Assembly: GCA_005808665.1 (NCBI GenBank)
Contig: SYLG01000126.1
Coordinates: forward strand, 1 to 59,796
DNA length: 59,796 bases
Direction of reading: 5' to 3'
Source of the DNA: Planctomycetia bacterium
GTDB taxonomy: Bacteria; Planctomycetota; Planctomycetia; Gemmatales; Gemmataceae
Shown: one piece after another, positions 1 to 59,796 of the stretch
How positions within the stretch are numbered: the stretch's first letter is position 1
Layout: each line of letters begins with the position of its first letter
Notes under the pieces: generated by a model
Seen by the model: the letters and a program-made list of their open reading frames with translations, nothing else
Told to the model about the DNA's origin: nothing
Databases searched by the model: none
Position numbers and translations under genes: made by a program

Positions 1-550
1 ATGGTCCCTTCAAGGGCCAAGCTGGTCCTCTCCTGCATTTTGCACAACATTCCCAAACTGAGAGGTATGCCATACATTTCCCCCAGGAAGGAAACCGTTT
101 TTCGCTTCGAAAAACGGTTTCCTGTCAAGTTGGTAACGAGCCTTGAAAAGGGGACCAACTGGAACAAGAATATACCTCAATTGGGCAATGGGATTGATTT
201 TATTTTCGTGGCATCTGTCTTTGTTTTTGGATTTGGAATCGTAAACCTTGATCCCCCCATCCTTTTGGTTCCTGAGAGTTGTTTGAAGTTGAAACCTGTC
301 ACCAAGAAGCTCCAGCAGGGTAATCCGGTGGGTCAGCCGGTCAATCCATGCCCCTGCCAAGCGTTCATCTCCTCCGAATACATGGGGCCAATCGGCAAAA
401 AGGAGGTTGGTCGGTAAGTCAGGCTCGTCCTTTCATAACACAAACGGAAGAAGCCAAAAAAAAACTCCCCACCCATCCCGGTACCCGTGGGAGGATGCCA
501 GGAAAGATTTTTGAATGGAGAAACTGCTTGAGGAATGGTACAGCCATCCA
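1..550. other. Left-edge stretch without a supportable gene
   Basis: No reading frame here shows a recognisable domain, a convincing ribosome binding site or protein-like composition. The longest open frames (1-417 plus, 10-360 minus) overlap each other on opposite strands and look like chance. The one clear structure is the perfect hairpin at 89-123, listed separately. The stretch may be intergenic, or the decayed end of something outside the window. Confidence 0.5.
89..123. repeat. Perfect 16-bp inverted repeat with a 3-nt loop
   Basis: The arm AGGAAACCGTTTTTCG at 89-104 is followed by the loop CTT and the exact reverse complement at 108-123. It would form a very stable hairpin on either strand. 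No T-run follows the stem on either side, so it is not a typical intrinsic terminator. Its role is unknown; an mRNA-stabilising stem, a protein-binding site or a mobile-element remnant are all possible. Confidence 0.75.
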
Positions 551-587
551 ATAAAAGTAGCCGCAAGTTGTTACCATGCGGCTACTT
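551..587 (-). terminator. Terminator-like hairpin downstream of tRNA-Asp
   Basis: On the minus strand, 7 bases after the tRNA 3' end, an 11-bp perfect stem (AAGTAGCCGCA and its complement) encloses an 11-nt loop. It ends in ACTTTTAT. The position directly after the tRNA and the T-rich end fit an intrinsic terminator, although the T-run is short. Confidence 0.6.
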
Positions 588-593
588 GAAAAG

Positions 594-667
<74 letters not shown>

Positions 668-740
668 GTAGCTACCACTAACATAGACTCTGGTTGGATG
701 ATTGGCAAGGGTTCAGGATAAAAACTTCCCGGAGATTGGC

Positions 741-1478
741 ATGAAAAATCCCATGGCTGTGTTGGATGGTTTAAAGCGTTTTGATACAGCAACGGTGTGC
801 AATGTTCTTGAAATAACAGGACTTAGGTCCAAAACGGAAGGGTATGCGGATGCCAGGATCAAGGCCCTATTCCCGCAATTACCCCCCATGGTTGGCTTTG
901 CGGTTACTGCTGCCTTCCGGGCCTGTGAAGCTACCAAAGGCGTTCCTGTATACCAAAGCCTGGTCGATCAGGTCACCACTTTTGAGAACCTCCCTGGGCC
1001 AGCGGTTGCCGTTTTTCAGGATTTGGATGATCCTCCAACCGCCGCCACTTTTGGCGAGGTCATGTGTACTACCTATGTCACCTTCAAAGCGGCAGGTCTG
1101 GTCACTTCCGGGTGCGCCAGGGACCTTCCCCAGGTGGAACGGCTGAATTTCCCTTGCTTTGCTTCCGGAGTAATGGCTGCCCATGGCTATTGTCATATGC
1201 CCTTTCACGGGATACCGGTTCGGATTGGAGGCTTGGTGATCCACCCTGGGGATTTGCTTCATGGGGACGCCAACGGGCTAACGTCGATTCCCCTTGCGGC
1301 AGCACCCTTCGTTCCCTGGGCATGTGAACGATACATGGAAGCTGAAGCGTTGGTGATGAACCATCTCAAAAGCGGTTTTGCAACGCCCAAAACCTACGGG
1401 GAGGTGATGGGTCAAATGCGGCAAATGCTGGAAAAATTAGGCGAAGAGCTTAGGCAAAAAATTGCTGGGGAAACCTGA
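741..1478 (+). CDS. RraA-like protein (RraA / HMG aldolase fold)
   Basis: This 245-residue protein belongs by motif to the RraA/dimethylmenaquinone methyltransferase-like family. The family includes the RNase E regulator RraA and 4-hydroxy-4-methyl-2-oxoglutarate aldolases. Visible signatures are the central G-C-A-R-D stretch, equivalent to the family's G-x-x-R-D metal/substrate loop, and a late GDANGLTSIP segment like the usual GD-x-DG-VV-IP. The start is placed at ATG 741 because GGAG lies 6-7 bases upstream. The frame stays open to a TTG at 702 that has no comparable site. It stands alone, transcribed away from tRNA-Asp and converging on the PIG-L operon. Whether it acts as an aldolase or has another role cannot be told from sequence. 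Confidence 0.8.
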   Translation: MKNPMAVLDGLKRFDTATVCNVLEITGLRSKTEGYADARIKALFPQLPPMVGFAVTAAFRACEATKGVPVYQSLVDQVTTFENLPGPAVAVFQDLDDPPTAATFGEVMCTTYVTFKAAGLVTSGCARDLPQVERLNFPCFASGVMAAHGYCHMPFHGIPVRIGGLVIHPGDLLHGDANGLTSIPLAAAPFVPWACERYMEAEALVMNHLKSGFATPKTYGEVMGQMRQMLEKLGEELRQKIAGET

Positions 1479-1521
1479 CCCATTCATGGGATTATTCCCG
1501 TATCCCATTCGTGTTTTTGCT

Positions 1522-2283
1522 TTACTTCCCCAAAAGCTTTGCCAAAAGATTTTCCTGGGGGTAGGCGTGGCCTTTGTGCTGGACAAACCCCTCCGCAAAG
1601 GCCACCTTGCATTTGGCTCCCTGGTGAGCCCCATGGCGTTTCATGGCTTCGATGTATTCGTCCATTCCATGATGCTTTTTCAGCCAATCCCTCTGGCTGG
1701 CATGGCAGGCCAGCATTTGTTCCTTGTCGGCCAGGGTGGAGGTGATGTCGATGAAAAACTCAGGTTCCACCTCGTGACCGAGTGCATTTGACCCCTCGAT
1801 CGGATCGGCATAATAAAGCCAGGGAATCCTGGCAAGGGGAGGTATGGTGGGCAAAAGATTAGGAATGGGGGCACCAAAAGCGGCGGCCCTTACAATGCGG
1901 GAACATTCCTCGTGATCGAGAATGTAATCCGAGGGGGCGTGGGTGATAATCAGGTCCGGCTTGACCTTTCGGAGAAGGGCCACGGCCCTTTGGAAAACCG
2001 ACGGGTTATAATGGATGCATAAATCCCGCTCGCCAAGGCATTCAAAGGCACCCTCCAAAAGGGAGGCTGCTTTTATCCCCTCGGCATGACGAATGCGGGC
2101 AATTTCCGCACTTGGATGTTCGACACTTCCAAGATCTCCCATTGCCATGGAGGCAATAAAAATTTTGGCTCCCTGTTCCCGCCAAAGTCTGGCAAGGGTC
2201 CCGGCGGCCAGGATCTCCGCATCATCGGGGTGAGCCATGAGGCAGAGCACGCTAAGGGGGTTATTCCCAGCCCGGGATTTCAC
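1522..2283 (-). CDS. PIG-L/LmbE family deacetylase
   Basis: A 253-residue zinc-dependent N-acetylglucosaminyl deacetylase-type protein. The N-terminal AHPDDAE (about residues 17-23) is the hallmark metal-binding motif of the PIG-L/LmbE fold. The later segment THAPSDYILDHEE carries the second His/Asp cluster. Members remove acetyl groups from sugar-linked substrates, for example in mycothiol, bacillithiol and GPI-type pathways. The sugar used here is not evident. It is the last gene of the five-gene minus-strand operon. Its GTG start overlaps the stop of the upstream 753-aa protein by 4 bases (GTGA), which implies translational coupling. A BshB1-like role in bacillithiol synthesis is possible, but no bshA or bshC gene is nearby. 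Confidence 0.85.
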   Translation of the reverse strand: MKSRAGNNPLSVLCLMAHPDDAEILAAGTLARLWREQGAKIFIASMAMGDLGSVEHPSAEIARIRHAEGIKAASLLEGAFECLGERDLCIHYNPSVFQRAVALLRKVKPDLIITHAPSDYILDHEECSRIVRAAAFGAPIPNLLPTIPPLARIPWLYYADPIEGSNALGHEVEPEFFIDITSTLADKEQMLACHASQRDWLKKHHGMDEYIEAMKRHGAHQGAKCKVAFAEGFVQHKGHAYPQENLLAKLLGK

Positions 2284-4541
2284 GGCTTGGACAGACCTTT
2301 TTCAATAACATCGGGAGCTAAAGGTCCCTGGCCCTGAGGTAAAACCATTTCCATTTCATGGGGCGGTTTTGCCAAGCCGTAGCGACCATCAATGGTCATT
2401 TTTACAATGTCCGTGTAAAGCGGCTTTCCCAAATCGTCTGTTCCATCAAAGGGCCCGGACATAAGGTTTCCGCCCTGGAAAGATTTCCGGGGATCAAATC
2501 CAACGGTAAAGCCTGCCATTGCCATGACCCCTGCACCAGGGGAGGATCCAGGAGTGGCCTGGAGTGCGGCAGTAATCAGCCCGGCGGATTCAAGAGTGAG
2601 TTGCACGCGCATATCCGGTCCATCAATATCGTTGGCAAGGTCGAGATATTTCACCTGGATTTCATAGGAATCCTCCTGAATGCCCGAGTCACTGCCAGCC
2701 TGAGTCAACACCCGGGCCATTTTTTTCCCGGTTGGGGTATCGACTTCCCGGACCTCGGTAAGCACCATATTTCGCCAGGCGGACAACGCATCTGGCATTC
2801 GATAAGTCCTAAGTGCCTGTTCCTTGCGAAATTGGTTGCGGAACCCTTCTGCCTGAAAAAAGCGTTTGCGGGCCGTGTTGGTGACGACCTTTTCTTCCAT
2901 GTTGGCCCGGTGGTAATGAAAAGGAAAATTACTCATTTGCCGATAAACAACATACTCACGGTAATAGTTGTAGGCATTCATAAGGGGTTTATCGGCGGCG
3001 GGAATGTCCTCGATTTTGACGGTGGGTTGTTGGCCTTCGATTAGGCCATACTTTGACCGGAATTGTTCAGCCAAATTTTTCATATTGGCTTCCTCGATTG
3101 GGGAATCAAAGTGCAGGTGGTTTTCCCGGGCATTTATCCGCCACATTCTGCCAGCTTCTTCCCAGGCAACCAGTGCCCATTTTCGCCGATTGCCAACCAC
3201 CGGTTCCTTGCCATTGGGGAACCAACCCCGGATGGTGAAGCCTTCGTCGTCATACCAACCTTCCTGGTACAGTTTTTCGCCGATGTAGGACTGGGCCCTT
3301 GCTGGATAGCCCCTGAAAATCAGGGTGGCGATGTTTCGCGGCCGACGCTGAACACCCGGGTTGGTAGCCTCTTTGGTGGATCCGGGAAGGTCCCCAGGCG
3401 CGGGAATCGGTTCCTGGGAAAATCCAAACCAGGCCCGGGCGCAGGTGTTTGCTTCGAAATCATCCGGTAATTCAGAATCATGGGAAAACTCATTACGGAC
3501 CAAATCGAAGGGAATTTGGGGAATGGGAGCCCGACTTTTTCCCTGGGAATCCACCAGGGGAGGCGGCATCGGGGGAAAGCGCTCTGCCAAAGGGCGCTTG
3601 TCTTTGGAAGGATCACGACCCATTTCTCCCAGGGATCGCCATCCGTTGGGTGGTGAAATCTCCTGGTCAACATAAACGCAAGGCAGTCTGTGGGAATCAT
3701 CGAGGAAACGGATCACTGAGTCGACTGTTTCACAAATAAAGGTTTGTTCATAGGTTCTCCGATCCTTGAATGGGATATCGTCACGCCTAAGGGCGTTTTG
3801 CAGCCTTCGAACCAGCATGGGATGGTCGGTACAAAATTTTTCGAATTCCGTTTGGGCCCGGTTGATGCGTGCCAAGGTTTCCGTTTCCTTGGGATTGGCT
3901 TCGCTGTAGCGGGCAAAATCGGACCAGCGGATTTCCCTTTTGCCCTCTTTGTCGTAAACCCGAAAGCGGTTTGGGTCCCTTTCATTTGGGTGGATGCATG
4001 ACAATTGATAAAGCGACCTAAGCGAGTTGGTCTCATCGGAATTGCTGATTTTGTGTTGGTTGAAGAAACCAATGTGAAAACGAAGGTCCGGTTGATTGCG
4101 ATTTTGTCGATCCCCTTTGGCCAAAAGCAATGTACCTTCTGAAATGTAATAGAGTTTGTCCCTTACCCGGTCCGATTCCACAGACACATTGTAGGCAAGA
4201 TTCCATCCCTGAAACAACCAGGGGGTGATGAAGTGGGGTTGAAGGGTGGTGAGGGATTTGATTGTTAACGAAAGTTCATTCCACTGGTTTTTTTTCTGTT
4301 TGTCCGTGGCCTGGAACCAGAAATACGAAGTAACAAAACCCCTTAGTCCCGAAAGGCTCAGGCGGATGGCAGAACCGGACAGGTCCATCTCACCCATGTC
4401 CTGCTCGCGAAAAGTCAACTCCTCGGCTTTGGCGCGAATGAAAACCGTCCTCCAAAAATAGGAGGAGGTAAAAAGCGCAAGGATCAGGCCGATGTAGGCG
4501 ACCTTTCGCCTGCGGGACTGGACTAGAAACGGATTGGCCAT
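2280..4541 (-). CDS. Conserved-looking membrane-anchored protein of unknown function (753 aa)
   Basis: I do not recognise a named family. A short basic N-terminus (QSRRRK) precedes one hydrophobic segment at about residues 13-30, so the protein is probably anchored in the membrane. The bulk lies on one side. Residues about 60-150 (many W, F, Y and L; LQPHFITPWLFQGWNLAYN) resemble a helical, TPR-like stretch. A long polar region follows, with no cysteine-rich or catalytic motif that I can name. AAGGAAAG lies 8 bases before the ATG. It is the fourth gene of an operon with an ABC ATPase and an ABC-2 permease (48 bases after the permease), and overlaps the PIG-L gene. The context suggests an accessory subunit of that transporter, which is inference only. 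Confidence 0.75.
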   Translation of the reverse strand: MANPFLVQSRRRKVAYIGLILALFTSSYFWRTVFIRAKAEELTFREQDMGEMDLSGSAIRLSLSGLRGFVTSYFWFQATDKQKKNQWNELSLTIKSLTTLQPHFITPWLFQGWNLAYNVSVESDRVRDKLYYISEGTLLLAKGDRQNRNQPDLRFHIGFFNQHKISNSDETNSLRSLYQLSCIHPNERDPNRFRVYDKEGKREIRWSDFARYSEANPKETETLARINRAQTEFEKFCTDHPMLVRRLQNALRRDDIPFKDRRTYEQTFICETVDSVIRFLDDSHRLPCVYVDQEISPPNGWRSLGEMGRDPSKDKRPLAERFPPMPPPLVDSQGKSRAPIPQIPFDLVRNEFSHDSELPDDFEANTCARAWFGFSQEPIPAPGDLPGSTKEATNPGVQRRPRNIATLIFRGYPARAQSYIGEKLYQEGWYDDEGFTIRGWFPNGKEPVVGNRRKWALVAWEEAGRMWRINARENHLHFDSPIEEANMKNLAEQFRSKYGLIEGQQPTVKIEDIPAADKPLMNAYNYYREYVVYRQMSNFPFHYHRANMEEKVVTNTARKRFFQAEGFRNQFRKEQALRTYRMPDALSAWRNMVLTEVREVDTPTGKKMARVLTQAGSDSGIQEDSYEIQVKYLDLANDIDGPDMRVQLTLESAGLITAALQATPGSSPGAGVMAMAGFTVGFDPRKSFQGGNLMSGPFDGTDDLGKPLYTDIVKMTIDGRYGLAKPPHEMEMVLPQGQGPLAPDVIEKGLSKP

Positions 4542-4589
4542 GATTCGCTTTCCTTTTGACAGGAATCGTTAGAAAAGGATTTGACCCAG

Positions 4590-6596
4590 TTAATTGGCTG
4601 AGGCAACTTCTCTCCAACGAAGCAGATAGTATCCAAGAATGACCCAGGGAACCAGGTAGGCAATGAGAAAGACAAAAGTGGAACCCAAAAGGCCCCAGGA
4701 AATGTCAAACCCCTCGGCCACATAAATCGAGAAATCGAACCGTTCCATGTCCGGAAGCATGTCAATAACGACCCGCATTCCCGCCCGGTACAATTCGTCC
4801 GAACGATACGCCACCTGGTTGGCTGTCGTATCTTCAAGTTGGGTTGCCATGGCATCGCGGCGGACCAACCGGAGCATCGATTCGAGCGGCCCACCGCCAA
4901 CATTTTGTCCCACGGCGATGGAACCGACAAAGTCCCTGCTCCAACCCATAACGACAACCATCAGGGTAACCAGAAACGCAACCACCCCGGAGAAATAGGT
5001 GCTCAGGACAACTGCAATGGTGACCACCAACATGAGCTGCATCCAAAGACCCAAAGTCCCCTTCAGGTAATTGAGGCCAAACCAAAGTTTGTTGAGGCCT
5101 GGATTGTCCTCATCGAGTCGAAGGTACAAATCATACCGGGCCATGCCAATGTATTGGGTTGGTTCCAGACAACTGACTTGAATCATCAACTCGGGAAGGG
5201 ATTTGTCCGCCTTTGATTTATCCGTCGGGGAAAGGATTCCTCCCGGCATCGAAATACCGGCTGTTTGATAGTCATAAATCGGCAGGCTTGGGATCTCGTA
5301 ATAGCCATACTTTTTTGCGAGCTCATTATCCAGCTTTTGTTCCGTTTCGATGGAGAACTCTTCCCCTTTGGCAATTGCCAAATCGCGTCGATCTTTGCGA
5401 TCCTTTCGCCACAGTTCCTCGTTTCCGTTTACAAAACCCTGGCCAATCACGGTAAAGCGAACCGCAACCCCCTGGTTTTCATTCCCTTTGGTGGTCCTGT
5501 AAATGTCGAAGGTGAATTCCGCCCGCATGTTTTCTTTTTGACCAAGGGAGGCGGGCAAACCATTGAAGGCAAAAACCGCCATCGGTGGGTTGATGCGGGT
5601 TGCCCGTGTACCAGGAAGATAACCCCGGTATTCCCACTCACGCCCAACATTCTCACCCTTGAACTCGTTACCACTTGAAATCTTGGCGAGATTGACAAAT
5701 CTCAAATCCCCATAAACAGGAACCCGGGATTTAAGGCTTTCCCGGGAGGCTTCGGGATTGATTTCACGAACCACATAAATGAGGCTGGCAGCCGCCATGG
5801 CCAACAAAACCATGGTCATCAGCCCGACAAAACCATGAATGCGGCCCAAAAGGATTTCAAACCGTTCCACCGGCTTTGTTACCACGGTTTGCAAGCTTTG
5901 CCGCTTCATATCCATGGGCAAGCTTAAGCCTGCGAGCAAGGCGGCAGTGAACAATAACAGGTACATCATCGAGGATTGGGCAATCGAAACATAGGAGCGT
6001 ATCTGGTCCGAGGGCTTGGCGGTGATAAACCAACCCGCAAACAAAGCCACGAGGAGCAACGCTGAGAATGCGTAAAGAACCCGTTGGCGAACCCCTTCCT
6101 TGAAGGCAAGTCGGGCAACCGCTTCAACCCGTCGAAAGCGAAACCTGAACAGGTTGGCAATAATGGGAGACAAGACGGCCAAAATCCCACCCAATCCACC
6201 CAAGGTCAGCCCAATTTGCATCCATAGAGGCCTTTGATCAAAACCCTTGAAAATCAGTGGCCCAATCAGGGTGAGCGAGGTGGATCCTCCCGCATTTTGG
6301 GTTTGCGGCCCGGCGGTTATGGAGGCAAGGAGGGATTCGATTACACACAATCCCTGCCAAACGAGCATGGGAATCGCCAAGGTGGTGCCTGTGAAAAAGA
6401 TCCTTTTTTGGAAGGTCGAAATGGCAGCAATATCTTCCCGCCGGGTTCGGGGGTAACCGAACAAAAGCCAAGCCAGGACCGAGAAAGTGGCAAAACCACC
6501 CACGGTCTGAATCCAATAGATCAGGTTCCAGCCGCCCAAGCTTTGCCAGGAAAGGGGATCCCGTTCAAAAAACAAAAGTCCAAACAAGGGATTCAT
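4590..6596 (-). CDS. ABC-2 type transporter permease with a large inserted domain
   Basis: A 668-residue integral membrane protein. Several hydrophobic helices lie in the first half (among them VLYAFSALLLVALFAGWF and the MMYLLLFTAALLAGLSLPM region). A long soluble insert of roughly 200 residues follows (about 280-480, rich in charged residues). Further helices lie near 500-560, and a last pair precedes the C-terminus. The phrase TVVTKPVERFEILLGR is typical of ABC-2 permeases of the NosY/GldF kind. The start is supported by GGAGG 7 bases upstream. It lies 15 bases downstream of its ATPase gene, so the two very likely form one exporter. The substrate is unknown. The long insert is unusual for a permease and probably projects outside the cytoplasm. 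Confidence 0.85.
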   Translation of the reverse strand: MNPLFGLLFFERDPLSWQSLGGWNLIYWIQTVGGFATFSVLAWLLFGYPRTRREDIAAISTFQKRIFFTGTTLAIPMLVWQGLCVIESLLASITAGPQTQNAGGSTSLTLIGPLIFKGFDQRPLWMQIGLTLGGLGGILAVLSPIIANLFRFRFRRVEAVARLAFKEGVRQRVLYAFSALLLVALFAGWFITAKPSDQIRSYVSIAQSSMMYLLLFTAALLAGLSLPMDMKRQSLQTVVTKPVERFEILLGRIHGFVGLMTMVLLAMAAASLIYVVREINPEASRESLKSRVPVYGDLRFVNLAKISSGNEFKGENVGREWEYRGYLPGTRATRINPPMAVFAFNGLPASLGQKENMRAEFTFDIYRTTKGNENQGVAVRFTVIGQGFVNGNEELWRKDRKDRRDLAIAKGEEFSIETEQKLDNELAKKYGYYEIPSLPIYDYQTAGISMPGGILSPTDKSKADKSLPELMIQVSCLEPTQYIGMARYDLYLRLDEDNPGLNKLWFGLNYLKGTLGLWMQLMLVVTIAVVLSTYFSGVVAFLVTLMVVVMGWSRDFVGSIAVGQNVGGGPLESMLRLVRRDAMATQLEDTTANQVAYRSDELYRAGMRVVIDMLPDMERFDFSIYVAEGFDISWGLLGSTFVFLIAYLVPWVILGYYLLRWREVASAN

Positions 6597-6611
6597 GGTC
6601 CAATCCTCCGG

Positions 6612-7520
6612 TTAGCGGCCAACCTGGCCGGAGGTTTCAGGAAGGTAGCGACGCCCGGGGCGACTACTGCTCTCCTCGACGATCTTGAGGAAGTAATCCT
6701 CAAGAGTTGTCGTGGGATGCCCCATAGTGTCCACCAATCCACCATGTTTTTTGATGACTGCCTCAAGATCCCGCCTTAGGCTTTCGGAAAGCTCCAATCC
6801 TGTGGCCCGCATTTCTACCCTCCTTGTGTCCTGAAGGAGTTCGTCCACCCGGCCATACGCTTGAAGTTCCCCATTGGAAAGGATGGCGATCCTGTCGCAA
6901 ACATCCTGGACATCTTCCAGGCGATGACTACACATGATGATGGTTTTACCCTTATTGCGCAAATCCACGATCAGGTCCTTCATCCACCTTGCCCCCAAGG
7001 GATCAAGGCCGGAGGTTGGCTCGTCAAGGATTACCAATTCGGGATCGTTGATCAAAGCCTGGGCAAGGCCAATGCGCTGGCGCATTCCCTTGGAATATTC
7101 CCTGAGGATGCGCTTCCGGTCACTTTTCAGGCCAACCTTTTCGATCAGTTCGGCAGAGCGTTTTTGGCGGGTATCCGCATCCATATCAAAAAGGCGCCCA
7201 TAGAAATCGAGGGTCTCTTCGGCGTTGAGAAAACGATAAAGGTAGGACTCTTCGGGGAGGTACCCTATCTTTTCATTTTTGCGAACATCGTTTGAGGTTT
7301 TCCCCAAAACGAAGGCTTCCCCTTCGGTGGGAAAGAGCAATCCAAGAAGCAATTTGATGGTGGTGGTTTTGCCGGAGCCGTTCGGCCCAAGGAGGCCGAA
7401 AATTTCGCCTCTTTTGACCTCAAAAGATAACGCCCTTAAGGCAATTTTCTTTTGTCGCCCCCAGAAATCCCGGTAAACCTTCGTCAATTTTTGCGTTTGA
7501 ACTACCAAATCGCCGGCCAT
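6612..7520 (-). CDS. ABC transporter ATP-binding protein
   Basis: A 302-residue nucleotide-binding subunit of an ABC-2 type exporter. The Walker A motif GPNGSGKTT, the Q-loop region around GYLPEE, the signature YSKGMRQR (in place of LSGGQ, as usual in this subfamily), Walker [14 protein letters not shown] and the switch His in CSHRLEDV are all present. So the ATPase should be active. A C-terminal extension of about 80 residues follows the core. The start is placed at ATG 7520 (MAGDLVVQ), with GGAG 8 bases upstream. The open frame runs on to 7757, but that part overlaps the preceding gene and does not look like protein. It pairs with the permease 15 bases downstream. Confidence 0.93.
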
Positions 7521-7605
7521 GAGTACACTCCGGTCGGTCCGGCCAGGCCAATTCAGCCAAGCTGGGAACCCAATTAAGAATGATGATTTCGGTACCCCGC
7601 TTATC

Positions 7606-8364
7606 CTAGGAATGGGGCGGAAACGGATCAACCCTTTTCTTTGTGTCCAAAGGAATCCAATGGCCCCTGGATGAGAGGATTTCTGCCGGGGAAAAAGTGG
7701 CTTTGTAGGCCATGGATACCGACCCAGGAACCCAAAAACCCAAAAACAGGAACTCAAGTCCCCTGGACCTGGCTTCCCTGATTAGGGAAAGGACATTGAA
7801 AATGCCCGGGCCAAGGGACCGGACCTTGGGGTCATAAAGAAAATAGATAGCGGAAAGTCCATCTGGCAAGGCATCCACATACCCCGAAGCAACCACTTCA
7901 CCTTTATACCAATAGTGCCAAACCTCCACGGGAAAGGGCTGTTCCACCATGGTTTCCACAAAGCGGGCACTATCCAGATCGCTTTGGGCCGGCCACCCTT
8001 TTCCCCCAGTCTGCATGAGATGAAATTTTTGGTGGAGGTTGGCCAAAAGTTCCTTTTGGTCCCCGGCATCTGAAACCGTTTCGATCCTAAGTTCCAGGCA
8101 ATGGGAGTTCTGGGTGAAATTGCGTTTTTGGCTTCGACTGGGGCAAAAATCCCGAACCGGAATTCGGATCGGGATGCATTTTTGGCACGATGGACACCTG
8201 GGTCGGAACAAACCCCTCCCAAAGCGGCGAAAGCCGTAATCGACCAATTGGCGGTATTCCGCAGCGTTTAGGTCAATGGCCAAGGATTCCTGGTGAACCG
8301 CCAACCGGTCGGGCAAATAGCCGCATGGATGGGGCTCGGATTCCCTTAGAATGGTGAGCTTCAT
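7606..8364 (-). CDS. bpt: Aspartate/glutamate leucyl- (arginyl-) transferase, Bpt/ATE family
   Basis: This 252-residue protein transfers an amino acid from aminoacyl-tRNA to the N-terminus of proteins, marking them for Clp-type degradation by the N-end rule. Family features are [11 protein letters not shown] near the N-terminus, then [18 protein letters not shown] and the C-x-x-C pair in [12 protein letters not shown]. The C-terminal GNAT-like half contains SAIYFLYDP and [14 protein letters not shown]. Length is normal for bacterial Bpt. Bpt enzymes usually add leucine to N-terminal Asp or Glu. It is the first gene of the minus-strand run, 85 bases before the ABC ATPase, so shared transcription is possible but not certain. 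The upstream Shine-Dalgarno sequence is weak. Confidence 0.88.
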
Positions 8365-8604
8365 ATTGGTTTTATTTTAGCGGGATGCCAGTTCCATCCG
8401 CAAAAATCCCTACAGGTAGGCCGACCAGAATCTTGGGATTTATGGGTAAAAACCAAATGAATGGATTATGTAGGCTGACCCACCGGATTGGGCAAAAAGT
8501 AATGTCCAGAGAGGAAGTGGCTATTAGGGAAAAGAAATCAGCCATCCGATTTTACCCTCACAGGGACAGGATGTCCCCAGGGAACAACGCGGACAGGCGG
8601 CCAC

Positions 8605-9972
8605 ATGAGAACCCTACAGTTTTTTGCTTGGATGGTTGGGTTGGTATTGGGGCTTGGTTTGGGCCAAAACTTTGCCTTGGCGACGGATCCCCCAAGCGGA
8701 AAATCCTTTCACTTGCGCCAAACCCCCATTGTCGAAGCCTGCAAAAAGGCACGAGGTGCGGTTGTAAACATCCACAGCGAGCGAAAGGGAGGACCCGTGG
8801 ATGCCCTTGGGCAGCCCACTCAAATCAATGGCATGGGGACTGGGATCATTGTGGATAAACGGGGATACATCATCACGAATCATCATGTCATCGAAGATGT
8901 TACCACCCTTCGAATCCGGTTATCGGATGGGATCACCCTCCCAGCCAAGGTTGTTGCCCGGGACCAGGAAACGGACCTCGCCCTTTTAAAGATTGATTTT
9001 GCCAAACCCTTGCAAACCATTTCCCTTGGCACCACCAAGGATTTAATGGTGGGAGAAACGGTAATCGCCATGGGTAATGCCTATGGCTATGAACATACGG
9101 TGACCGTAGGGGTGGTAAGTGCCCTCAACCGGGATGTGGCCCTCAACCGGGAATTGACCTACCGGGCTTTGATCCAAACCGACGCCAGCATTAACCCTGG
9201 AAACTCGGGGGGCCCCCTTTTGAATGCCTTGGGAGAAATGGTTGGCGTGAATGTTGCCATTCGGGCAGGGGCCCAGGGCATCGGGTTTGCCATTCCCGTA
9301 GAAACCATGATTCGGGTTTGTTCGGAAATGATCGGCAATAAAAAGCGTGGTTACGGGCTTGGCATTTCCTTTCGTGAAGAGGCGGGCCGCCCCAAAGAGG
9401 ATGGGCCGGTTCAACGGAAGGTAATCGTCGACCGGCTTGAACCGGGTAGCACCGCCTTCAAAGCAGGATTAAAGCTTGGGGACCAGTTGGTTTCCGTGGG
9501 TGACATTCCGGTTGAATCTTCCATCGACTGGGAAAAAGGCTTTTTGGACCGCCTGGGTGGGGAAAAGGTTGGTTTGGTCATTCGCCGTGATGGGGTGGAG
9601 ACCAGGTTGAACGCCCAGATGGAAACAGTGGGAAAACCGGGTTTATCGGACCAGATTTGGGCCAGGGTCGGGATCAAGGTCCAACCGGTGGGACCAGAAT
9701 CGGTCCATAAAGTGAATGCCCAGCTTCATGGGGGTTTGAGCATCCGGGACTTGCGTCCGGAAAGCCCTGCTGCCTTGGCGGGTTGGCAAAAAGGCGATAT
9801 TTTGGTTGGGCTTCACGAATGGGAAATGATCAGCCATGAAAACTTGTTATTTGCCTTGAATCACCAGGAAAAATCGGGATCGGAAACCCTGAAATATTTT
9901 GTGGTCCGGGACGCCCAGGTTCTGAAAGGGGCTATCCCTTTTGGATCGTTGATCCCCGCATCCAATCCTTGA
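8605..9972 (+). CDS. Exported trypsin-like serine protease with two PDZ domains (HtrA/DegP-like)
   Basis: A 455-residue protein with a short hydrophobic N-terminal signal segment (about residues 4-25, GLVLGLGLGQNFALA), so it is likely exported. The catalytic triad can be read: His in TNHHVIED, Asp in ETDLALLKID and Ser in NPGNSGGPLLN. Two PDZ-like regions follow. The first is around EPGSTAFKAGLKLGDQLVSV and the second around PESPAALAGWQKGDILVGL. Such proteases degrade or refold damaged envelope proteins. It is a single gene converging on folD, with only about 50 bases between the stops and no obvious terminator. A second, Do-type paralogue lies at 48185-49732. The substrate is unknown. Confidence 0.9.
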   Translation: MRTLQFFAWMVGLVLGLGLGQNFALATDPPSGKSFHLRQTPIVEACKKARGAVVNIHSERKGGPVDALGQPTQINGMGTGIIVDKRGYIITNHHVIEDVTTLRIRLSDGITLPAKVVARDQETDLALLKIDFAKPLQTISLGTTKDLMVGETVIAMGNAYGYEHTVTVGVVSALNRDVALNRELTYRALIQTDASINPGNSGGPLLNALGEMVGVNVAIRAGAQGIGFAIPVETMIRVCSEMIGNKKRGYGLGISFREEAGRPKEDGPVQRKVIVDRLEPGSTAFKAGLKLGDQLVSVGDIPVESSIDWEKGFLDRLGGEKVGLVIRRDGVETRLNAQMETVGKPGLSDQIWARVGIKVQPVGPESVHKVNAQLHGGLSIRDLRPESPAALAGWQKGDILVGLHEWEMISHENLLFALNHQEKSGSETLKYFVVRDAQVLKGAIPFGSLIPASNP

Positions 9973-10024
9973 ACAGCTGAAAACGAATTGCAAATCCAAA
10001 GGCTTTGATTCCTGATCCAATGGG

Positions 10025-10885
10025 TTAAGCGAGCCGTTTTTTTGCGGAATCCACCGTGTTTTTCAAAAGCATGGCAATGGTCATGGGGCCTACTCCTCCA
10101 GGAACGGGAGTAATGGCGGATGCTCTTTTGCAGGCCTCAGAAAAGGAGACATCCCCAACGATTTTTCCGTTGGGAAGGCGATTGATCCCAACATCAATCA
10201 CCACGGCTCCTGGTTTGATCCAGCTTCCCTGGATCCATTCTGGTTTCCCCAAAGCGGCCACCAAAATATCTGCGGACAGGCAAAGTTCGGGCAGGTTTTG
10301 GGTTTGGGAATGGGCCAAGGTCACCGTGCAATCCGCCCCCTTTTCCATCAATAGCAGGGCCATGGGTTTCCCGACGATAAAGCTCCTGCCAATAACCAGC
10401 GCATGTTTTCCCGGCAAGTCCACCCCAATGGTGTCCAAGAGGTGCATTACCCCGGCCGGTGTACAGGGACGAAATCCAGGTTGGCCTGAAAGGAGCTTTC
10501 CCAAAGAGATGGGATGGAGGCCATCCACATCTTTTTCCGGGTCCATTGCCAAAAGGGCAGCACTTTCCGAAAGGTGGCTTGGTAAAGGCAGCTGGAGCAG
10601 GATTCCATCCACAGTCGGACTATTTTTTAAAAAATCCAAACATTCCACCAATTGCAATTGCGATGTAGAGCTTGGCAAATGATATAATTCGCTATCAATA
10701 CCAGCCTCTTGACATGCTTTTTGTTTGGCTGAAACATAAATTTTGCTAGGCGGATAGTCGCCAACCATAACAGCGGCGAGTTTTGGAGGCCGTTTGCGAA
10801 AACAATCTTCGTTCAAAACTTGGTGGCGGAGGCGATCACGAAGTTGCTTGGCGATATCTTTTCCAGAAATTTGTTTCCCTACCAT
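10025..10885 (-). CDS. folD: Bifunctional methylenetetrahydrofolate dehydrogenase / methenyltetrahydrofolate cyclohydrolase
   Basis: FolD interconverts methylene-, methenyl- and 10-formyl-tetrahydrofolate with NADP in the cytoplasm. Diagnostic stretches are VGDYPPSKIYVSAKQKAC with the active-site Tyr and Lys, VDGILLQLPLPSHL, the pair DVDGLHP and CTPAGVMHLL, the Rossmann segment LVIGRSFIVGKPMALLL, and the C-terminal TPVPGGVGPMTIAMLL. Length (286 aa) is normal. I take ATG 10885 as the start because AAAGGA precedes it; a GTG at 10900 in the same frame has no usable spacing. It is divergent from the LEDR protein at 10973. A tetrahydromethanopterin cyclohydrolase (mch) also occurs at 31744, so the cell appears to have both C1 carriers. 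Confidence 0.97.
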   Translation of the reverse strand: MVGKQISGKDIAKQLRDRLRHQVLNEDCFRKRPPKLAAVMVGDYPPSKIYVSAKQKACQEAGIDSELYHLPSSTSQLQLVECLDFLKNSPTVDGILLQLPLPSHLSESAALLAMDPEKDVDGLHPISLGKLLSGQPGFRPCTPAGVMHLLDTIGVDLPGKHALVIGRSFIVGKPMALLLMEKGADCTVTLAHSQTQNLPELCLSADILVAALGKPEWIQGSWIKPGAVVIDVGINRLPNGKIVGDVSFSEACKRASAITPVPGGVGPMTIAMLLKNTVDSAKKRLA

Positions 10886-10972
10886 TGTATCCTTTGCCAC
10901 CTTTTGTCTAATATAAACCCTAGGTCATCGTGAACCCACTTTGTTTTTGCAGATCCGATCAAGGAGTATTCC

Positions 10973-13306
10973 ATGTTGTCCATTTTCTCGATTTTTCGCA
11001 GGGTTAAAAGGGTAAGAACTGCCAAAATAACCAAATTGGGAAAACCCAAACTCACCCTGGAGTGTTTGGAAGACAGGGCCGTTCCTGCGACCTTTTGGGT
11101 ATCACCCACCGGAAGCAATGCGGGTGCAGGCTCCCAGTTGGATCCATTCCGAACAATTTCCCATGCCCTTGGCATTACCGCTCAGGATCCCTCCAAGGAC
11201 ACGATTAACATTTTCCCTGGAACTTTTGCCGAATCCATGACCGGGCCCGCAGATCCCAATGTTCCCGGCGCCCCGGATTATACCTATGGGCTGTACATTG
11301 CTCCCACCAACCCGGTGGCTCTCCAAGGGGTGGATGCCAGCGGGGCGGCCATAACAAGTCCGGTTGGGGTTTTGGCCACCATTCTTGCCAGTGAAACCAT
11401 CGGTGGGCCCGAAACAGATATTTATAATGTAACCAATTTTGGGGTTTTTGGGGCCAGCACCGAGTTGCTTGGCTTGCGTTTTGATGCTTCCGTGGATTCG
11501 GGTTCTACCGCCGAAGGATCCGACCTGGTCACCATTTATGCCAACAGCGTTTCTGTCAAGAACAGTATCCTCCGTTCCGGGGTGACTGATCCCATGGTGG
11601 ATGAGCAGCCAACCGGTTCCAATGGGAGTGCCCTTTCCATTGTCGACCCAACCTTTACGGGAACCACCCTCCTTTCTTCCATAACCTCCTACACCATAGA
11701 CAATAACACCATTGAAGGTGGCATATTGATCAGTCATGGTTCGGGTATTGGTGCCACTCAGGCGAATTTGCAAATTACCCGAAATACCCTTAGTGATGGC
11801 TATTTCGGCAACCTCGCCATCTATGGCAACCTCAATGCGGCCGACAATCCCTTCTTTGTTTATGATGCCGCCTTGCCTACGGTGGGTGGAACAGGTGGAT
11901 TGGCCAATAACTTTATCTCCACCGAGGCAAATTCCGCTTGGCGTCAATTGGTCTATTTTTACGGTAATAGCACCTTGGCCATGACGACGGCGCAATTGAC
12001 CGCCTTTTTCGCTCAAAACATCATTCAGGACTACGCCTATGCGACCACCTCGGCAGGCGTCCCGAAGGCGACAGGCAAAGCTGCCACGGGTGGAAACCCG
12101 GGAGACAACAGCTTTTTTGGTTTTTCGATTTACAACAACATTTCCCAATTGAGCGAAGTGATCACCGATAATCCTCTAAAATCATCCTCCAACTGGTCGG
12201 TGAGTGCGGGAAACTTGGTGAAATACAGTGTCAATACCGCTGGCACCGGGTTGGTCAATCTGTCCGATTTGTTGCTTACTCCCCAGGGGGGCACACCCAC
12301 CAACTACAAAGTTGTTTTGGGAACGACCCCCAATGGGACAGGGGGAACACTCGATGTTAGAAATGTTACTTTACAAGGTGCCCTTGCTTCCGATGTGGAT
12401 GGCAATAACGCCAATAATACCATCACCGGAAACAGTGCCTCCAATGCCATCCTGGGTTTTTCAGGAACCGATAACCTGAATGGTGGCGGGGGCAATGATA
12501 CCCTTACCGGGGGAAGTGGTAATGATACCTTAAATGGCGGGGCGGGGGTCGATACGGCCGTTTTCACCGGCAATTTTAACGACTATAGGATTACCTACAA
12601 TTCTAGTTCAAAAACATTTACCCTCATTGACAACCGAATTGGGTCCCCCGATGGAACCGATGGCTGCACCAACATTGAAAAGCTCCAATTTGCGAATACA
12701 ACGGTCAATGTAGTCGTTCCGATAACAGATTATGGCACCGTCGCCATCGGTTTGGCCAATACCCCCTTGGGTGGTGTCCTTTTCATTGGAGCCGCCAATT
12801 ATGCCGAATCGATTATCATCAATCAGGATGTTTCCTTGGTGGGTTTTGGTTCGGTAATCATTCAAACCGTAACCATTAATGGCAATGCCCGATTGGGAAG
12901 TACCACGGTGAATGTCCAAGCAACAACCGTCAAAATGAATCAAAATGGGGGAACCAGGTCTCGCCCCACCGATGCGGTTTTAATCGCCTTGAATGCCCTG
13001 AACTATAACTCCGCATCCGTAATCAATTTTCGCGGAAATGACTCTAGTCTTATCAAACAAGAACAGGCAGGGATTTATTTCACTTTGGACCGCTATCGAA
13101 GGGTCAAACTTTTTGGGACTCAGATTTCCGTAACCCCAAACGTAAGGACGTCAATTACCGTGCCATTTCTAAACTACACAACCCTCCTGAGCGGAAAACC
13201 ACCTAACACTTTTATACAGACTTTAGGTTCCCCAACGCTTTCCTCCGCCTCGCCTCCTGCTCCTCGTCCCCCGTCGTCAGGTGTTTATGAATTACCCACC
13301 TATTAG
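10973..13306 (+). CDS. Large extracellular protein: LEDR-VPA N-terminus, beta-helix-like region, RTX repeats
   Basis: A 777-residue secreted or surface protein. The basic N-terminus leads to LECLEDRAVPA (about residues 30-40), a motif shared by many planctomycete giant surface proteins and by the next gene. Residues about 45-480 begin FWVSPTGSNAGAGSQLDPF and look like a right-handed beta-helix, Asn- and Thr-rich with NNTIEGG-like turns. Residues about 480-535 carry RTX-type calcium-binding repeats (GGGGNDTLTGGSGNDTL) followed by the usual NIEKLQFA segment. The last 130 residues contain PTDAVLIALNALN, which resembles a dockerin-like ending, but the rest is degenerate. AAGGAG lies 7 bases before the ATG. 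A strong hairpin terminator follows. Function is probably adhesion or cell-envelope structure. Confidence 0.85.
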   Translation: MLSIFSIFRRVKRVRTAKITKLGKPKLTLECLEDRAVPATFWVSPTGSNAGAGSQLDPFRTISHALGITAQDPSKDTINIFPGTFAESMTGPADPNVPGAPDYTYGLYIAPTNPVALQGVDASGAAITSPVGVLATILASETIGGPETDIYNVTNFGVFGASTELLGLRFDASVDSGSTAEGSDLVTIYANSVSVKNSILRSGVTDPMVDEQPTGSNGSALSIVDPTFTGTTLLSSITSYTIDNNTIEGGILISHGSGIGATQANLQITRNTLSDGYFGNLAIYGNLNAADNPFFVYDAALPTVGGTGGLANNFISTEANSAWRQLVYFYGNSTLAMTTAQLTAFFAQNIIQDYAYATTSAGVPKATGKAATGGNPGDNSFFGFSIYNNISQLSEVITDNPLKSSSNWSVSAGNLVKYSVNTAGTGLVNLSDLLLTPQGGTPTNYKVVLGTTPNGTGGTLDVRNVTLQGALASDVDGNNANNTITGNSASNAILGFSGTDNLNGGGGNDTLTGGSGNDTLNGGAGVDTAVFTGNFNDYRITYNSSSKTFTLIDNRIGSPDGTDGCTNIEKLQFANTTVNVVVPITDYGTVAIGLANTPLGGVLFIGAANYAESIIINQDVSLVGFGSVIIQTVTINGNARLGSTTVNVQATTVKMNQNGGTRSRPTDAVLIALNALNYNSASVINFRGNDSSLIKQEQAGIYFTLDRYRRVKLFGTQISVTPNVRTSITVPFLNYTTLLSGKPPNTFIQTLGSPTLSSASPPAPRPPSSGVYELPTY

Positions 13307-13353
13307 GTAAAGTTGATTGACCGGCTAGGCTTATTTCTCTTAATGGAAGTGAT

Positions 13354-13383
13354 AAAAAAGGGGCCCGGTAGGGCCCCTTTTTT
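13354..13383. terminator. Bidirectional intrinsic terminator after the RTX protein
   Basis: AAAAAAGGGGCCC is followed by the loop GGTA and the exact complement GGGCCCCTTTTTT. The stem has 7 G-C pairs extended by A-T pairs, so a T-run follows the hairpin on both strands. It lies 48 bases after the stop of the 777-aa protein. Confidence 0.85.
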
Positions 13384-13421
13384 ATGTAAAGCCATTTTTT
13401 CGATATCTCAAGTTTAAGCCA

Positions 13422-13500
13422 TTTCCCAATCAGGAATACAAAGGAGGGCTGAGATTTCGGTTGCCCTCCTGCTTTCAGTCGGCCCCCTTTGGTTTTGGAA
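13422..13500 (+). repeat. Diverged direct repeat, copy A
   Basis: This stretch resembles 14251-14330. Shared words in the same order include ATCAGGA, GATTTC, GTTGCCC, TTGCTTTCA/CTGCTTTCA and a C-run before TTTTG-AATGG. Copy A contains an 8-bp perfect stem (AGGAGGGC/GCCCTCCT, 442-470 of the 13 kb block) that is largely lost in copy B. Identity is only partial, so an old duplication is likely. Confidence 0.55.
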
Positions 13501-13530
13501 TGGCATACTCCCCCTCCTCCACGCATTTGT

Positions 13531-13835
13531 CCCAACTTATGCAGTTGGGACCATGAGCCTGATTTTTCCCGGGAAAATGGTAAATCAGCCTTAAAAAGTC
13601 GGGACTACAAATCCCCTTTACAGGTTCTGTTTCAAGGCGTTTGATCCTGATTGGCGAGAGACTGAGGAATGGGATAGCTCGGACTTTCAGCCCTTTGTGA
13701 ATTTGGGAATGGGTACCTGGGGCGGTGCCCCAGGCTGGTATGGTGCCACGCTGTTGGCGTTGAAAACATGCGCCGGTGAGAACAGAAAGGTGGCATGCCA
13801 ATCCATGTCTGTGGCCTGACAAATGCGATCCGGTC
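13531..13835 (+). repeat. Palindrome-rich dispersed repeat, copy 1
   Basis: About 305 bases closely match 59485-59792, with most positions identical by eye. It begins at CCCAACTTATGCAGTTGGG, itself an inverted repeat, and ends at GATCCGGTC. Internal modules include CCTGGGGC-GGT-GCCCCAGG (13716-13734) and CGCTGTTGGCG. No conserved reading frame explains the similarity, and differences fall in loops or keep stems pairable (CGCT against CGCC facing GGCG). A structured noncoding or mobile element is the best reading. Confidence 0.85.
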
Positions 13836-13863
13836 TTATCATACCTTTGCCGTTTTGGTTCTG

Positions 13864-13944
13864 CGGGCCAAAGGCCCGATCTGTAACAGCCTGGGCCAAC
13901 CGCCCAGGTTTCGGATCCCCCAATTATTTGAGGGCTGAAAGCCC
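13864..13944. repeat. Cluster of three short perfect palindromes
   Basis: Three hairpins lie in a row: CGGGCC-AAA-GGCCCG (13864-13878), CCTGGGC-CAACC-GCCCAGG (13890-13908) and GGGCT-GAA-AGCCC (13932-13944). They are of the same style as the modules inside the dispersed repeat just upstream and probably belong to the same array. Confidence 0.75.
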
Positions 13945-14250
13945 GATCCATTGACCACGAACCAAATGGTGGCGAGAGATTGAAACATGGGCCTCTTTTT
14001 CCCCTCCGAAATTCAACCCCTCAAACCAAGGCAAATGGTTTATATCCCTTCCAGCGTCCATGCGAACATTTCCAAACTCCTTTGTTAAAATCGGACAAGC
14101 AGCTGGCAATATCAAGTAACTTGGTCGGGACCACGGGCCGTTTCGAAATCGACATTTTCCAAAACCTCGGGAAAAACCACAGTCCTGGTCCCAAAACTGG
14201 CCAAAAAACCGTAAAAAATCACTCCAACCGCATAACATGGGTTAACCCCT

Positions 14251-14330
14251 TTTCCGATCAGGATTAGAAGAGTAAGGTAGGATTTCAGTTGCCCACTTGC
14301 TTTCATTAGGTCCCCCTTGTGTTTTGAAAT
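14251..14330 (+). repeat. Diverged direct repeat, copy B
   Basis: This is the partner of 13422-13500, in the same orientation about 830 bases away. The internal stem of copy A is mostly destroyed here, so this copy looks more decayed. Confidence 0.5.
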
Positions 14331-14775
14331 GGTAAATTACATTTCCCCGCACTTAATTTCGGGGCCTGATGCTACTTTTTACCGTAGGACCAAACTTGTC
14401 CGCCCCCCTTGGGACCAGGTTTACCGGTACACAGCTGAAGCCATATAGGCTCGTTTTGCTTCTGCGATATTTTTTTAGGAAAAAACCATTAAGCTAGCTT
14501 TATTCATTCTCAAATCCCCTTGTTACCTCCAAGCTATCCTTGTTTTTCGGTTAAGTTTGGAAAACTTGAAGAGTTTGGGACGAACAGGTTGATTTTATGT
14601 CCGATTGTGCTACCTTGAAGAAACAGGCTTTCGGGGAATTAGGATATTTTGCATGCGGAGTTCCTGCCCGACCGCCGATTTTATTCAAAGGTTCTGTTCA
14701 CCTTTGGCAAAACCAAATGTTGGCCAATGCGTCTGGAAACTAGAAACTTGGCCTTTTTCTCGGGGAGAGTGTCTC

Positions 14776-17700
14776 ATGTTGCGTCGTCACCGCTGGTCTG
14801 CATCCCTTTTGCGTTTTATTTCTGGTGTAATGGGCAAAAAATTTCCCTTTCAAAAATCCAAAAAAGTTGGTATGCGGCTCGAAGCCCTGGAGGATCGAAC
14901 CGTTCCGGCCTACCTCCCCTTATTAGGAACAGGCACCACGGTGGGCTATTCTGGAGACCCAGGGGCTATAACGCAATTTTTATCAGAAGGCGACATTATA
15001 GCCGAAGGGGAATTTTATGAATCTGTCAATGCCGCCGAGACAGTGCAATACACTTTGAAAGGAATGCCTTTAGCGGGTAATCCCACCCATATTTACAACA
15101 CCGAGGGACCGGTTTTAACCCTTGGAGGTGGTAAGCTCCTCCTTGGGTCAGGAATCGTATTTGGCCGGGCCTCCGGGTTTGGAGCCACCGTCACTCCTGG
15201 CAATGAGGTTTTGGTCAATGGCAATGGGTCCGATGGTGGACAACTCACTATCATCGCCGGGGACGCTGCCGAAAATCTGAATGTAAATGTCGAGGACGGG
15301 TCGCAGGTATTGCTTGGAAACCCCGCCACTACGGATGTTGCAAGCAACTACACCCTAACCACCTACACCTTGGTAGGCTCAGGTTTTGAGGGTGCAGGTG
15401 TCCTTCAATCGATTTCGGGAACCAACATCGCTTATGGTGCTATCAATGCTACTGGCTCCATCGTAGTAGGGGCAGGAGCCGGAACCACCCTGATTTTGAA
15501 CGGCTCGGTCAATGGGGTTCGTTCTGCTACTGCGTTTGATTCCTTTTCCACCACCGGGTCGGGAACCGTGATTTTGGACAATGTCTTCCCGACGGCCACG
15601 GTTAGCTCCCTCACCCCTTCCACGACAAACGATCCCGACATTTCCTTTCAGGTCATCCTTTCCGAAGAACCCCATGACCCCCTCACCCTGGAAAGTTTGC
15701 TTGTAACGGGGGGAACGGTCACAGCTTTTTCCCAAGTAGACGCATTGACTTATACCTATTCTGTCCTTTCGGACACCCAAGCGGGATCGATCGGAACAGT
15801 AACGGCCATGGTGGGGGCAGGGGCGTTTAGTGATTCGGCACATCTAATGAACCCGGACTCCAATACTGAATCGGTAAGTGTGGATCGTGCCCCTCCAACT
15901 GCCTCGGGCACCTTTACCGATATCAATGCCAGCCAGGGGAGTGCCAGTCAAACCACGATTGAAGTCCAATTATCCGATGTGGGTGTTGGGATTAACCTTG
16001 CCAGCATTTCCCCACTCAATATTTCGGTGGGGACAAGCGATGGAGGAAGCCTTACAGTTAGTGGGGCCAGTTTCAACAACACCACCAATGTTGCAACCTA
16101 TGTCATTCAATCGGGAAGCACCTGGGCCGGGTTGTCCTCTGCCGGGGAAATTACTTTAACTGTCGTGCTAAATCCCGGATCGGTCACCGATCAGCTAGGC
16201 AATCAGGCCGAAGAGGCTACTCTGGGAAGTTTCCTGGTGGACACTACCCTTCCTGTTCTTTTGGTAAACGGAGGTTTGCCGATTGATTCGACCAATGCCG
16301 GCCAAGCCATTTTGGTTACGAGTTCAAAGCCAATCGCCTCGTTTAATGCTCTAGCCTTTTCAGCAAACGGTGGCCGAGTAACCGAAGTAGTACTCTCCCC
16401 TTTGGATCCAACGAACTCGACCCTTTTGGTGACCATTAGCCCCGCGCTGGGGGCGATACAATCTTTGATCCAACTCAATATCGCAGCAGGAGCGGTAACG
16501 GATGCGATAGGCAACAGTTCCAATCCGGTAACACCCGCTCCCCAGTATATTTATGACACCATTCGCCCGGTTGCCGGGCTTTACATTGCACCCCCGGAAA
16601 ATGTCAACAACACCAATGCTGGATCCAATTTAGGGGTCGATTTCAGGATTACGGACCCCGCCCGAGAGGGAGTCCCTGGGTCCGGGGTCAATTTCAATTC
16701 GATTGTCAATGCCATCGTCAATGTCCTGGATCCCAATGGCGATCCTGTTTCGGTTATTAACACCTTTTTTGACCCTTTGGATGGTTATTGTTTTACCGAA
16801 ATCGTCCCCCCAACCGGGGCTTGGAATACTTCACCCCAAGGACTCTACTCAATAACCATTGTGGGCTACCAGGATTTTGCTGGAAACATCGGCGAATTGT
16901 TTCCCCTTGGATCGTTTTATGTGGCCACCGAACAGCCCACCGTAACGCTTTCGGCCGATCCGGTTGTAGGCATCGGCAACATTTCCACGGTTACCATGGT
17001 CATCGATTCCCCGGCGGGATTGACCACCACTACACCAACTCTTGCCAGCCTTTCGGTCACTGGAAATGGGGTAGTTAGTAACCTGCAAATTGTCGGGCCC
17101 AATACCTATACTTTTGATGTTACTCCGACCACAGCTGTGGCATTAGTAACGGTTACCTTTAAAGCCGATGGAGTTACCGATCAGGCAGGCAATGGGAACT
17201 TGGCGTCTAGCCCCCTGGCTTTGGCCTTTGCTGTTCTTTCTCCCATTCCTTCAGTTGTTTTGGGTGTTCCAAGTCCGACCAATCAAACCACCTTTTCGGG
17301 CACGGTTGTATTCACCCAGGCGGTGGACTTGGCAAGTGGCAGTGGAGCATTGCAACTTGCTGATTTTGATGTAACGGGAACGGTTGTCGATTTCTCCTCC
17401 GAGGTCAGTGCAGACGGGATCACTTTCCTTTTTACCATGGAAGTTGCCAATACCGATCAAACGATAACGGCCAATGTCAAAGCCGGAATCGCAAACTCCC
17501 AAGGGACAACCCCCGTTGCAAACCTTGTGAGTTCACCTTTTTCACTCGACATTGTGGTAACTGATCCCACCGCAGCCTTGGTAGCACCCATTGCCCCCAT
17601 AAATTCCTCCATCGGCACCACGACAGAGGTATCGTTCCAGGTGCAATTCACCACAGGTAGTGGGATTGCGATGGATTTTAGTAATCTCACCAGGCTTGGG

Positions 17701-20700
17701 GATGCCATTTCCATTAAGGGCGGAGTAGGCGGCCTTCAGACATTGCCTGTCATGGTTGATCCGTTGCTTCCTCCCAATGCAACCACCCGGCTGGTAAGCT
17801 ATGTTATCCTTCCCCCACCCACCGTCGATGGTTGGTATAACCCTGACTTCCAAGGGGATTATCAGGTTTCCATCTTAGCGGATGAAGTATTTGATGTAGC
17901 GGGCAATACCAATCTTGAGACCATAATACAATCGAATTTGGCGGTGGTAACAAGCCGACCCGTTGGTTTGATGAATTGTGACGATGTCGATGCCAATTCG
18001 CAATGGATCAATGTGGCGATTTTGGCGAATGCCGCCACACCAGGCCAAATTGCCATCCGAATGTATCCTTCCAATGTAGATGGGGCCACCCTTTCAACCT
18101 CCGTCCTGGACCTTAACATTGTTCCAAGGGCTTCCAACTTTTCTGCATTAGGATTCACCGTGGTATCCGTTTCCACTTGGCAATTGGATACCGTTGAAAA
18201 TGCTTATTATTTGGATATTCAACTGGCCCCCGCCTTGGATGCGGTGGGTGATACCAACTCGGTAGGTGCCGTTTCTTTAGCCCTCAATCCCAACGCCTAT
18301 TTTGACATTTATGGCAATGGCAATTCCGGGGTGGGTTCCCTCAATAGCCAAGGTTATTTATCCTTTTTAGGTATTGACCGACTTTCCCCGGTAGGGTCCA
18401 CCCCAGGAGTGATCCCCACCAAATTGGGTGCCTTAAACGCCTCTGATCCGGTGCAAATATCCATCAATTACTCGGATGCCACTTCGGGATTGAACCCGAA
18501 CACAATGGCAGCATCCAATTTGATTGTCACCCTGGAGGGAGATACCACCACCAATGTTGCCATTATTACTGGTGAGTTGGATCCGGTGGACGCCAGCACC
18601 TTTAACTACACCTTAACTCCCTTATCCGGGGCATGGGCGAACGGCACCTACACGGTTCGTTTCACCAATGACCCCGCCAGTGCGGTTTATGACAATGCCC
18701 AATCCGAGGCGTTTGCACAAACCAGCGGGAACGGAATTGCCTCAGGCCCCGTCCTAAGTGGGGGAGTGGCCGTTGCGTTCCAGGTGGATATTACGGCCCC
18801 CCTGGTAAACGAAGCCCTTATTTTGGGACCAACCCCCACGAATGTTTCCCCATTGTCAGCATCTGTCACCTTTAGTGAAAAGGTGCAAGGATTTGGCCTT
18901 GGAAATATTAGCTTGCTCAATGCAAACCTCGAGGCAGGTGGCATTGCCTCCTTGGACAACCAAACCTTTACCTTTAACCTGATTCCGGCCACTCAAAATG
19001 GCTCCATTTCTTTCAGCATTGTTTCAAGCGGCATTTCGGACCTGTTTGGCAATCCTTTGGCAATCGGTGCTACTTCTAATGTGGTGGTGATCGATTTGGT
19101 TGGGCCTGTGGGCGTGATCACCCAGGCTCCCCTCAACATTAGTGCAACTAACGGTGCTACTTCCACCAATTCCTTCTCCGTGACCTTTGCCGATGCCATG
19201 GGATTGGACGCCAGCACTATAACCGTGACTAATTACCTGGTGGACAATGGTGCCACGATTACCTCGGTTTCATTGGATGGTAACATCGCCACCTATGTGG
19301 TAACCGCCCCTGCCTCGGATTGGGCCTCCTCCCCCGAAGGAACTTACTCCCTTACCCCCAATCCCGCAAGTGCTCCCAAAGATCCTTTGGGAAATAGTGC
19401 TACCATGCCAAGCACCAGTTTCCAGGTGAATACGGTAAGTCCAACCGTGATTGCAACTTTCAATGAGGTTGGACCGACCAATGTTACGCCCCTTACTGTG
19501 AACCTCGTATTATCGGAACCCATCACCTTCAATGCCTCCAATGAGGACTTTTCCAACCTGTTTACGGTGGTGAATGGGTCGGTCCTTTTATGGGTCCCCA
19601 ACGACCCAACCAATGTTACGGTGACCATTGAACCCACAACGGATCCTCTTGGTGAACGAGTGGTCTCCTTTAGCGTGGTTGCCGGTGCGGGAGTAAACGC
19701 GGCAGGAAACCCCAACCTGGCTTCGAATGTCACCACCATTGACTATGACAACCTTGGTCCGGTGCTAAGCATTGTTCCTCAGGGACTAATCGATGATGAG
19801 ACCAAACAACAAGTTGTCACCGTGGTGGTTAACCTGAACCCTGCCGGAAAATACAGCTTGGCGGGCAATCCCGAGAGTGGGATCATCCTTACCAACGCCA
19901 CCTATGTACCTGAGAGCTTTACTCCCCTTTCCGATTTCAACAACAGCTATAGATTCCAAATCTCCGCAAACTCAACAGGACAGGTAGTGGTAGGATTTGG
20001 CAATGATGCCTTTGATGATTCCTTGGGAAATGGCAGCCTTTTGACCGCAACGACTTATACCTACAGAACTGCCTTGACCGTGGCGGTCTCCTCACCGGAT
20101 GTGACCCAGGGTGGAACCACCTCCGACCTTTCCTTAAGCTTTGAGGCACTATTCGACGCCCCTATTGCTTCGTTTAAACCGATTGCAGAATTCTTTGATG
20201 TCTCCAATGCAACCATTACTAACCTGGTCCAAGACCCAACCAACCTGGCAAGGTTTACCTACACGGTAATCCCCACCACGGCAGGTGAGGTTTCGGTGAA
20301 GGTCAATGCGAATGCCGCCATAGACACCTTGGGGAACTCCAACTCTGCCTCCACGCCCTTTACCTTTATTTCCACTCCGGCCCAGGTAGAAGCAACGCTA
20401 TTCGGTCTCAATGTCACCCCGGTAACTTCGCTTGCGGCCATTACCGTGGTTTTGGTCTTTAGTGAACCGGTTACAGGAATGGATGCGTCCAACTTTGTCA
20501 GCAAGTTTACCATTGGTGGGGCCACGATTCTCGAGGATTCCTTCTCACCGGATGGAACCGGTGAAGTTTATAGCTTTATCATTAACCCAACCTCGGTAGC
20601 GGGATCCACTAGCCCTGTTTCGGTATCCCTAATCCTTAAGGAAGGCGTTGTTACGCCCAGCAACCAAGCTTCCAACCTATTATCTTTTAGCTATGTCAAT

Positions 20701-21681
20701 GCACCCTTGTTTATTGGCCAAGGGGCAGGTTCGGTGGTGGCCCGAGGCAACCCGGATCGGAGCATCATTTCGATCCAGGCCTTTGGCACAGGGTACACGG
20801 GTGGCGTAAGTGTTGCTGGAGCAAACTTTGGCGGCTTTACGGGAAGCAACACAATCGACCTTTTAGCCGTCGCCATGCAAAATGGCCAGGGACATGTGGT
20901 GGTGTTCAACGGTGAAACGGGTACCAGCACCCCATCGGTTAGCTTCTATGCCTTCCCCGGGTTTAATGGCGTGTCCTATGTGGGTGCAGGGGATGTCAAT
21001 GCCGACGGGTTCAATGACATAGTCGTTTCCGCTGGACCCGGTGGTGGACCCAATGTCAAGGTTTACTCGGGAAATCCCGCTGATAAGGTTGCGGATAAAC
21101 CGGGCCTGATATTCAGCTTCTTCGCCTATGCCTCCTCATTCGGTGGCGGTGCTTCCGTCAGCGTCGCAGATGTCAACGGGGATGGAGCGGCCGATGTAAT
21201 CACTGGGGCAGGTCCAAGCGGCGGGCCCCATGTAAAGGTCTTCTCCGGTGTTGATTTGGCAAACAAAACCATTAACCTGTTGGCGAGTTTCTACGCAGGA
21301 AACCCTTCCAACACCACCGGCGTCTTTGTTGCGGCGGGTGACATGACAGGCGATGGTTTGGCCGAAATCATCACCAGTTTTGGTTTAGGTTCACAACCCA
21401 CGGTAACCGGGTATGCCATGGTACCCAATGACGAGGGAACCTACTTTACCGCCGATCCTTTCAACACCTTTAATGCCTATTCCACCGGGTTCACCGGCGG
21501 GGTGCGGCTTGCTTTGGTGAATGCACCGGCGGAAGGAACTCTCGAACTTGTCACGGCCCCTGGTCAAAGCGGTGGACCCAACATCAGAATCTGGGACCTT
21601 ACCAACGAAGGAACCTTTGAACTGATTATTAGTGAGTTTGCAGGCGACCCCAGCAACCTGGATGGCCTCTGGGTTGGTTAA
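14776..21681 (+). CDS. Giant extracellular Ig-like / FG-GAP repeat protein (2301 aa)
   Basis: A surface or secreted adhesin-like protein. The start is ATG 14776, with GGGGAGAG 6 bases upstream; the frame is open further left but without protein character. A basic N-terminus is followed by LEALEDRTVPAY (about residues 34-45), the same motif as in the preceding large protein. From about residue 270 to 1980 there are roughly 15 Ig-like repeats of 100-120 residues. Each runs from a phrase such as TFSEKV or VFSEPV to one such as DLFGNPL or DQAGNGN. This is the pattern of bacterial Ig-like domains with 'VTDAAGN' turns. Residues about 2060-2290 hold FG-GAP/VCBS-type repeats with calcium loops (GDVNADGFNDIVV, ADVNGDGAADVITG). 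Strong terminator downstream. The probable job is adhesion or envelope matrix. Confidence 0.9.
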   Translation: MLRRHRWSASLLRFISGVMGKKFPFQKSKKVGMRLEALEDRTVPAYLPLLGTGTTVGYSGDPGAITQFLSEGDIIAEGEFYESVNAAETVQYTLKGMPLAGNPTHIYNTEGPVLTLGGGKLLLGSGIVFGRASGFGATVTPGNEVLVNGNGSDGGQLTIIAGDAAENLNVNVEDGSQVLLGNPATTDVASNYTLTTYTLVGSGFEGAGVLQSISGTNIAYGAINATGSIVVGAGAGTTLILNGSVNGVRSATAFDSFSTTGSGTVILDNVFPTATVSSLTPSTTNDPDISFQVILSEEPHDPLTLESLLVTGGTVTAFSQVDALTYTYSVLSDTQAGSIGTVTAMVGAGAFSDSAHLMNPDSNTESVSVDRAPPTASGTFTDINASQGSASQTTIEVQLSDVGVGINLASISPLNISVGTSDGGSLTVSGASFNNTTNVATYVIQSGSTWAGLSSAGEITLTVVLNPGSVTDQLGNQAEEATLGSFLVDTTLPVLLVNGGLPIDSTNAGQAILVTSSKPIASFNALAFSANGGRVTEVVLSPLDPTNSTLLVTISPALGAIQSLIQLNIAAGAVTDAIGNSSNPVTPAPQYIYDTIRPVAGLYIAPPENVNNTNAGSNLGVDFRITDPAREGVPGSGVNFNSIVNAIVNVLDPNGDPVSVINTFFDPLDGYCFTEIVPPTGAWNTSPQGLYSITIVGYQDFAGNIGELFPLGSFYVATEQPTVTLSADPVVGIGNISTVTMVIDSPAGLTTTTPTLASLSVTGNGVVSNLQIVGPNTYTFDVTPTTAVALVTVTFKADGVTDQAGNGNLASSPLALAFAVLSPIPSVVLGVPSPTNQTTFSGTVVFTQAVDLASGSGALQLADFDVTGTVVDFSSEVSADGITFLFTMEVANTDQTITANVKAGIANSQGTTPVANLVSSPFSLDIVVTDPTAALVAPIAPINSSIGTTTEVSFQVQFTTGSGIAMDFSNLTRLGDAISIKGGVGGLQTLPVMVDPLLPPNATTRLVSYVILPPPTVDGWYNPDFQGDYQVSILADEVFDVAGNTNLETIIQSNLAVVTSRPVGLMNCDDVDANSQWINVAILANAATPGQIAIRMYPSNVDGATLSTSVLDLNIVPRASNFSALGFTVVSVSTWQLDTVENAYYLDIQLAPALDAVGDTNSVGAVSLALNPNAYFDIYGNGNSGVGSLNSQGYLSFLGIDRLSPVGSTPGVIPTKLGALNASDPVQISINYSDATSGLNPNTMAASNLIVTLEGDTTTNVAIITGELDPVDASTFNYTLTPLSGAWANGTYTVRFTNDPASAVYDNAQSEAFAQTSGNGIASGPVLSGGVAVAFQVDITAPLVNEALILGPTPTNVSPLSASVTFSEKVQGFGLGNISLLNANLEAGGIASLDNQTFTFNLIPATQNGSISFSIVSSGISDLFGNPLAIGATSNVVVIDLVGPVGVITQAPLNISATNGATSTNSFSVTFADAMGLDASTITVTNYLVDNGATITSVSLDGNIATYVVTAPASDWASSPEGTYSLTPNPASAPKDPLGNSATMPSTSFQVNTVSPTVIATFNEVGPTNVTPLTVNLVLSEPITFNASNEDFSNLFTVVNGSVLLWVPNDPTNVTVTIEPTTDPLGERVVSFSVVAGAGVNAAGNPNLASNVTTIDYDNLGPVLSIVPQGLIDDETKQQVVTVVVNLNPAGKYSLAGNPESGIILTNATYVPESFTPLSDFNNSYRFQISANSTGQVVVGFGNDAFDDSLGNGSLLTATTYTYRTALTVAVSSPDVTQGGTTSDLSLSFEALFDAPIASFKPIAEFFDVSNATITNLVQDPTNLARFTYTVIPTTAGEVSVKVNANAAIDTLGNSNSASTPFTFISTPAQVEATLFGLNVTPVTSLAAITVVLVFSEPVTGMDASNFVSKFTIGGATILEDSFSPDGTGEVYSFIINPTSVAGSTSPVSVSLILKEGVVTPSNQASNLLSFSYVNAPLFIGQGAGSVVARGNPDRSIISIQAFGTGYTGGVSVAGANFGGFTGSNTIDLLAVAMQNGQGHVVVFNGETGTSTPSVSFYAFPGFNGVSYVGAGDVNADGFNDIVVSAGPGGGPNVKVYSGNPADKVADKPGLIFSFFAYASSFGGGASVSVADVNGDGAADVITGAGPSGGPHVKVFSGVDLANKTINLLASFYAGNPSNTTGVFVAAGDMTGDGLAEIITSFGLGSQPTVTGYAMVPNDEGTYFTADPFNTFNAYSTGFTGGVRLALVNAPAEGTLELVTAPGQSGGPNIRIWDLTNEGTFELIISEFAGDPSNLDGLWVG

Positions 21682-21703
21682 TCCCCGAAATTGGCAATCT
21701 ACC

Positions 21704-21733
21704 AGGCCTCCCCAACGGGAGGCCTTTTTTTTT
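21704..21733 (+). terminator. Intrinsic terminator of the giant protein gene
   Basis: A perfect 9-bp stem AGGCCTCCC / GGGAGGCCT with loop CAAC is followed directly by nine T residues. It lies 23 bases after the stop codon at 21681 and between two convergent genes. Confidence 0.92.
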
Positions 21734-21793
21734 ACCATTGGTTGGTAATGAATCGTAGAATGGATTCGGTTTTTCACAACCCGATTCAAATAC

Positions 21794-23197
21794 TCAAAGA
21801 TTCCGAATCGGGTTTCCTTCACTCAAGTGCCTGGGTAACCTCTGAAACTCATCCAAATACTCTTGTTTGGTGTCAATGCCAAGATGGTATAGAATGGTCG
21901 CCGTCAGGTCGGCAGGGGTTACCGCCCGGTCCTTTACATAGCCACCATCGCTGGTGGTGGCTCCATAAACCTGTCCACCACCAACGCCTCCTCCGGCCAA
22001 AAGGGCGGTGAAAGCATGCGCCCAGTGATCCCGGCCTGTTTTTTTGGTGTTGTTGCTTTGGGAAAATTGGCCCAACCTTGGGGTTCGACCAAACTCCCCG
22101 ATCGCCACCACCAAAGTCGTTTCCAAAAGTCCCCGATCTTTCAGGTCCTGGATAAATGCCGGGTAGGCCTGATCCAATAGTGGACAAAGCAAACCCTTTA
22201 ACTTGGAAAAACTGTCCTGATGGGTATCCCAACAGGTATTGGTTCCATCAATTTTGGTTTCGTCTTGCCAGTTGACATTGACCAAACGAACACCCGATTC
22301 AATGAGCCTCCTCGCCATCAGCAGGCTTTGGCCAACGGTCGTTTGGCCATACCGCTCTCGGAGGGTTTGGGGTTCCCGCCCAAGCTCAAAAGACTCCCCC
22401 ACCCGATTGCCAAGGAGGTCATAAACACTTTGGCAATGACGATCAAAACCATCCCGGGTTGGTTTATCGGAGTGGGGTGGTTGAAGGCTACCCAGGAGGG
22501 ATCGCCTACTTTGGAGCCGGTTTAGAGAGACATCCGAGGTAAGTTGGATTCCTTCCATGGCAAAATCCGCCTTGCCCAGATCACCATGGAGCAGAAAGGG
22601 GTTGTGCTTTTCGTTCATTCGGCCAGCGGTTTGCCCGGCAATCCGTCGTGCCTGACCCGGAAACTGGAGGTACCAAGGCAAAACCACAGAAGGGGGCATT
22701 CCCCCCCTTGATTGGCCATACCGCATAACCATGGAACCAAGCGATGGCCAATCCTCCCGACTGGCTTCATCGGTGGTGGGTGCCTGAAAATATTCTCTGC
22801 CGGTAAAAACCTCGCTACAGGCTGGGCCGTGGACATTCATTCGGTGGGTCATGGATCGGATCAGGCAAATCTGGTCCATCAGATGGCCCAGATGAGGCAG
22901 ACGATCGCATATATGGATACCCGGGACACGAGTCCGTTGTGGTTTGAATTCTCCCCGTATTTCCATTGGTGCATTGGGTTTCATGTCCCAAAGGTCGATA
23001 TGGCTAGGGCCACCAAAAAGGAAAAGAAAAACGCAAGAATTATTTTGCCTCCTGTTTCCCAAAGGCGATGGACCCGAATGCGCCTGCAATCGGGAAATGT
23101 CTGTTTGGTTGATTCCAAGCAGACTCAATCCCCCTATACGCAACAATTCCCGCCGCGTTTTGGAATGGTAGACGGATGCCAATGCGCAATCGGTCAT
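21794..23197 (-). CDS. DUF1501 domain protein (alkaline-phosphatase-fold, sulfatase-like)
   Basis: A 467-residue member of the DUF1501 family, which is greatly expanded in planctomycetes. Near the N-terminus RRELLRIGGLSLLGI resembles a twin-arginine export signal. Family phrases are FLFLFGGPSHIDLWDMKP, CLIRSMTH, the region around WDTHQD and the C-terminal GEFGRTPRL then GRDHWAHAFTALLAGGG. These carry metal-ligand Asp and His residues typical of the alkaline phosphatase superfamily. The reaction is not established for this family. GGGGAG lies 6 bases before the ATG. It is alone here, without the PSD1 partner that the second DUF1501 gene (38353) has. It converges on the giant LEDR protein gene. 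Confidence 0.9.
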   Translation of the reverse strand: MTDCALASVYHSKTRRELLRIGGLSLLGINQTDISRLQAHSGPSPLGNRRQNNSCVFLFLFGGPSHIDLWDMKPNAPMEIRGEFKPQRTRVPGIHICDRLPHLGHLMDQICLIRSMTHRMNVHGPACSEVFTGREYFQAPTTDEASREDWPSLGSMVMRYGQSRGGMPPSVVLPWYLQFPGQARRIAGQTAGRMNEKHNPFLLHGDLGKADFAMEGIQLTSDVSLNRLQSRRSLLGSLQPPHSDKPTRDGFDRHCQSVYDLLGNRVGESFELGREPQTLRERYGQTTVGQSLLMARRLIESGVRLVNVNWQDETKIDGTNTCWDTHQDSFSKLKGLLCPLLDQAYPAFIQDLKDRGLLETTLVVAIGEFGRTPRLGQFSQSNNTKKTGRDHWAHAFTALLAGGGVGGGQVYGATTSDGGYVKDRAVTPADLTATILYHLGIDTKQEYLDEFQRLPRHLSEGNPIRNL

Positions 23198-23312
23198 GTG
23201 TGCTCCCCTTGTATTCAGGAGTCCATTGCCGAACAGATTCTATGAGGTAACCACCGAATTTTAACCCGCAAAAAGGGAATTACTGTCTTTGCAGGGGGGA
23301 TTGGCCCTGCCC

Positions 23313-24761
23313 TTATGGATTGGCGGGAGGCCTGTCAGAAGGACCTTTTTTTGGGGAAGTCCCAAAGGGGCGAGGGCGAAAAGGGGTGCCCGAACCAAAA
23401 GGCTTTGGTCCACCCGGGCGAAATCCCCCCGGCCCGCCAGGTCGAAAACCGCTTTGGCCACCGGGGCCCTCAAAGCGGGGCCGGTTGGGACTATCCCCCG
23501 GGCCTTGGCCTTCAGAGGAGTCTTCATTGCTGGGAGCATCAAACCGTTCCACTTCCAATTCCGGAGCAGTGGGCCTTGGGGGAATGGGGTCGCCAGGCAG
23601 GACTCGCATCCAAACGGCCTTCAGGTATCGACCTTCGGCCACATGGGAAAAGAAGGGATGATCCGAAGCGGCACCGGTTATGGCAAACACTTGGGAATGT
23701 TTGCCTGCCTGCCATGCGGAACGCCTGAGCGTTTCGAGAAAATCCGCCTCATTGATCAATCCCGTACAGGAACATGTTAACAATATTCCACCCGGTTTGA
23801 CCACCTGCATGGCGAGGCGATTCATATCGAGGTATTTCTTGAGGGCGACCCCGATTTCATCCCTGTCGCGGGTCTGTTTCGCCGGATCAAGAATCACCAC
23901 ATCCCAAGTTTGTCCCTTGGAAATGGCATCCCTTAGCCAAGGGAAAAGATCGGCCTGGGTCCATTTAACACGAACCTGGTTGAGCCCGGCGTTGGTCCTG
24001 GCCGTGGCCAAAGCCTCTTCATCAAGGTCAATGCCAATAACATCCTCGGCCTGGCCCAGGGATTTGGCATAAACGGCAAACCCCCCAGAATTACAACAAA
24101 TATCGAGTACTGTTTTTCCCTTGCAATAGGTGGCCAAACGACGCCGGTTTTCCCGTTGATCCAGGAAAAATCCTGTCTTGTGTTTCGATCCCGGGGCAAC
24201 CCGGAATCGCAATCCATTTTCGGTGATCGCAATAGGTTGTGGCAAAGGAATCGGGTGACAATCAAAAGCCTCCTGCTTTTGGACATGCTCCTCGGCAAAC
24301 CAATAGAACTGGCAACCGGGAAACATTTCGGCCAGGTGCTTTAGGAGTGTTTCCCGAAGGCGAAACCACCCTGCGGAAAAATATTCCACCACAATCATCT
24401 GGTCAAATTTGTCGATGATCAGGCCGCTCATGCCATCGGCTTCGGAATGGCAAAGCCTGTAACCATTACCCAGTTCCCCAAGCGAGAGCGTCGACTCCCT
24501 AAGATCCCTGGCCAATTCAAGGCGTTGACGGATCCAGACCTCATCAATCACCTCGTCCTCACGATGGGTCAGAATCCTGAGGCAAATACGCGAGTGACCA
24601 TTAAAAAAGCCCCGGCCGGCAAATTGGCCATCCCGATCAACCACATCGACAAGGGTTCCAGGGGGAATACGGATGGCCGGTCGTTCCACCATCTTTTGGA
24701 AGATCCAGGGATGGTTGGACCGTCGGGCGACTTTTAAATGGACCTTGGCAAGGGTTGACAT
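23313..24761 (-). CDS. RlmI-like 23S rRNA cytosine-C5 methyltransferase with a disordered Gly/Pro/Arg tail
   Basis: Class I SAM-dependent rRNA methyltransferase of the RlmI/RlmK family (482 aa). Residues 1-75 form a PUA-like RNA-binding domain (HPWIFQKMVERP). The SAM site is VLDICCNSGGFAVYAKSLG followed by GIDLDEEAL. The catalytic region is DPAKQTRDRDE with TCSCTGL. E. coli RlmI methylates C1962 of 23S rRNA; the exact base here is not shown. The core ends near residue 400. The remaining 80 residues are almost wholly Gly, Pro, Arg, Phe and Ser, with repeats such as GFRPGGPGGFRPGGP. That tail is disordered and could bind RNA. AGGA lies just before the ATG. The gene is downstream of csrA, separated by its terminator. 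Confidence 0.88.
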   Translation of the reverse strand: MSTLAKVHLKVARRSNHPWIFQKMVERPAIRIPPGTLVDVVDRDGQFAGRGFFNGHSRICLRILTHREDEVIDEVWIRQRLELARDLRESTLSLGELGNGYRLCHSEADGMSGLIIDKFDQMIVVEYFSAGWFRLRETLLKHLAEMFPGCQFYWFAEEHVQKQEAFDCHPIPLPQPIAITENGLRFRVAPGSKHKTGFFLDQRENRRRLATYCKGKTVLDICCNSGGFAVYAKSLGQAEDVIGIDLDEEALATARTNAGLNQVRVKWTQADLFPWLRDAISKGQTWDVVILDPAKQTRDRDEIGVALKKYLDMNRLAMQVVKPGGILLTCSCTGLINEADFLETLRRSAWQAGKHSQVFAITGAASDHPFFSHVAEGRYLKAVWMRVLPGDPIPPRPTAPELEVERFDAPSNEDSSEGQGPGDSPNRPRFEGPGGQSGFRPGGPGGFRPGGPKPFGSGTPFRPRPFGTSPKKGPSDRPPANP

Positions 24762-24824
24762 GATTCCTACCGGGAAAAAAGCATCTTCTTGGGACCTATT
24801 GGGTTCCCTTTCATTCTAGTGCCA

Positions 24825-24850
24825 ATAAAAAAAGCGGGCCTGGGCCCGCC
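24825..24850 (-). terminator. Intrinsic terminator downstream of csrA
   Basis: On the minus strand GCGGGC-CCAG-GCCCGC is followed by TTTTTTTATT. It lies about 30 bases after the csrA stop and before the rlmI-like gene, so the two are probably separate transcripts. Confidence 0.88.
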
Positions 24851-24879
24851 TTTCAAGTGGTAAAAAAAACCAAAGTACA

Positions 24880-25089
24880 CTATTCCCGGTGAGGGGCATG
24901 GTGGGATTCGTTTACCGCATCTGTGGGTAGATGTTCTTTCCCTGGAAGGAGTTCCTGGCGATAAATGGACACATCCCGGGGGGCCTCGATGCCTAGGCGT
25001 ATTTTGCCCCGGTCGATGTCCACCACCGTGATACAAATCTGATCGCCAATGTATATCTTTTCGCCAAGTTTTCGGCTGAGCACCAACAT
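24880..25089 (-). CDS. csrA: Carbon storage regulator CsrA
   Basis: A 69-residue RNA-binding post-transcriptional regulator that binds GGA-containing hairpins near ribosome binding sites. The sequence MLVLSRKLGEKIYIGD at the N-terminus and the core GIEAPRDVSIYRQEL, with the RNA-contact Arg, are canonical. The start is ATG 25089, with GGAGGT 7 bases upstream. The open frame extends to 25311, but that part is not CsrA. The C-terminal tail (about 20 residues, His- and Glu-rich) is slightly longer than in E. coli (61 aa). It is divergent from the STAS gene at 25476 and has its own terminator. Confidence 0.96.
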   Translation of the reverse strand: MLVLSRKLGEKIYIGDQICITVVDIDRGKIRLGIEAPRDVSIYRQELLPGKEHLPTDAVNESHHAPHRE

Positions 25090-25475
25090 ATTGCCACCTC
25101 CGTGAAGCAAGGCGCCGTCTTCTTGGAACCCTACTCCAGAAACGGGCTGCTTAACGGAGGAACGGATGCGGAAAAGAAAACAGTTTGGGAAAAAGGTTGC
25201 CCTTTTCGGGATAACCGGAATCCCCGGCAAAACCGGGCCCCATTGCCAAGGGGACACCGCTTCCGATTTGGCTTCCATTTTAAGATTTGGCTTCCATTGG
25301 TTACGAAGCAATCCATGGTTCGGTTCACCCAGTCGGTAAAAAAAGTTTGTATGTGAAGGACTTGTCGCTGGAAATCCTCCAAACTTTCCCTTTTACCCTC
25401 ACTTTTTGGCCAAAGTACGATAGACTTATAAGCACCCCTACCCAAGGCGATTTCCTTCGAATCGAGGATCTCTCA
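25090..25475. promoter_or_regulatory. Divergent intergenic region csrA / STAS with a tandem 15-bp repeat
   Basis: This 386-bp gap must hold the promoters of both divergent genes. GATTTGGCTTCCATT occurs twice (25265-25279 and 25284-25298), spaced 19 bases start to start, in direct orientation. A GC-rich inverted stretch lies near 25205-25240. I cannot fix -35/-10 boxes with confidence. The direct repeat is a candidate operator, without further support. Confidence 0.45.
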
Positions 25476-25850
25476 ATGGTTCCCACCGCCGCCGAACTTG
25501 CCCATTATTACGACAAAAAAGTAGAAGGCCCCTTTATTTTGTTGAGTATTTTTTCGGATATAAGCAAGGTCAATGAATTGATTGTAGAATCTATTTTTAA
25601 TGAACTTCATTCCTCTATTGTTCAAGCTGAAGTTAAGGCTGTGATTTTTGACCTGGCAAAGGTCGACTATTTCAATTCGTTGGGATTATCACTCATTGTG
25701 CGCATTCACAAAGCGGTCAAAAGCCACAATGGTAAAGTCGCCCTGGCTCAACCCAATGCCAATATCAAGGAACTTCTTCATGTGACCTCCCTGGATTCCA
25801 TCTGGAAGATTTTTCCAAATGTGAATGAGGCCAAACTCGCTTTGGCCTAG
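25476..25850 (+). CDS. STAS-domain anti-sigma factor antagonist-like protein
   Basis: A 124-residue single-domain STAS protein of the SpoIIAA/RsbV type. These proteins switch partners with anti-sigma kinases or sit in other signalling complexes. The core AVIFDLAKVDYFNSLGLSL places a Ser at the position that is phosphorylated in SpoIIAA (NSLG, equivalent to DSSG). The following IVRIHKAVKSHNGKVALAQPN also fits the fold. The start at ATG 25476 follows GAGG by 8 bases; the frame is open to 25287 but without STAS similarity. No anti-sigma kinase or sigma factor gene is in the window. It lies 32 bases before the first ABC ATPase gene and may head that transcript. Confidence 0.85.
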   Translation: MVPTAAELAHYYDKKVEGPFILLSIFSDISKVNELIVESIFNELHSSIVQAEVKAVIFDLAKVDYFNSLGLSLIVRIHKAVKSHNGKVALAQPNANIKELLHVTSLDSIWKIFPNVNEAKLALA

Positions 25851-25882
25851 ATGCCTCCTTTACTGGCAACCACCAATTGGGA

Positions 25883-26839
25883 ATGAAGGCCTTGCCGGGA
25901 ATTCTGGAATTAAAAAATCTGACAGCAGGCTACCAAGGCAAGGCTGTCCTTGGGCCGCTATCCCTGACCATGAATTGTGGCACCTTGGGACTTCTTGGCC
26001 CCAATGGAGCTGGCAAATCGACATTCCTGAAGGTCCTCCTTGGTTTGGTCCATCCCATTTCCGGTTCCGGTTCGGTTGCCGGGATGACTTTGGGATCAGG
26101 GCCCAGCTTGCGGAGGGTAATCGGCTATATGAGCGAAGCCGATGCCCTCATTCCCGGGATGACCGGGATTGAATATGTCAGCTTTGCCGGGGAGCTTGGC
26201 GGCCTGAACCGTAGGGATTCCTCCCGCCGGGCCCACGAAATCCTCCATGTTTTGGAATTGGATGAAGCCCGCTACCGCCTCCTTGACGAATACAGCACCG
26301 GGATGAAACAAAGGATCAAACTGGCGCAAGCCCTTATCCATGATCCCCCGCTGCTTTTGTTGGATGAACCAACAAGCGGGCTTGATCCATCGGGTCGGGA
26401 TGCCATGCTTTCTTTACTCGAAAGTTTGCACAAAAACCACGGCAAGTCCTTTCTTCTTTCAACCCACCTGATGGGTGATGTGGAAAGAACCTGCCAGGAG
26501 ATGGTCTTTCTCTTTGGGGGACAGGTACTGCTTCAGGAATCTGTTTCCAAGCTTTCAAGGACCATACCTTTGGAGTATCGGATCCGGTTGCATCATTTTC
26601 CGCCTGGCAAGGATCTTCCGGTCCATTGGCGACGGGAGGGCGATGCCTTTATTGTTCGCATTGCCCAAGGGGATGACACCCGAACCATTTGGGAAGAGGT
26701 TGCCCAAATGGGAATGTTAATCACCCACATTAGCCAACGCCATGAAGACCTTAGGGAAAGATTTTCCCAGCTCGTATTGAATTCTTTGGCAAAGGATAGC
26801 GGTGGAAAAGGGGATCCCAATAAGGTGCTTGCCCCATGA
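25883..26839 (+). CDS. ABC transporter ATP-binding protein, first of two
   Basis: An ABC-2 exporter ATPase of 318 residues. Walker A is GPNGAGKST, the signature YSTGMKQR, Walker [14 protein letters not shown] and the switch His is in LSTHLMGDV. A C-terminal part of about 100 residues follows the nucleotide-binding core. I take ATG 25883; a TTG two codons earlier is equally open. The stop overlaps the next gene's start by 4 bases (ATGA). It is the first member of an interleaved ATPase-permease-ATPase-permease set, so it probably energises the permease directly downstream. The cargo is unknown. Confidence 0.93.
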   Translation: MKALPGILELKNLTAGYQGKAVLGPLSLTMNCGTLGLLGPNGAGKSTFLKVLLGLVHPISGSGSVAGMTLGSGPSLRRVIGYMSEADALIPGMTGIEYVSFAGELGGLNRRDSSRRAHEILHVLELDEARYRLLDEYSTGMKQRIKLAQALIHDPPLLLLDEPTSGLDPSGRDAMLSLLESLHKNHGKSFLLSTHLMGDVERTCQEMVFLFGGQVLLQESVSKLSRTIPLEYRIRLHHFPPGKDLPVHWRREGDAFIVRIAQGDDTRTIWEEVAQMGMLITHISQRHEDLRERFSQLVLNSLAKDSGGKGDPNKVLAP

Positions 26840-27801
26840 CCGAGCCCATAAGGGAACCCGGTTCGCCCACCATGGGTGACTTTCTGGAATATCGATCCTT
26901 TCATGGCACCTTGCGGGGGCCAACTTATGCCGTTTGGGCAATCGCCCGCACAGGGTTAGGTTTGTTATTTCGCCGGAAACTGTTCTGGGGCCTATACCTA
27001 ATGGGCCTTATCCTCTTTTTTCTCTACTTTTTTGGTCAATACCTCCTTGTTTGGGCAGGTTCCCAGGATTTGGGACAATCCATTCGCGTTGGCCCCTTTG
27101 CCCGGATCCCTCGCAAAGAGCTCATTGATAATTTGCGCACCATGCTCAAGATGGATGGATCCCCGCCCATGTTTCACAATTTCTTTCAGACCCAAGGGTC
27201 GATTGTGATGGTCCTTTTTGCCTTGGCCGGGGCCCAATTGGTGGGCAACGATTTCCGGTTTAGAAGCTTTCCCTTTTATTTCAGCAAACCCATTGGCCCC
27301 CTCCATTACTTTCTGGGCAAGGGCCTTGCCGCCGCTGTTTTGCTCAACCTTTTGACCACCATCCCTGCCCTGATTCTTTTTTTCCAGGCTTGGTTCCTGG
27401 GGGATTGGTCCTGGAATGTTGCCAAAATGAAGCTGCTTTTCTCCATCCTTGGCTACGGGGCTGTGCTCACATGGGGCTTGGTGCCGCTGTTGTTGGCAAG
27501 TGCGTCCGGACTCACCAGAACAATCCCAATCGCCATGTTCTGGATTTTTTGTTTTCTTTTCCTTCGTGGCATCTCGGAAGGGCTTGTCGATCGCTTGGGC
27601 TACTCCCCCAACTGGAAAACCATTGACCTTTGGAATGACCTTGGGTTGATAGGAAGCCAAATCCTTGGAATGGGGCCGGAGCCTAAAAACCGGAACACCA
27701 ATCCAGACTTTGGATTTGCCCTCGGTCTGGTCCTGGTGATCCCCATACTGAGCTTGGCCTACCTCCGGTTGAGATTGTCAAAAGTGGAGGTGCTTCGGTG
27801 A
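26836..27801 (+). CDS. ABC-2 type permease, first of two
   Basis: A 321-residue integral membrane protein. Hydrophobic segments occur at about residues 48-75 (GLYLMGLILFFLYFFGQYLL), 125-140, 165-190, 205-240 and 285-310. The phrase GAQLVGNDFRFRSFPFYFSKP is typical of ABC-2 permeases, where an amphipathic stretch precedes the second helix group. It overlaps its neighbours by 4 bases on each side (ATGA, GTGA), which is strong evidence for translation as one unit with both ATPases. Confidence 0.88.
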   Translation: MTEPIREPGSPTMGDFLEYRSFHGTLRGPTYAVWAIARTGLGLLFRRKLFWGLYLMGLILFFLYFFGQYLLVWAGSQDLGQSIRVGPFARIPRKELIDNLRTMLKMDGSPPMFHNFFQTQGSIVMVLFALAGAQLVGNDFRFRSFPFYFSKPIGPLHYFLGKGLAAAVLLNLLTTIPALILFFQAWFLGDWSWNVAKMKLLFSILGYGAVLTWGLVPLLLASASGLTRTIPIAMFWIFCFLFLRGISEGLVDRLGYSPNWKTIDLWNDLGLIGSQILGMGPEPKNRNTNPDFGFALGLVLVIPILSLAYLRLRLSKVEVLR

Positions 27802-28772
27802 GTGCCCCTGCCCTTTCCCTGCAATCCGCAAGTAAATGGTATGGACAATTGTTAGCCCTTAATGGGGTGAATCTGGAATTGGGTCCCGGTATCCATGGCC
27901 TTGTTGGTGCCAACGGTTCCGGAAAAACCACCCTGCTTCGCATTGCTTCTGGTCTAATCCTGCCGGATGAAGGCCATGCTTACATTCACGGCATTTCCAC
28001 CAAAAAATCCCGGGCACGATCACTTGTTGGTTATGCCCCGGAAACCGATTCTTTTTACGAAGAATATACCATTGTGGATTTCCTTACCATCATGGCCAGG
28101 CTCCATGGCTTCCGGGCGGAATGGGCTAAACGCCTGGCAACCAGGGCTTTGGAAAAGGTCGACCTGGGTGACCAGGCCAAAAAGCGTTTGCGGGGTTGTT
28201 CAAGGGGCATGCGCCAAAGGGTAAAACTGGCTCAGGCCATCCTTCATGATCCCCCGTTGCTCCTTTTGGATGAGCCTTTTTCTGGGGTCGATCCCGTGGT
28301 CCGGGGCGACCTTGTTTGCCTTTTTCGGAAAATGGCGGCAGGTGGTAGAACCATACTTTTTTCCAGCCATGAGTTGGACGAGGTTGAACGCTTGACCGAG
28401 GATATTCTGGTTTTGGTTAGGGGCCGCATTGTTGCGGTCGGCAGTGCAGGGGAAATTCGCCAAAGGTTGGATAACAATCCTTGCCGGGTGGCTTTGGAAT
28501 GGTCTGATTCAAACGACCAACCTACATTAAATGACTTGGTGTCCGAATGGGCCTCATGGCCGGAAGTTTCAGGTTGGGACCGATCCCTGGTTGGTTTGGG
28601 TCGACTGGGATGTATGGTACGGGCGCCAAGGGAGGGTGACTTTCTGAATCGCCTCCAGAGTCAGGTTTTGCGGCTGGGTTGGGCTCTCGACCGGGTGGAA
28701 AACCTCGATGGATCCACCCGGGTTTTGGTGGGAAGGATTCTGGGTGGAAAAATGTTGGGGAGCAGCTCATGA
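27798..28772 (+). CDS. ABC transporter ATP-binding protein, second of two
   Basis: A 324-residue ATPase. Walker A is GANGSGKTT, the signature CSRGMRQR, Walker B LLLLDEPFSGVDP and the switch His is in FSSHELDEV. It starts with GTG 27798, overlapping the previous stop (GTGA), and its own stop overlaps the next start (ATGA). It resembles the first ATPase in plan but differs in detail (signature Cys, 'FSGVDP'). That points to a distinct paralogue and not a recent copy. The second permease follows directly, so the two ATPases may form a heterodimer or two separate exporters. Confidence 0.93.
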   Translation: MSAPALSLQSASKWYGQLLALNGVNLELGPGIHGLVGANGSGKTTLLRIASGLILPDEGHAYIHGISTKKSRARSLVGYAPETDSFYEEYTIVDFLTIMARLHGFRAEWAKRLATRALEKVDLGDQAKKRLRGCSRGMRQRVKLAQAILHDPPLLLLDEPFSGVDPVVRGDLVCLFRKMAAGGRTILFSSHELDEVERLTEDILVLVRGRIVAVGSAGEIRQRLDNNPCRVALEWSDSNDQPTLNDLVSEWASWPEVSGWDRSLVGLGRLGCMVRAPREGDFLNRLQSQVLRLGWALDRVENLDGSTRVLVGRILGGKMLGSSS

Positions 28773-29803
28773 ACCCCACTCCCAGCGGATATTTTCCATC
28801 TCCTGAGGATTCAAAGGTATCGCCTGGCTCCTTTGATGGCCTCTCAAAGCTTGGGAGTGGCCATCATGCCCATGACCGTTCCCATCCTTTTCGTGGTTTT
28901 TTGTACCTGATTTGGGTTTCCTTTGTGCGTCAGACCCGGGCCAGGACCATGGTCTGGTTGGCTATGGCATTTTTCGCCCTGGGCCTTTTCCACATATGGT
29001 ACCTCACCGAAGTGGGAGCTTGGCAGATCTCTTCCTGGAAATCCCCTGCTCGAAGTAACCAAACCATTGGCATGCTCCAATTGAGGCTGCAAACGGGTCT
29101 TGACATTTTCAGTGCCCAAACCCATTTCCACCCGACGGATATCCCTCTCCTTGCGGCGGAGGGGGTAGCCCATGAAATCCGTTGGCCTGTCTTTTTCCGG
29201 GTTTTTGTTTTCACCCTTTTTCTCAACTTCCTTCTTCCCTTCTGGACTTTGAGTTTTGCCACGGAAGGGATTGGGGGCGATCGGGAAAACCAATCGCTTA
29301 TTTGGCAACTCCTCAGACCAATTCCCATCTGGGCTATCTATTGGGCTCGGTGGCTGGGCCAACTTCCATGGTCTGTGGGGATGGTCATGCTTGGTCTCTA
29401 TTTGTCATGCGAAATGGCCGGAAAGCCCGGACAACAGGTTTGGACAATGATTTGGCCAATGGGTTTGTGCGGAGCCCTGGTCTACTCTTCCCTTTTTTTT
29501 TGGATGGGGGCTGTCCTCAGGCGCCCCATCATCATCGGGATGGCCTATGTGTTTTTTCTCGAGGTTTTCCTGGGGAGCATGCCCGGGCTCCTCAAAAGGC
29601 TAAGCCTCAGCTTTTACCTGAGGTCCATGGTAATGAATCCGGTTCGTGAAAAAGGGATTGAATGGGATACGGAAATAATGTGGATGCCCGTTTCACCCCT
29701 TGAGGCCCAAGTCGTTCTCCTTGCATCCACACTTTTTTTTCTGGTACTTGGGGCAATGCATTTTAGCCGGGTCGCCGGCAAGGGCACCTGCACCACCACC
29801 TGA
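28769..29803 (+). CDS. ABC-2 type permease, second of two
   Basis: A 344-residue membrane protein. A 45-residue polar N-terminal region (Gly, Ser and His rich) precedes helices at about 50-85 (MVWLAMAFFALGLFHIWYL). Further helices lie at 145-165, 195-220, 235-265, 270-290 and near the C-terminus. The phrase GGDRENQSLIWQLLRPIP resembles the coupling region of ABC-2 permeases, where 'exclusive' export permeases have SGE-x-GT-like text. It starts at ATG 28769, overlapping the upstream stop. The next gene begins 34 bases downstream, so transcription probably continues. Confidence 0.85.
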   Translation: MNPTPSGYFPSPEDSKVSPGSFDGLSKLGSGHHAHDRSHPFRGFLYLIWVSFVRQTRARTMVWLAMAFFALGLFHIWYLTEVGAWQISSWKSPARSNQTIGMLQLRLQTGLDIFSAQTHFHPTDIPLLAAEGVAHEIRWPVFFRVFVFTLFLNFLLPFWTLSFATEGIGGDRENQSLIWQLLRPIPIWAIYWARWLGQLPWSVGMVMLGLYLSCEMAGKPGQQVWTMIWPMGLCGALVYSSLFFWMGAVLRRPIIIGMAYVFFLEVFLGSMPGLLKRLSLSFYLRSMVMNPVREKGIEWDTEIMWMPVSPLEAQVVLLASTLFFLVLGAMHFSRVAGKGTCTTT

Positions 29804-29837
29804 GTAGAATAGCATTTCCCAAGGAAAGGACTCTGCC

Positions 29838-30560
29838 ATGGCAAGGGAGTATTGGTCGTCTCGCGAGGGTTTTGCAGAGGGATTTGAAGTCCCCCATCAT
29901 GGAGACCGGGGTGCCCCGGTCCCATCCTCATTGACCTCGGAGTGTCCCGCAGGTCCAATCCTCACGATTAGTCGCGAGGCAGGTGCCCGTGGGAGAGCCA
30001 TCGGTCAAAGATTGGGTCAAATCCTGTCCTGGCAGGTATACGACAGGGAATTGATGGAATATCTGGCCAGCGATTCCGTTGCCTCGGCGGAACTTTTTGG
30101 AGAACTCGACGATGCCCAAAAACAATGGGTTAATGACCAATGGGCCAAATTGAAATTAGGTCTGGGAGCAGACCTTGGGGAAGGAACAATATCCCTTTTC
30201 AGGGTCATCCTTGCGCTTGGTGTGAAAGGCAGGGTCATTCTCGTGGGCCGGGGGGCCCATTGGATTTTTCCTGAATCCCATACCCTTCGGGTTCGGATGG
30301 TGGGAACGCCCGAAGACCGGTTTGCCTATTTGGCCCAGACTCTAAGGCTAAACCCAACCGAGGCCCACCACCGGTGCCGCCTTCGCGATCAAAAGCGGCA
30401 GGATTTTGCCCGCCAGGCATTTGGTTTCCAGATTGCGGACCCCGTCCATTACGACATGGTCCTCAACTCGTCCCGGTTGGGTGAGGAGGTTTGTGTTCAA
30501 TTGATGCGGGAAACCATTCAGGTCAAAGACAGATTTGGCCAAATGGTACTAAGGCCTTGA
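29838..30560 (+). CDS. Cytidylate kinase-like protein
   Basis: A 240-residue protein of the cytidylate-kinase-like (Cytidylate_kin2) family. After a 35-residue N-terminal extension comes LTISREAGARGRAIGQRLG. This is the variant P-loop of the family, similar to ISRE-x-G-x-GG-x-x-IA. The middle contains VILVGRGAHWIFP and LRVRMVGTPEDRF, equivalent to the nucleotide-binding and lid regions, and the end fits HYDMVLNSSRLG. True Cmk activity is unproven for this group, whose members are often fused to or placed beside other genes. AAGGAAAGGA lies 7 bases before the ATG. It sits between the ABC exporter and the tetrahydromethanopterin genes. Confidence 0.85.
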   Translation: MAREYWSSREGFAEGFEVPHHGDRGAPVPSSLTSECPAGPILTISREAGARGRAIGQRLGQILSWQVYDRELMEYLASDSVASAELFGELDDAQKQWVNDQWAKLKLGLGADLGEGTISLFRVILALGVKGRVILVGRGAHWIFPESHTLRVRMVGTPEDRFAYLAQTLRLNPTEAHHRCRLRDQKRQDFARQAFGFQIADPVHYDMVLNSSRLGEEVCVQLMRETIQVKDRFGQMVLRP

Positions 30561-31747
30561 AAACGGGTGATGCAAAAACAGGCGGAGGCAATCCTCGGGT
30601 GATTTTGGCAGGTGCCAGTTGTCGGGCCCTTGCCCGCTCCTTTATCCAAGCCGGTTTTGAGCCGATTTGTTTTGATTTGTTCTCTGATTTTGATTTGGCA
30701 AACCAGGCGTGTACTACCCAGGTGCATTTGGCCGAATGGCCTTGGGCGATATTGCCTCACCTGAAAACCCTTGTTGGGATCCCTTTTGTTTATACCGGGG
30801 GCTTGGAAAATCATGCGGCATTCCTTCGCCATGTCTCCCAATCCCATCCCTTTTGGGGAAACCATCCTGATCTATATGAACCTATTAGAGATCCGTTTAT
30901 TCTGAAACAAATGCTTGAAACTCTGGGATTGGCCTTTCCCGACATTTTGCCAGCCGGATCGCTTATCCCGGAAACACCCACCTGGCTCCTTAAACCACTA
31001 AAGGGGTCCGGTGGCCTTGGAATCCGATCTGCCAAGCCCCTTTCCATTGTCCCCGATTCCCATTATGCCCAAAGGCAAATCGTGGGATCAGACAACTCCG
31101 TTTCCCTGATGATCGGTGAAAATGGCTATGAGGTGTTGCTTTGGGCAAAAGGCCTTGAATGCAGGGACCTTTTGGGGGGTTCCGAATTTGGTTATGTGGG
31201 CAGCCATTGGACGGGGGGAAATCCCCCCCTGTTGTTGGGCCAGGTTCCGGTTTTGGCTTTGGCTGAATTCCTTTCCAGAACAGTTGGATTGAGAGGATTG
31301 GTGGGAATTGATTTTCGGGTTGATTCCCAGGGAAAATGGCATGTCCTTGAGGTCAATCCCCGCTACACGGCTTCGATGGAACTGGGGGAAACGGTTCCTG
31401 ACCAATCCTATGGGAAACGGCATTGGGCTTGCTTTCAGGGGCGAGGTGGGGGGGAACCAGAATGGAAGGGCCAAGCTACCATTACAGGAAAATGTCCCAT
31501 GACAAAAGCCATTCTTTACGCAAAAGACCAATTCACCCTAAATCCTTGTCTATCCTGGTCCACCGTAACAAGGACTTTTGAATCCATGTACAATATCGAA
31601 CTTTTTGATCTCCCTTGGCCAGGGACCAAAGTGGTAAAAGGCGCGCCAATCCTGACCATAATGGAGAAGGGCACCCGTTGGCTGGACCTTGAAACGCGAT
31701 TAAGGCCCATAATTGCCGACCTGATCAATACTCTGGAGCAACCATGA
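30557..31747 (+). CDS. ATP-grasp protein of the H4MPT gene cluster (Orf17-like)
   Basis: An ATP-grasp ligase-type protein of about 396 residues. It opens with VILAGASCRALARSF, followed by FDLFSDFDL, a pattern common to the ATP-grasp proteins linked to methanopterin genes. WLLKPLKGSGGLGIR is the nucleotide-binding Lys/Gly loop, and GIDFRVDSQGKWHVLEVNPR is the metal-binding end of the fold (E-x-N). I place the start at TTG 30557, which overlaps the previous stop as TTGA, in line with the neighbouring NTGA overlaps. GTG 30599, with GGAGG 10 bases upstream, is an equal alternative. The stop overlaps mch. It probably takes part in building the tetrahydromethanopterin cofactor or its side chain; the exact substrate is unknown. 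Confidence 0.8.
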   Translation: MKTGDAKTGGGNPRVILAGASCRALARSFIQAGFEPICFDLFSDFDLANQACTTQVHLAEWPWAILPHLKTLVGIPFVYTGGLENHAAFLRHVSQSHPFWGNHPDLYEPIRDPFILKQMLETLGLAFPDILPAGSLIPETPTWLLKPLKGSGGLGIRSAKPLSIVPDSHYAQRQIVGSDNSVSLMIGENGYEVLLWAKGLECRDLLGGSEFGYVGSHWTGGNPPLLLGQVPVLALAEFLSRTVGLRGLVGIDFRVDSQGKWHVLEVNPRYTASMELGETVPDQSYGKRHWACFQGRGGGEPEWKGQATITGKCPMTKAILYAKDQFTLNPCLSWSTVTRTFESMYNIELFDLPWPGTKVVKGAPILTIMEKGTRWLDLETRLRPIIADLINTLEQP

Positions 31748-32724
31748 AAGATTCCCAATCGCCTTTTATCATGGGTCTTAATGCCCGGGCTTTGAATCAC
31801 TTGCAAAGGGCTTACCCCCGATTGGATACCTTGGGTGTAACGCGGACGGAGTTCGATGAGGGAAGCGTTTGGGATTTTGGCGTTCGTTCAAAGGGTGGAA
31901 TCGAAGCGGGAATCCTTTTGGGAGAGGTTTGCCTTGCCGGATTGGGACACATTGGGATTTTGCCACCTCAAACCGATTCTTTACCCTTCCCTGAAATATG
32001 TGTTGGTAGTGATCACCCCATTTCAGCCTGCCTTTTAAGCCAATATGCCGGGTGGGCCATCCAACCAGAAAACTATTTCGCCATGGGATCTGGCCCTATG
32101 CGGGCAGCCTATGCCGGGGAAAAAGTATTTGACGAACTAACTCCTGGGCAACGGGACAAGGGGTCGGAAATGGTGGGTGTCCTGGAAACAAATCAACTTC
32201 CGGGAGAGCCGGTGTTGCAATGGATTCAAGGGAAAGTGGGCAATTCAAAAAAAATCCACCTTTTGGTCGCTCCAACCAAGTCTATAGCGGGTGGAGTGCA
32301 AATTGTTGCCAGGAGCCTTGAGACCGCCCTACATAAGCTCCACACGCTTCACTATCCTTTAACAACCGTCCTTTCCGGGTATGGAACAGCTCCCTTCCCC
32401 ACACCAGCCAAGGGAACCCTTGACGCCATTGGCCGTACCAACGATGCCATTCTTTATGGAGGCCGGGTGTTCCTATGGGTTCACACGGAAGATGAGCTGA
32501 TCGCAGAAATCGGTCCAAAAATACCTTCAGGAGCCTCGGCCATGTATGGACGACCCTTTGCGGAGATCCTGAAGGAAGCAGGCGGGGATTTTTACAAGGT
32601 GGACCCCCTTCTGTTTTCTCCCGCTGAAGTGGTTTTTTACAACCTCGCCTCCGGCCGAACCTTTCGCTTTGGCCAACGAAATCCTTTGGTCTTAATGCGT
32701 TCCTTTGACCTGACCGGATTTTGA
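31744..32724 (+). CDS. mch: Methenyltetrahydromethanopterin cyclohydrolase
   Basis: Mch hydrolyses methenyl-tetrahydromethanopterin to the N5-formyl form in the H4MPT-linked formaldehyde oxidation or C1-transfer pathway. The 326-residue length is normal for the family. Recognisable stretches are LGVTRTEFDEGSVWDFGVRS near the N-terminus and NYFAMGSGPMRAAY in the middle. LLVAPTKSIAGGVQIVARS, GTAPFPTP and GRTNDAILYGG in the second half are also characteristic. It overlaps the upstream ATP-grasp gene by 4 bases and is followed after 3 bases by a second ATP-grasp gene. Presence of this gene outside archaea is typical of methylotrophic proteobacteria and planctomycetes. Other pathway genes (fae, mtdB, fhc) are not in the window. 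Confidence 0.95.
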   Translation: MKDSQSPFIMGLNARALNHLQRAYPRLDTLGVTRTEFDEGSVWDFGVRSKGGIEAGILLGEVCLAGLGHIGILPPQTDSLPFPEICVGSDHPISACLLSQYAGWAIQPENYFAMGSGPMRAAYAGEKVFDELTPGQRDKGSEMVGVLETNQLPGEPVLQWIQGKVGNSKKIHLLVAPTKSIAGGVQIVARSLETALHKLHTLHYPLTTVLSGYGTAPFPTPAKGTLDAIGRTNDAILYGGRVFLWVHTEDELIAEIGPKIPSGASAMYGRPFAEILKEAGGDFYKVDPLLFSPAEVVFYNLASGRTFRFGQRNPLVLMRSFDLTGF

Positions 32725-32727
32725 CCT

Positions 32728-33615
32728 ATGAATATCGGAATTCTCGGTGACCCCAATGGGTGGCATACCCTAAGGCTCCATGAAGCAGCATTGGCAAGGG
32801 GGCATTTGGCGCCACTTTTTGATTTCCGGGGGCTAGCCTCCGATCTGGAATCGGCCCCTGGTGTTTTGTGGAGCAGGAATGCCCCTTACTCACCACCTCT
32901 TCTACCGGATGCAGTTCTTATTCGCACCATGCCCCAAGGATCCTTGGAACAGGTTATCTTTCGCATGGACCTATTAGGCAGGGCTCATCAGCAAGGTGTA
33001 AGGTTGGTCAATCCCCCAAAAAGTCTTGAGGTGTGCATTGACAAATTCCTGACCACTGCCCTTTGCCGGGATGCGGGAATAGCCGTGCCCCGAACCATGG
33101 TTTTCCAGGATTCGCACCAAGCCATTGACGGATTGGAAAGGCTTGGTGGTGATGTCATTGTAAAACCGCTTTTCGGATCGGAAGGAAGGGGAATGGTCCG
33201 GATTTCCGATCCGGACACAGGATGGCGGGTGTTTTCCGCAATTGAACGGATGGGCCAGGTGATCTACCTTCAAGAATTCATTAATCATCCCGGTTGGGAC
33301 TTGCGGGTGTTGGTTTTGGGGGAAAAGATTTTAGGTGGGATGAAAAGGGATGGCCGGGGACATTGGCGAACCAATATCTCCCAAGGTGGCGCTGCCGAGG
33401 CGGTTTCCGTACCCGATCAGGCAGCTTTCATGGCCTTGGCCGCAAGCAAGGTTACCAATGTGATTTTTGGCGGAATCGACTTGTTGTTAGATCCCAACGG
33501 GAATTGGAAACTGATCGAGGTCAACGGGGTCCCGGGGTTCCGTGCCTTTTCCAAAACAACCGGCAAGGACATTGCAACCAAGGTGATCCAACATATTGAG
33601 GGTGAAAGTTGGTAA
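32728..33615 (+). CDS. RimK-type ATP-grasp ligase of the H4MPT cluster (Orf5-like)
   Basis: A 295-residue ATP-grasp protein of the RimK/glutamate-ligase group. MNIGILGDPNGWHTLRL starts a pre-ATP-grasp domain. SLEVCIDKFLTTALCRDAGI is the usual 'D-K-x-x-T' helix of RimK proteins, GGDVIVKPLFGSEGRGM is the nucleotide-binding loop, and GIDLLLDPNGNWKLIEVNG is the metal-binding end. In methanogens the homologue MptN adds glutamate to tetrahydromethanopterin. A similar role in extending the cofactor is likely here but inferred from context. It starts 3 bases after mch and overlaps the CitG-like gene by 7 bases. Confidence 0.88.
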   Translation: MNIGILGDPNGWHTLRLHEAALARGHLAPLFDFRGLASDLESAPGVLWSRNAPYSPPLLPDAVLIRTMPQGSLEQVIFRMDLLGRAHQQGVRLVNPPKSLEVCIDKFLTTALCRDAGIAVPRTMVFQDSHQAIDGLERLGGDVIVKPLFGSEGRGMVRISDPDTGWRVFSAIERMGQVIYLQEFINHPGWDLRVLVLGEKILGGMKRDGRGHWRTNISQGGAAEAVSVPDQAAFMALAASKVTNVIFGGIDLLLDPNGNWKLIEVNGVPGFRAFSKTTGKDIATKVIQHIEGESW

Positions 33616-34484
33616 ACCCATCACATTCTCGCGGATTATTCCTTCAAGCGGCCTGTACCCTTGAGGTTTTGGCACGCAAACCAGGCAACTCCTCCCCTTT
33701 CAAACCTCTTTTATCCCCAAGTCCGGAGGATCTCCTTTTTGTAAATGCCGCCATGGCACCGATTTTGGCAAAAGCCCCGGGTAAAACACTAGGCCATACA
33801 ATTTTGGAGGCGGCCCAGGCCAGTATTGGCGTTTCAGCCACAAACGCCAACCTTGGAATCATTCTTTTGCTTACCCCCCTGGCAAAAGTCCCGGACAACC
33901 TTTCGCTTTATTCCAATGTTACCCCCATTCTCGAAGCCTCCAGTATTATGGATGCCTGTTTGGCTTATGAGGCAATCCGGTTAATGGTTCCCGGGGGCAT
34001 GGGTCAGGTACCCGACCAGGATTTGGCCAAGCCCCCCACGGTTACCCTGGTTCAAGCCATGCGGTTGGCCCGCGAGCGCGACTTTATCGCCGAATTGTGG
34101 GCGACAGGATTTGCCAGGTTGTTCCAGGAAGGCCTTCCCGCCCTTGGAGCAGGGATTCAGGCAACCGGATCCATCGAAGCATCCATTTTGCTTTTGTATT
34201 TGCACAAACTTGCACAGGACGGTGACAGCCTGATTTCCCGTAAACATGGTTTGTCTGTTAACCAGGAGGTTGCCCAAAGGGCGGCCGGGGTCCTCGCTGG
34301 CCAATGGCCGCAAAAAAAACAGGGAATTGAGGCATTTCGCCAGTTCGATGGTTGGCTTAGACAGAATCGTTACAACCCTGGAACCACGGCAGACTATGTT
34401 GCGGCTGTGCTTTATGCCGCTTTTCGGGAGGGAATTTTGAACCTCCCCCTTCCGTTTGTCTGGTCGGCGGGCCAGGTTTGCTGA
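33609..34484 (+). CDS. CitG-like triphosphoribosyl-dephospho-CoA synthase family protein (Orf7-like)
   Basis: A 291-residue helical protein of the CitG/MdcB family. CitG couples dephospho-CoA with ATP to make the prosthetic group of citrate lyase, but no citrate lyase gene is near. Family text is ALEVLARKPGNSSP-like at the start (here TLEVLARKPGNSSP), then GHTILEAAQASIGVSATNANLG and the central ASSIMDACLAYEAIRL; the C-terminal RKHGLSVNQEVAQ is also typical. In C1 gene clusters such proteins accompany mch and are thought to help make the H4MPT-type cofactor, perhaps its phosphoribosyl part. It starts with TTG 33609 after GAGGGTG, inside the end of the previous gene. Confidence 0.85.
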   Translation: MVNPSHSRGLFLQAACTLEVLARKPGNSSPFKPLLSPSPEDLLFVNAAMAPILAKAPGKTLGHTILEAAQASIGVSATNANLGIILLLTPLAKVPDNLSLYSNVTPILEASSIMDACLAYEAIRLMVPGGMGQVPDQDLAKPPTVTLVQAMRLARERDFIAELWATGFARLFQEGLPALGAGIQATGSIEASILLLYLHKLAQDGDSLISRKHGLSVNQEVAQRAAGVLAGQWPQKKQGIEAFRQFDGWLRQNRYNPGTTADYVAAVLYAAFREGILNLPLPFVWSAGQVC

Positions 34485-34545
34485 CCCTTTGCCTTAATCC
34501 CCATAGAATTTCCCTGGAACCAACTACTGTTTTTTAGGGCAATCC

Positions 34546-35043
34546 ATGGCTCGTGAACGCTTCCGAATTAGGGTCACAAAGGACAATCTTGTTTTTTGTT
34601 CGGGTCATTTTATCACCTATGAGGGGGACAGGTGTGAACGCCTTCATGGGCATAACTATCGGACCGCGGTGGAGGTCGAAGCCCCTCTTGATGAAAACTT
34701 TTATGTCTTTGATTTTGTAGCGTTAAAACACCGGATCCGGGAAATCACCAATGAGCTGGACCATCGGATGATGTTGCCTACCAGGAACCCGTTGGTAACC
34801 CTTGAAACAGTTGGCGAACAGATCCATGTCCGGTACCGTGACAGGATTTGGAATTTCCCAAAAGGCGATTGTGTTCTCCTACCTATTGAAAACACCACCG
34901 CTGAGCTTTTGGCCAGGTACATTGGCCAGAGGTTAATCATAAGCCTTAAAGAACAGCATAATTTTTCAAAAGGAATTATTCGTGTCGAAGTGGAAGAAAG
35001 CTTTGGCCAAAGTGCCTTTCATGAGGTCGAAATTGGGGTTTAG
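34546..35043 (+). CDS. 6-pyruvoyl-tetrahydropterin synthase/QueD-like protein
   Basis: A 165-residue PTPS-fold protein. The zinc ligands of the family are visible: His in FCSGHFITY and the pair in LHGHNY. ENFYVFDFVALKHRI and ITNELDHRMML follow the usual V-DF-x-x-LK and LDH-x-x-LN pattern. The catalytic NTTAELLARYI region is also present. PTPS-like enzymes act on dihydroneopterin or carboxy-tetrahydropterin substrates. Within an mch cluster the likely job is an early pterin step in the H4MPT-type cofactor, although queuosine synthesis cannot be excluded. AGGG lies 6 bases before the ATG, 61 bases after the CitG-like gene. Confidence 0.88.
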   Translation: MARERFRIRVTKDNLVFCSGHFITYEGDRCERLHGHNYRTAVEVEAPLDENFYVFDFVALKHRIREITNELDHRMMLPTRNPLVTLETVGEQIHVRYRDRIWNFPKGDCVLLPIENTTAELLARYIGQRLIISLKEQHNFSKGIIRVEVEESFGQSAFHEVEIGV

Positions 35044-35362
35044 CTTATGCGGTAGGGTGGGGCGTGGTGTGTCAGGTCTTAGGTACCGTGATTAAGGTAA
35101 AAACATCGGATTAAATGTCCGGGTGGGTGAACCCGGGGTTCCATGGCTAACCCCATGCTCGAAAATACTATTTTTTATCAAAAACCGGCCCTATTTGCCC
35201 TTTGTTTCCGCCTTAAAATCCTGGGCCCGTAGGGGCGTTTCATCGGGATTTTCCATCTGTCAAAAATCACGGGTACCAGGCTTTACGAATCGACCCTCGA
35301 AGCAGGCCCCTTGGAACGGTACAATGGAACAAATGCCTTCCTGTCAGCAAAGGCCCCTTGCC
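35044..35362. other. Gap between the PTPS-like and PSD1 genes
   Basis: I see no gene here. The open frame running through it (from 35123) merges into the PSD1 gene but reads unlike protein before its predicted signal peptide. A short inverted stretch, CCGGGT-GGGTGA-ACCCGG, near 35119 is the only visible structure. The promoter of the PSD1/DUF1501 pair is probably in this interval. Confidence 0.5.
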
Positions 35363-38356
35363 ATGAATTTTGTACCCCTTTTTCCCCTACTCTTTGGAAT
35401 TTTCCCCGAGGCCCCCCCGCCTGACTTCACATCAGAAGTACGACCACTTCTTGCCAAGTTTTGCTTCAAATGCCACGGTCCGGATGATGCCACCCGCAAA
35501 GGAGGCCTTCGACTTGACCTTTATTCTTCTGCGACAGGTCCCGCCAAATCGGGACAACGCGCCTTGGTCCCAAATCACCCTGAACAAAGTGAAATCATTC
35601 GGCGCCTTTTGGACGAAGGTTCGGAGCGAATGCCCCCCGAATCGACCAAGCTTGTCCTAAATCAGAAACAAAAAGATACCCTCCATCGTTGGATCGCCTC
35701 AGGAGGGGAATATCGACCCCATTGGTCCTTCGTCTCTCCCAAACCGATCAAGCCTCCCCTTGTCAAAGAGAGTTCCTGGGTAAAAACTCCCCTGGATTCC
35801 TTCATTCTTGCAAAGCTTGCGGCCAAAGCCATGGCCCCCGCCAAACCGGCAGATCCAAGGACCCTGATAAGGAGGCTTAGTTATGACCTCATTGGGTTGC
35901 CCCCTGACCCTTTGTGGGTTGCGGAGTTTGTCAAAAACCCCAATGACCAGGCCTATGAACGGTTTGTGGATAAGCTTTTGGCCGACCCCCGCTATGGAGA
36001 ACGATGGGCAAGGCCATGGCTTGACCTCGCGCGTTATGCCGACACAAATGGCTATGAAAAGGATCGCACAAGGTCAATTTGGCCATGGAGGGATTGGGTC
36101 GTCCGGTCCCTTAATGCCGATATGCCCTTTGACAAATTTACAATTCTGCAATTGGCCGGGGACATGATTCCCGGGGCCGGTCTGGATGGGGCGATTGCCA
36201 CCGGCTTCCACCGGAATACCATGCTTAACGAAGAGGGTGGAATTGACCCGTTGGAATTCCGTTTTCATGCCATGACCGATCGGGTGGCGACCACCGGAAC
36301 CACCTGGTTGGGGTTAACCCTTGGATGTGCCCAGTGTCATAGCCACAAATACGATCCGGTAAACCATTCCGAATACTATCAAATAATGGCGTTTCTTGAT
36401 AACACAGACGAGACCAATGTGGAATTGTTAAGCGACGACCAGCGCATTCAAAAAGCCAGGGTGTTGTCAGAGGTTGGTCGGCTTGAGTCGGGCCTTTCCA
36501 AGGCATTTCCGGGGGATTTTTCCAAAGCATTGGACTCCTTTGTATCCAAAGAAAAACCAATGGCCAAGGCTTGGGACATTTCTGTTCCCGTTCGTGCCAC
36601 CTCGAATGAGCCAAAATTGCGCATTCAAAAGAGTGGAGCGATTTTGGCGGATGGGGATACAACAAAAAACGACCTTTATGAGATCTCCTTTGGTCCACAT
36701 ACAGGAGGGGTAACCGCCTTTCGCCTTGAAGCACTACCCGATCCGGATCTTCCTGCGGGAGGTCCCGGGATGACCTGGTATGAAGGTCCCCTCGGAGATT
36801 TTTTCCTTTCGGAATTTGCGGTTGAGTGGGACGGGGCCCCTGTCAAATTTATCCGTACAAGCCAAACTTTTGCCAATGCGTGGCTTGGCAGCGGTTCCTC
36901 GGATGCCTCCCGGGCAATTGACAGGGATCTGCAAACCGGTTGGGCAACCAATGGAAAACAGGGTTCCCGTTCGGTGGCGGTTTTTGTTCCGGAGAAGCCT
37001 CTTCCCCCTGCAAAATCCTGGACGGTTCGGATGAATTTTGGGCGACACTATTCTGCCAGTCTGGGCCATTTCCGTATTTCGACAACCAGGGAACCGGGAA
37101 ATGTTGAAGCAAGGCAAACCCCCCATTGGGCAGAGGCAGCGCTCCTTGCCTGGCCCAATCCCGAACCATCGGATCGGCAAGAATTGATTTCCCATTTTTG
37201 TCAGGTGGCACCAGAACTTGAAAAGGAACGGAAAAGGATCATCGATCTTAAAAAATCCATACCCCAAGGACACAAGACAATGGTCATGAGGGAACGCCCG
37301 GCGGACAATCCCAGGTTGACCCGAATCAGGCATCGGGGTGAATTCCTTAGCCCTAAAAATGCCGTTGCACCTGGTCTACCTGGATTTTTGCCCGGGTTGT
37401 CAAACAACCACAACTCCAACCGGTTGGGATTTGCCCAATGGTTGGTATCCAGGGACAATCCACTTACCGGAAGGGTTTTGGTCAACCGACACTGGGCCGC
37501 TTTTATGGGACAGGGAATTGTCCGGACTGTAGATGATTTTGGCCTCCAGGGGGAATTGCCCTCCCATCCCGAACTATTGGATTGGTTGGCGAACCAGTTT
37601 GTTCATGACGGCTGGTCTGTTAAAAAGCTGCATCGGCTCCTGGTTACCTCGGCCGTGTACCGACAATCCTCCACCGCCCGACCTGAATTGGCCCTATTGG
37701 ATTCTGATAATAGACTGTTTGGGAGGGGGCCAAGGCATCGACTTGATGCCGAAATGATTCGTGATGGGGCCTTGGAGGCAGCGGGGATTCTCTCCAAAAA
37801 ACAGGGGGGCCCGGGCGTATTTCCACCCCAGCCAACCTCCATTACAACGGAAGGCACCTATGGGGCATTGGCATGGGTTCCCAGTACAGGGGAGGACAGG
37901 TTCCGACGAACCCTTTATACTTTTGCCAAAAGAACAGCCCCATTTGCGATGGCTCAAGCCTTTGATGCCCCTTCCGGAGAGGCATGTACCGCCCGGCGGG
38001 ATCGGTCCAATACCCCCCTTCAGGCCCTCCATTTGCTCAACGATCCCGCCCAATTGGAAGCGTCCCGGGCACTTGCCGATTTGTTGATAAAGACTTCTCC
38101 CAAAAGGGAATTTCGCCTGACAATGGCCTTTGAGCGGATATTAAGCCGCCCCCCAGACCCTGAAGAGGCGAGCTTACTATTTAACTTTGTGGTAGCCAGG
38201 CAAAAGGAGTTTCAATCCAACCCGGTTCAAGCGTTGGCTCTTTTGGGTAAGTCCGCCAAGGATACTCCTTCAGATGACCTGATTTCTGAAAAGGCGGCTT
38301 GGACAAGTGTGGCAAGGCTTCTTTTTAATCTTGATGAAACATTGGTGAAACGATGA
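35363..38356 (+). CDS. PSD1 / planctomycete cytochrome-type protein (PSCyt1, DUF1549, DUF1553)
   Basis: A 997-residue exported protein of a family nearly unique to Planctomycetes and relatives. A short hydrophobic N-terminus (FVPLFPLLFGIF) acts as a signal, and I choose ATG 35363 for that reason. Residues about 25-95 form a cytochrome-c-like PSCyt1 domain with C-F-K-C-H, the heme-binding CxxCH. DUF1549 follows (SYDLIGLPPDP, RYGERWARPWLDLARYAD) and contains a second CxxCH, C-A-Q-C-H, near residue 321. The C-terminal DUF1553 has NPLTGRVLVNRHWAAFMGQG and RRTLYTFAKRTAPF. The biochemical role is unknown; electron transfer linked to polysaccharide breakdown has been suggested. Its stop overlaps the DUF1501 gene by 4 bases (ATGA). 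Confidence 0.93.
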   Translation: MNFVPLFPLLFGIFPEAPPPDFTSEVRPLLAKFCFKCHGPDDATRKGGLRLDLYSSATGPAKSGQRALVPNHPEQSEIIRRLLDEGSERMPPESTKLVLNQKQKDTLHRWIASGGEYRPHWSFVSPKPIKPPLVKESSWVKTPLDSFILAKLAAKAMAPAKPADPRTLIRRLSYDLIGLPPDPLWVAEFVKNPNDQAYERFVDKLLADPRYGERWARPWLDLARYADTNGYEKDRTRSIWPWRDWVVRSLNADMPFDKFTILQLAGDMIPGAGLDGAIATGFHRNTMLNEEGGIDPLEFRFHAMTDRVATTGTTWLGLTLGCAQCHSHKYDPVNHSEYYQIMAFLDNTDETNVELLSDDQRIQKARVLSEVGRLESGLSKAFPGDFSKALDSFVSKEKPMAKAWDISVPVRATSNEPKLRIQKSGAILADGDTTKNDLYEISFGPHTGGVTAFRLEALPDPDLPAGGPGMTWYEGPLGDFFLSEFAVEWDGAPVKFIRTSQTFANAWLGSGSSDASRAIDRDLQTGWATNGKQGSRSVAVFVPEKPLPPAKSWTVRMNFGRHYSASLGHFRISTTREPGNVEARQTPHWAEAALLAWPNPEPSDRQELISHFCQVAPELEKERKRIIDLKKSIPQGHKTMVMRERPADNPRLTRIRHRGEFLSPKNAVAPGLPGFLPGLSNNHNSNRLGFAQWLVSRDNPLTGRVLVNRHWAAFMGQGIVRTVDDFGLQGELPSHPELLDWLANQFVHDGWSVKKLHRLLVTSAVYRQSSTARPELALLDSDNRLFGRGPRHRLDAEMIRDGALEAAGILSKKQGGPGVFPPQPTSITTEGTYGALAWVPSTGEDRFRRTLYTFAKRTAPFAMAQAFDAPSGEACTARRDRSNTPLQALHLLNDPAQLEASRALADLLIKTSPKREFRLTMAFERILSRPPDPEEASLLFNFVVARQKEFQSNPVQALALLGKSAKDTPSDDLISEKAAWTSVARLLFNLDETLVKR

Positions 38357-39774
38357 ATGGGCAAATGGGACAAGGCATTGAATTGGCCCGAAGGACCTTT
38401 TTGGGAAAGCTAGGTTTGGGGCTTGGAACCGCGGCATTGGCCAGTTTTGGCCCGGTTCAGGCGGGTGGTTTGGCGGATCCATTGGCCCCCAAAAAACCCC
38501 ATTTCGTCCCCAAAGCCAAAAGGGTCATTCACCTCTTTATGACAGGGGCACCTAGCCAACTGGAATTGTTTGATCCGAAGCCTGCATTAACCGCCATGGA
38601 GGGGAAACCCCTGCCAGCATCGGTGATCAAGGGCCAACGATACGCATTCATTCGGCCTGATGCCGCGGTGATGGGTCCCCGGTTCAAGTTCAAAAAACAT
38701 GGACATTCTGGAGCTGTTTTATCGGAAATACTCCCCCATACCGCCACCATTGCCGACGAGCTTTGTATCATCCGGTCCATGAAAACCGAGCAATTCAATC
38801 ACGCCCCGGCCCAGCTTTTTTTGCAAACCGGATTCAGTCAACCAGGGCGCCCAAGTATTGGATCATGGGCACTTTACGGACTCGGATGTGAAACCAAAAA
38901 CCTCCCGGCATTTATTGTCCTTTCCACCGGGGCGGGAATTAGCGGGGGTTCAGCCCTTTGGTCTTCGGGGTTTATGCCTTCGGTTTACTCCGGGACAAGG
39001 CTACGAAACTCAGGCGATCCGATCCTTCATGTTGGCAATCCCCCCGGGGTGGATGCAAGGCTTCAAAGGGAGACGCTCGACCTTGCCGGGAAGTTGAACC
39101 AAAGGCGCCTGGCCCTGGATGGTGACCCTGAAACCGCTTCCCGCATTGCCGCCTATGAGATGGCGTTTCGGTTACAAACCAGTGCACCAGAGCTTCTCGA
39201 TTTTTCGGATGAGTCCAAAACAACGATGGAGGAATATGGTTGCGATCCCAAACAACCGAGCTTTGCACGAGGATGCCTCATGGCCAGGCGGATGATCGAA
39301 AGAGGAGTTCGCATGGTAACCATTTACAACGAGGGGTGGGATGCCCACTCGGATGTGGTAGGAAATCACCAGGGTAATGCGTTAAAAACGGATCGGGCCT
39401 GTGCTGCGCTGATCAGGGACCTTAAATCCCGGGGTCTTCTGGAGGATACCCTGGTCATCTGGGGTGGCGAATTTGGTCGCACCCCCATGGTTGAAAGCAA
39501 TCCAAGCCTGGGACGCACGCAAGGGCGCGATCATCACCCTCAGGCATTTACGATGTGGATGGCGGGGGGAGGAATCAGGTCTGGAATGACTTATGGTGCC
39601 ACGGATGATCTTGGTTTTCATGTGGTGGAAAAACCTGTGGAAATATATGACCTCCAGGCCACTATTCTCCACCTGTTGGGTTTTAACCACGAACGGTTGA
39701 CCTTCGCCCATGCGGGTCGGGATTTTCGATTGACCGATGTACACGGAAAAGTCATTCACGATATTTTGGCCTGA
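38353..39774 (+). CDS. DUF1501 protein with a twin-arginine signal
   Basis: A 473-residue DUF1501 protein. The N-terminus ARRTFLGKLGLGLGTAALAS is a good twin-arginine (Tat) signal, so it should be exported folded. Family text includes HLFMTGAPSQLELFDPKP, CIIRSMKTEQFNHAPAQ, the EGWDAHSD segment and near the end GGEFGRTPMVE and GRDHHPQAFTMWMAGGG. These residues correspond to metal ligands of the alkaline phosphatase fold. It is translationally coupled to the upstream PSD1 gene, the usual planctomycete pairing, which implies that the two act together outside the cytoplasm. The substrate is unknown. Compare the solitary DUF1501 gene at 21794. Confidence 0.93.
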   Translation: MNGQMGQGIELARRTFLGKLGLGLGTAALASFGPVQAGGLADPLAPKKPHFVPKAKRVIHLFMTGAPSQLELFDPKPALTAMEGKPLPASVIKGQRYAFIRPDAAVMGPRFKFKKHGHSGAVLSEILPHTATIADELCIIRSMKTEQFNHAPAQLFLQTGFSQPGRPSIGSWALYGLGCETKNLPAFIVLSTGAGISGGSALWSSGFMPSVYSGTRLRNSGDPILHVGNPPGVDARLQRETLDLAGKLNQRRLALDGDPETASRIAAYEMAFRLQTSAPELLDFSDESKTTMEEYGCDPKQPSFARGCLMARRMIERGVRMVTIYNEGWDAHSDVVGNHQGNALKTDRACAALIRDLKSRGLLEDTLVIWGGEFGRTPMVESNPSLGRTQGRDHHPQAFTMWMAGGGIRSGMTYGATDDLGFHVVEKPVEIYDLQATILHLLGFNHERLTFAHAGRDFRLTDVHGKVIHDILA

Positions 39775-39805
39775 TTCTTTTTTTGCGGGATTGTGTTAAG
39801 TTCCA

Positions 39806-39927
39806 TAGGACTTACGCAGTTGGATCAATATAAGGCCAAATCCACCGGAAAATGGATAGAATTGGTATTTTGGGACAATGTTAAGTCTACCCAAAATCCC
39901 AATTTCTGGGCAACCGCGTAAGTCCTA
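39806..39927. mobile_element. MITE-like element with 17-bp terminal inverted repeats and a 5-bp target duplication
   Basis: The left end TAGGACTTACGCAGTTG (39806-39822) matches the reverse complement of the right end (39911-39927) at 16 of 17 positions. TTCCA stands directly outside both ends (39801-39805 and 39928-39932), as expected of a target-site duplication. Inside, AATTGGTATTTTGGG and the complement of CCCAAAATCCCAATT form a second near-perfect inverted pair. At 122 bp it has no coding capacity and would need a transposase supplied elsewhere. It lies between two plus-strand genes. The end sequence resembles those of some IS5-type elements, which is from memory. Confidence 0.85.
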
Positions 39928-40018
39928 TTCCAGTGAATCTCCCTTTTCCCATGGGCAAGGGTACAAAATGCGGCAAGTTTTCGGGTAAAATGACACTCCC
40001 TCCTAAAGGATTGGTACC

Positions 40019-41428
40019 ATGAACTTGGAAATCCGGCACATCCTGACTTTTCGTGGAGTCCTCAACCGGTTCGGCTACCTTTGCATCGGGGCTTTATGCT
40101 TTTTGATCAAGTTCCTGGTGGACACTCTCATTGCGGACAGCTTTGGCCGGGATTGGATGATTACAAATTACCTCATTTGGCCGGACAAACAATCCTTTTT
40201 TATCTATCAATTGCCTCCAAATGAACGGAACTTTGGTTTTGCACTATTGTGTGCGGCATTACCCTTCATTTGGATTGGCGTAGCATGCACTATGGCAAGG
40301 CTCCGCCATGCAGGGATGCCCCTTGGCATGGTGTTGCTCTTTTTTATCCCCATGGTAAACCTGTTGTTCATCCTTGGACTTTGCGGAATTCCCGGGCGGG
40401 TCGCTCAAAATGAATCCGATGGCGCCAACGAGAGTAACCTTACGGCCACCGCCAGGAAAACCCATAAAAAGATCGCCGGAGATAGTGATCTTGGGGCATT
40501 TGTTTTGTCCGTTGTGGGAAGTGCCGGGATCACGACTTTGCTTGTTTTCCTTTCTGCCAACCTCCTTCAAAGCTATGGGTTTGGGCTATTTGTTGGAGCT
40601 CCCTTTGGGTTGGGTTGGATCGCCTCGGTGCTCTATGGAATCCCTAAAAGGCGAACGATGGGTGAATGTGTTTCCGTAGCCTTTGCTTCCTTGGCTCTTT
40701 GTGGCATGGGGCTGGTGGGGTTTGCTTTTGAAGGCCTCATTTGCCTGATTATGGCCTTTCCTATCGGAGGAACTCTTGTCCTTTTGGGGGCTGTCGTGGG
40801 GTTTGCCATGCAGTCGCGTCCCTGGACCCAAGCGTCTACGCCTGCACTTTTGCTTGGCCTTTGTGCCGTGTTACCCTGCCTGATGGCCGCAGAATCAGCA
40901 TTTCAGGAGGAACCAAAACCAAGGGAAGTGAAAACCTCGGTGGTTATTAATGCCTCCCCCGAGTTGGTTTGGAAATATGTCATTGCATTTCCGCCCCTCC
41001 CCGAACCTACGGAACCGTTCTTCCGGTCCGGGATTGCCTATCCCATTCAAGCCGAAATCCATGGGCAAGGGGTGGGTGCGGTACGCCATTGTGTGTTTTC
41101 AACCGGGCCCTTTGTTGAGCCGATAACCGTTTGGGATGCCCCCAACCAATTGGCGTTTTCGGTGACTAGTCAACCGGAACCCATGAAGGAACTGAGTCCT
41201 TACCACATCCACCCACCCCATTTGGATCATTTTTTGGTAAGCAAGAAGGGTCGATTTGTTTTGGAAAAGATGGCGGATGGGCGTACCCTCCTGGAGGGAA
41301 CCACCTGGTACACCAACAAAATGTGGCCGGAATTCTATTGGGGACTTCTGGCCGATAGAATCATCGGAGCGATCCATCACCGGGTCCTGGATCATGTCAA
41401 AAACCTGTCAGAATCCAACCAACCGTGA
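40019..41428 (+). CDS. DUF805-like membrane protein fused to an SRPBCC (START-like) domain
   Basis: A 469-residue two-part protein. Residues 1-130 look like DUF805: FRGVLNRFGYLCIGALCF, then ACTMARLRHAGMPLG and a helix pair ending LLFFIPMVNLLFILGL. A polar linker (about 130-160) leads to four to five more helices (165-300). From about residue 305 the sequence turns soluble and reads like an SRPBCC/polyketide-cyclase domain: VVINASPELVWKYVIAF at its start, LLEGTTWYTNKMWP near its end. SRPBCC domains bind hydrophobic ligands in a deep pocket. The combination suggests a membrane-tethered lipid or small-molecule binding protein. Function is unknown. It follows the MITE by about 90 bases and has no close neighbour in the same operon. 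Confidence 0.75.
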   Translation: MNLEIRHILTFRGVLNRFGYLCIGALCFLIKFLVDTLIADSFGRDWMITNYLIWPDKQSFFIYQLPPNERNFGFALLCAALPFIWIGVACTMARLRHAGMPLGMVLLFFIPMVNLLFILGLCGIPGRVAQNESDGANESNLTATARKTHKKIAGDSDLGAFVLSVVGSAGITTLLVFLSANLLQSYGFGLFVGAPFGLGWIASVLYGIPKRRTMGECVSVAFASLALCGMGLVGFAFEGLICLIMAFPIGGTLVLLGAVVGFAMQSRPWTQASTPALLLGLCAVLPCLMAAESAFQEEPKPREVKTSVVINASPELVWKYVIAFPPLPEPTEPFFRSGIAYPIQAEIHGQGVGAVRHCVFSTGPFVEPITVWDAPNQLAFSVTSQPEPMKELSPYHIHPPHLDHFLVSKKGRFVLEKMADGRTLLEGTTWYTNKMWPEFYWGLLADRIIGAIHHRVLDHVKNLSESNQP

Positions 41429-41677
41429 GGATATTTACCCAAACCATTATCCCTCCAATCATTGGGATTTCCCGGAATACAATAATTCCCAAGGGAGTAT
41501 AATGGGAATGGCTGGGAATATCCGTTGCAACTCCCTTACCTTTGCCGATAAAAGGAGAGAAATCGGTCTGTGGACGGATACGGAATGGAATTGAACCCTG
41601 TCCCCAACTTCTGCATGCTAACCCAACCACATTGATTTGTGCCAGGAAATTCCCCGATACCAAAAGGAGATTGGTTC

Positions 41678-44065
41678 ATGAAACGGCTTCTTTTGGGTGG
41701 GAAATGGGGATTCATCTATACCTTAATTTTGCAGGCGGTTTTACCGCTATCGGTGTCTGCCTGGCAAAACCCGGCGGGAGAACCATTGGTTCAAAAGGTA
41801 AAAGTATCCATTGACCAGGCAATCAGGTTTTTAAGGTCCCAGGAAAATGGCCGGGGAAATTGGGAGGTCGATGGGGAGAGTGCTGCAAGAAAGGGAGGGT
41901 GGACCTCCCTGGCCATCCTTTCCTTGCTCAATGCCGGGATCAAGCCTGAAGACCCGATGATCCTTCGCGGTTTGGAATATCTGCGAGGAATCAAGCCGGA
42001 CCAAACCTACACCGTGGGTTTACAAACCATGGTGTTTGTCCAGGCAGCCCAACCTCAAGACAAACCCCTTATCGAACGAAATGTCAAATGGTTGCTCGAC
42101 ACACGCATTGCTCCCCTGGGAGGGCGACCCGGTGGGTGGGGTTATGGTTCCGGTTTGGGAACAGCGGATAATTCCAACACACAATATGCCTTATTGGGAA
42201 TTCATGAAGGCATTCGGGCAGGAGTAAAAGTTTCCGAACGGACCCTTCGGGATTTGCAGAACGATGTCCTTAACAACCAGCAGGGTGACGGTGGCTGGAG
42301 TTATCGTAACGAACCTTTCACGACCATGACCATGACCACCGCCGGGTTATGCAACCTGATCATAACCGGAATGGACCTTCAGCTGGGAAGGCAAAAAATC
42401 AAACCCGATGGGTCCGCTGATGATTGCGGTATCTACGAGGAAAACGCGGCCTTGAGGAAGGCTGTTCGCTGGCTTGGGGATAATTTTCCGGCAAGAATTC
42501 GAAATGCCGGGGACGCAATGAACTCTTTGAAGCATCCTTTTTATGCGCTTTATGGAATAGAAAGGGCCGGACGACTTACCGGGCAACGCTATTTTGCAGG
42601 CCATGATTGGTACCGGGTTGGTTGTGACTTCCTGGTCTCGATTCAGGATGCGGATGGCAGCTTTGGCGGGGGCCGGGGGGGTATGGGTGGATTGGATGGC
42701 TGGCCGGTGGTGGCCACCAGCTTTTCCTTGTTGTTCCTGGCCAAGGGCCGTACCCCGGTTTTGATAAGTAAACTGGCCCACAATGGCGAACAATCCTGGA
42801 ATCGAAAACGCTCGGATGTGCGCAATTTGGTCGAGTTTACCTCGAGAAATGTTTTTGAGGGACTACCCCTGGCCTGGCAGGTTTTTGACACAAGCAGAGT
42901 GGATATGGAGTCCAAGGACGCCATTCGGGCTGTTGCCGGGGACCTTCTTCAAAGCCCCATTCTTTGGTTTAACGGGCATGACCGTGTTCCTGGTGGAAGC
43001 CAGGTAAACCTCCTTAAGGAATATGTTGCCAATGGAGGTTTTATTGTCGCCGAAGCCTGCTGTGGAAGTCCCCAATTCGATGCCGAGTTTCGTCGCCTGG
43101 TAAAGGAATTGTTTCCTGACAACGAACTCATCCGTTTGCCTGATGGTCATCCGATTTGGACAGCTTCGGGAAAATTTTTAGTCGACCCTGCCGAGTTCCC
43201 TCTCTACGGCATTTCCCAGGGATGTAAAACCGTGCTGGTATATAGCCCCAAGCCAATTGCTGGTTATTGGGAGGAAAATCGCTTTAACGGCGGACGGGGA
43301 AGGGAGGCCTTTCGCCTTGGTGCGAACATCATAGCCTATGCGACGGGGATGGAAGCGCCCAAACCCAGGTTGACCGAAACGGAAGTTTTCAAACCCGAAG
43401 ATCGTACCCAAATCCGTCGTGGCTTTCTGAGGGTGGGTCAAATCAAACATGGGGGAGATTGGCAACCGGCTCCCCGGGCGATGAATTCCTTGATGGAAAA
43501 GGCCCGCAAGGATGGACTGGATGTGGTCCTTCAACCCAAACCGGTAAGCCTTGCCGATCCCAACCTGTTTGATTTCAAATTTCTCTACCTTCATGGGCGA
43601 ACGCCCTTTCAGTTTCCTTCGGACAATTTGAAACAATTGAAGTTTGTCCTGGATAATGGAGGTACACTTTTATCCGATGCCTGTTGTGGGGCAAAACCGT
43701 TTGACCAGGCCTTTCGCAAAATGGTGAAAGACCTTTTTGAGGATAGCCCGCCGGGGTCGAAACCCAAATTGGAGCCTATCCCCCTTGGCGACGAATTGTT
43801 TTCCGCGGACCTGAATGGCAAATTGATTGACAAAATCCGGCTAAGGCGCGAATCCCAGGCAGGTCAACCCACCGACGCCGAATACAAATTGGTGCAACCC
43901 CGTTTGGAAGGGGTCAAAATTCAAGGCCGATGGGCAATTATTTATAGTCCCTACGATTTGGGTTGTGCCCTTGAGAAAAACAAAGGATCCGATTGCGTTG
44001 GCTATGACCATGAAAGTGCCGTCCTTTTAGCCAAAGCAGTTCTTTATTACTCCTTAAGGCGTTAA
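41678..44065 (+). CDS. Secreted alpha/alpha-toroid (prenyltransferase-like) protein with two DUF4159 modules
   Basis: A 795-residue protein. A signal peptide covers residues 1-28 (cleavage near VSAWQ), and AAAGGAGA lies 8 bases before the ATG. Residues about 35-370 are repeats of the squalene-cyclase/prenyltransferase toroid: IDQAIRFLRSQENGRGNW, QQGDGGWSYRNEP and IQDADGSFGGGRGG. Two DUF4159-like modules follow, recognisable by NGGFIVAEACCGSPQFD (near residue 460) and NGGTLLSDACCGAKPFD (near 668). Each is followed by FRR/FRK-MVKDLF text and a YSP segment. DUF4159 often occurs in single copy beside toroid domains in planctomycetes. No enzymatic residues can be assigned; a binding or structural role in the periplasm is as likely as catalysis. 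Confidence 0.85.
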   Translation: MKRLLLGGKWGFIYTLILQAVLPLSVSAWQNPAGEPLVQKVKVSIDQAIRFLRSQENGRGNWEVDGESAARKGGWTSLAILSLLNAGIKPEDPMILRGLEYLRGIKPDQTYTVGLQTMVFVQAAQPQDKPLIERNVKWLLDTRIAPLGGRPGGWGYGSGLGTADNSNTQYALLGIHEGIRAGVKVSERTLRDLQNDVLNNQQGDGGWSYRNEPFTTMTMTTAGLCNLIITGMDLQLGRQKIKPDGSADDCGIYEENAALRKAVRWLGDNFPARIRNAGDAMNSLKHPFYALYGIERAGRLTGQRYFAGHDWYRVGCDFLVSIQDADGSFGGGRGGMGGLDGWPVVATSFSLLFLAKGRTPVLISKLAHNGEQSWNRKRSDVRNLVEFTSRNVFEGLPLAWQVFDTSRVDMESKDAIRAVAGDLLQSPILWFNGHDRVPGGSQVNLLKEYVANGGFIVAEACCGSPQFDAEFRRLVKELFPDNELIRLPDGHPIWTASGKFLVDPAEFPLYGISQGCKTVLVYSPKPIAGYWEENRFNGGRGREAFRLGANIIAYATGMEAPKPRLTETEVFKPEDRTQIRRGFLRVGQIKHGGDWQPAPRAMNSLMEKARKDGLDVVLQPKPVSLADPNLFDFKFLYLHGRTPFQFPSDNLKQLKFVLDNGGTLLSDACCGAKPFDQAFRKMVKDLFEDSPPGSKPKLEPIPLGDELFSADLNGKLIDKIRLRRESQAGQPTDAEYKLVQPRLEGVKIQGRWAIIYSPYDLGCALEKNKGSDCVGYDHESAVLLAKAVLYYSLRR

Positions 44066-44163
44066 GGGCTTATTTGACCAAGGGTCCATAGGATAGCGAT
44101 GTTACCCTGAATACCTCCTATTTCCCTTGCCCCCAAAATTCTTTCGAAGGATTATTTGACTCA

Positions 44164-45078
44164 ATGTCCTCGGCAACACAATCCCTTGTTGAAGGATTTC
44201 CTGTTTACCGTGGCAAGGTTCGTGATGTTTACGACCTTGGGAATCGTGTCCTTTTAGTGGCAACAGATCGAATAAGTGCATTTGATTATATCCTTCCCAA
44301 TCTCGTTCCCGACAAAGGGCGGATCCTGACTGGGATAACCGCATTTTGGATGCAGTATTTAAAAAACCAAATGGGTTTGGAACATGGTTTGATCTCGACA
44401 GCCCTTGACGATTGCCCGGAACCCTTTCGAAATCCCACTTTCGACTTGGCGGGTCGAGTCTGTTTAATGCAAAAATTGCCCGTGATCCAGGTCGAATGTG
44501 TAGCCCGGGGCTATTTGGCGGGATCGGGATTGAAAGAATACCAGGCAACGGGAAATATTTGCGGGAATCCACTCCCTTTGGGGCTTCAATTGGCAGATCG
44601 GCTTCCCCAGATTCTGTTTACACCGGCGACCAAAGCAAGCACGGGCCATGATGAGAATATTCCGATGGATCAGGTAGTGAAGGTGGTGGGGGAGAAGGTG
44701 GCGAACTCCTTGAAGGCTGTCACGCTTTCCATTTTTACCCAAGCATCCTTGTTTGCCGAGTCCAAAGGTTTGATTCTTGCGGACACCAAATTTGAATTTG
44801 GTTTGGCCGATAACAGGTTGGTTTTGGTGGATGAAGTTCTCACCCCGGACAGTTCCCGTTTTTGGGAAGGATCAACATGGCGGCCCGGGTTGAACCCGCC
44901 TTCCTTTGACAAACAATTTGTCAGGGATTGGCTGGAAATGTCGGGTTGGGATAAGAATTCTCCTCCACCAAATCTTCCAGAATCCATAATCACCAAAACC
45001 CGAAATCGATATGTTGAAGCGTTTGAGCGGCTCACAGGTCAATATTTTCCAAACCGGGTTTCTAGCTGGGGTTTTTAA
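44164..45078 (+). CDS. purC: Phosphoribosylaminoimidazole-succinocarboxamide synthase
   Basis: PurC joins aspartate to CAIR using ATP, the eighth step of purine synthesis, in the cytoplasm. The 304-residue protein has all family landmarks. These are YRGKVRDVYDLGNRVLLVAT with the ATP-binding KVRD, ATDRISAFDYILPN, VECVARGYLAGSGLKEY, ATKASTGHDENIP, LADTKFEFGL and LVDEVLTPDSSRFW. Length matches the longer eukaryote-like/actinobacterial form (about 300) and not the 237-residue E. coli form. It starts 98 bases after the toroid/DUF4159 gene and shows no link to other pur genes in the window. Confidence 0.97.
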   Translation: MSSATQSLVEGFPVYRGKVRDVYDLGNRVLLVATDRISAFDYILPNLVPDKGRILTGITAFWMQYLKNQMGLEHGLISTALDDCPEPFRNPTFDLAGRVCLMQKLPVIQVECVARGYLAGSGLKEYQATGNICGNPLPLGLQLADRLPQILFTPATKASTGHDENIPMDQVVKVVGEKVANSLKAVTLSIFTQASLFAESKGLILADTKFEFGLADNRLVLVDEVLTPDSSRFWEGSTWRPGLNPPSFDKQFVRDWLEMSGWDKNSPPPNLPESIITKTRNRYVEAFERLTGQYFPNRVSSWGF

Positions 45079-45124
45079 TACCCAGACCTCATTGTGATAA
45101 TACACCAAAAGGATGTTTTTTGAA

Positions 45125-45673
45125 ATGAATGAACCGGAGGCTTCCCAGGTTTCCCAACCGGGTGATTTACCACCAACAAATCCTGTCGGGAACCCAGATG
45201 AATTGCCCCATCAACCTGGCGGGACGGAGCAAACATTACCGCAACTTGCGGATGGATTCGGACCCACTTTGGGCCAAAAAACCGAAGGAATGGACACTTT
45301 CAAAGCGCAAGAAGCCGGCCACCAATCTGTCCACCATAGCCCCAATAGAGTTTTGGAAACGGGGACCGACCATTGGCCCTTACCTAATGGGTCCAACTCC
45401 GGAGAGATCCCTTACCCAGCCCCCCTCCCGGATGGCAACCTGGAAGTATTTGTTCCTGCCCATGGTGAACCCAATTTCGCCACGACCCGTTTATCTGGCC
45501 AACGAAAGACCCCTGCTGGTTCCATTCAGGTCCTGGTGATTTTTTTATTGGCCTCATTTTCCCTCTGTTCTGCCATGCTCAATTTATATCTCTTTTGGCA
45601 AGCTCGAAATCTGGGAGCCGAGCTGGAGAGGTTGAAACCGCCGGGAAAAAGCGGTTTGGCACCCAGGAAGTAA
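45125..45673 (+). CDS. Small proline-rich membrane protein, unknown
   Basis: A hypothetical protein of 182 residues. The first 130 residues are polar, Pro-, Gly- and Glu-rich and probably disordered. One clear transmembrane helix follows (QVLVIFLLASFSLCSAMLNL), then a short charged tail with helix character (ARNLGAELERLKPPGKSG). This gives an N-in or N-out single-pass layout. I choose ATG 45125 because AAAAGGA lies about 12 bases upstream, while ATG 45113 directly abuts it. No family is recognised. It lies 46 bases after purC and may be co-transcribed. The composition leaves some doubt that it is a real gene, but the helix-plus-tail ending is unlikely by chance. Confidence 0.5.
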   Translation: MNEPEASQVSQPGDLPPTNPVGNPDELPHQPGGTEQTLPQLADGFGPTLGQKTEGMDTFKAQEAGHQSVHHSPNRVLETGTDHWPLPNGSNSGEIPYPAPLPDGNLEVFVPAHGEPNFATTRLSGQRKTPAGSIQVLVIFLLASFSLCSAMLNLYLFWQARNLGAELERLKPPGKSGLAPRK

Positions 45674-45951
45674 TTGTTTTTGGTTTTCAAGGTAGTACTT
45701 TAATCGAAAATAAGGTAATTGGCCTTGTCGATTTTCAAACGGGGTCCTAATTTAATTCCTTATAAGGGATTTCGGTGCGGATGAACCGGGGAATGGATCT
45801 CTCCTCCCTTTATTGGTTTCTTTTCACAGGATCTTGGTTTCCGATAGAAATAGGGTTCATTGGTTGGAGAGGTGTACTCTCTTCCCAATTTACCTGGAAT
45901 TGATAGGAGAAGAGGGGGATCGAGTTATCGATTTGCCCTCGAAACGAAACG

Positions 45952-46368
45952 ATGAAATTGACGCGCGCTTCCTGTTATGCCCTGCATGCTTTGGCCCACA
46001 TGGCTGGTCTGAAACTAGACAAGAATGGGAAATCCCCCATTATTGCTTCCCACAAAGTCGCTGATGCCCGTGGGGTTCCCGAGCGCTTCCTCCTCAAGGT
46101 CCTCAAGCCGTTGGTTACAGCTGGCATTCTTGACTCGGTTAAGGGTCCAAGCGGTGGATACCGCCTTCGCAAAAATCCTTCCTCGGTCACCGTTCTCGAT
46201 GTAATCGAAGCCGTCGATGGACCCATCCGTGCTCAAGGATCCATCTCCGATGCAGGTAACTCAGCTGCCATCAACGCCCGTCTTGAAAAGATCGGTAAAG
46301 AATCGGCTGATGCTGTTAAAGCGTACTACCGGAAAACAAGCCTTGCCGATATTACGGGCAAGAAGTAA
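45952..46368 (+). CDS. Rrf2-family transcriptional regulator lacking the Fe-S cysteines
   Basis: A 138-residue winged-helix regulator. KLTRASCYALHALAHMAGL, then the recognition region GVPERFLLKVLKPLVTAGIL and KGPSGGYRLRKNPSSVTVLD, are canonical Rrf2 text (IscR, NsrR, RsrR relatives). The usual three cysteines in the loop after the wing (near 90-105) are absent. That segment reads GPIRAQGSISDAGNSAAINA, and the only Cys is at residue 8. So an iron-sulfur sensor role is unlikely, and another signal must control it, if any. The 278-bp leader contains CCTTATAAGG (45758-45767), a perfect palindrome that could be an operator. No clear Shine-Dalgarno sequence precedes the ATG. Confidence 0.88.
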   Translation: MKLTRASCYALHALAHMAGLKLDKNGKSPIIASHKVADARGVPERFLLKVLKPLVTAGILDSVKGPSGGYRLRKNPSSVTVLDVIEAVDGPIRAQGSISDAGNSAAINARLEKIGKESADAVKAYYRKTSLADITGKK

Positions 46369-46474
46369 CCCCGCCTTCATCCCGGAAAGCCGTTGGCCTT
46401 GATCATCAGGGGCTGCGGCTTTCTTTGTTTCCTGGATACCCTGTTTCCTTCGCAAACCCATTTTCGCCTGAATC

Positions 46475-48103
46475 ATGTCCATTCGCATTTCCAATCTTAG
46501 GCTCCGCTTTGATGAGCCTGAAACCGAACTTCCCACCCGTTTGGCCCGCGTTTTGGGCATTCCCCAATCCGAATTGGTTGATTGGCGAATCTTGCGGAAA
46601 AGCCTGGATGCAAGGGACAAATCCAGATTGGGTTATGTCTATTCGGCACAGGTACGGTTACCTGACCAGGATGAAAACAGGCTACTTAAAAAATCCGCCT
46701 CGCCTTCAAGTGTTTTGGTGGAACGGTTTGAGTCGATCCCATTTGAGGTCCCTGTTCCAGGATTTGAACCCCTATCGCATCCCCCTGTTGTAATAGGATC
46801 CGGGCCCGGAGGGCTTCTGGCCGCTTTTCTTTTGGCCCAATGGGGATACCGGCCAATAGTGCTTGAGCGTGGAAAATCGGTTCGGGATCGCATTCATGCA
46901 ACCCGGCTCTTTGATGGGGGAGGAGCCCATGATCCTGAAAACAATTACCTTTTTGGGGAAGGGGGGGCCGGTACTTTTTCTGATGGCAAACTTACATGTC
47001 GTGGATCCGGTTCAGATGTTCAACAAGTATTGGAGATATTGGCGAACCATAATGGTAAACCTTCCATCCTCTATGATCAGCGTCCCCATTTGGGAAGCAA
47101 TCGACTTCCTGCCGTGGTCAAGGCACTACGGCGTGCCATTATTGAAAAAGGAGGCGAATTTCGCTTTGGCGCCAAGGTCAGCGATTTGGAAATATCAGAT
47201 GGCCGACTCCATGCGGTGATGGTTGGAAACGAACGCATTAAAACCCAGGCGGCCATTCTGGCAATCGGTCATTCGGCGCGGGACACTTATCGTATGCTTT
47301 TGCATCGGGGAGTACCCATTGAACAAAAGCCCTTTCAATTAGGGGTTAGGATTGAAGGACCTCAAGAGGTCGCCAACCGCATTAAATACGGATCCAAAAT
47401 GTTGGAAAATATCCTGGGCCCAGCTGATTACGGGATGGCGGTGCGGGGTAAATCCACGGGTCGGGACCTGTTTACTTTTTGCATGTGTGCGGGGGGCTAT
47501 ATTATGCCTTCTGTCAGCGCACCAGACTTTTTTTGCACCAACGGCATGAGCCTTTCAACCCACGATTCCCCGTATGCCAACAGTGGACTGGTGGTTACCT
47601 TGGAGACTTCGGAGTTTCCGGGTACCGATCCATTGGCCGGAATGCGCCTCCAGGAAAATATTGAAAAACGGGCCTTTGAGTTGGGAGGGGGGGATTATGC
47701 CTGCCCCGCCCAAAGGGCAACGGACTTTATCGCCGGGAAATTATCAACCTCCCTTCCCGGGTGTAGTTACCCCCGGCGCATTTTTGCTACCGACCTGAGG
47801 GAAGTCCTGCCGCCGGTAATTGCCGAAGTCATTAAAGACGGACTACCCTTAATGGATCGGCGCTGGAACGGGAAATTTTTAACAGAGGCCATCCTTGTGG
47901 GCCCAGAAGCTCGCGGTAGTTCCCCGGTACGATTGCCAAGGAATCCTGATACCAGGCAGTCGTTGGGGGTTGAGGGGCTTTACCCGGTTGGGGAGGGGGC
48001 GGGTTTTGCGGGTGGCATTGTGTCGGCGGCTGTCGATGGCCTTATTAGTGCAAAAGCCATTATCAAACTTTGGTCGCCAAAAGGCCTTTCTCCCAAGGCT
48101 TAA
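46475..48103 (+). CDS. FAD-dependent dehydrogenase (COG2509 type)
   Basis: A 542-residue flavoprotein of an uncharacterised FAD-dependent dehydrogenase family. Residues 1-95 form the small N-terminal domain of this family (ISNLRLRFDEPETELPTRLA). The dinucleotide site is VIGSGPGGLLAAFLLAQWGY, followed by VLERGKSVRDR. FGEGGAGTFSDGKLTCR is the family's substrate-flap motif. AILAIGHSARDTYRML and the C-terminal GLYPVGEGAGFAGGIVSAAVDGL form the second FAD contact. The substrate is unknown; relatives act in quinone or ring reduction and some are annotated as glutathione-reductase-like. It follows the Rrf2 gene by 106 bases; co-transcription cannot be shown. Confidence 0.85.
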   Translation: MSIRISNLRLRFDEPETELPTRLARVLGIPQSELVDWRILRKSLDARDKSRLGYVYSAQVRLPDQDENRLLKKSASPSSVLVERFESIPFEVPVPGFEPLSHPPVVIGSGPGGLLAAFLLAQWGYRPIVLERGKSVRDRIHATRLFDGGGAHDPENNYLFGEGGAGTFSDGKLTCRGSGSDVQQVLEILANHNGKPSILYDQRPHLGSNRLPAVVKALRRAIIEKGGEFRFGAKVSDLEISDGRLHAVMVGNERIKTQAAILAIGHSARDTYRMLLHRGVPIEQKPFQLGVRIEGPQEVANRIKYGSKMLENILGPADYGMAVRGKSTGRDLFTFCMCAGGYIMPSVSAPDFFCTNGMSLSTHDSPYANSGLVVTLETSEFPGTDPLAGMRLQENIEKRAFELGGGDYACPAQRATDFIAGKLSTSLPGCSYPRRIFATDLREVLPPVIAEVIKDGLPLMDRRWNGKFLTEAILVGPEARGSSPVRLPRNPDTRQSLGVEGLYPVGEGAGFAGGIVSAAVDGLISAKAIIKLWSPKGLSPKA

Positions 48104-48123
48104 TGGGACGGATTTTTCTCCAT

Positions 48124-48168
48124 AAAAAAGGGCCCTTAAACAGGTTTGGTTTCCTGCCTAAGGGTCCC
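48124..48168 (-). terminator. Intrinsic terminator of the Do-type protease gene
   Basis: On the minus strand GGGACCCTTAGGCAGG pairs with CCTGTTTAAGGGCCC (one bulge and two mismatches), enclosing AAACCAAA. A run of six T residues follows. It lies between convergent genes and directly after the protease stop at 48185. Confidence 0.8.
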
Positions 48169-48184
48169 AGTCCAAATCAAATCA

Positions 48185-49732
48185 TTAATCAACCTTGTTG
48201 ATGACGACAAGGTTGACATCTCCTTCGGGGTTTAGGACCTGTAATAGTAGACTCGATCCCGGCTTTGCGGCATTTAGCCGACTGGCCACGGAGGCGGTAT
48301 CGGATACCAGTTTACCATCGACCTTCTGGATCAGGACACCGGCTCGCAGTCCTGACCGGTGGGCGGGACCTTTCGGCTCAACCCGCATGACCAAGGCACC
48401 TAAGGTACCGGCCTTGAAACCCGCCTTATCCGCCAAATCCGGGGTCAAATCCGCCATTTCCAAGCCGAATCCTGGCACCTTTCCAATCTGGGAAAAACTC
48501 GGGGGGGTGGGTTCTTCATTGCCTCGGGCGAGGCCCATTTGGTTCGGCTGCTCTTTCACCGTCAGGGTCAGTTCCAAAGGCTTTCCATCGCGCATCACCC
48601 TTAATACCAAGCTCGTTTCCAGTTTGGCATCCGCAATCAGGGTTTGAAGGGCTTTGCCATCTTTTACGGGCTTTCCCTCAAAGCCAATGACAACATCCCC
48701 TGGCAAAACTCCAGCCACCGAAGCTGGACCCTTGTCTAAAACCTGAGTAATCAAAACACCATGATTTTCCTTGAGGTTGAGTTTGGATGCCAAGGCCGGA
48801 TCATCCAAATCGCGGATCTGGATTCCCACATAACCCCGTTTTACAAAACCGTCCTGTAACAGTTTGTCTTTAATCTTGGAGACGAGATTTGAGGCGATTG
48901 CTAGCCCAATTCCCTGAAATCCACCTGTTCGGCTTTTTATGGCAGAATTTACTCCAATGACTTCACCTCTCATATTGACCAGAGGGCCGCCGGAATTTCC
49001 CGGGTTGATGGCCGCATCTGTCTGAAGAAAATCTTCGTACATATTGAGGCGCATATTGCGGCCTTTGTGGCTAATAATCCCATGCGTTACCGTTCCGGTT
49101 AGGCCAAGGGGTGCTCCCACAGCAAGAACCCGGTCCCCAACCTCAACCGTGTCCGAGTTACCCATGGATAATGGTGGCAATCCATTAATCCCACTCAAAC
49201 GAATTACGGCAATGTCGGTTTTCGGATCGGCTTTGAAATCCCGACTTGTAACCTTTTTGCCATCCTGAAAACGAACCGTCACCTCCTCGGCCCCATCAAC
49301 CACATGGGCATTCGTTAAAATGGTTCCTTGCGAATTGATGATAAAGCCTGATCCCATCCCTGTGGGACCATGATCTTCAGGCATCGGATTTAAACCACCA
49401 TTTTCACCATGGAAACTTCCCTCTGGGAATTGGCCAAAAAAACGGCGAAATTCTTCCGGGATTCCAGGGGGCAGCCTGTCCCCACCCTGAAGCCCATTCC
49501 CCCGCATCGAAGCCCTGGTTTTGGATTTGATTTCAATGCTAACCACCGAGGGAAGTACTTTCCTTACCACTTGCCGATAACTGATGGGATCGTGGGAATC
49601 CGTTTCGCTCACAACCAACGGTGTTGCATGGATTCCGGGAATCAAACCAGGTAACCCAATACCTAAAAAGCCGGTAACCAATGCTCCCGAGCCAAATGCC
49701 AGAACCATTTTTCCAAGCGAACGGCCATTCAT
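48185..49732 (-). CDS. Do/HtrA-type periplasmic serine protease
   Basis: A 515-residue member of the DegP/DegQ family, which degrades or refolds misfolded envelope proteins. A hydrophobic N-terminal stretch (MVLAFGSGALVTGFLGIGL) serves as signal or anchor. The triad is His in TNAHVVDG, Asp in KTDIAVIRL and Ser in NPGNSGGPLVN. Two PDZ domains follow, the first around KGPASVAGVLPGDVVIGFEG and the second around GPAHRSGLRAGVLIQKV. The start at ATG 49732 follows AAGGAGG by 8 bases. An upstream in-frame GTG-like extension to 49762 is less likely. A terminator follows. A second HtrA-like protein lies at 8605. Confidence 0.93.
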   Translation of the reverse strand: MNGRSLGKMVLAFGSGALVTGFLGIGLPGLIPGIHATPLVVSETDSHDPISYRQVVRKVLPSVVSIEIKSKTRASMRGNGLQGGDRLPPGIPEEFRRFFGQFPEGSFHGENGGLNPMPEDHGPTGMGSGFIINSQGTILTNAHVVDGAEEVTVRFQDGKKVTSRDFKADPKTDIAVIRLSGINGLPPLSMGNSDTVEVGDRVLAVGAPLGLTGTVTHGIISHKGRNMRLNMYEDFLQTDAAINPGNSGGPLVNMRGEVIGVNSAIKSRTGGFQGIGLAIASNLVSKIKDKLLQDGFVKRGYVGIQIRDLDDPALASKLNLKENHGVLITQVLDKGPASVAGVLPGDVVIGFEGKPVKDGKALQTLIADAKLETSLVLRVMRDGKPLELTLTVKEQPNQMGLARGNEEPTPPSFSQIGKVPGFGLEMADLTPDLADKAGFKAGTLGALVMRVEPKGPAHRSGLRAGVLIQKVDGKLVSDTASVASRLNAAKPGSSLLLQVLNPEGDVNLVVINKVD

Positions 49733-49920
49733 GAGCAAGTCCTCCTTGTTAATACGAACCAAGCGGGTGATCCCTACCTCGTCATGACTTTTGGATCATT
49801 AAGGGAAGGCGGCTGAACCGCCACAAGGAGGGATTGATTGGTTACGATCTTCTTATTACGACCCGAAACAAATAAAGTTCGACCATTTCAAAAAATACCG
49901 GTGGTTTAAAGGGGAATACC

Positions 49921-50901
49921 CTAGGCCAAAATCTTGCTTTTAGACCGAAGAAATGAATCCTCCAGGGATTCACGGGCAAGCCGTTCCAAAGTGGCTTGTG
50001 GAATGCCCATCCTGGAAAAACAAAAATCGTAATCATCCCCAATGTAGGAACCCATATATCCAGGATCATCCGAATTAATGGAGATTCTGAGCCCCGCGTC
50101 TAGCATTGCCGGCAAAGGATGTTGCTCTGGGGTTTTGCAAATTCCCAATTTCCAATTGGAAACCGGACACACCGTGAGGGGGATTTCCTCACGGGCAAGC
50201 AATCGGACCAATTCAGGATCTTCCATACACCGGACGCCATGGTCAATCCTTTCCGCACCAAGGATATCAAGAGCTTGCCTAATATAGTCAGCTGGCCCCT
50301 CCTCGCCGGCATGGGCTACCACATGGAGACCTGCGTTTCGAACCCTCTGAAAAACACGGGAAAACTTCTCCGGAGGATTTCCCCATTCACTTGAATCGAG
50401 GCCAAATCCTATAAAAAGTCCGGGGTGAGCCTCCAGGGTGCTCAATGCCTCATCCAAAGTCCGTTGGGCGGAATCCTCCGAAAGGTGCCTGAGAAAACTG
50501 GGTATCAAACAAGTAGTGATTCCCCAGCGGTTAAAAGCAAGGTCACAAGCATCCCTTAAAGCCAATGCCACGGTAGCAAAACGGATTTCACGCTCGGCAT
50601 GGGCTTGGGGATCGAAAAATATTTCGGCATGAACCACACCCTGTTCATGGGCTTTGGCAAAATAGGCCAAGGCCAAATCCCGGAAATCTTCTGGTTGGCG
50701 AAGGACGGACATTCCTTCGTAATAAACATCCAAAAACGATTGCAAATTGGAAAATTGATAGGCCCGGCGAATTTCCCTTTCCGAGTCAAATCGTAACCGA
50801 ACCTTGTTCCTGAGGGCAAAATCCATCATCATCCGGGGTTCCAGGGTTCCCTCGATATGCAAATGCAATTCCGCTTTGGAAATTTTGGTAAGTGTGCTCA
50901 T
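49921..50901 (-). CDS. Adenosine/adenine deaminase family protein
   Basis: A 326-residue zinc-dependent deaminase of the purine salvage pathway. Metal ligands are visible in AELHLHIEGTLEP (H-x-H), HVVAHAGEEGP and the Asp pair of INSDDPGYMGSYI. The catalytic Glu is in the HAGEE segment. The sequence SDDPGYMGSYI, with Tyr in place of the ADA-type SDDP-V-SGT text, is closer to adenine deaminases of the fungal/Pseudomonas type, so adenine rather than adenosine may be the substrate. Length fits either. The Shine-Dalgarno region (AGGAGAAAGGTGG) is good. It is alone; a GGCGG-CTGAA-CCGCC hairpin at 49808-49822 lies about 100 bases downstream without a clear T-run. Confidence 0.88.
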   Translation of the reverse strand: MSTLTKISKAELHLHIEGTLEPRMMMDFALRNKVRLRFDSEREIRRAYQFSNLQSFLDVYYEGMSVLRQPEDFRDLALAYFAKAHEQGVVHAEIFFDPQAHAEREIRFATVALALRDACDLAFNRWGITTCLIPSFLRHLSEDSAQRTLDEALSTLEAHPGLFIGFGLDSSEWGNPPEKFSRVFQRVRNAGLHVVAHAGEEGPADYIRQALDILGAERIDHGVRCMEDPELVRLLAREEIPLTVCPVSNWKLGICKTPEQHPLPAMLDAGLRISINSDDPGYMGSYIGDDYDFCFSRMGIPQATLERLARESLEDSFLRSKSKILA

Positions 50902-51116
50902 TGAGCCACCTTTCTCCTATTTCCTATTTTAGGTTATTTGGACCTTTCAGGGCAATAGTTCCCATTTTCGATGGTCCTTTTTGGGGAATTAGCCCCTCCG
51001 AAATACGAAAATAATAAAACAATGAGGTTGACAATGTCCGCTTTCAGCCAATTGGCTCTCAACCTGCCTTTACCGCTCGTGCATTTCCCAAAATGCATGA
51101 AAGGAAGGTAACCAAA

Positions 51117-51160
51117 GTGGAATCAACCAACGGGGTTGGTCAAAACAAAGGGAATTCCAC
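51117..51160. other. Nested inverted repeats downstream of dnaE
   Basis: The outer pair GTGGAAT (51117-51123) / ATTCCAC (51154-51160) encloses an inner hairpin ACCAAC-GGG-GTTGGT (51126-51140). It begins 24 bases after the dnaE stop on the minus strand. There is no T-run, so it may be a processing or stability element and not a classic terminator. The remaining 280-bp gap to the deaminase gene also holds a small TGCATTT/AAATGCA hairpin near 51080. Confidence 0.45.
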
Positions 51161-51183
51161 CCTATCCCAAATGTTCTCAAGGG

Positions 51184-54100
51184 TCAGCCCAATCGGACAT
51201 TTGTAGATCCCAAAAGGTCGGCAAGTTTTATCTCAGAAACCTTTTCTGGTGCAACCTGCCATTCTTTTGCCAATCGCACCACAACTTTTTTCTCGGAACG
51301 GTCCTGAATATCCAAAAAAACAGGAAGTGGGCCAGGGGCCTCCCGAAGGATTTGCCCAAGACGGTCTATATCAGACGCATTGTTTCTTGTTAAATCGAGT
51401 CTAAGAAAAAGGCCCTTGGCCAATTCCCGGCGGGCATGGGGGGCATCGACTAATTTACGGATCATAAAAGAAGGTTGATCCCGATTTCGTTCAAGATCAC
51501 CGGTTGCAAACCAAAGCTCATCCTCCTTGGGTTCTTTCCTGATTCTGGAAAGATCGTCTGGCCAAATGACACAATCAATGGTTCCTGTCATATCCTCAAG
51601 GCGAAATCGGAGGAATCGACTGTTTCCATTGCGGGCTTTTTTGGTATTGCTAGCTTTGAGCATGGTGACAATGCCACCTATGGTTACGGATTCCTGGGGT
51701 GGTTTCTGAACCAACATGGCAATGGTTGTGTTTGTAAATTGATTCAGGTCCTTTTCATAAAGTGAAAGAGGATTGCTGGTGATATAAAAATCAAGGACCT
51801 CTTTTTCATTTTTCAGCTTGAGGGTATCAGGCCACGGGTCTACCGTGGGAAGGGGTTCCGTCACAGCCAAGGTTTCTTGATCATCCGAATCAAATAATCC
51901 CTTTTGCCCCGATTTTTGGTCCTTGTTTTTGAGCTGGGCGGCTTGAACAGCCCTTGGAAGAGCTGCAATAAATTGGGCCCGGTGACCCTGAAAACAGTCC
52001 ATTGCCCCGGCAAAAATCATTTTTTCAAGGGCGGATTTGGGAACCAGTCTGCTATCCAGGCGTTCACAAAGATCAAAGATATCCTTGAATTTTCCACCAT
52101 TCTGACGAGCCTTGGTGATTTCCGTGGCGGCTTGCCTACCCACCCCCTTGATGGCCAACAATCCAAAAATAATTTTCCCATGGTGGACTATAAAATCCGC
52201 CTGGCTCAGGTTCACCGAGGGTGGGATGACCTCGACCCCAAGGCGCCTGGAATCCGCAATATGATCAACAAGAATATCGCGCTTATTGGCATCGTCGATC
52301 TCGCTGGTCAAAAGGGCCGCCATGAATTCAGGAAGGTAGTGGGCTTTTAGCCAGGCGGTTTGGTAACCTATTTGGGCATAAGCGGCGGAGTGGCTCTTGT
52401 TGAATCCATATCCACCAAAAACCACGATGAGTTGGAATATTTCTTCGGCAACCTCCCGGGCCAATCCCCTTTCAATTCCTCCCTGGATGAACTCTCCCCT
52501 GCGTTGATCGATGATATCATGCTTTTTTTTGCTGATCGCCTTGATACAGGCATAGGCACTTGAAAGTTCGATTCCTCCCAACCGGTTGAGGATGCGCATG
52601 ATCTGTTCCTGATAAACCATGACGCCATGGGTTTCGCTTAAAATTTCCTCCATAAAAGGATGGGCATAGTGAGGTTTTTCGGTTCCATGCTTCCTGTTTA
52701 CGAAGGAATCGACCATACCGCCTTCCAGCGGGCCCGGTCGATAAAGTGCCATAATGGCGATGATGTCTCGAATGTTATCGGGTTTAAGCCTTTTGAGGAG
52801 TTCACGAATGCCATCCCCTTCGAGTTGAAATACGCCTTTGGCATCCCCCCTTTGTAACAAGGAAAAAGTCAACTTGTCATCGAGGGGAATCTTTTTGAGG
52901 TCAATTTCGATTTCCCGGTTTTCACGAATTATCCTTACAGCGTTGTCAAGAACAGTAAGGGTCCTCAGACCCAAAAAATCCATCTTGAGGAGGCCAACCT
53001 TGTCAAGGTCCTCCATGGTCCACTGGGTGGTGGTGATTGGAGCATCGTCCGATCCGGCATCATCCCCTTTTCTTACCACTCGTTGAAGGGGTGCATGGTC
53101 TACCAGTGGACCATCAGAAATCACCACCCCGGCGGCATGGGTTCCCGTGTTTCGGTTGGTCCCCTCCAGCTTTATGGCGATATCGAGGAGGCGCCTGATT
53201 TCCGGATCGCCGTCGTAGGCCAGCTTTAGGTCACGGCTTTCCTCAAGGGATTCGGGCAGGGTAATCCCCAAGGTTTTGGGAATGAAACTAACGAGTTGGT
53301 TCACCTTTTCCAAAGGAACATCCAATGCCCGGCCGACATCCTTGATCGCGGCGCGGGCAGCCATGGTTCCAAAGGTGCCGATTTGGGCAACCGAAGCCTC
53401 CCCATATTTCTGTCTCACATAGGCTAAAACTTCCTCGCGCCGGTTCTGGCAAAAATCGATGTCAATATCAGGTGCTTCCGAGCGGTTTGGATCAAGAAAT
53501 CGTTCGAAAAGAAGGTCATATTCCAAAGGGTCAACATGGCTCAATTCAAGAACATAGCTTACAAGGGCACCACAAGCGGAACCCCTGGCACTGGCTGGGA
53601 TACCCTTTTCCATCGCAAAACGGACAAAATCCCCAACAATGAGGAAATAACTGGCAAATCCCATGCGGCAAATGATTCCAAGCTCATGGTCAAGTCGGTC
53701 CCTAACCGGGATGGACGGGTTATCGCCATACCGTTTCTTGAGTCCGGCAATGCATAATTCGCGTAGGTGATCTTCTGCAGAAAACCCACTGGGTGGTGAA
53801 TACACCGGAAAATGGCGCTTGGTGAAGTCAAGGTTGATGTCAACACTATCGGCTATTTCCTGACTCCGCGATACGGCGGCTTCCTGTCCAGGGAATAGGT
53901 CGTACATTTCCGCCGGTGGTCGAACATAAAAGAGGTCTGATCCATATCGCATCCGATTAGGGTCGTCGAGTTTGCGACCCGTATTGACACAAAGGAGGAC
54001 ATCATGGGCCAGGGCATCGTCCTTGGTAAGGTAGTGGGCATCTGATGTTGCCACTAACGGTAGTCCCATGGCATCCGCAATCCGGATGGCTCCCTGGGCA

Positions 54101-54696
54101 CATTCCCGCTGGATGTCCAAACCGTTATTCTGGACTTCAACAAAGAAGCGTTTCCTGAAAACCTTGGCGAACCATGCGGCCAGTTTTTCCGCCGCAAGAA
54201 AATCCTCCTTCAGGATGTGGTCTGAGAACTCGCTTGAGGCACACCCCGATAACACAATCAGGCCTTCGCTATACCTTTCCAAAACCTCTTTGTCTATGCG
54301 TGGTATATAATAAAAGCCCTCCAAATAGGCGATAGAAGACAATTTGATCAGGTTCTTGAAACCTGTGTTGTTCTGGGCCAAAAGCGTCAGGTGAAATCCC
54401 GCCTCTCCCCGCTTTTTCGCTTCCCGGTCCGTTCGCTTGTTCGGAGCAACATAGGCTTCATAACCAATGACCGGGTTGAGCCCTGCCGAACGGCATTCGG
54501 AGTAAAAGTCAATCGCCCCATAGAGATTACCATGATCCGTAAGGGCGACCGAATTCATGCCGTGTCCCTTAACCGCAGCACAAAGCTCGGGCAACCGGTT
54601 GGCACCGTCGAGAAGGCTGTAGTGGCTATGACAATGAAGATGAACAAATGGCCGGGCGGATTCCCGGGAGGGAGCCTTTTTTTTGGTGGCAACCAT
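51184..54696 (-). CDS. dnaE: DNA polymerase III alpha subunit
   Basis: The replicative polymerase catalytic subunit, 1170 residues, full length for the DnaE1 type. It opens with a PHP domain (FVHLHCHSHYSLLDG, about residues 17-31, and LTDHGNLYGAIDF). The polymerase core carries the two catalytic Asp residues in PDIDIDF (about 406-412) and the third in KMDFLGL (about 572). A helix-hairpin-helix region follows around AIKGVGRQAATEI (about 845). Near residue 1010 comes an OB fold (VTIGGIVTMLKASNTKKA) and then the tau-binding C-terminus. It is the last gene of a minus-strand run, 66 bases after the FHA gene, and is followed by nested inverted repeats. No frame damage seen. Confidence 0.97.
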   Translation of the reverse strand: MVATKKKAPSRESARPFVHLHCHSHYSLLDGANRLPELCAAVKGHGMNSVALTDHGNLYGAIDFYSECRSAGLNPVIGYEAYVAPNKRTDREAKKRGEAGFHLTLLAQNNTGFKNLIKLSSIAYLEGFYYIPRIDKEVLERYSEGLIVLSGCASSEFSDHILKEDFLAAEKLAAWFAKVFRKRFFVEVQNNGLDIQRECAQGAIRIADAMGLPLVATSDAHYLTKDDALAHDVLLCVNTGRKLDDPNRMRYGSDLFYVRPPAEMYDLFPGQEAAVSRSQEIADSVDINLDFTKRHFPVYSPPSGFSAEDHLRELCIAGLKKRYGDNPSIPVRDRLDHELGIICRMGFASYFLIVGDFVRFAMEKGIPASARGSACGALVSYVLELSHVDPLEYDLLFERFLDPNRSEAPDIDIDFCQNRREEVLAYVRQKYGEASVAQIGTFGTMAARAAIKDVGRALDVPLEKVNQLVSFIPKTLGITLPESLEESRDLKLAYDGDPEIRRLLDIAIKLEGTNRNTGTHAAGVVISDGPLVDHAPLQRVVRKGDDAGSDDAPITTTQWTMEDLDKVGLLKMDFLGLRTLTVLDNAVRIIRENREIEIDLKKIPLDDKLTFSLLQRGDAKGVFQLEGDGIRELLKRLKPDNIRDIIAIMALYRPGPLEGGMVDSFVNRKHGTEKPHYAHPFMEEILSETHGVMVYQEQIMRILNRLGGIELSSAYACIKAISKKKHDIIDQRRGEFIQGGIERGLAREVAEEIFQLIVVFGGYGFNKSHSAAYAQIGYQTAWLKAHYLPEFMAALLTSEIDDANKRDILVDHIADSRRLGVEVIPPSVNLSQADFIVHHGKIIFGLLAIKGVGRQAATEITKARQNGGKFKDIFDLCERLDSRLVPKSALEKMIFAGAMDCFQGHRAQFIAALPRAVQAAQLKNKDQKSGQKGLFDSDDQETLAVTEPLPTVDPWPDTLKLKNEKEVLDFYITSNPLSLYEKDLNQFTNTTIAMLVQKPPQESVTIGGIVTMLKASNTKKARNGNSRFLRFRLEDMTGTIDCVIWPDDLSRIRKEPKEDELWFATGDLERNRDQPSFMIRKLVDAPHARRELAKGLFLRLDLTRNNASDIDRLGQILREAPGPLPVFLDIQDRSEKKVVVRLAKEWQVAPEKVSEIKLADLLGSTNVRLG

Positions 54697-54762
54697 GATG
54701 AATAATCAGCTCCTGGGTCTGGTCAAATGTGGAGAAAGAAAACAGGGTGAACAAGGGTTGGA

Positions 54763-55506
54763 TTAGCCGTCACGCCGGGTTACCGCCCGGAGGTACATTG
54801 CCAAAGCCAACTGGATCATTTGCAACCGTTGCCAGCTTTCGAAGGGCAAGTGGAGCCCTTCCCCTTCTTTGTGGGTGGAGGTAGCACCAAGGGAATGGGA
54901 TAACTGCCTGTGTAAAAAATCAAACAACTCTGCCAAACGGGCGATATCGGAGGCTTTGCCACTTTCGGGAAGGGGAGGGAGAGGTTTCTCTCCCTGGAAG
55001 ATTTGCCCCATCCATTCCCTTATGGGTTTGTCCACCGTCAGGTCTTCGGGCTCGTCGAAGGTGTGCAATTTCGCCACTTCCGAATGGATAACCGTGGAAT
55101 GGCCTGGGTGAGGTTCTGTGCCCCCGGGAGAACCCATTTTCAAATCGGCACTCCCTGCGGATTTGAGTAACTTTGTCCTTTCCGCAATTTCCTGGGCACT
55201 GCCAAAAAGAAGGACTGTCCGTCCCATTTGGATGCGATCACCCGCCCGCAGGCGGCGGATGGAAACGACATGACCGTTGACCCGGGTTCCGTTTGTGCTT
55301 TCAAGGTCGGTAAGGAGGACCTCACCTTCCTCTGCTTGAACCTTTGCATGAAAACGGCTTATCCGTTCATCGTTCAGGAGGACTCCATTGCCCTCTTCCC
55401 GGCCAATGGTTAACGGCAATTCCAACATGGGAAATTGGACACCACGGTCGGTCCCTTCAAGGACCTGAAAGGTTGCGCAAAACGGTTTGAAGGGAGGTCC
55501 GCTCAT
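54763..55506 (-). CDS. FHA-domain protein
   Basis: A 247-residue cytoplasmic protein with an N-terminal forkhead-associated domain, a phosphothreonine-binding module. The key residues are readable at about residues 34-100: TIGREEGNGV (GR), DERISRFHAKV (S-x-x-H) and LESTNGTRVNG (NG). The C-terminal 120 residues are helical and polar with no named domain. A partner Ser/Thr kinase would be expected but is not in the window. Its ATG overlaps the miaA stop by 4 bases (ATGA), and dnaE follows after 66 bases. So it sits inside a housekeeping operon, and its function there is unknown. Confidence 0.9.
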   Translation of the reverse strand: MSGPPFKPFCATFQVLEGTDRGVQFPMLELPLTIGREEGNGVLLNDERISRFHAKVQAEEGEVLLTDLESTNGTRVNGHVVSIRRLRAGDRIQMGRTVLLFGSAQEIAERTKLLKSAGSADLKMGSPGGTEPHPGHSTVIHSEVAKLHTFDEPEDLTVDKPIREWMGQIFQGEKPLPPLPESGKASDIARLAELFDFLHRQLSHSLGATSTHKEGEGLHLPFESWQRLQMIQLALAMYLRAVTRRDG

Positions 55507-56465
55507 GGGTTTAATGATAGGGCCTTTGCCACATCCCGTTGAGATGAAAAATAATCCGTTCCAAGAAACGCCTCCCGGGCTTGCGATGGGGGCAATAACC
55601 GCACCTCGGTCATCGATCTAAGCCAGGTTTGTTGGCGTTTGGCAAATTGGCAGGTGCTCTGAATGATCCTTTCCAGAACAGGCTCAATCGGTCCGCCTTC
55701 TTCAAGGTGGTTTTTTAAAAGGGTATAACCGATCGCCTGTCCCGCTTCCTTACTCCAGGGAACCTGGGATTGGGCCAATTCCATTACCTCTTCCAGCCAT
55801 CCCATTTGAACCATGTTCCGTACGGTTTCCCCAATTTGTTGCCTAAGTGCCTCCCTTGGGACTTCCAAACCAATCCAAAGGTCATGAGGGGGCCTCGGAA
55901 CAGGGGTTTCCCAATGTTTTATTGTTGGAAGATTAGGCCGGTTTTTGAGGATTTCCATGGCCCGAATCACCCGTCGGATGTCACCGGGTGGAATTCTTTG
56001 GGCAGACTTTGGATCCAGTCGGGCCAATTCATCATGAACAATGGAGGGCCCCTCTTCCCGACCCCGTTTTTCCCAAAGGGAACGAAAGGACTCATCAGGA
56101 GGCGGGCCGGAATCCATCCCTCGTAAAAAGGACCTCAGGTAGAGCATGGTCCCTCCCACCAACAGGGCGATTTTGCCCCGACTTTGAATGTCCAAAATGG
56201 TTCGGGAAGCCTCCGCCAACCACCACCTGATATGCCCGGATTCCTGGGGGGCAAGGACATCAAAAAGGTGATGGGGCACCTTGTCCCGGTCCGATTTTGA
56301 AACCTTGCTTGTCCCTATGTCCATACCCTTGTAAACCTGCATGGAATCGAGATTGACGATTTCTACCGGATATTGGGCAGCTACCAAAAGGGAAAGTGCT
56401 GATTTTCCCGAGGCGGTGGGCCCGGTCAAAATCCAAAGTTTTTGGGGATCAATTGCTCCGTCCAT
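55503..56465 (-). CDS. miaA: tRNA dimethylallyltransferase
   Basis: MiaA adds a dimethylallyl group to N6 of A37 in tRNAs reading UNN codons. Landmarks in this 320-residue protein are the P-loop GPTASGKSALS, NLDSMQVYKGMDIGTSK, the substrate-contact VPHHLFDV segment, LLVGGTMLYLRSFLRG and GDIRRVIRAME; QAIGYTLLKNHLE and FAKRQQTWLR lie near the C-terminus. Length is normal. It lies 28 bases after the ybaK-like gene and overlaps the FHA gene by 4 bases. The upstream and downstream neighbours give a decoding-fidelity theme (miaA and ybaK-like). Confidence 0.96.
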   Translation of the reverse strand: MDGAIDPQKLWILTGPTASGKSALSLLVAAQYPVEIVNLDSMQVYKGMDIGTSKVSKSDRDKVPHHLFDVLAPQESGHIRWWLAEASRTILDIQSRGKIALLVGGTMLYLRSFLRGMDSGPPPDESFRSLWEKRGREEGPSIVHDELARLDPKSAQRIPPGDIRRVIRAMEILKNRPNLPTIKHWETPVPRPPHDLWIGLEVPREALRQQIGETVRNMVQMGWLEEVMELAQSQVPWSKEAGQAIGYTLLKNHLEEGGPIEPVLERIIQSTCQFAKRQQTWLRSMTEVRLLPPSQAREAFLGTDYFSSQRDVAKALSLNP

Positions 56466-56493
56466 AGGGCTTATCTTCGGAGGTTCTTACAAC

Positions 56494-56970
56494 CTAGCAA
56501 GCCTTGGTTGCCAACCAGGGTTGGGTGAATTGGACCCGCCTTGGTAACTCCAGAAGTTCGAAATCCGAACAGCGAAGGCGAATCGCCTCCATGTGGTGGC
56601 AACCCTCTACCACAATGGATTCCTCAGGCCCAATGGAATCATCCAAAATCATGGGCAAGCCCAGGGAACTGCCAAAGGGGGGGACCACCCCGCCTTCACA
56701 TTCCGGTAAAAGCAAATTCAACAGGTCCGGGTTGGCAAGGATGACCTTTCCACCCATTGCTTCGGAAAGGGTGGGAAAATGAACCTTTCTATCCGCAGGA
56801 AGCAAACCAAGGAATAGACCGATTGGACCGTTCAACAAAAGGCATTTAACAACACAATGCCCTTTGGTTTTGAGTGCTTTGGCCCGCCTTTGGGCAGAAT
56901 AGGCGGGGGGGTGGTAGAGGATCTCGTGATCAACATGGCTTTCCTGAAGGCGGTCAAGGACGGTTGACAT
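56494..56970 (-). CDS. YbaK/ProXp-type aminoacyl-tRNA deacylase-like protein
   Basis: A 158-residue protein of the YbaK/EbsC family, free-standing editing domains that hydrolyse mischarged aminoacyl-tRNAs (for example Cys-tRNA-Pro or Ala-tRNA-Pro). The conserved Lys is in HCVVKCLLLNG. KVILANPDLLNLL, GGVVPPFGSSLGLPM with the substrate-loop Gly and Pro, and IVVEGCHHMEAIRL follow the family pattern. I choose ATG 56970 (MSTVLDRL) because GAGG lies 6 bases upstream; ATG 56982 lacks such a site. It is the first gene of the operon with miaA. The exact tRNA edited is not evident. Confidence 0.85.
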   Translation of the reverse strand: MSTVLDRLQESHVDHEILYHPPAYSAQRRAKALKTKGHCVVKCLLLNGPIGLFLGLLPADRKVHFPTLSEAMGGKVILANPDLLNLLLPECEGGVVPPFGSSLGLPMILDDSIGPEESIVVEGCHHMEAIRLRCSDFELLELPRRVQFTQPWLATKAC

Positions 56971-57157
56971 GGCTGGCCTCATGGTGATACTTAATTATTC
57001 CCGGCAGAACCCGCAAAGTAGCCCCATAATCCCACTTTTTTTCAAAAACTCCAGATTACCCTGATTATAACACCCCGATTTTTGCCTCGACCTTACGGGT
57101 TTTAACGCCTTTACCTGATAACCTGATATTTTGCCCCAATATCCCTTTGGAGACTCC

Positions 57158-57958
57158 ATGGAAATCATCAAGGCCGACCACCATCGAGCCCCCTTTACCA
57201 CGGTTATGTTTGATTTTGATGGCACCCTTTCGCTCATTCGTGAAGGATGGCCCGAGGTCATGATCCCACTCATGGTGGAGGAGTTGAAAAAAACCGGCAC
57301 CGGGGAATCCGAAGCGGAATTGGCCCGCATTGTTGAAGAATTTGTCATGCGGTTAAATGGCCGCCAAACGATTTATCAGATGATGCACCTTGCCGATGAA
57401 ATCACCAAACGACAAGGAAAACCAGAGGAACCGCTCGTCTACAAACACCGGTACCATGACCGATTGTTGCAACGAATCGAAGGCCGCCTCCATAGTTTGT
57501 CTTCCGGTGCTGTAGCTCAGAGTGAGTGGACGGTTCCAGGCAGCCATGAGGTGCTTGAAAAATTGAAAGCCAAAGGCCTCAAACTTGTCCTGGCCAGCGG
57601 TACCGATGAGATCTATGTCAAACGCGAAGCCGAACTATTAGGGGTGGCAAAATATTTTGAAGGCCGAATCCATGGCGCCATAGATCAATACACCAACTTT
57701 TCCAAAAAAATCATTGTGGATAGAATTGTTGCAGAAGAAGGTGGAACTGCCCGGGGTTTGATTGGATTTGGAGATGGGTTTGTGGAGATTCAAGAGGTGG
57801 GCTTGGTGGGGGGTACTCCCATTGCGGTGGCCAGCGATGAAACCAGGCGTGAAGGGGTAAATCTCTGGAAACGGGATCGTTTGGTTCAGGCGGGAGCCCA
57901 TATCGTCATTGGGGATTACCGGAACACCGAGGCATTAATGGACCAATTGGGCCTTTAA
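57158..57958 (+). CDS. HAD-superfamily hydrolase
   Basis: A 266-residue haloacid dehalogenase-like phosphatase. Motif I is MFDFDGTLSL with the nucleophile Asp, near residues 19-28. Motif II is LVLASGTDE, the conserved Lys is in NFSKKIIVDRI and the metal-binding motif III is GFGDGFVEI. The helical cap (about residues 40-120) is inserted after motif I, as in class C1 HADs. Length and layout resemble phosphoglycolate phosphatase-like enzymes, but the substrate cannot be assigned. The start is at ATG 57158, with GGAG 6 bases upstream; an earlier in-frame start at 57131 is less likely. It converges on the acyltransferase gene. Confidence 0.88.
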   Translation: MEIIKADHHRAPFTTVMFDFDGTLSLIREGWPEVMIPLMVEELKKTGTGESEAELARIVEEFVMRLNGRQTIYQMMHLADEITKRQGKPEEPLVYKHRYHDRLLQRIEGRLHSLSSGAVAQSEWTVPGSHEVLEKLKAKGLKLVLASGTDEIYVKREAELLGVAKYFEGRIHGAIDQYTNFSKKIIVDRIVAEEGGTARGLIGFGDGFVEIQEVGLVGGTPIAVASDETRREGVNLWKRDRLVQAGAHIVIGDYRNTEALMDQLGL

Positions 57959-58014
57959 TCCTTGAGTTAACCGTAACCATCGTGATTTGAATTTACCGGA
58001 CTTTTACGAACCAA

Positions 58015-59199
58015 TCAAAGTCTTAAATACAGCTTGTGCCGGTCAAGATACCTCATAAACAGGGCCATGTTGCCAAGATATAGGCCTAACCCAAATAGGC
58101 ACCAACATAACGGAGAATCTTTGGGGACAATGGCCAGTACGGACTTAAAAACGGGATAATGGAGCAAATAGGCAGCCAGTGGATTTTGTCCAAGGATCCG
58201 AAAGTAATCCCAGCCCATGCCTTTGCGATCACAAATCACTACGAAAAAGCCGTACATTGCCATTGCGAATCCAGTACTAAAGAGGATAAATGGGGCGGAG
58301 ACGATACGCTTGTCCATCATCCAATAATTGGGTGCCCGAATCCCAGGATCGGGAGGTGTAAAAGGAGAATCCGCCAATAATTCCTGAGGCATTCGGGTGG
58401 CAATTTCACTAAGGGGTGGAAGGACTGGTGAGGAGGTTCCCGCATTGTAAAGTGTTCCCAGGCACGAAAAGAGGTAGCCTGACACCATTAAACCCAACCC
58501 ATAGGAGAAAAGTTTGCATAGCGTTTTTTTTCCTTTGGGGTTCGTTACCAAATCATGGACCAATGTCCCGGTCAACATCGGTACCAACCACATCAAAATC
58601 CCGAAAATGCCGCCATCCCAAGCCCTGGTTCCCGCAGCCCCCCACCACTCATCCATGGCATTGGGTCGTCCATAAACAAATTCGTAGTTAAAGGAGTAAG
58701 AAAGAAGCACATGGAATAAAATGAAAACCGCAGCGGTAAGGATACGGATCCAGGGAACCGACCTGACCACCGGAAGGATGAGCAGTTGGGTGGTCCCAAT
58801 GATGGCAAGCACATTCCAGAGGTCAGCCTTGAAGGTTTTGGCCATAAACTCCCAACCGCCACCCGAAATAAATGCATGCCAGGAGGGTATTCTTTGGCCA
58901 AGGCCAAAGTAGGCAATCGAAACCAAAATCAACATCAGGCTGCGCAGGATGAAAGGGAGAAACCATTTCCGCTCTCCTTGATCGACCCTTCGTACAATGG
59001 TCAGACGAAGGGAATACCCAGCCGCAAAAAGGAAGCAAGGCATGATGGAATCAGCGAGGCTAAAATAAAGTGCATTGTGCTTTAATTGAGTGGAAACGGC
59101 CGAAAGGCTTGCAACGAAATTCACCACGAACATCCCAAAAACGGCATAGCCACGAAACTGATCCAAAGAGTTTATTCGGCCGGTCGGTGTCTGGATCAT
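58015..59199 (-). CDS. Membrane acyltransferase of the HGSNAT/DUF5009 (COG4299) type
   Basis: A 394-residue multi-pass membrane protein with about ten hydrophobic helices. The N-terminus RINSLDQFRGYAVFGMFVVN has the 'S-x-D-x-x-RG' signature that opens heparan-alpha-glucosaminide N-acetyltransferase-like proteins and relatives. The typical LADSIMPCFLFAAGYSLRL follows. Near the C-terminus FRILGQNPLAAYLLHYP contains the conserved Asn-Pro and His. Members transfer acyl groups from cytosolic CoA to extracytoplasmic sugars; the sugar here is unknown. No strong Shine-Dalgarno sequence precedes the ATG. The adjacent gene is the convergent HAD hydrolase, and the rest of the right side is gene-free. 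Confidence 0.85.
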   Translation of the reverse strand: MIQTPTGRINSLDQFRGYAVFGMFVVNFVASLSAVSTQLKHNALYFSLADSIMPCFLFAAGYSLRLTIVRRVDQGERKWFLPFILRSLMLILVSIAYFGLGQRIPSWHAFISGGGWEFMAKTFKADLWNVLAIIGTTQLLILPVVRSVPWIRILTAAVFILFHVLLSYSFNYEFVYGRPNAMDEWWGAAGTRAWDGGIFGILMWLVPMLTGTLVHDLVTNPKGKKTLCKLFSYGLGLMVSGYLFSCLGTLYNAGTSSPVLPPLSEIATRMPQELLADSPFTPPDPGIRAPNYWMMDKRIVSAPFILFSTGFAMAMYGFFVVICDRKGMGWDYFRILGQNPLAAYLLHYPVFKSVLAIVPKDSPLCWCLFGLGLYLGNMALFMRYLDRHKLYLRL

Positions 59200-59484
59200 G
59201 ATTGTTGCCCAAAAAGGAGAAGGTTCGCTTGGGTTTTTAAGGCCCCTGTTTTGAATGGATTGGGATTTGGAAATTGGGTTGGCATTGGGATTTCAACCAA
59301 ACGGCCCCAATCATGGGACCGGTTAAATGGATCAAACCCGGTGAATATTACCGGGTATTTTTGATGAGACGGTGATTCCACAATTCCGGTTGCATGGACT
59401 TTGTACCGAATCCTGGATGACTTTCATTGGTTTGCATAATCAAACTGCAAGAAGAACCTTTTTTTTTGCCAATAAAGGGCTTAA
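59200..59484. other. Gene-free stretch with an orphan terminator-like hairpin
   Basis: No frame is supportable. ACCCGGT-GAATATT-ACCGGGT (59336-59356) is a perfect 7-bp stem followed by ATTTTTG on the plus strand. It looks like an intrinsic terminator, yet no plus-strand gene ends just upstream. It may mark a small untranslated RNA or be a relic. Confidence 0.5.
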
Positions 59485-59796
59485 CCCAAGTTACGTAGTT
59501 GGGACCATGAAAACCGTGTTTTTCCCGGAAAAAAGTTAAATCAGCCTGCAAAAATCGGGACTACAAATCCCCTTTACCGGTTCTGTTTCAAGGCGTTTGA
59601 TCCTGATTGGTGAGCGACTGAGGAATGGGATAGCTCGGGCTTTCAGCCCTTAGTGAATTTGGGATATGGGTACCTGGGGCGTTGCCCCAGGCTGGTAGGG
59701 TGCCACGCCGTTGGCGTTAAAAACATACGCCGGTGAAAATAGGAAGGTGGCATGCCAATCCATGTCTGGGGCCTGACAAATACGATCCGGTCGAAT
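59485..59796 (+). repeat. Palindrome-rich dispersed repeat, copy 2 (runs to the window edge)
   Basis: About 308 bases match 13531-13835 in the same orientation. Modules are GGGCT-TTC-AGCCC (59637-59649), CCTGGGGC-GTT-GCCCCAGG (59673-59691) and CGCC-GTT-GGCG with a later ACGCCGGTG. The first and third stems are perfect here where copy 1 has a mismatch and a G-T pair. The homology may continue beyond the window. Confidence 0.85.

What the first reader, a model, noticed from the sequence alone, without database searches (positions are those of the whole stretch)
13531..13944. Dispersed repeat built of tandem short palindromes, present twice in this window
A unit of about 305 bp recurs 46 kb away at 59485-59796. 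It is made of GGGC/GCCC-type hairpins with 3-nt loops. Differences between copies tend to keep the stems pairable or improve them. Three more hairpins of the same style follow copy 1. This points to a structured noncoding or mobile element. Similar GC-palindrome arrays are familiar to me from planctomycete genomes, but I know of no defined function.
Basis: partly seen in the sequence, partly recalled or inferred. Interest (0 to 1): 0.65.

Follow-up and report, generated by a model that had tools for sequence, protein, structure and literature searches.

The report
Triple-hairpin REP doublet inside a MITE
The repeat is a small non-coding jumping element that has swallowed a second, unrelated mobile repeat made of three-hairpin units, and those units turn out in other bacteria to flank genes of a single-strand transposase group for which no such repeats had been reported.

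Summary
The full unit is about 711-722 bp (window 13531-14241): a terminal-inverted-repeat MITE (ends CCCAAGTTACGCAGTTGG, 4-bp YTAR target) carrying a ~350-bp insert with two inverted three-hairpin units. The genome has ~40 copies of the repeat; copy 2 is cut only by the contig end. Shorter MITE copies lack the insert, and a few hairpin units lie outside MITEs, so the element is a mosaic. The MITE ends and targets resemble IS1380-family elements, but no autonomous partner with the same ends was found. The hairpin unit (CM R1) has strong compensatory changes and occurs 13-149 times in each of 11 other genomes, mostly Verrucomicrobiota. There, and in relatives of this genome, it flanks ~150-aa Y1 transposases (motifs of TnpA_Y1 'subclass 1.2') on both sides, inverted, often 6-50 bp from the gene. 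Unit and transposase co-occur across 98 relatives (OR 26, p=1e-11). The window genome has 66 units but no such transposase. So this is an orphan REPIN-like doublet hitch-hiking in an IS1380-type MITE. Mobilisation by either transposase is inferred, not shown.

The parts
13531..14241 (+). complete mosaic element, copy 1 (711 bp)
   Evidence: blastn and alignment of 9 full copies; TIR at both ends
13531..13548 (+). left terminal inverted repeat CCCAACTTATGCAGTTGG (consensus CCCAAGTTACGCAGTTGG)
   Evidence: 168 TIR matches in genome against 5 for the reversed control pattern
14224..14241 (-). right terminal inverted repeat
   Evidence: flank TTAA at 14242-14245; left flank TTGT is not a clean duplicate in this copy
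13653..14000 (.). inserted hairpin cassette, absent from 358-363-bp MITE copies; boundaries approximate
   Evidence: alignment of long and short MITE forms
13679..13772 (+). three-hairpin unit 1 (H1 GGACTTTCAGCCC, H2 CCTGGGGCGGTGCCCCAGG, H3 ACGCTGTTGGCGT)
   Evidence: CM R1, 82.5 bits, E 3e-18
13853..13946 (-). three-hairpin unit 2, inverted
   Evidence: CM R1, 76.7 bits, E 8e-17
59485..59796 (+). copy 2 of the element, cut by the end of the contig
   Evidence: TTAA directly before it
59635..59729 (+). three-hairpin unit 1 of copy 2
   Evidence: CM R1, 90.5 bits

Best explanation
It is a non-autonomous transposon (MITE) of IS1380 type, with TIRs and 4-bp YTAR targets, that acquired by insertion a REPIN-like doublet: two inverted copies of a ~95-nt unit of three GC hairpins. 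The unit belongs to a dispersed REP-like family whose cognate enzyme is a ~150-aa HUH/Y1 transposase with the motifs of TnpA_Y1 subclass 1.2 (DHVH, WQ, Y...Q..HH). In genomes that have it, the gene sits between two inverted units, like a REPtron. Shown: mosaic structure, TIRs, target duplications in several copies, one empty site, stem covariation, unit-transposase adjacency and co-occurrence, and no detectable transposase of that type in this genome. Inferred: that an IS1380-type enzyme moved the MITE in trans, that the Y1 enzyme recognises the single-stranded hairpins, and that the cassette now spreads mainly as a passenger of the MITE.
For: MITE: TIR alignment and boundaries; 4-mers identical on both sides in 9 of 27 complete elements, including asymmetric CTAA/CTAA twice; one copy interrupts an IS1380 (PF13701) transposase remnant at C32, and removing element plus one CTAG gives a gapless tblastn alignment across the junction. 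IS1380 type: intact IS1380 elements of relatives have 4-bp CTAG duplications and ends such as CCTGGATTGCGCACCTGG (11/18 to the MITE end). Mosaic: 358-363-bp MITEs without the insert; units outside MITEs at C9, C35, C64. Unit family: covariation over 40 sequences, 98.1% paired, 48 double-change cells against 15.7 shuffled, the third helix not being part of the search pattern; 13-149 units in 11 other genomes. Enzyme link: units on both sides of the gene at fixed positions, gaps mostly 6-49 bp, and 36/8/8/46 co-occurrence; no unit near 29 IS1380 loci; unit-flanked proteins cluster on the tree (5 changes against 10 shuffled, 0/500). Own genome: 66 units, zero such transposase.
Against: No autonomous element with the same TIRs was found here or in 36 relatives. 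TIR similarity to the IS1380 remnants of the same genome is weak (8-9 of 18). Target duplications are imperfect in most copies, and because TTAA is palindromic many pairs cannot separate a duplication from a longer TIR; among 16 non-palindromic left targets 2 fit a duplication and 2 fit a longer TIR. 8 relatives have units without the transposase and 8 the reverse. Six training sequences groups of R1 came from transposase loci, so those matches are expected by construction; the 24 loci are independent of the training set.
Confidence: 0.77

Rival explanations
1. The whole 711-bp unit is one ordinary MITE whose palindromes are simply its own interior (deleted IS interior), with no link to a Y1 transposase.
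For: All complete hairpin-bearing copies with two TIRs have the same layout; TIRs and targets are those of a MITE.
Against: MITEs of the same family lack the insert; the same unit occurs without MITE ends in this genome and in Verrucomicrobiota and Acidobacteria genomes next to Y1 genes.
Confidence: 0.08
2. The hairpin cassette is a structured RNA or bidirectional terminator selected for a host function, and mobility is secondary.
For: Strong stem covariation and folding below shuffles (z -3.0 as DNA); intergenic position in the window (between ORFs 10973-13306 and 14605-21681).
Against: No Rfam match in the window except a tRNA; copy number varies from 13 to 149 between genomes and no match is found in 54 of 99 relatives; the units sit at fixed distances from a transposase gene.
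Confidence: 0.1
3. The element is mobilised by the single Y1 protein of this genome (C137:11910, 202 aa) rather than by an IS1380 enzyme.
For: It is the only Y1_Tnp match in the genome.
Against: Different type (NHLH, no Y...Q..HH; below cut-off for REP_Tyr_transpos), no unit within about 1.5 kb, and TIRs with 4-bp target duplication are not the IS200/REP mode of insertion (established knowledge).
Confidence: 0.05

Closest known systems
IS1380-family insertion sequences (PF13701) and their derivatives
   Same: 4-bp YTAR (CTAG) target duplication, ends beginning CC[CT]..., 11/18 identity of ends to the IS1380 of relative G013
   Different: no transposase gene, 280-720 bp, ends otherwise diverged, no autonomous partner found
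REPINs / REPtrons with RAYT (TnpA_REP), GTAG REP superfamily (PMC3733652, PMC3116915)
   Same: dispersed GC palindromes, inverted doublets, copies flanking a Y1 transposase gene
   Different: unit is three hairpins in ~95 nt instead of one of 20-40 nt; cognate protein is IS200-like (NF033573), not NF047646 RAYT; no GTAG foot in this unit, although GTAG-like feet occur at the middle hairpin of some sister units
TnpA_Y1 subclass 1.2 (PMC6006769)
   Same: key motifs DH[IV]H, WQ, Y...Q..HH, ~150 aa
   Different: that survey lists 'no' REP for subclass 1.2 and mainly Cyanobacteria and Bacteroidetes; here genes with these motifs in other phyla carry triple-hairpin flanks
TnpA_Y1 class 3 with 'atypical secondary structures' in Planctomycetes and Acidobacteria (PMC6006769)
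   Same: gene flanked by several atypical structures, high copy number in the genome
   Different: class 3 motifs NHVH, W[TA], YV..EQ are not those found here

Membership tests
MITE | terminal inverted repeats | tested here: met
   18-bp TIR, 168 matches in genome against 5 control
MITE | short, many copies, no coding capacity | tested here: met
   280-720 bp, ~40 matches to the hairpin-bearing form; frame-breaking indels
MITE | target site duplication | tested here: inconclusive
   identical 4-mers in 9 of 27 elements; CTAA/CTAA in 2; one clean empty site; others imperfect
IS1380 family | DDE_Tnp_1_4 transposase between the same ends | tested here: not met
   only remnants in own genome, with other ends; none with these ends in 36 relatives
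IS1380 family | 4-bp YTAR target and similar end sequence | tested here: inconclusive
   target matches; end identity 7-11 of 18
REPIN (hairpin cassette) | two REP units in inverted orientation, dispersed in the genome | tested here: met
   units 13679-13772 + and 13853-13946 -; 66 units in genome
REPIN (hairpin cassette) | linked Y1 transposase gene flanked by the units | tested here: met
   met in other genomes; in the window genome itself absent
GTAG REP superfamily | GTAG/GTGG tetranucleotide at hairpin foot | tested here: not met
   sequence before H2 on the other strand is ACCAG; GTAG present only in some sister units
TnpA_Y1 subclass 1.2 (the linked enzyme) | DH[IV]H, WQ, Y...Q..HH, ~148 aa | tested here: met
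   motif list; definition from PMC6006769; the published HMM itself was not available
Rfam structured RNA | match to a family at gathering score | tested here: not met
   only a tRNA in the window

The most novel reading that the evidence does not exclude
Triple-hairpin units are the recognised ends of a so far undescribed REP/transposon system built on TnpA_Y1 subclass 1.2 and spread over Verrucomicrobiota, Acidobacteriota and related phyla. Each enzyme lineage has its own stem sequences within a fixed H1-H2-H3 architecture, and orphaned units can be re-mobilised by capture in an unrelated DDE-type MITE.
Probability: 0.65. Interest if true: 0.72.

Novelty: new variant of a known kind. Interest (0 to 1): 0.6.

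Why it matters
It gives a concrete origin and vehicle for a very common kind of GC-palindrome array in these genomes. It also supplies candidate DNA substrates for a Y1 transposase subclass whose survey reported no associated REP (PMC6006769), so the question 'what does subclass 1.2 act on' becomes testable. And it documents capture of a HUH-type repeat by a DDE-type MITE, a route by which REP-like repeats could spread without their own enzyme.

Tried and rejected
Coding sequence: rejected by indels of 1, 2, 4, 5 and 8 nt. Known RNA family: none. RAYT-like protein of this genome as the mobiliser: wrong type, no units nearby. A second repeat at contig C12 (L033) looked like an autonomous end, but one search showed it is another 21-place repeat lying next to the TIR. 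Autonomous partner of the MITE by TIR pattern in 36 relatives: nothing convincing. Class 3 TnpA_Y1 as the linked enzyme: motifs do not fit. The strict triple-hairpin test misses units with a 4-bp H1, including this one, so 33/73 is a lower bound. Literature searches in the held library for REP plus Verrucomicrobia plus IS200, or REPIN plus MITE plus IS1380, gave no description of this unit; the library is partial.

Full report
Observation. The window is an entire contig, and copy 2 is truncated only by its end. Extending the comparison showed that the repeat does not stop at 13944 but at 14241, giving a unit of 711-722 bp in complete copies.

Outer element. Complete copies begin CCCAAGTTACGCAGTTGG and end with its reverse complement; this 18-mer occurs 168 times at up to 3 mismatches against 5 for the reversed control. 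Flanks are mostly TTAA, CTAA, TTAG or CTAG. Identical 4-mers flank 9 of 27 complete elements; two of these are asymmetric (CTAA/CTAA), but two other asymmetric cases read as a longer TIR, so the duplication is well supported only in part. One copy interrupts an IS1380 transposase remnant at C32:18940-20472; taking out the element and one CTAG gives a gapless protein alignment across the junction, although the frame has a TAG there. Intact IS1380 elements in relatives duplicate CTAG and have ends similar in part (7-11 of 18). No autonomous element with the MITE's own ends was found. I therefore call it IS1380-type by resemblance, not an IS1380 member.

Mosaic structure. MITEs of 279-363 bp have the same ends and no hairpin array; 515-535-bp forms carry a different GC palindrome array and nested ends; the 711-722-bp form carries the cassette, entering after GATCCTGATT at about 13652 and leaving at about 14000. 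Hairpin units without MITE ends occur at C9, C35 and C64. The sister genome G001 has the MITE ends but at most one weak unit elsewhere.

The unit. Each half of the cassette has H1 (GGGC-TTTCA-GCCC), H2 (8-bp stem, 3-nt loop), a conserved CTGGTATG linker and H3 (5-bp stem). A pattern for H1 and H2 found 40 stretches of named genomes, mostly Verrucomicrobiota, with an Acidobacteria and a proteobacterial MAG (the pattern was restrictive, so this is not a census). H3, not part of the pattern, is present in the copies read, with compensatory changes (CG:23, GC:16 at one pair). Over 40 sequences 98.1% of stem cells pair, 48 cells have double changes (15.7 shuffled, 0/500), and slid structures fall to 28-62%. 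Within this genome the result is similar, though part of it reflects the two fixed unit types of the cassette.

The enzyme link. All 20 tested unit-bearing genomes have Y1_Tnp proteins, but many bacteria do; the stronger evidence is position. Of 30 Y1 loci, 15 have units with E below 1e-4, typically on both sides of a ~150-aa gene in opposite orientation with H1 innermost. In relatives of the window genome, none of which trained the model, units again flank the homologous genes, with gaps of 6-49 bp in 13 of 15 listed pairs. Units and gene co-occur across 98 relatives (36 both, 8, 8, 46 neither; Fisher p 1.3e-11, not corrected for phylogeny). 29 IS1380 loci had no unit, and unit-flanked proteins cluster on a tree. 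The proteins are IS200-like by NCBIfam and carry DHVH, WQ and Y...Q..HH, the signature given for TnpA_Y1 subclass 1.2, for which that survey lists no REP (PMC6006769).

A wider rule. Genes of this type that R1 does not match still often have three hairpins on each side, with quite different stem sequences. With strict criteria 33 of 73 flanks of 38 such genes have the triple array, against 4 of 394 windows further out in the same loci and 2 of 3650 shuffles. Several of these middle hairpins have a GTAG-like foot on the other strand, as REPs do (GTAG definition from PMC3733652).

Interpretation. The cassette is best read as an orphan REPIN-like doublet: 66 units but no subclass-1.2 gene in a genome rated 100% complete (a collapsed or unassembled gene cannot be wholly excluded). 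Most copies now sit inside the MITE, so its spread here is most simply explained by MITE transposition. Which enzyme moved what is inferred.

Noticed in passing
L084 1385-1919 and 6415-6930; L086 1143-1677; L087 13834-14368; L235 (C104:12658-13172): 515-535-bp MITE form with a different GC palindrome array (ATTCCCCTCC...GGAGGGGTGCCCG...CGGGGTGG) and a nested MITE end; the same array also stands next to units at C9, C35 and C81.
   Followed up: partly
L223 1277-2292 (C9:8276-9291): Array of several three-hairpin units in both orientations with no MITE ends, the best native (non-hitch-hiking) locus seen in this genome.
   Followed up: partly
L033 1501-1636 and 20 further places: Another high-copy repeat (21 places, 97-100% identical) at which contigs end; not related to the finding.
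   Followed up: no
window 13352-13385: Perfect 15-bp inverted repeat ATAAAAAAGGGGCCC/GGGCCCCTTTTTTAT with a T run, looks like an intrinsic terminator downstream of ORF 10973-13306.
   Followed up: no
L199 402-592: A pair of three-hairpin units near a longer Y1 protein (NHVH, 268 aa), not of the subclass-1.2 type.
   Followed up: no
L031 (C137:11910-12113): The only Y1_Tnp protein of this genome, 202 aa with TFTTYGTWLPG, below the RAYT cut-off and without units nearby.
   Followed up: partly
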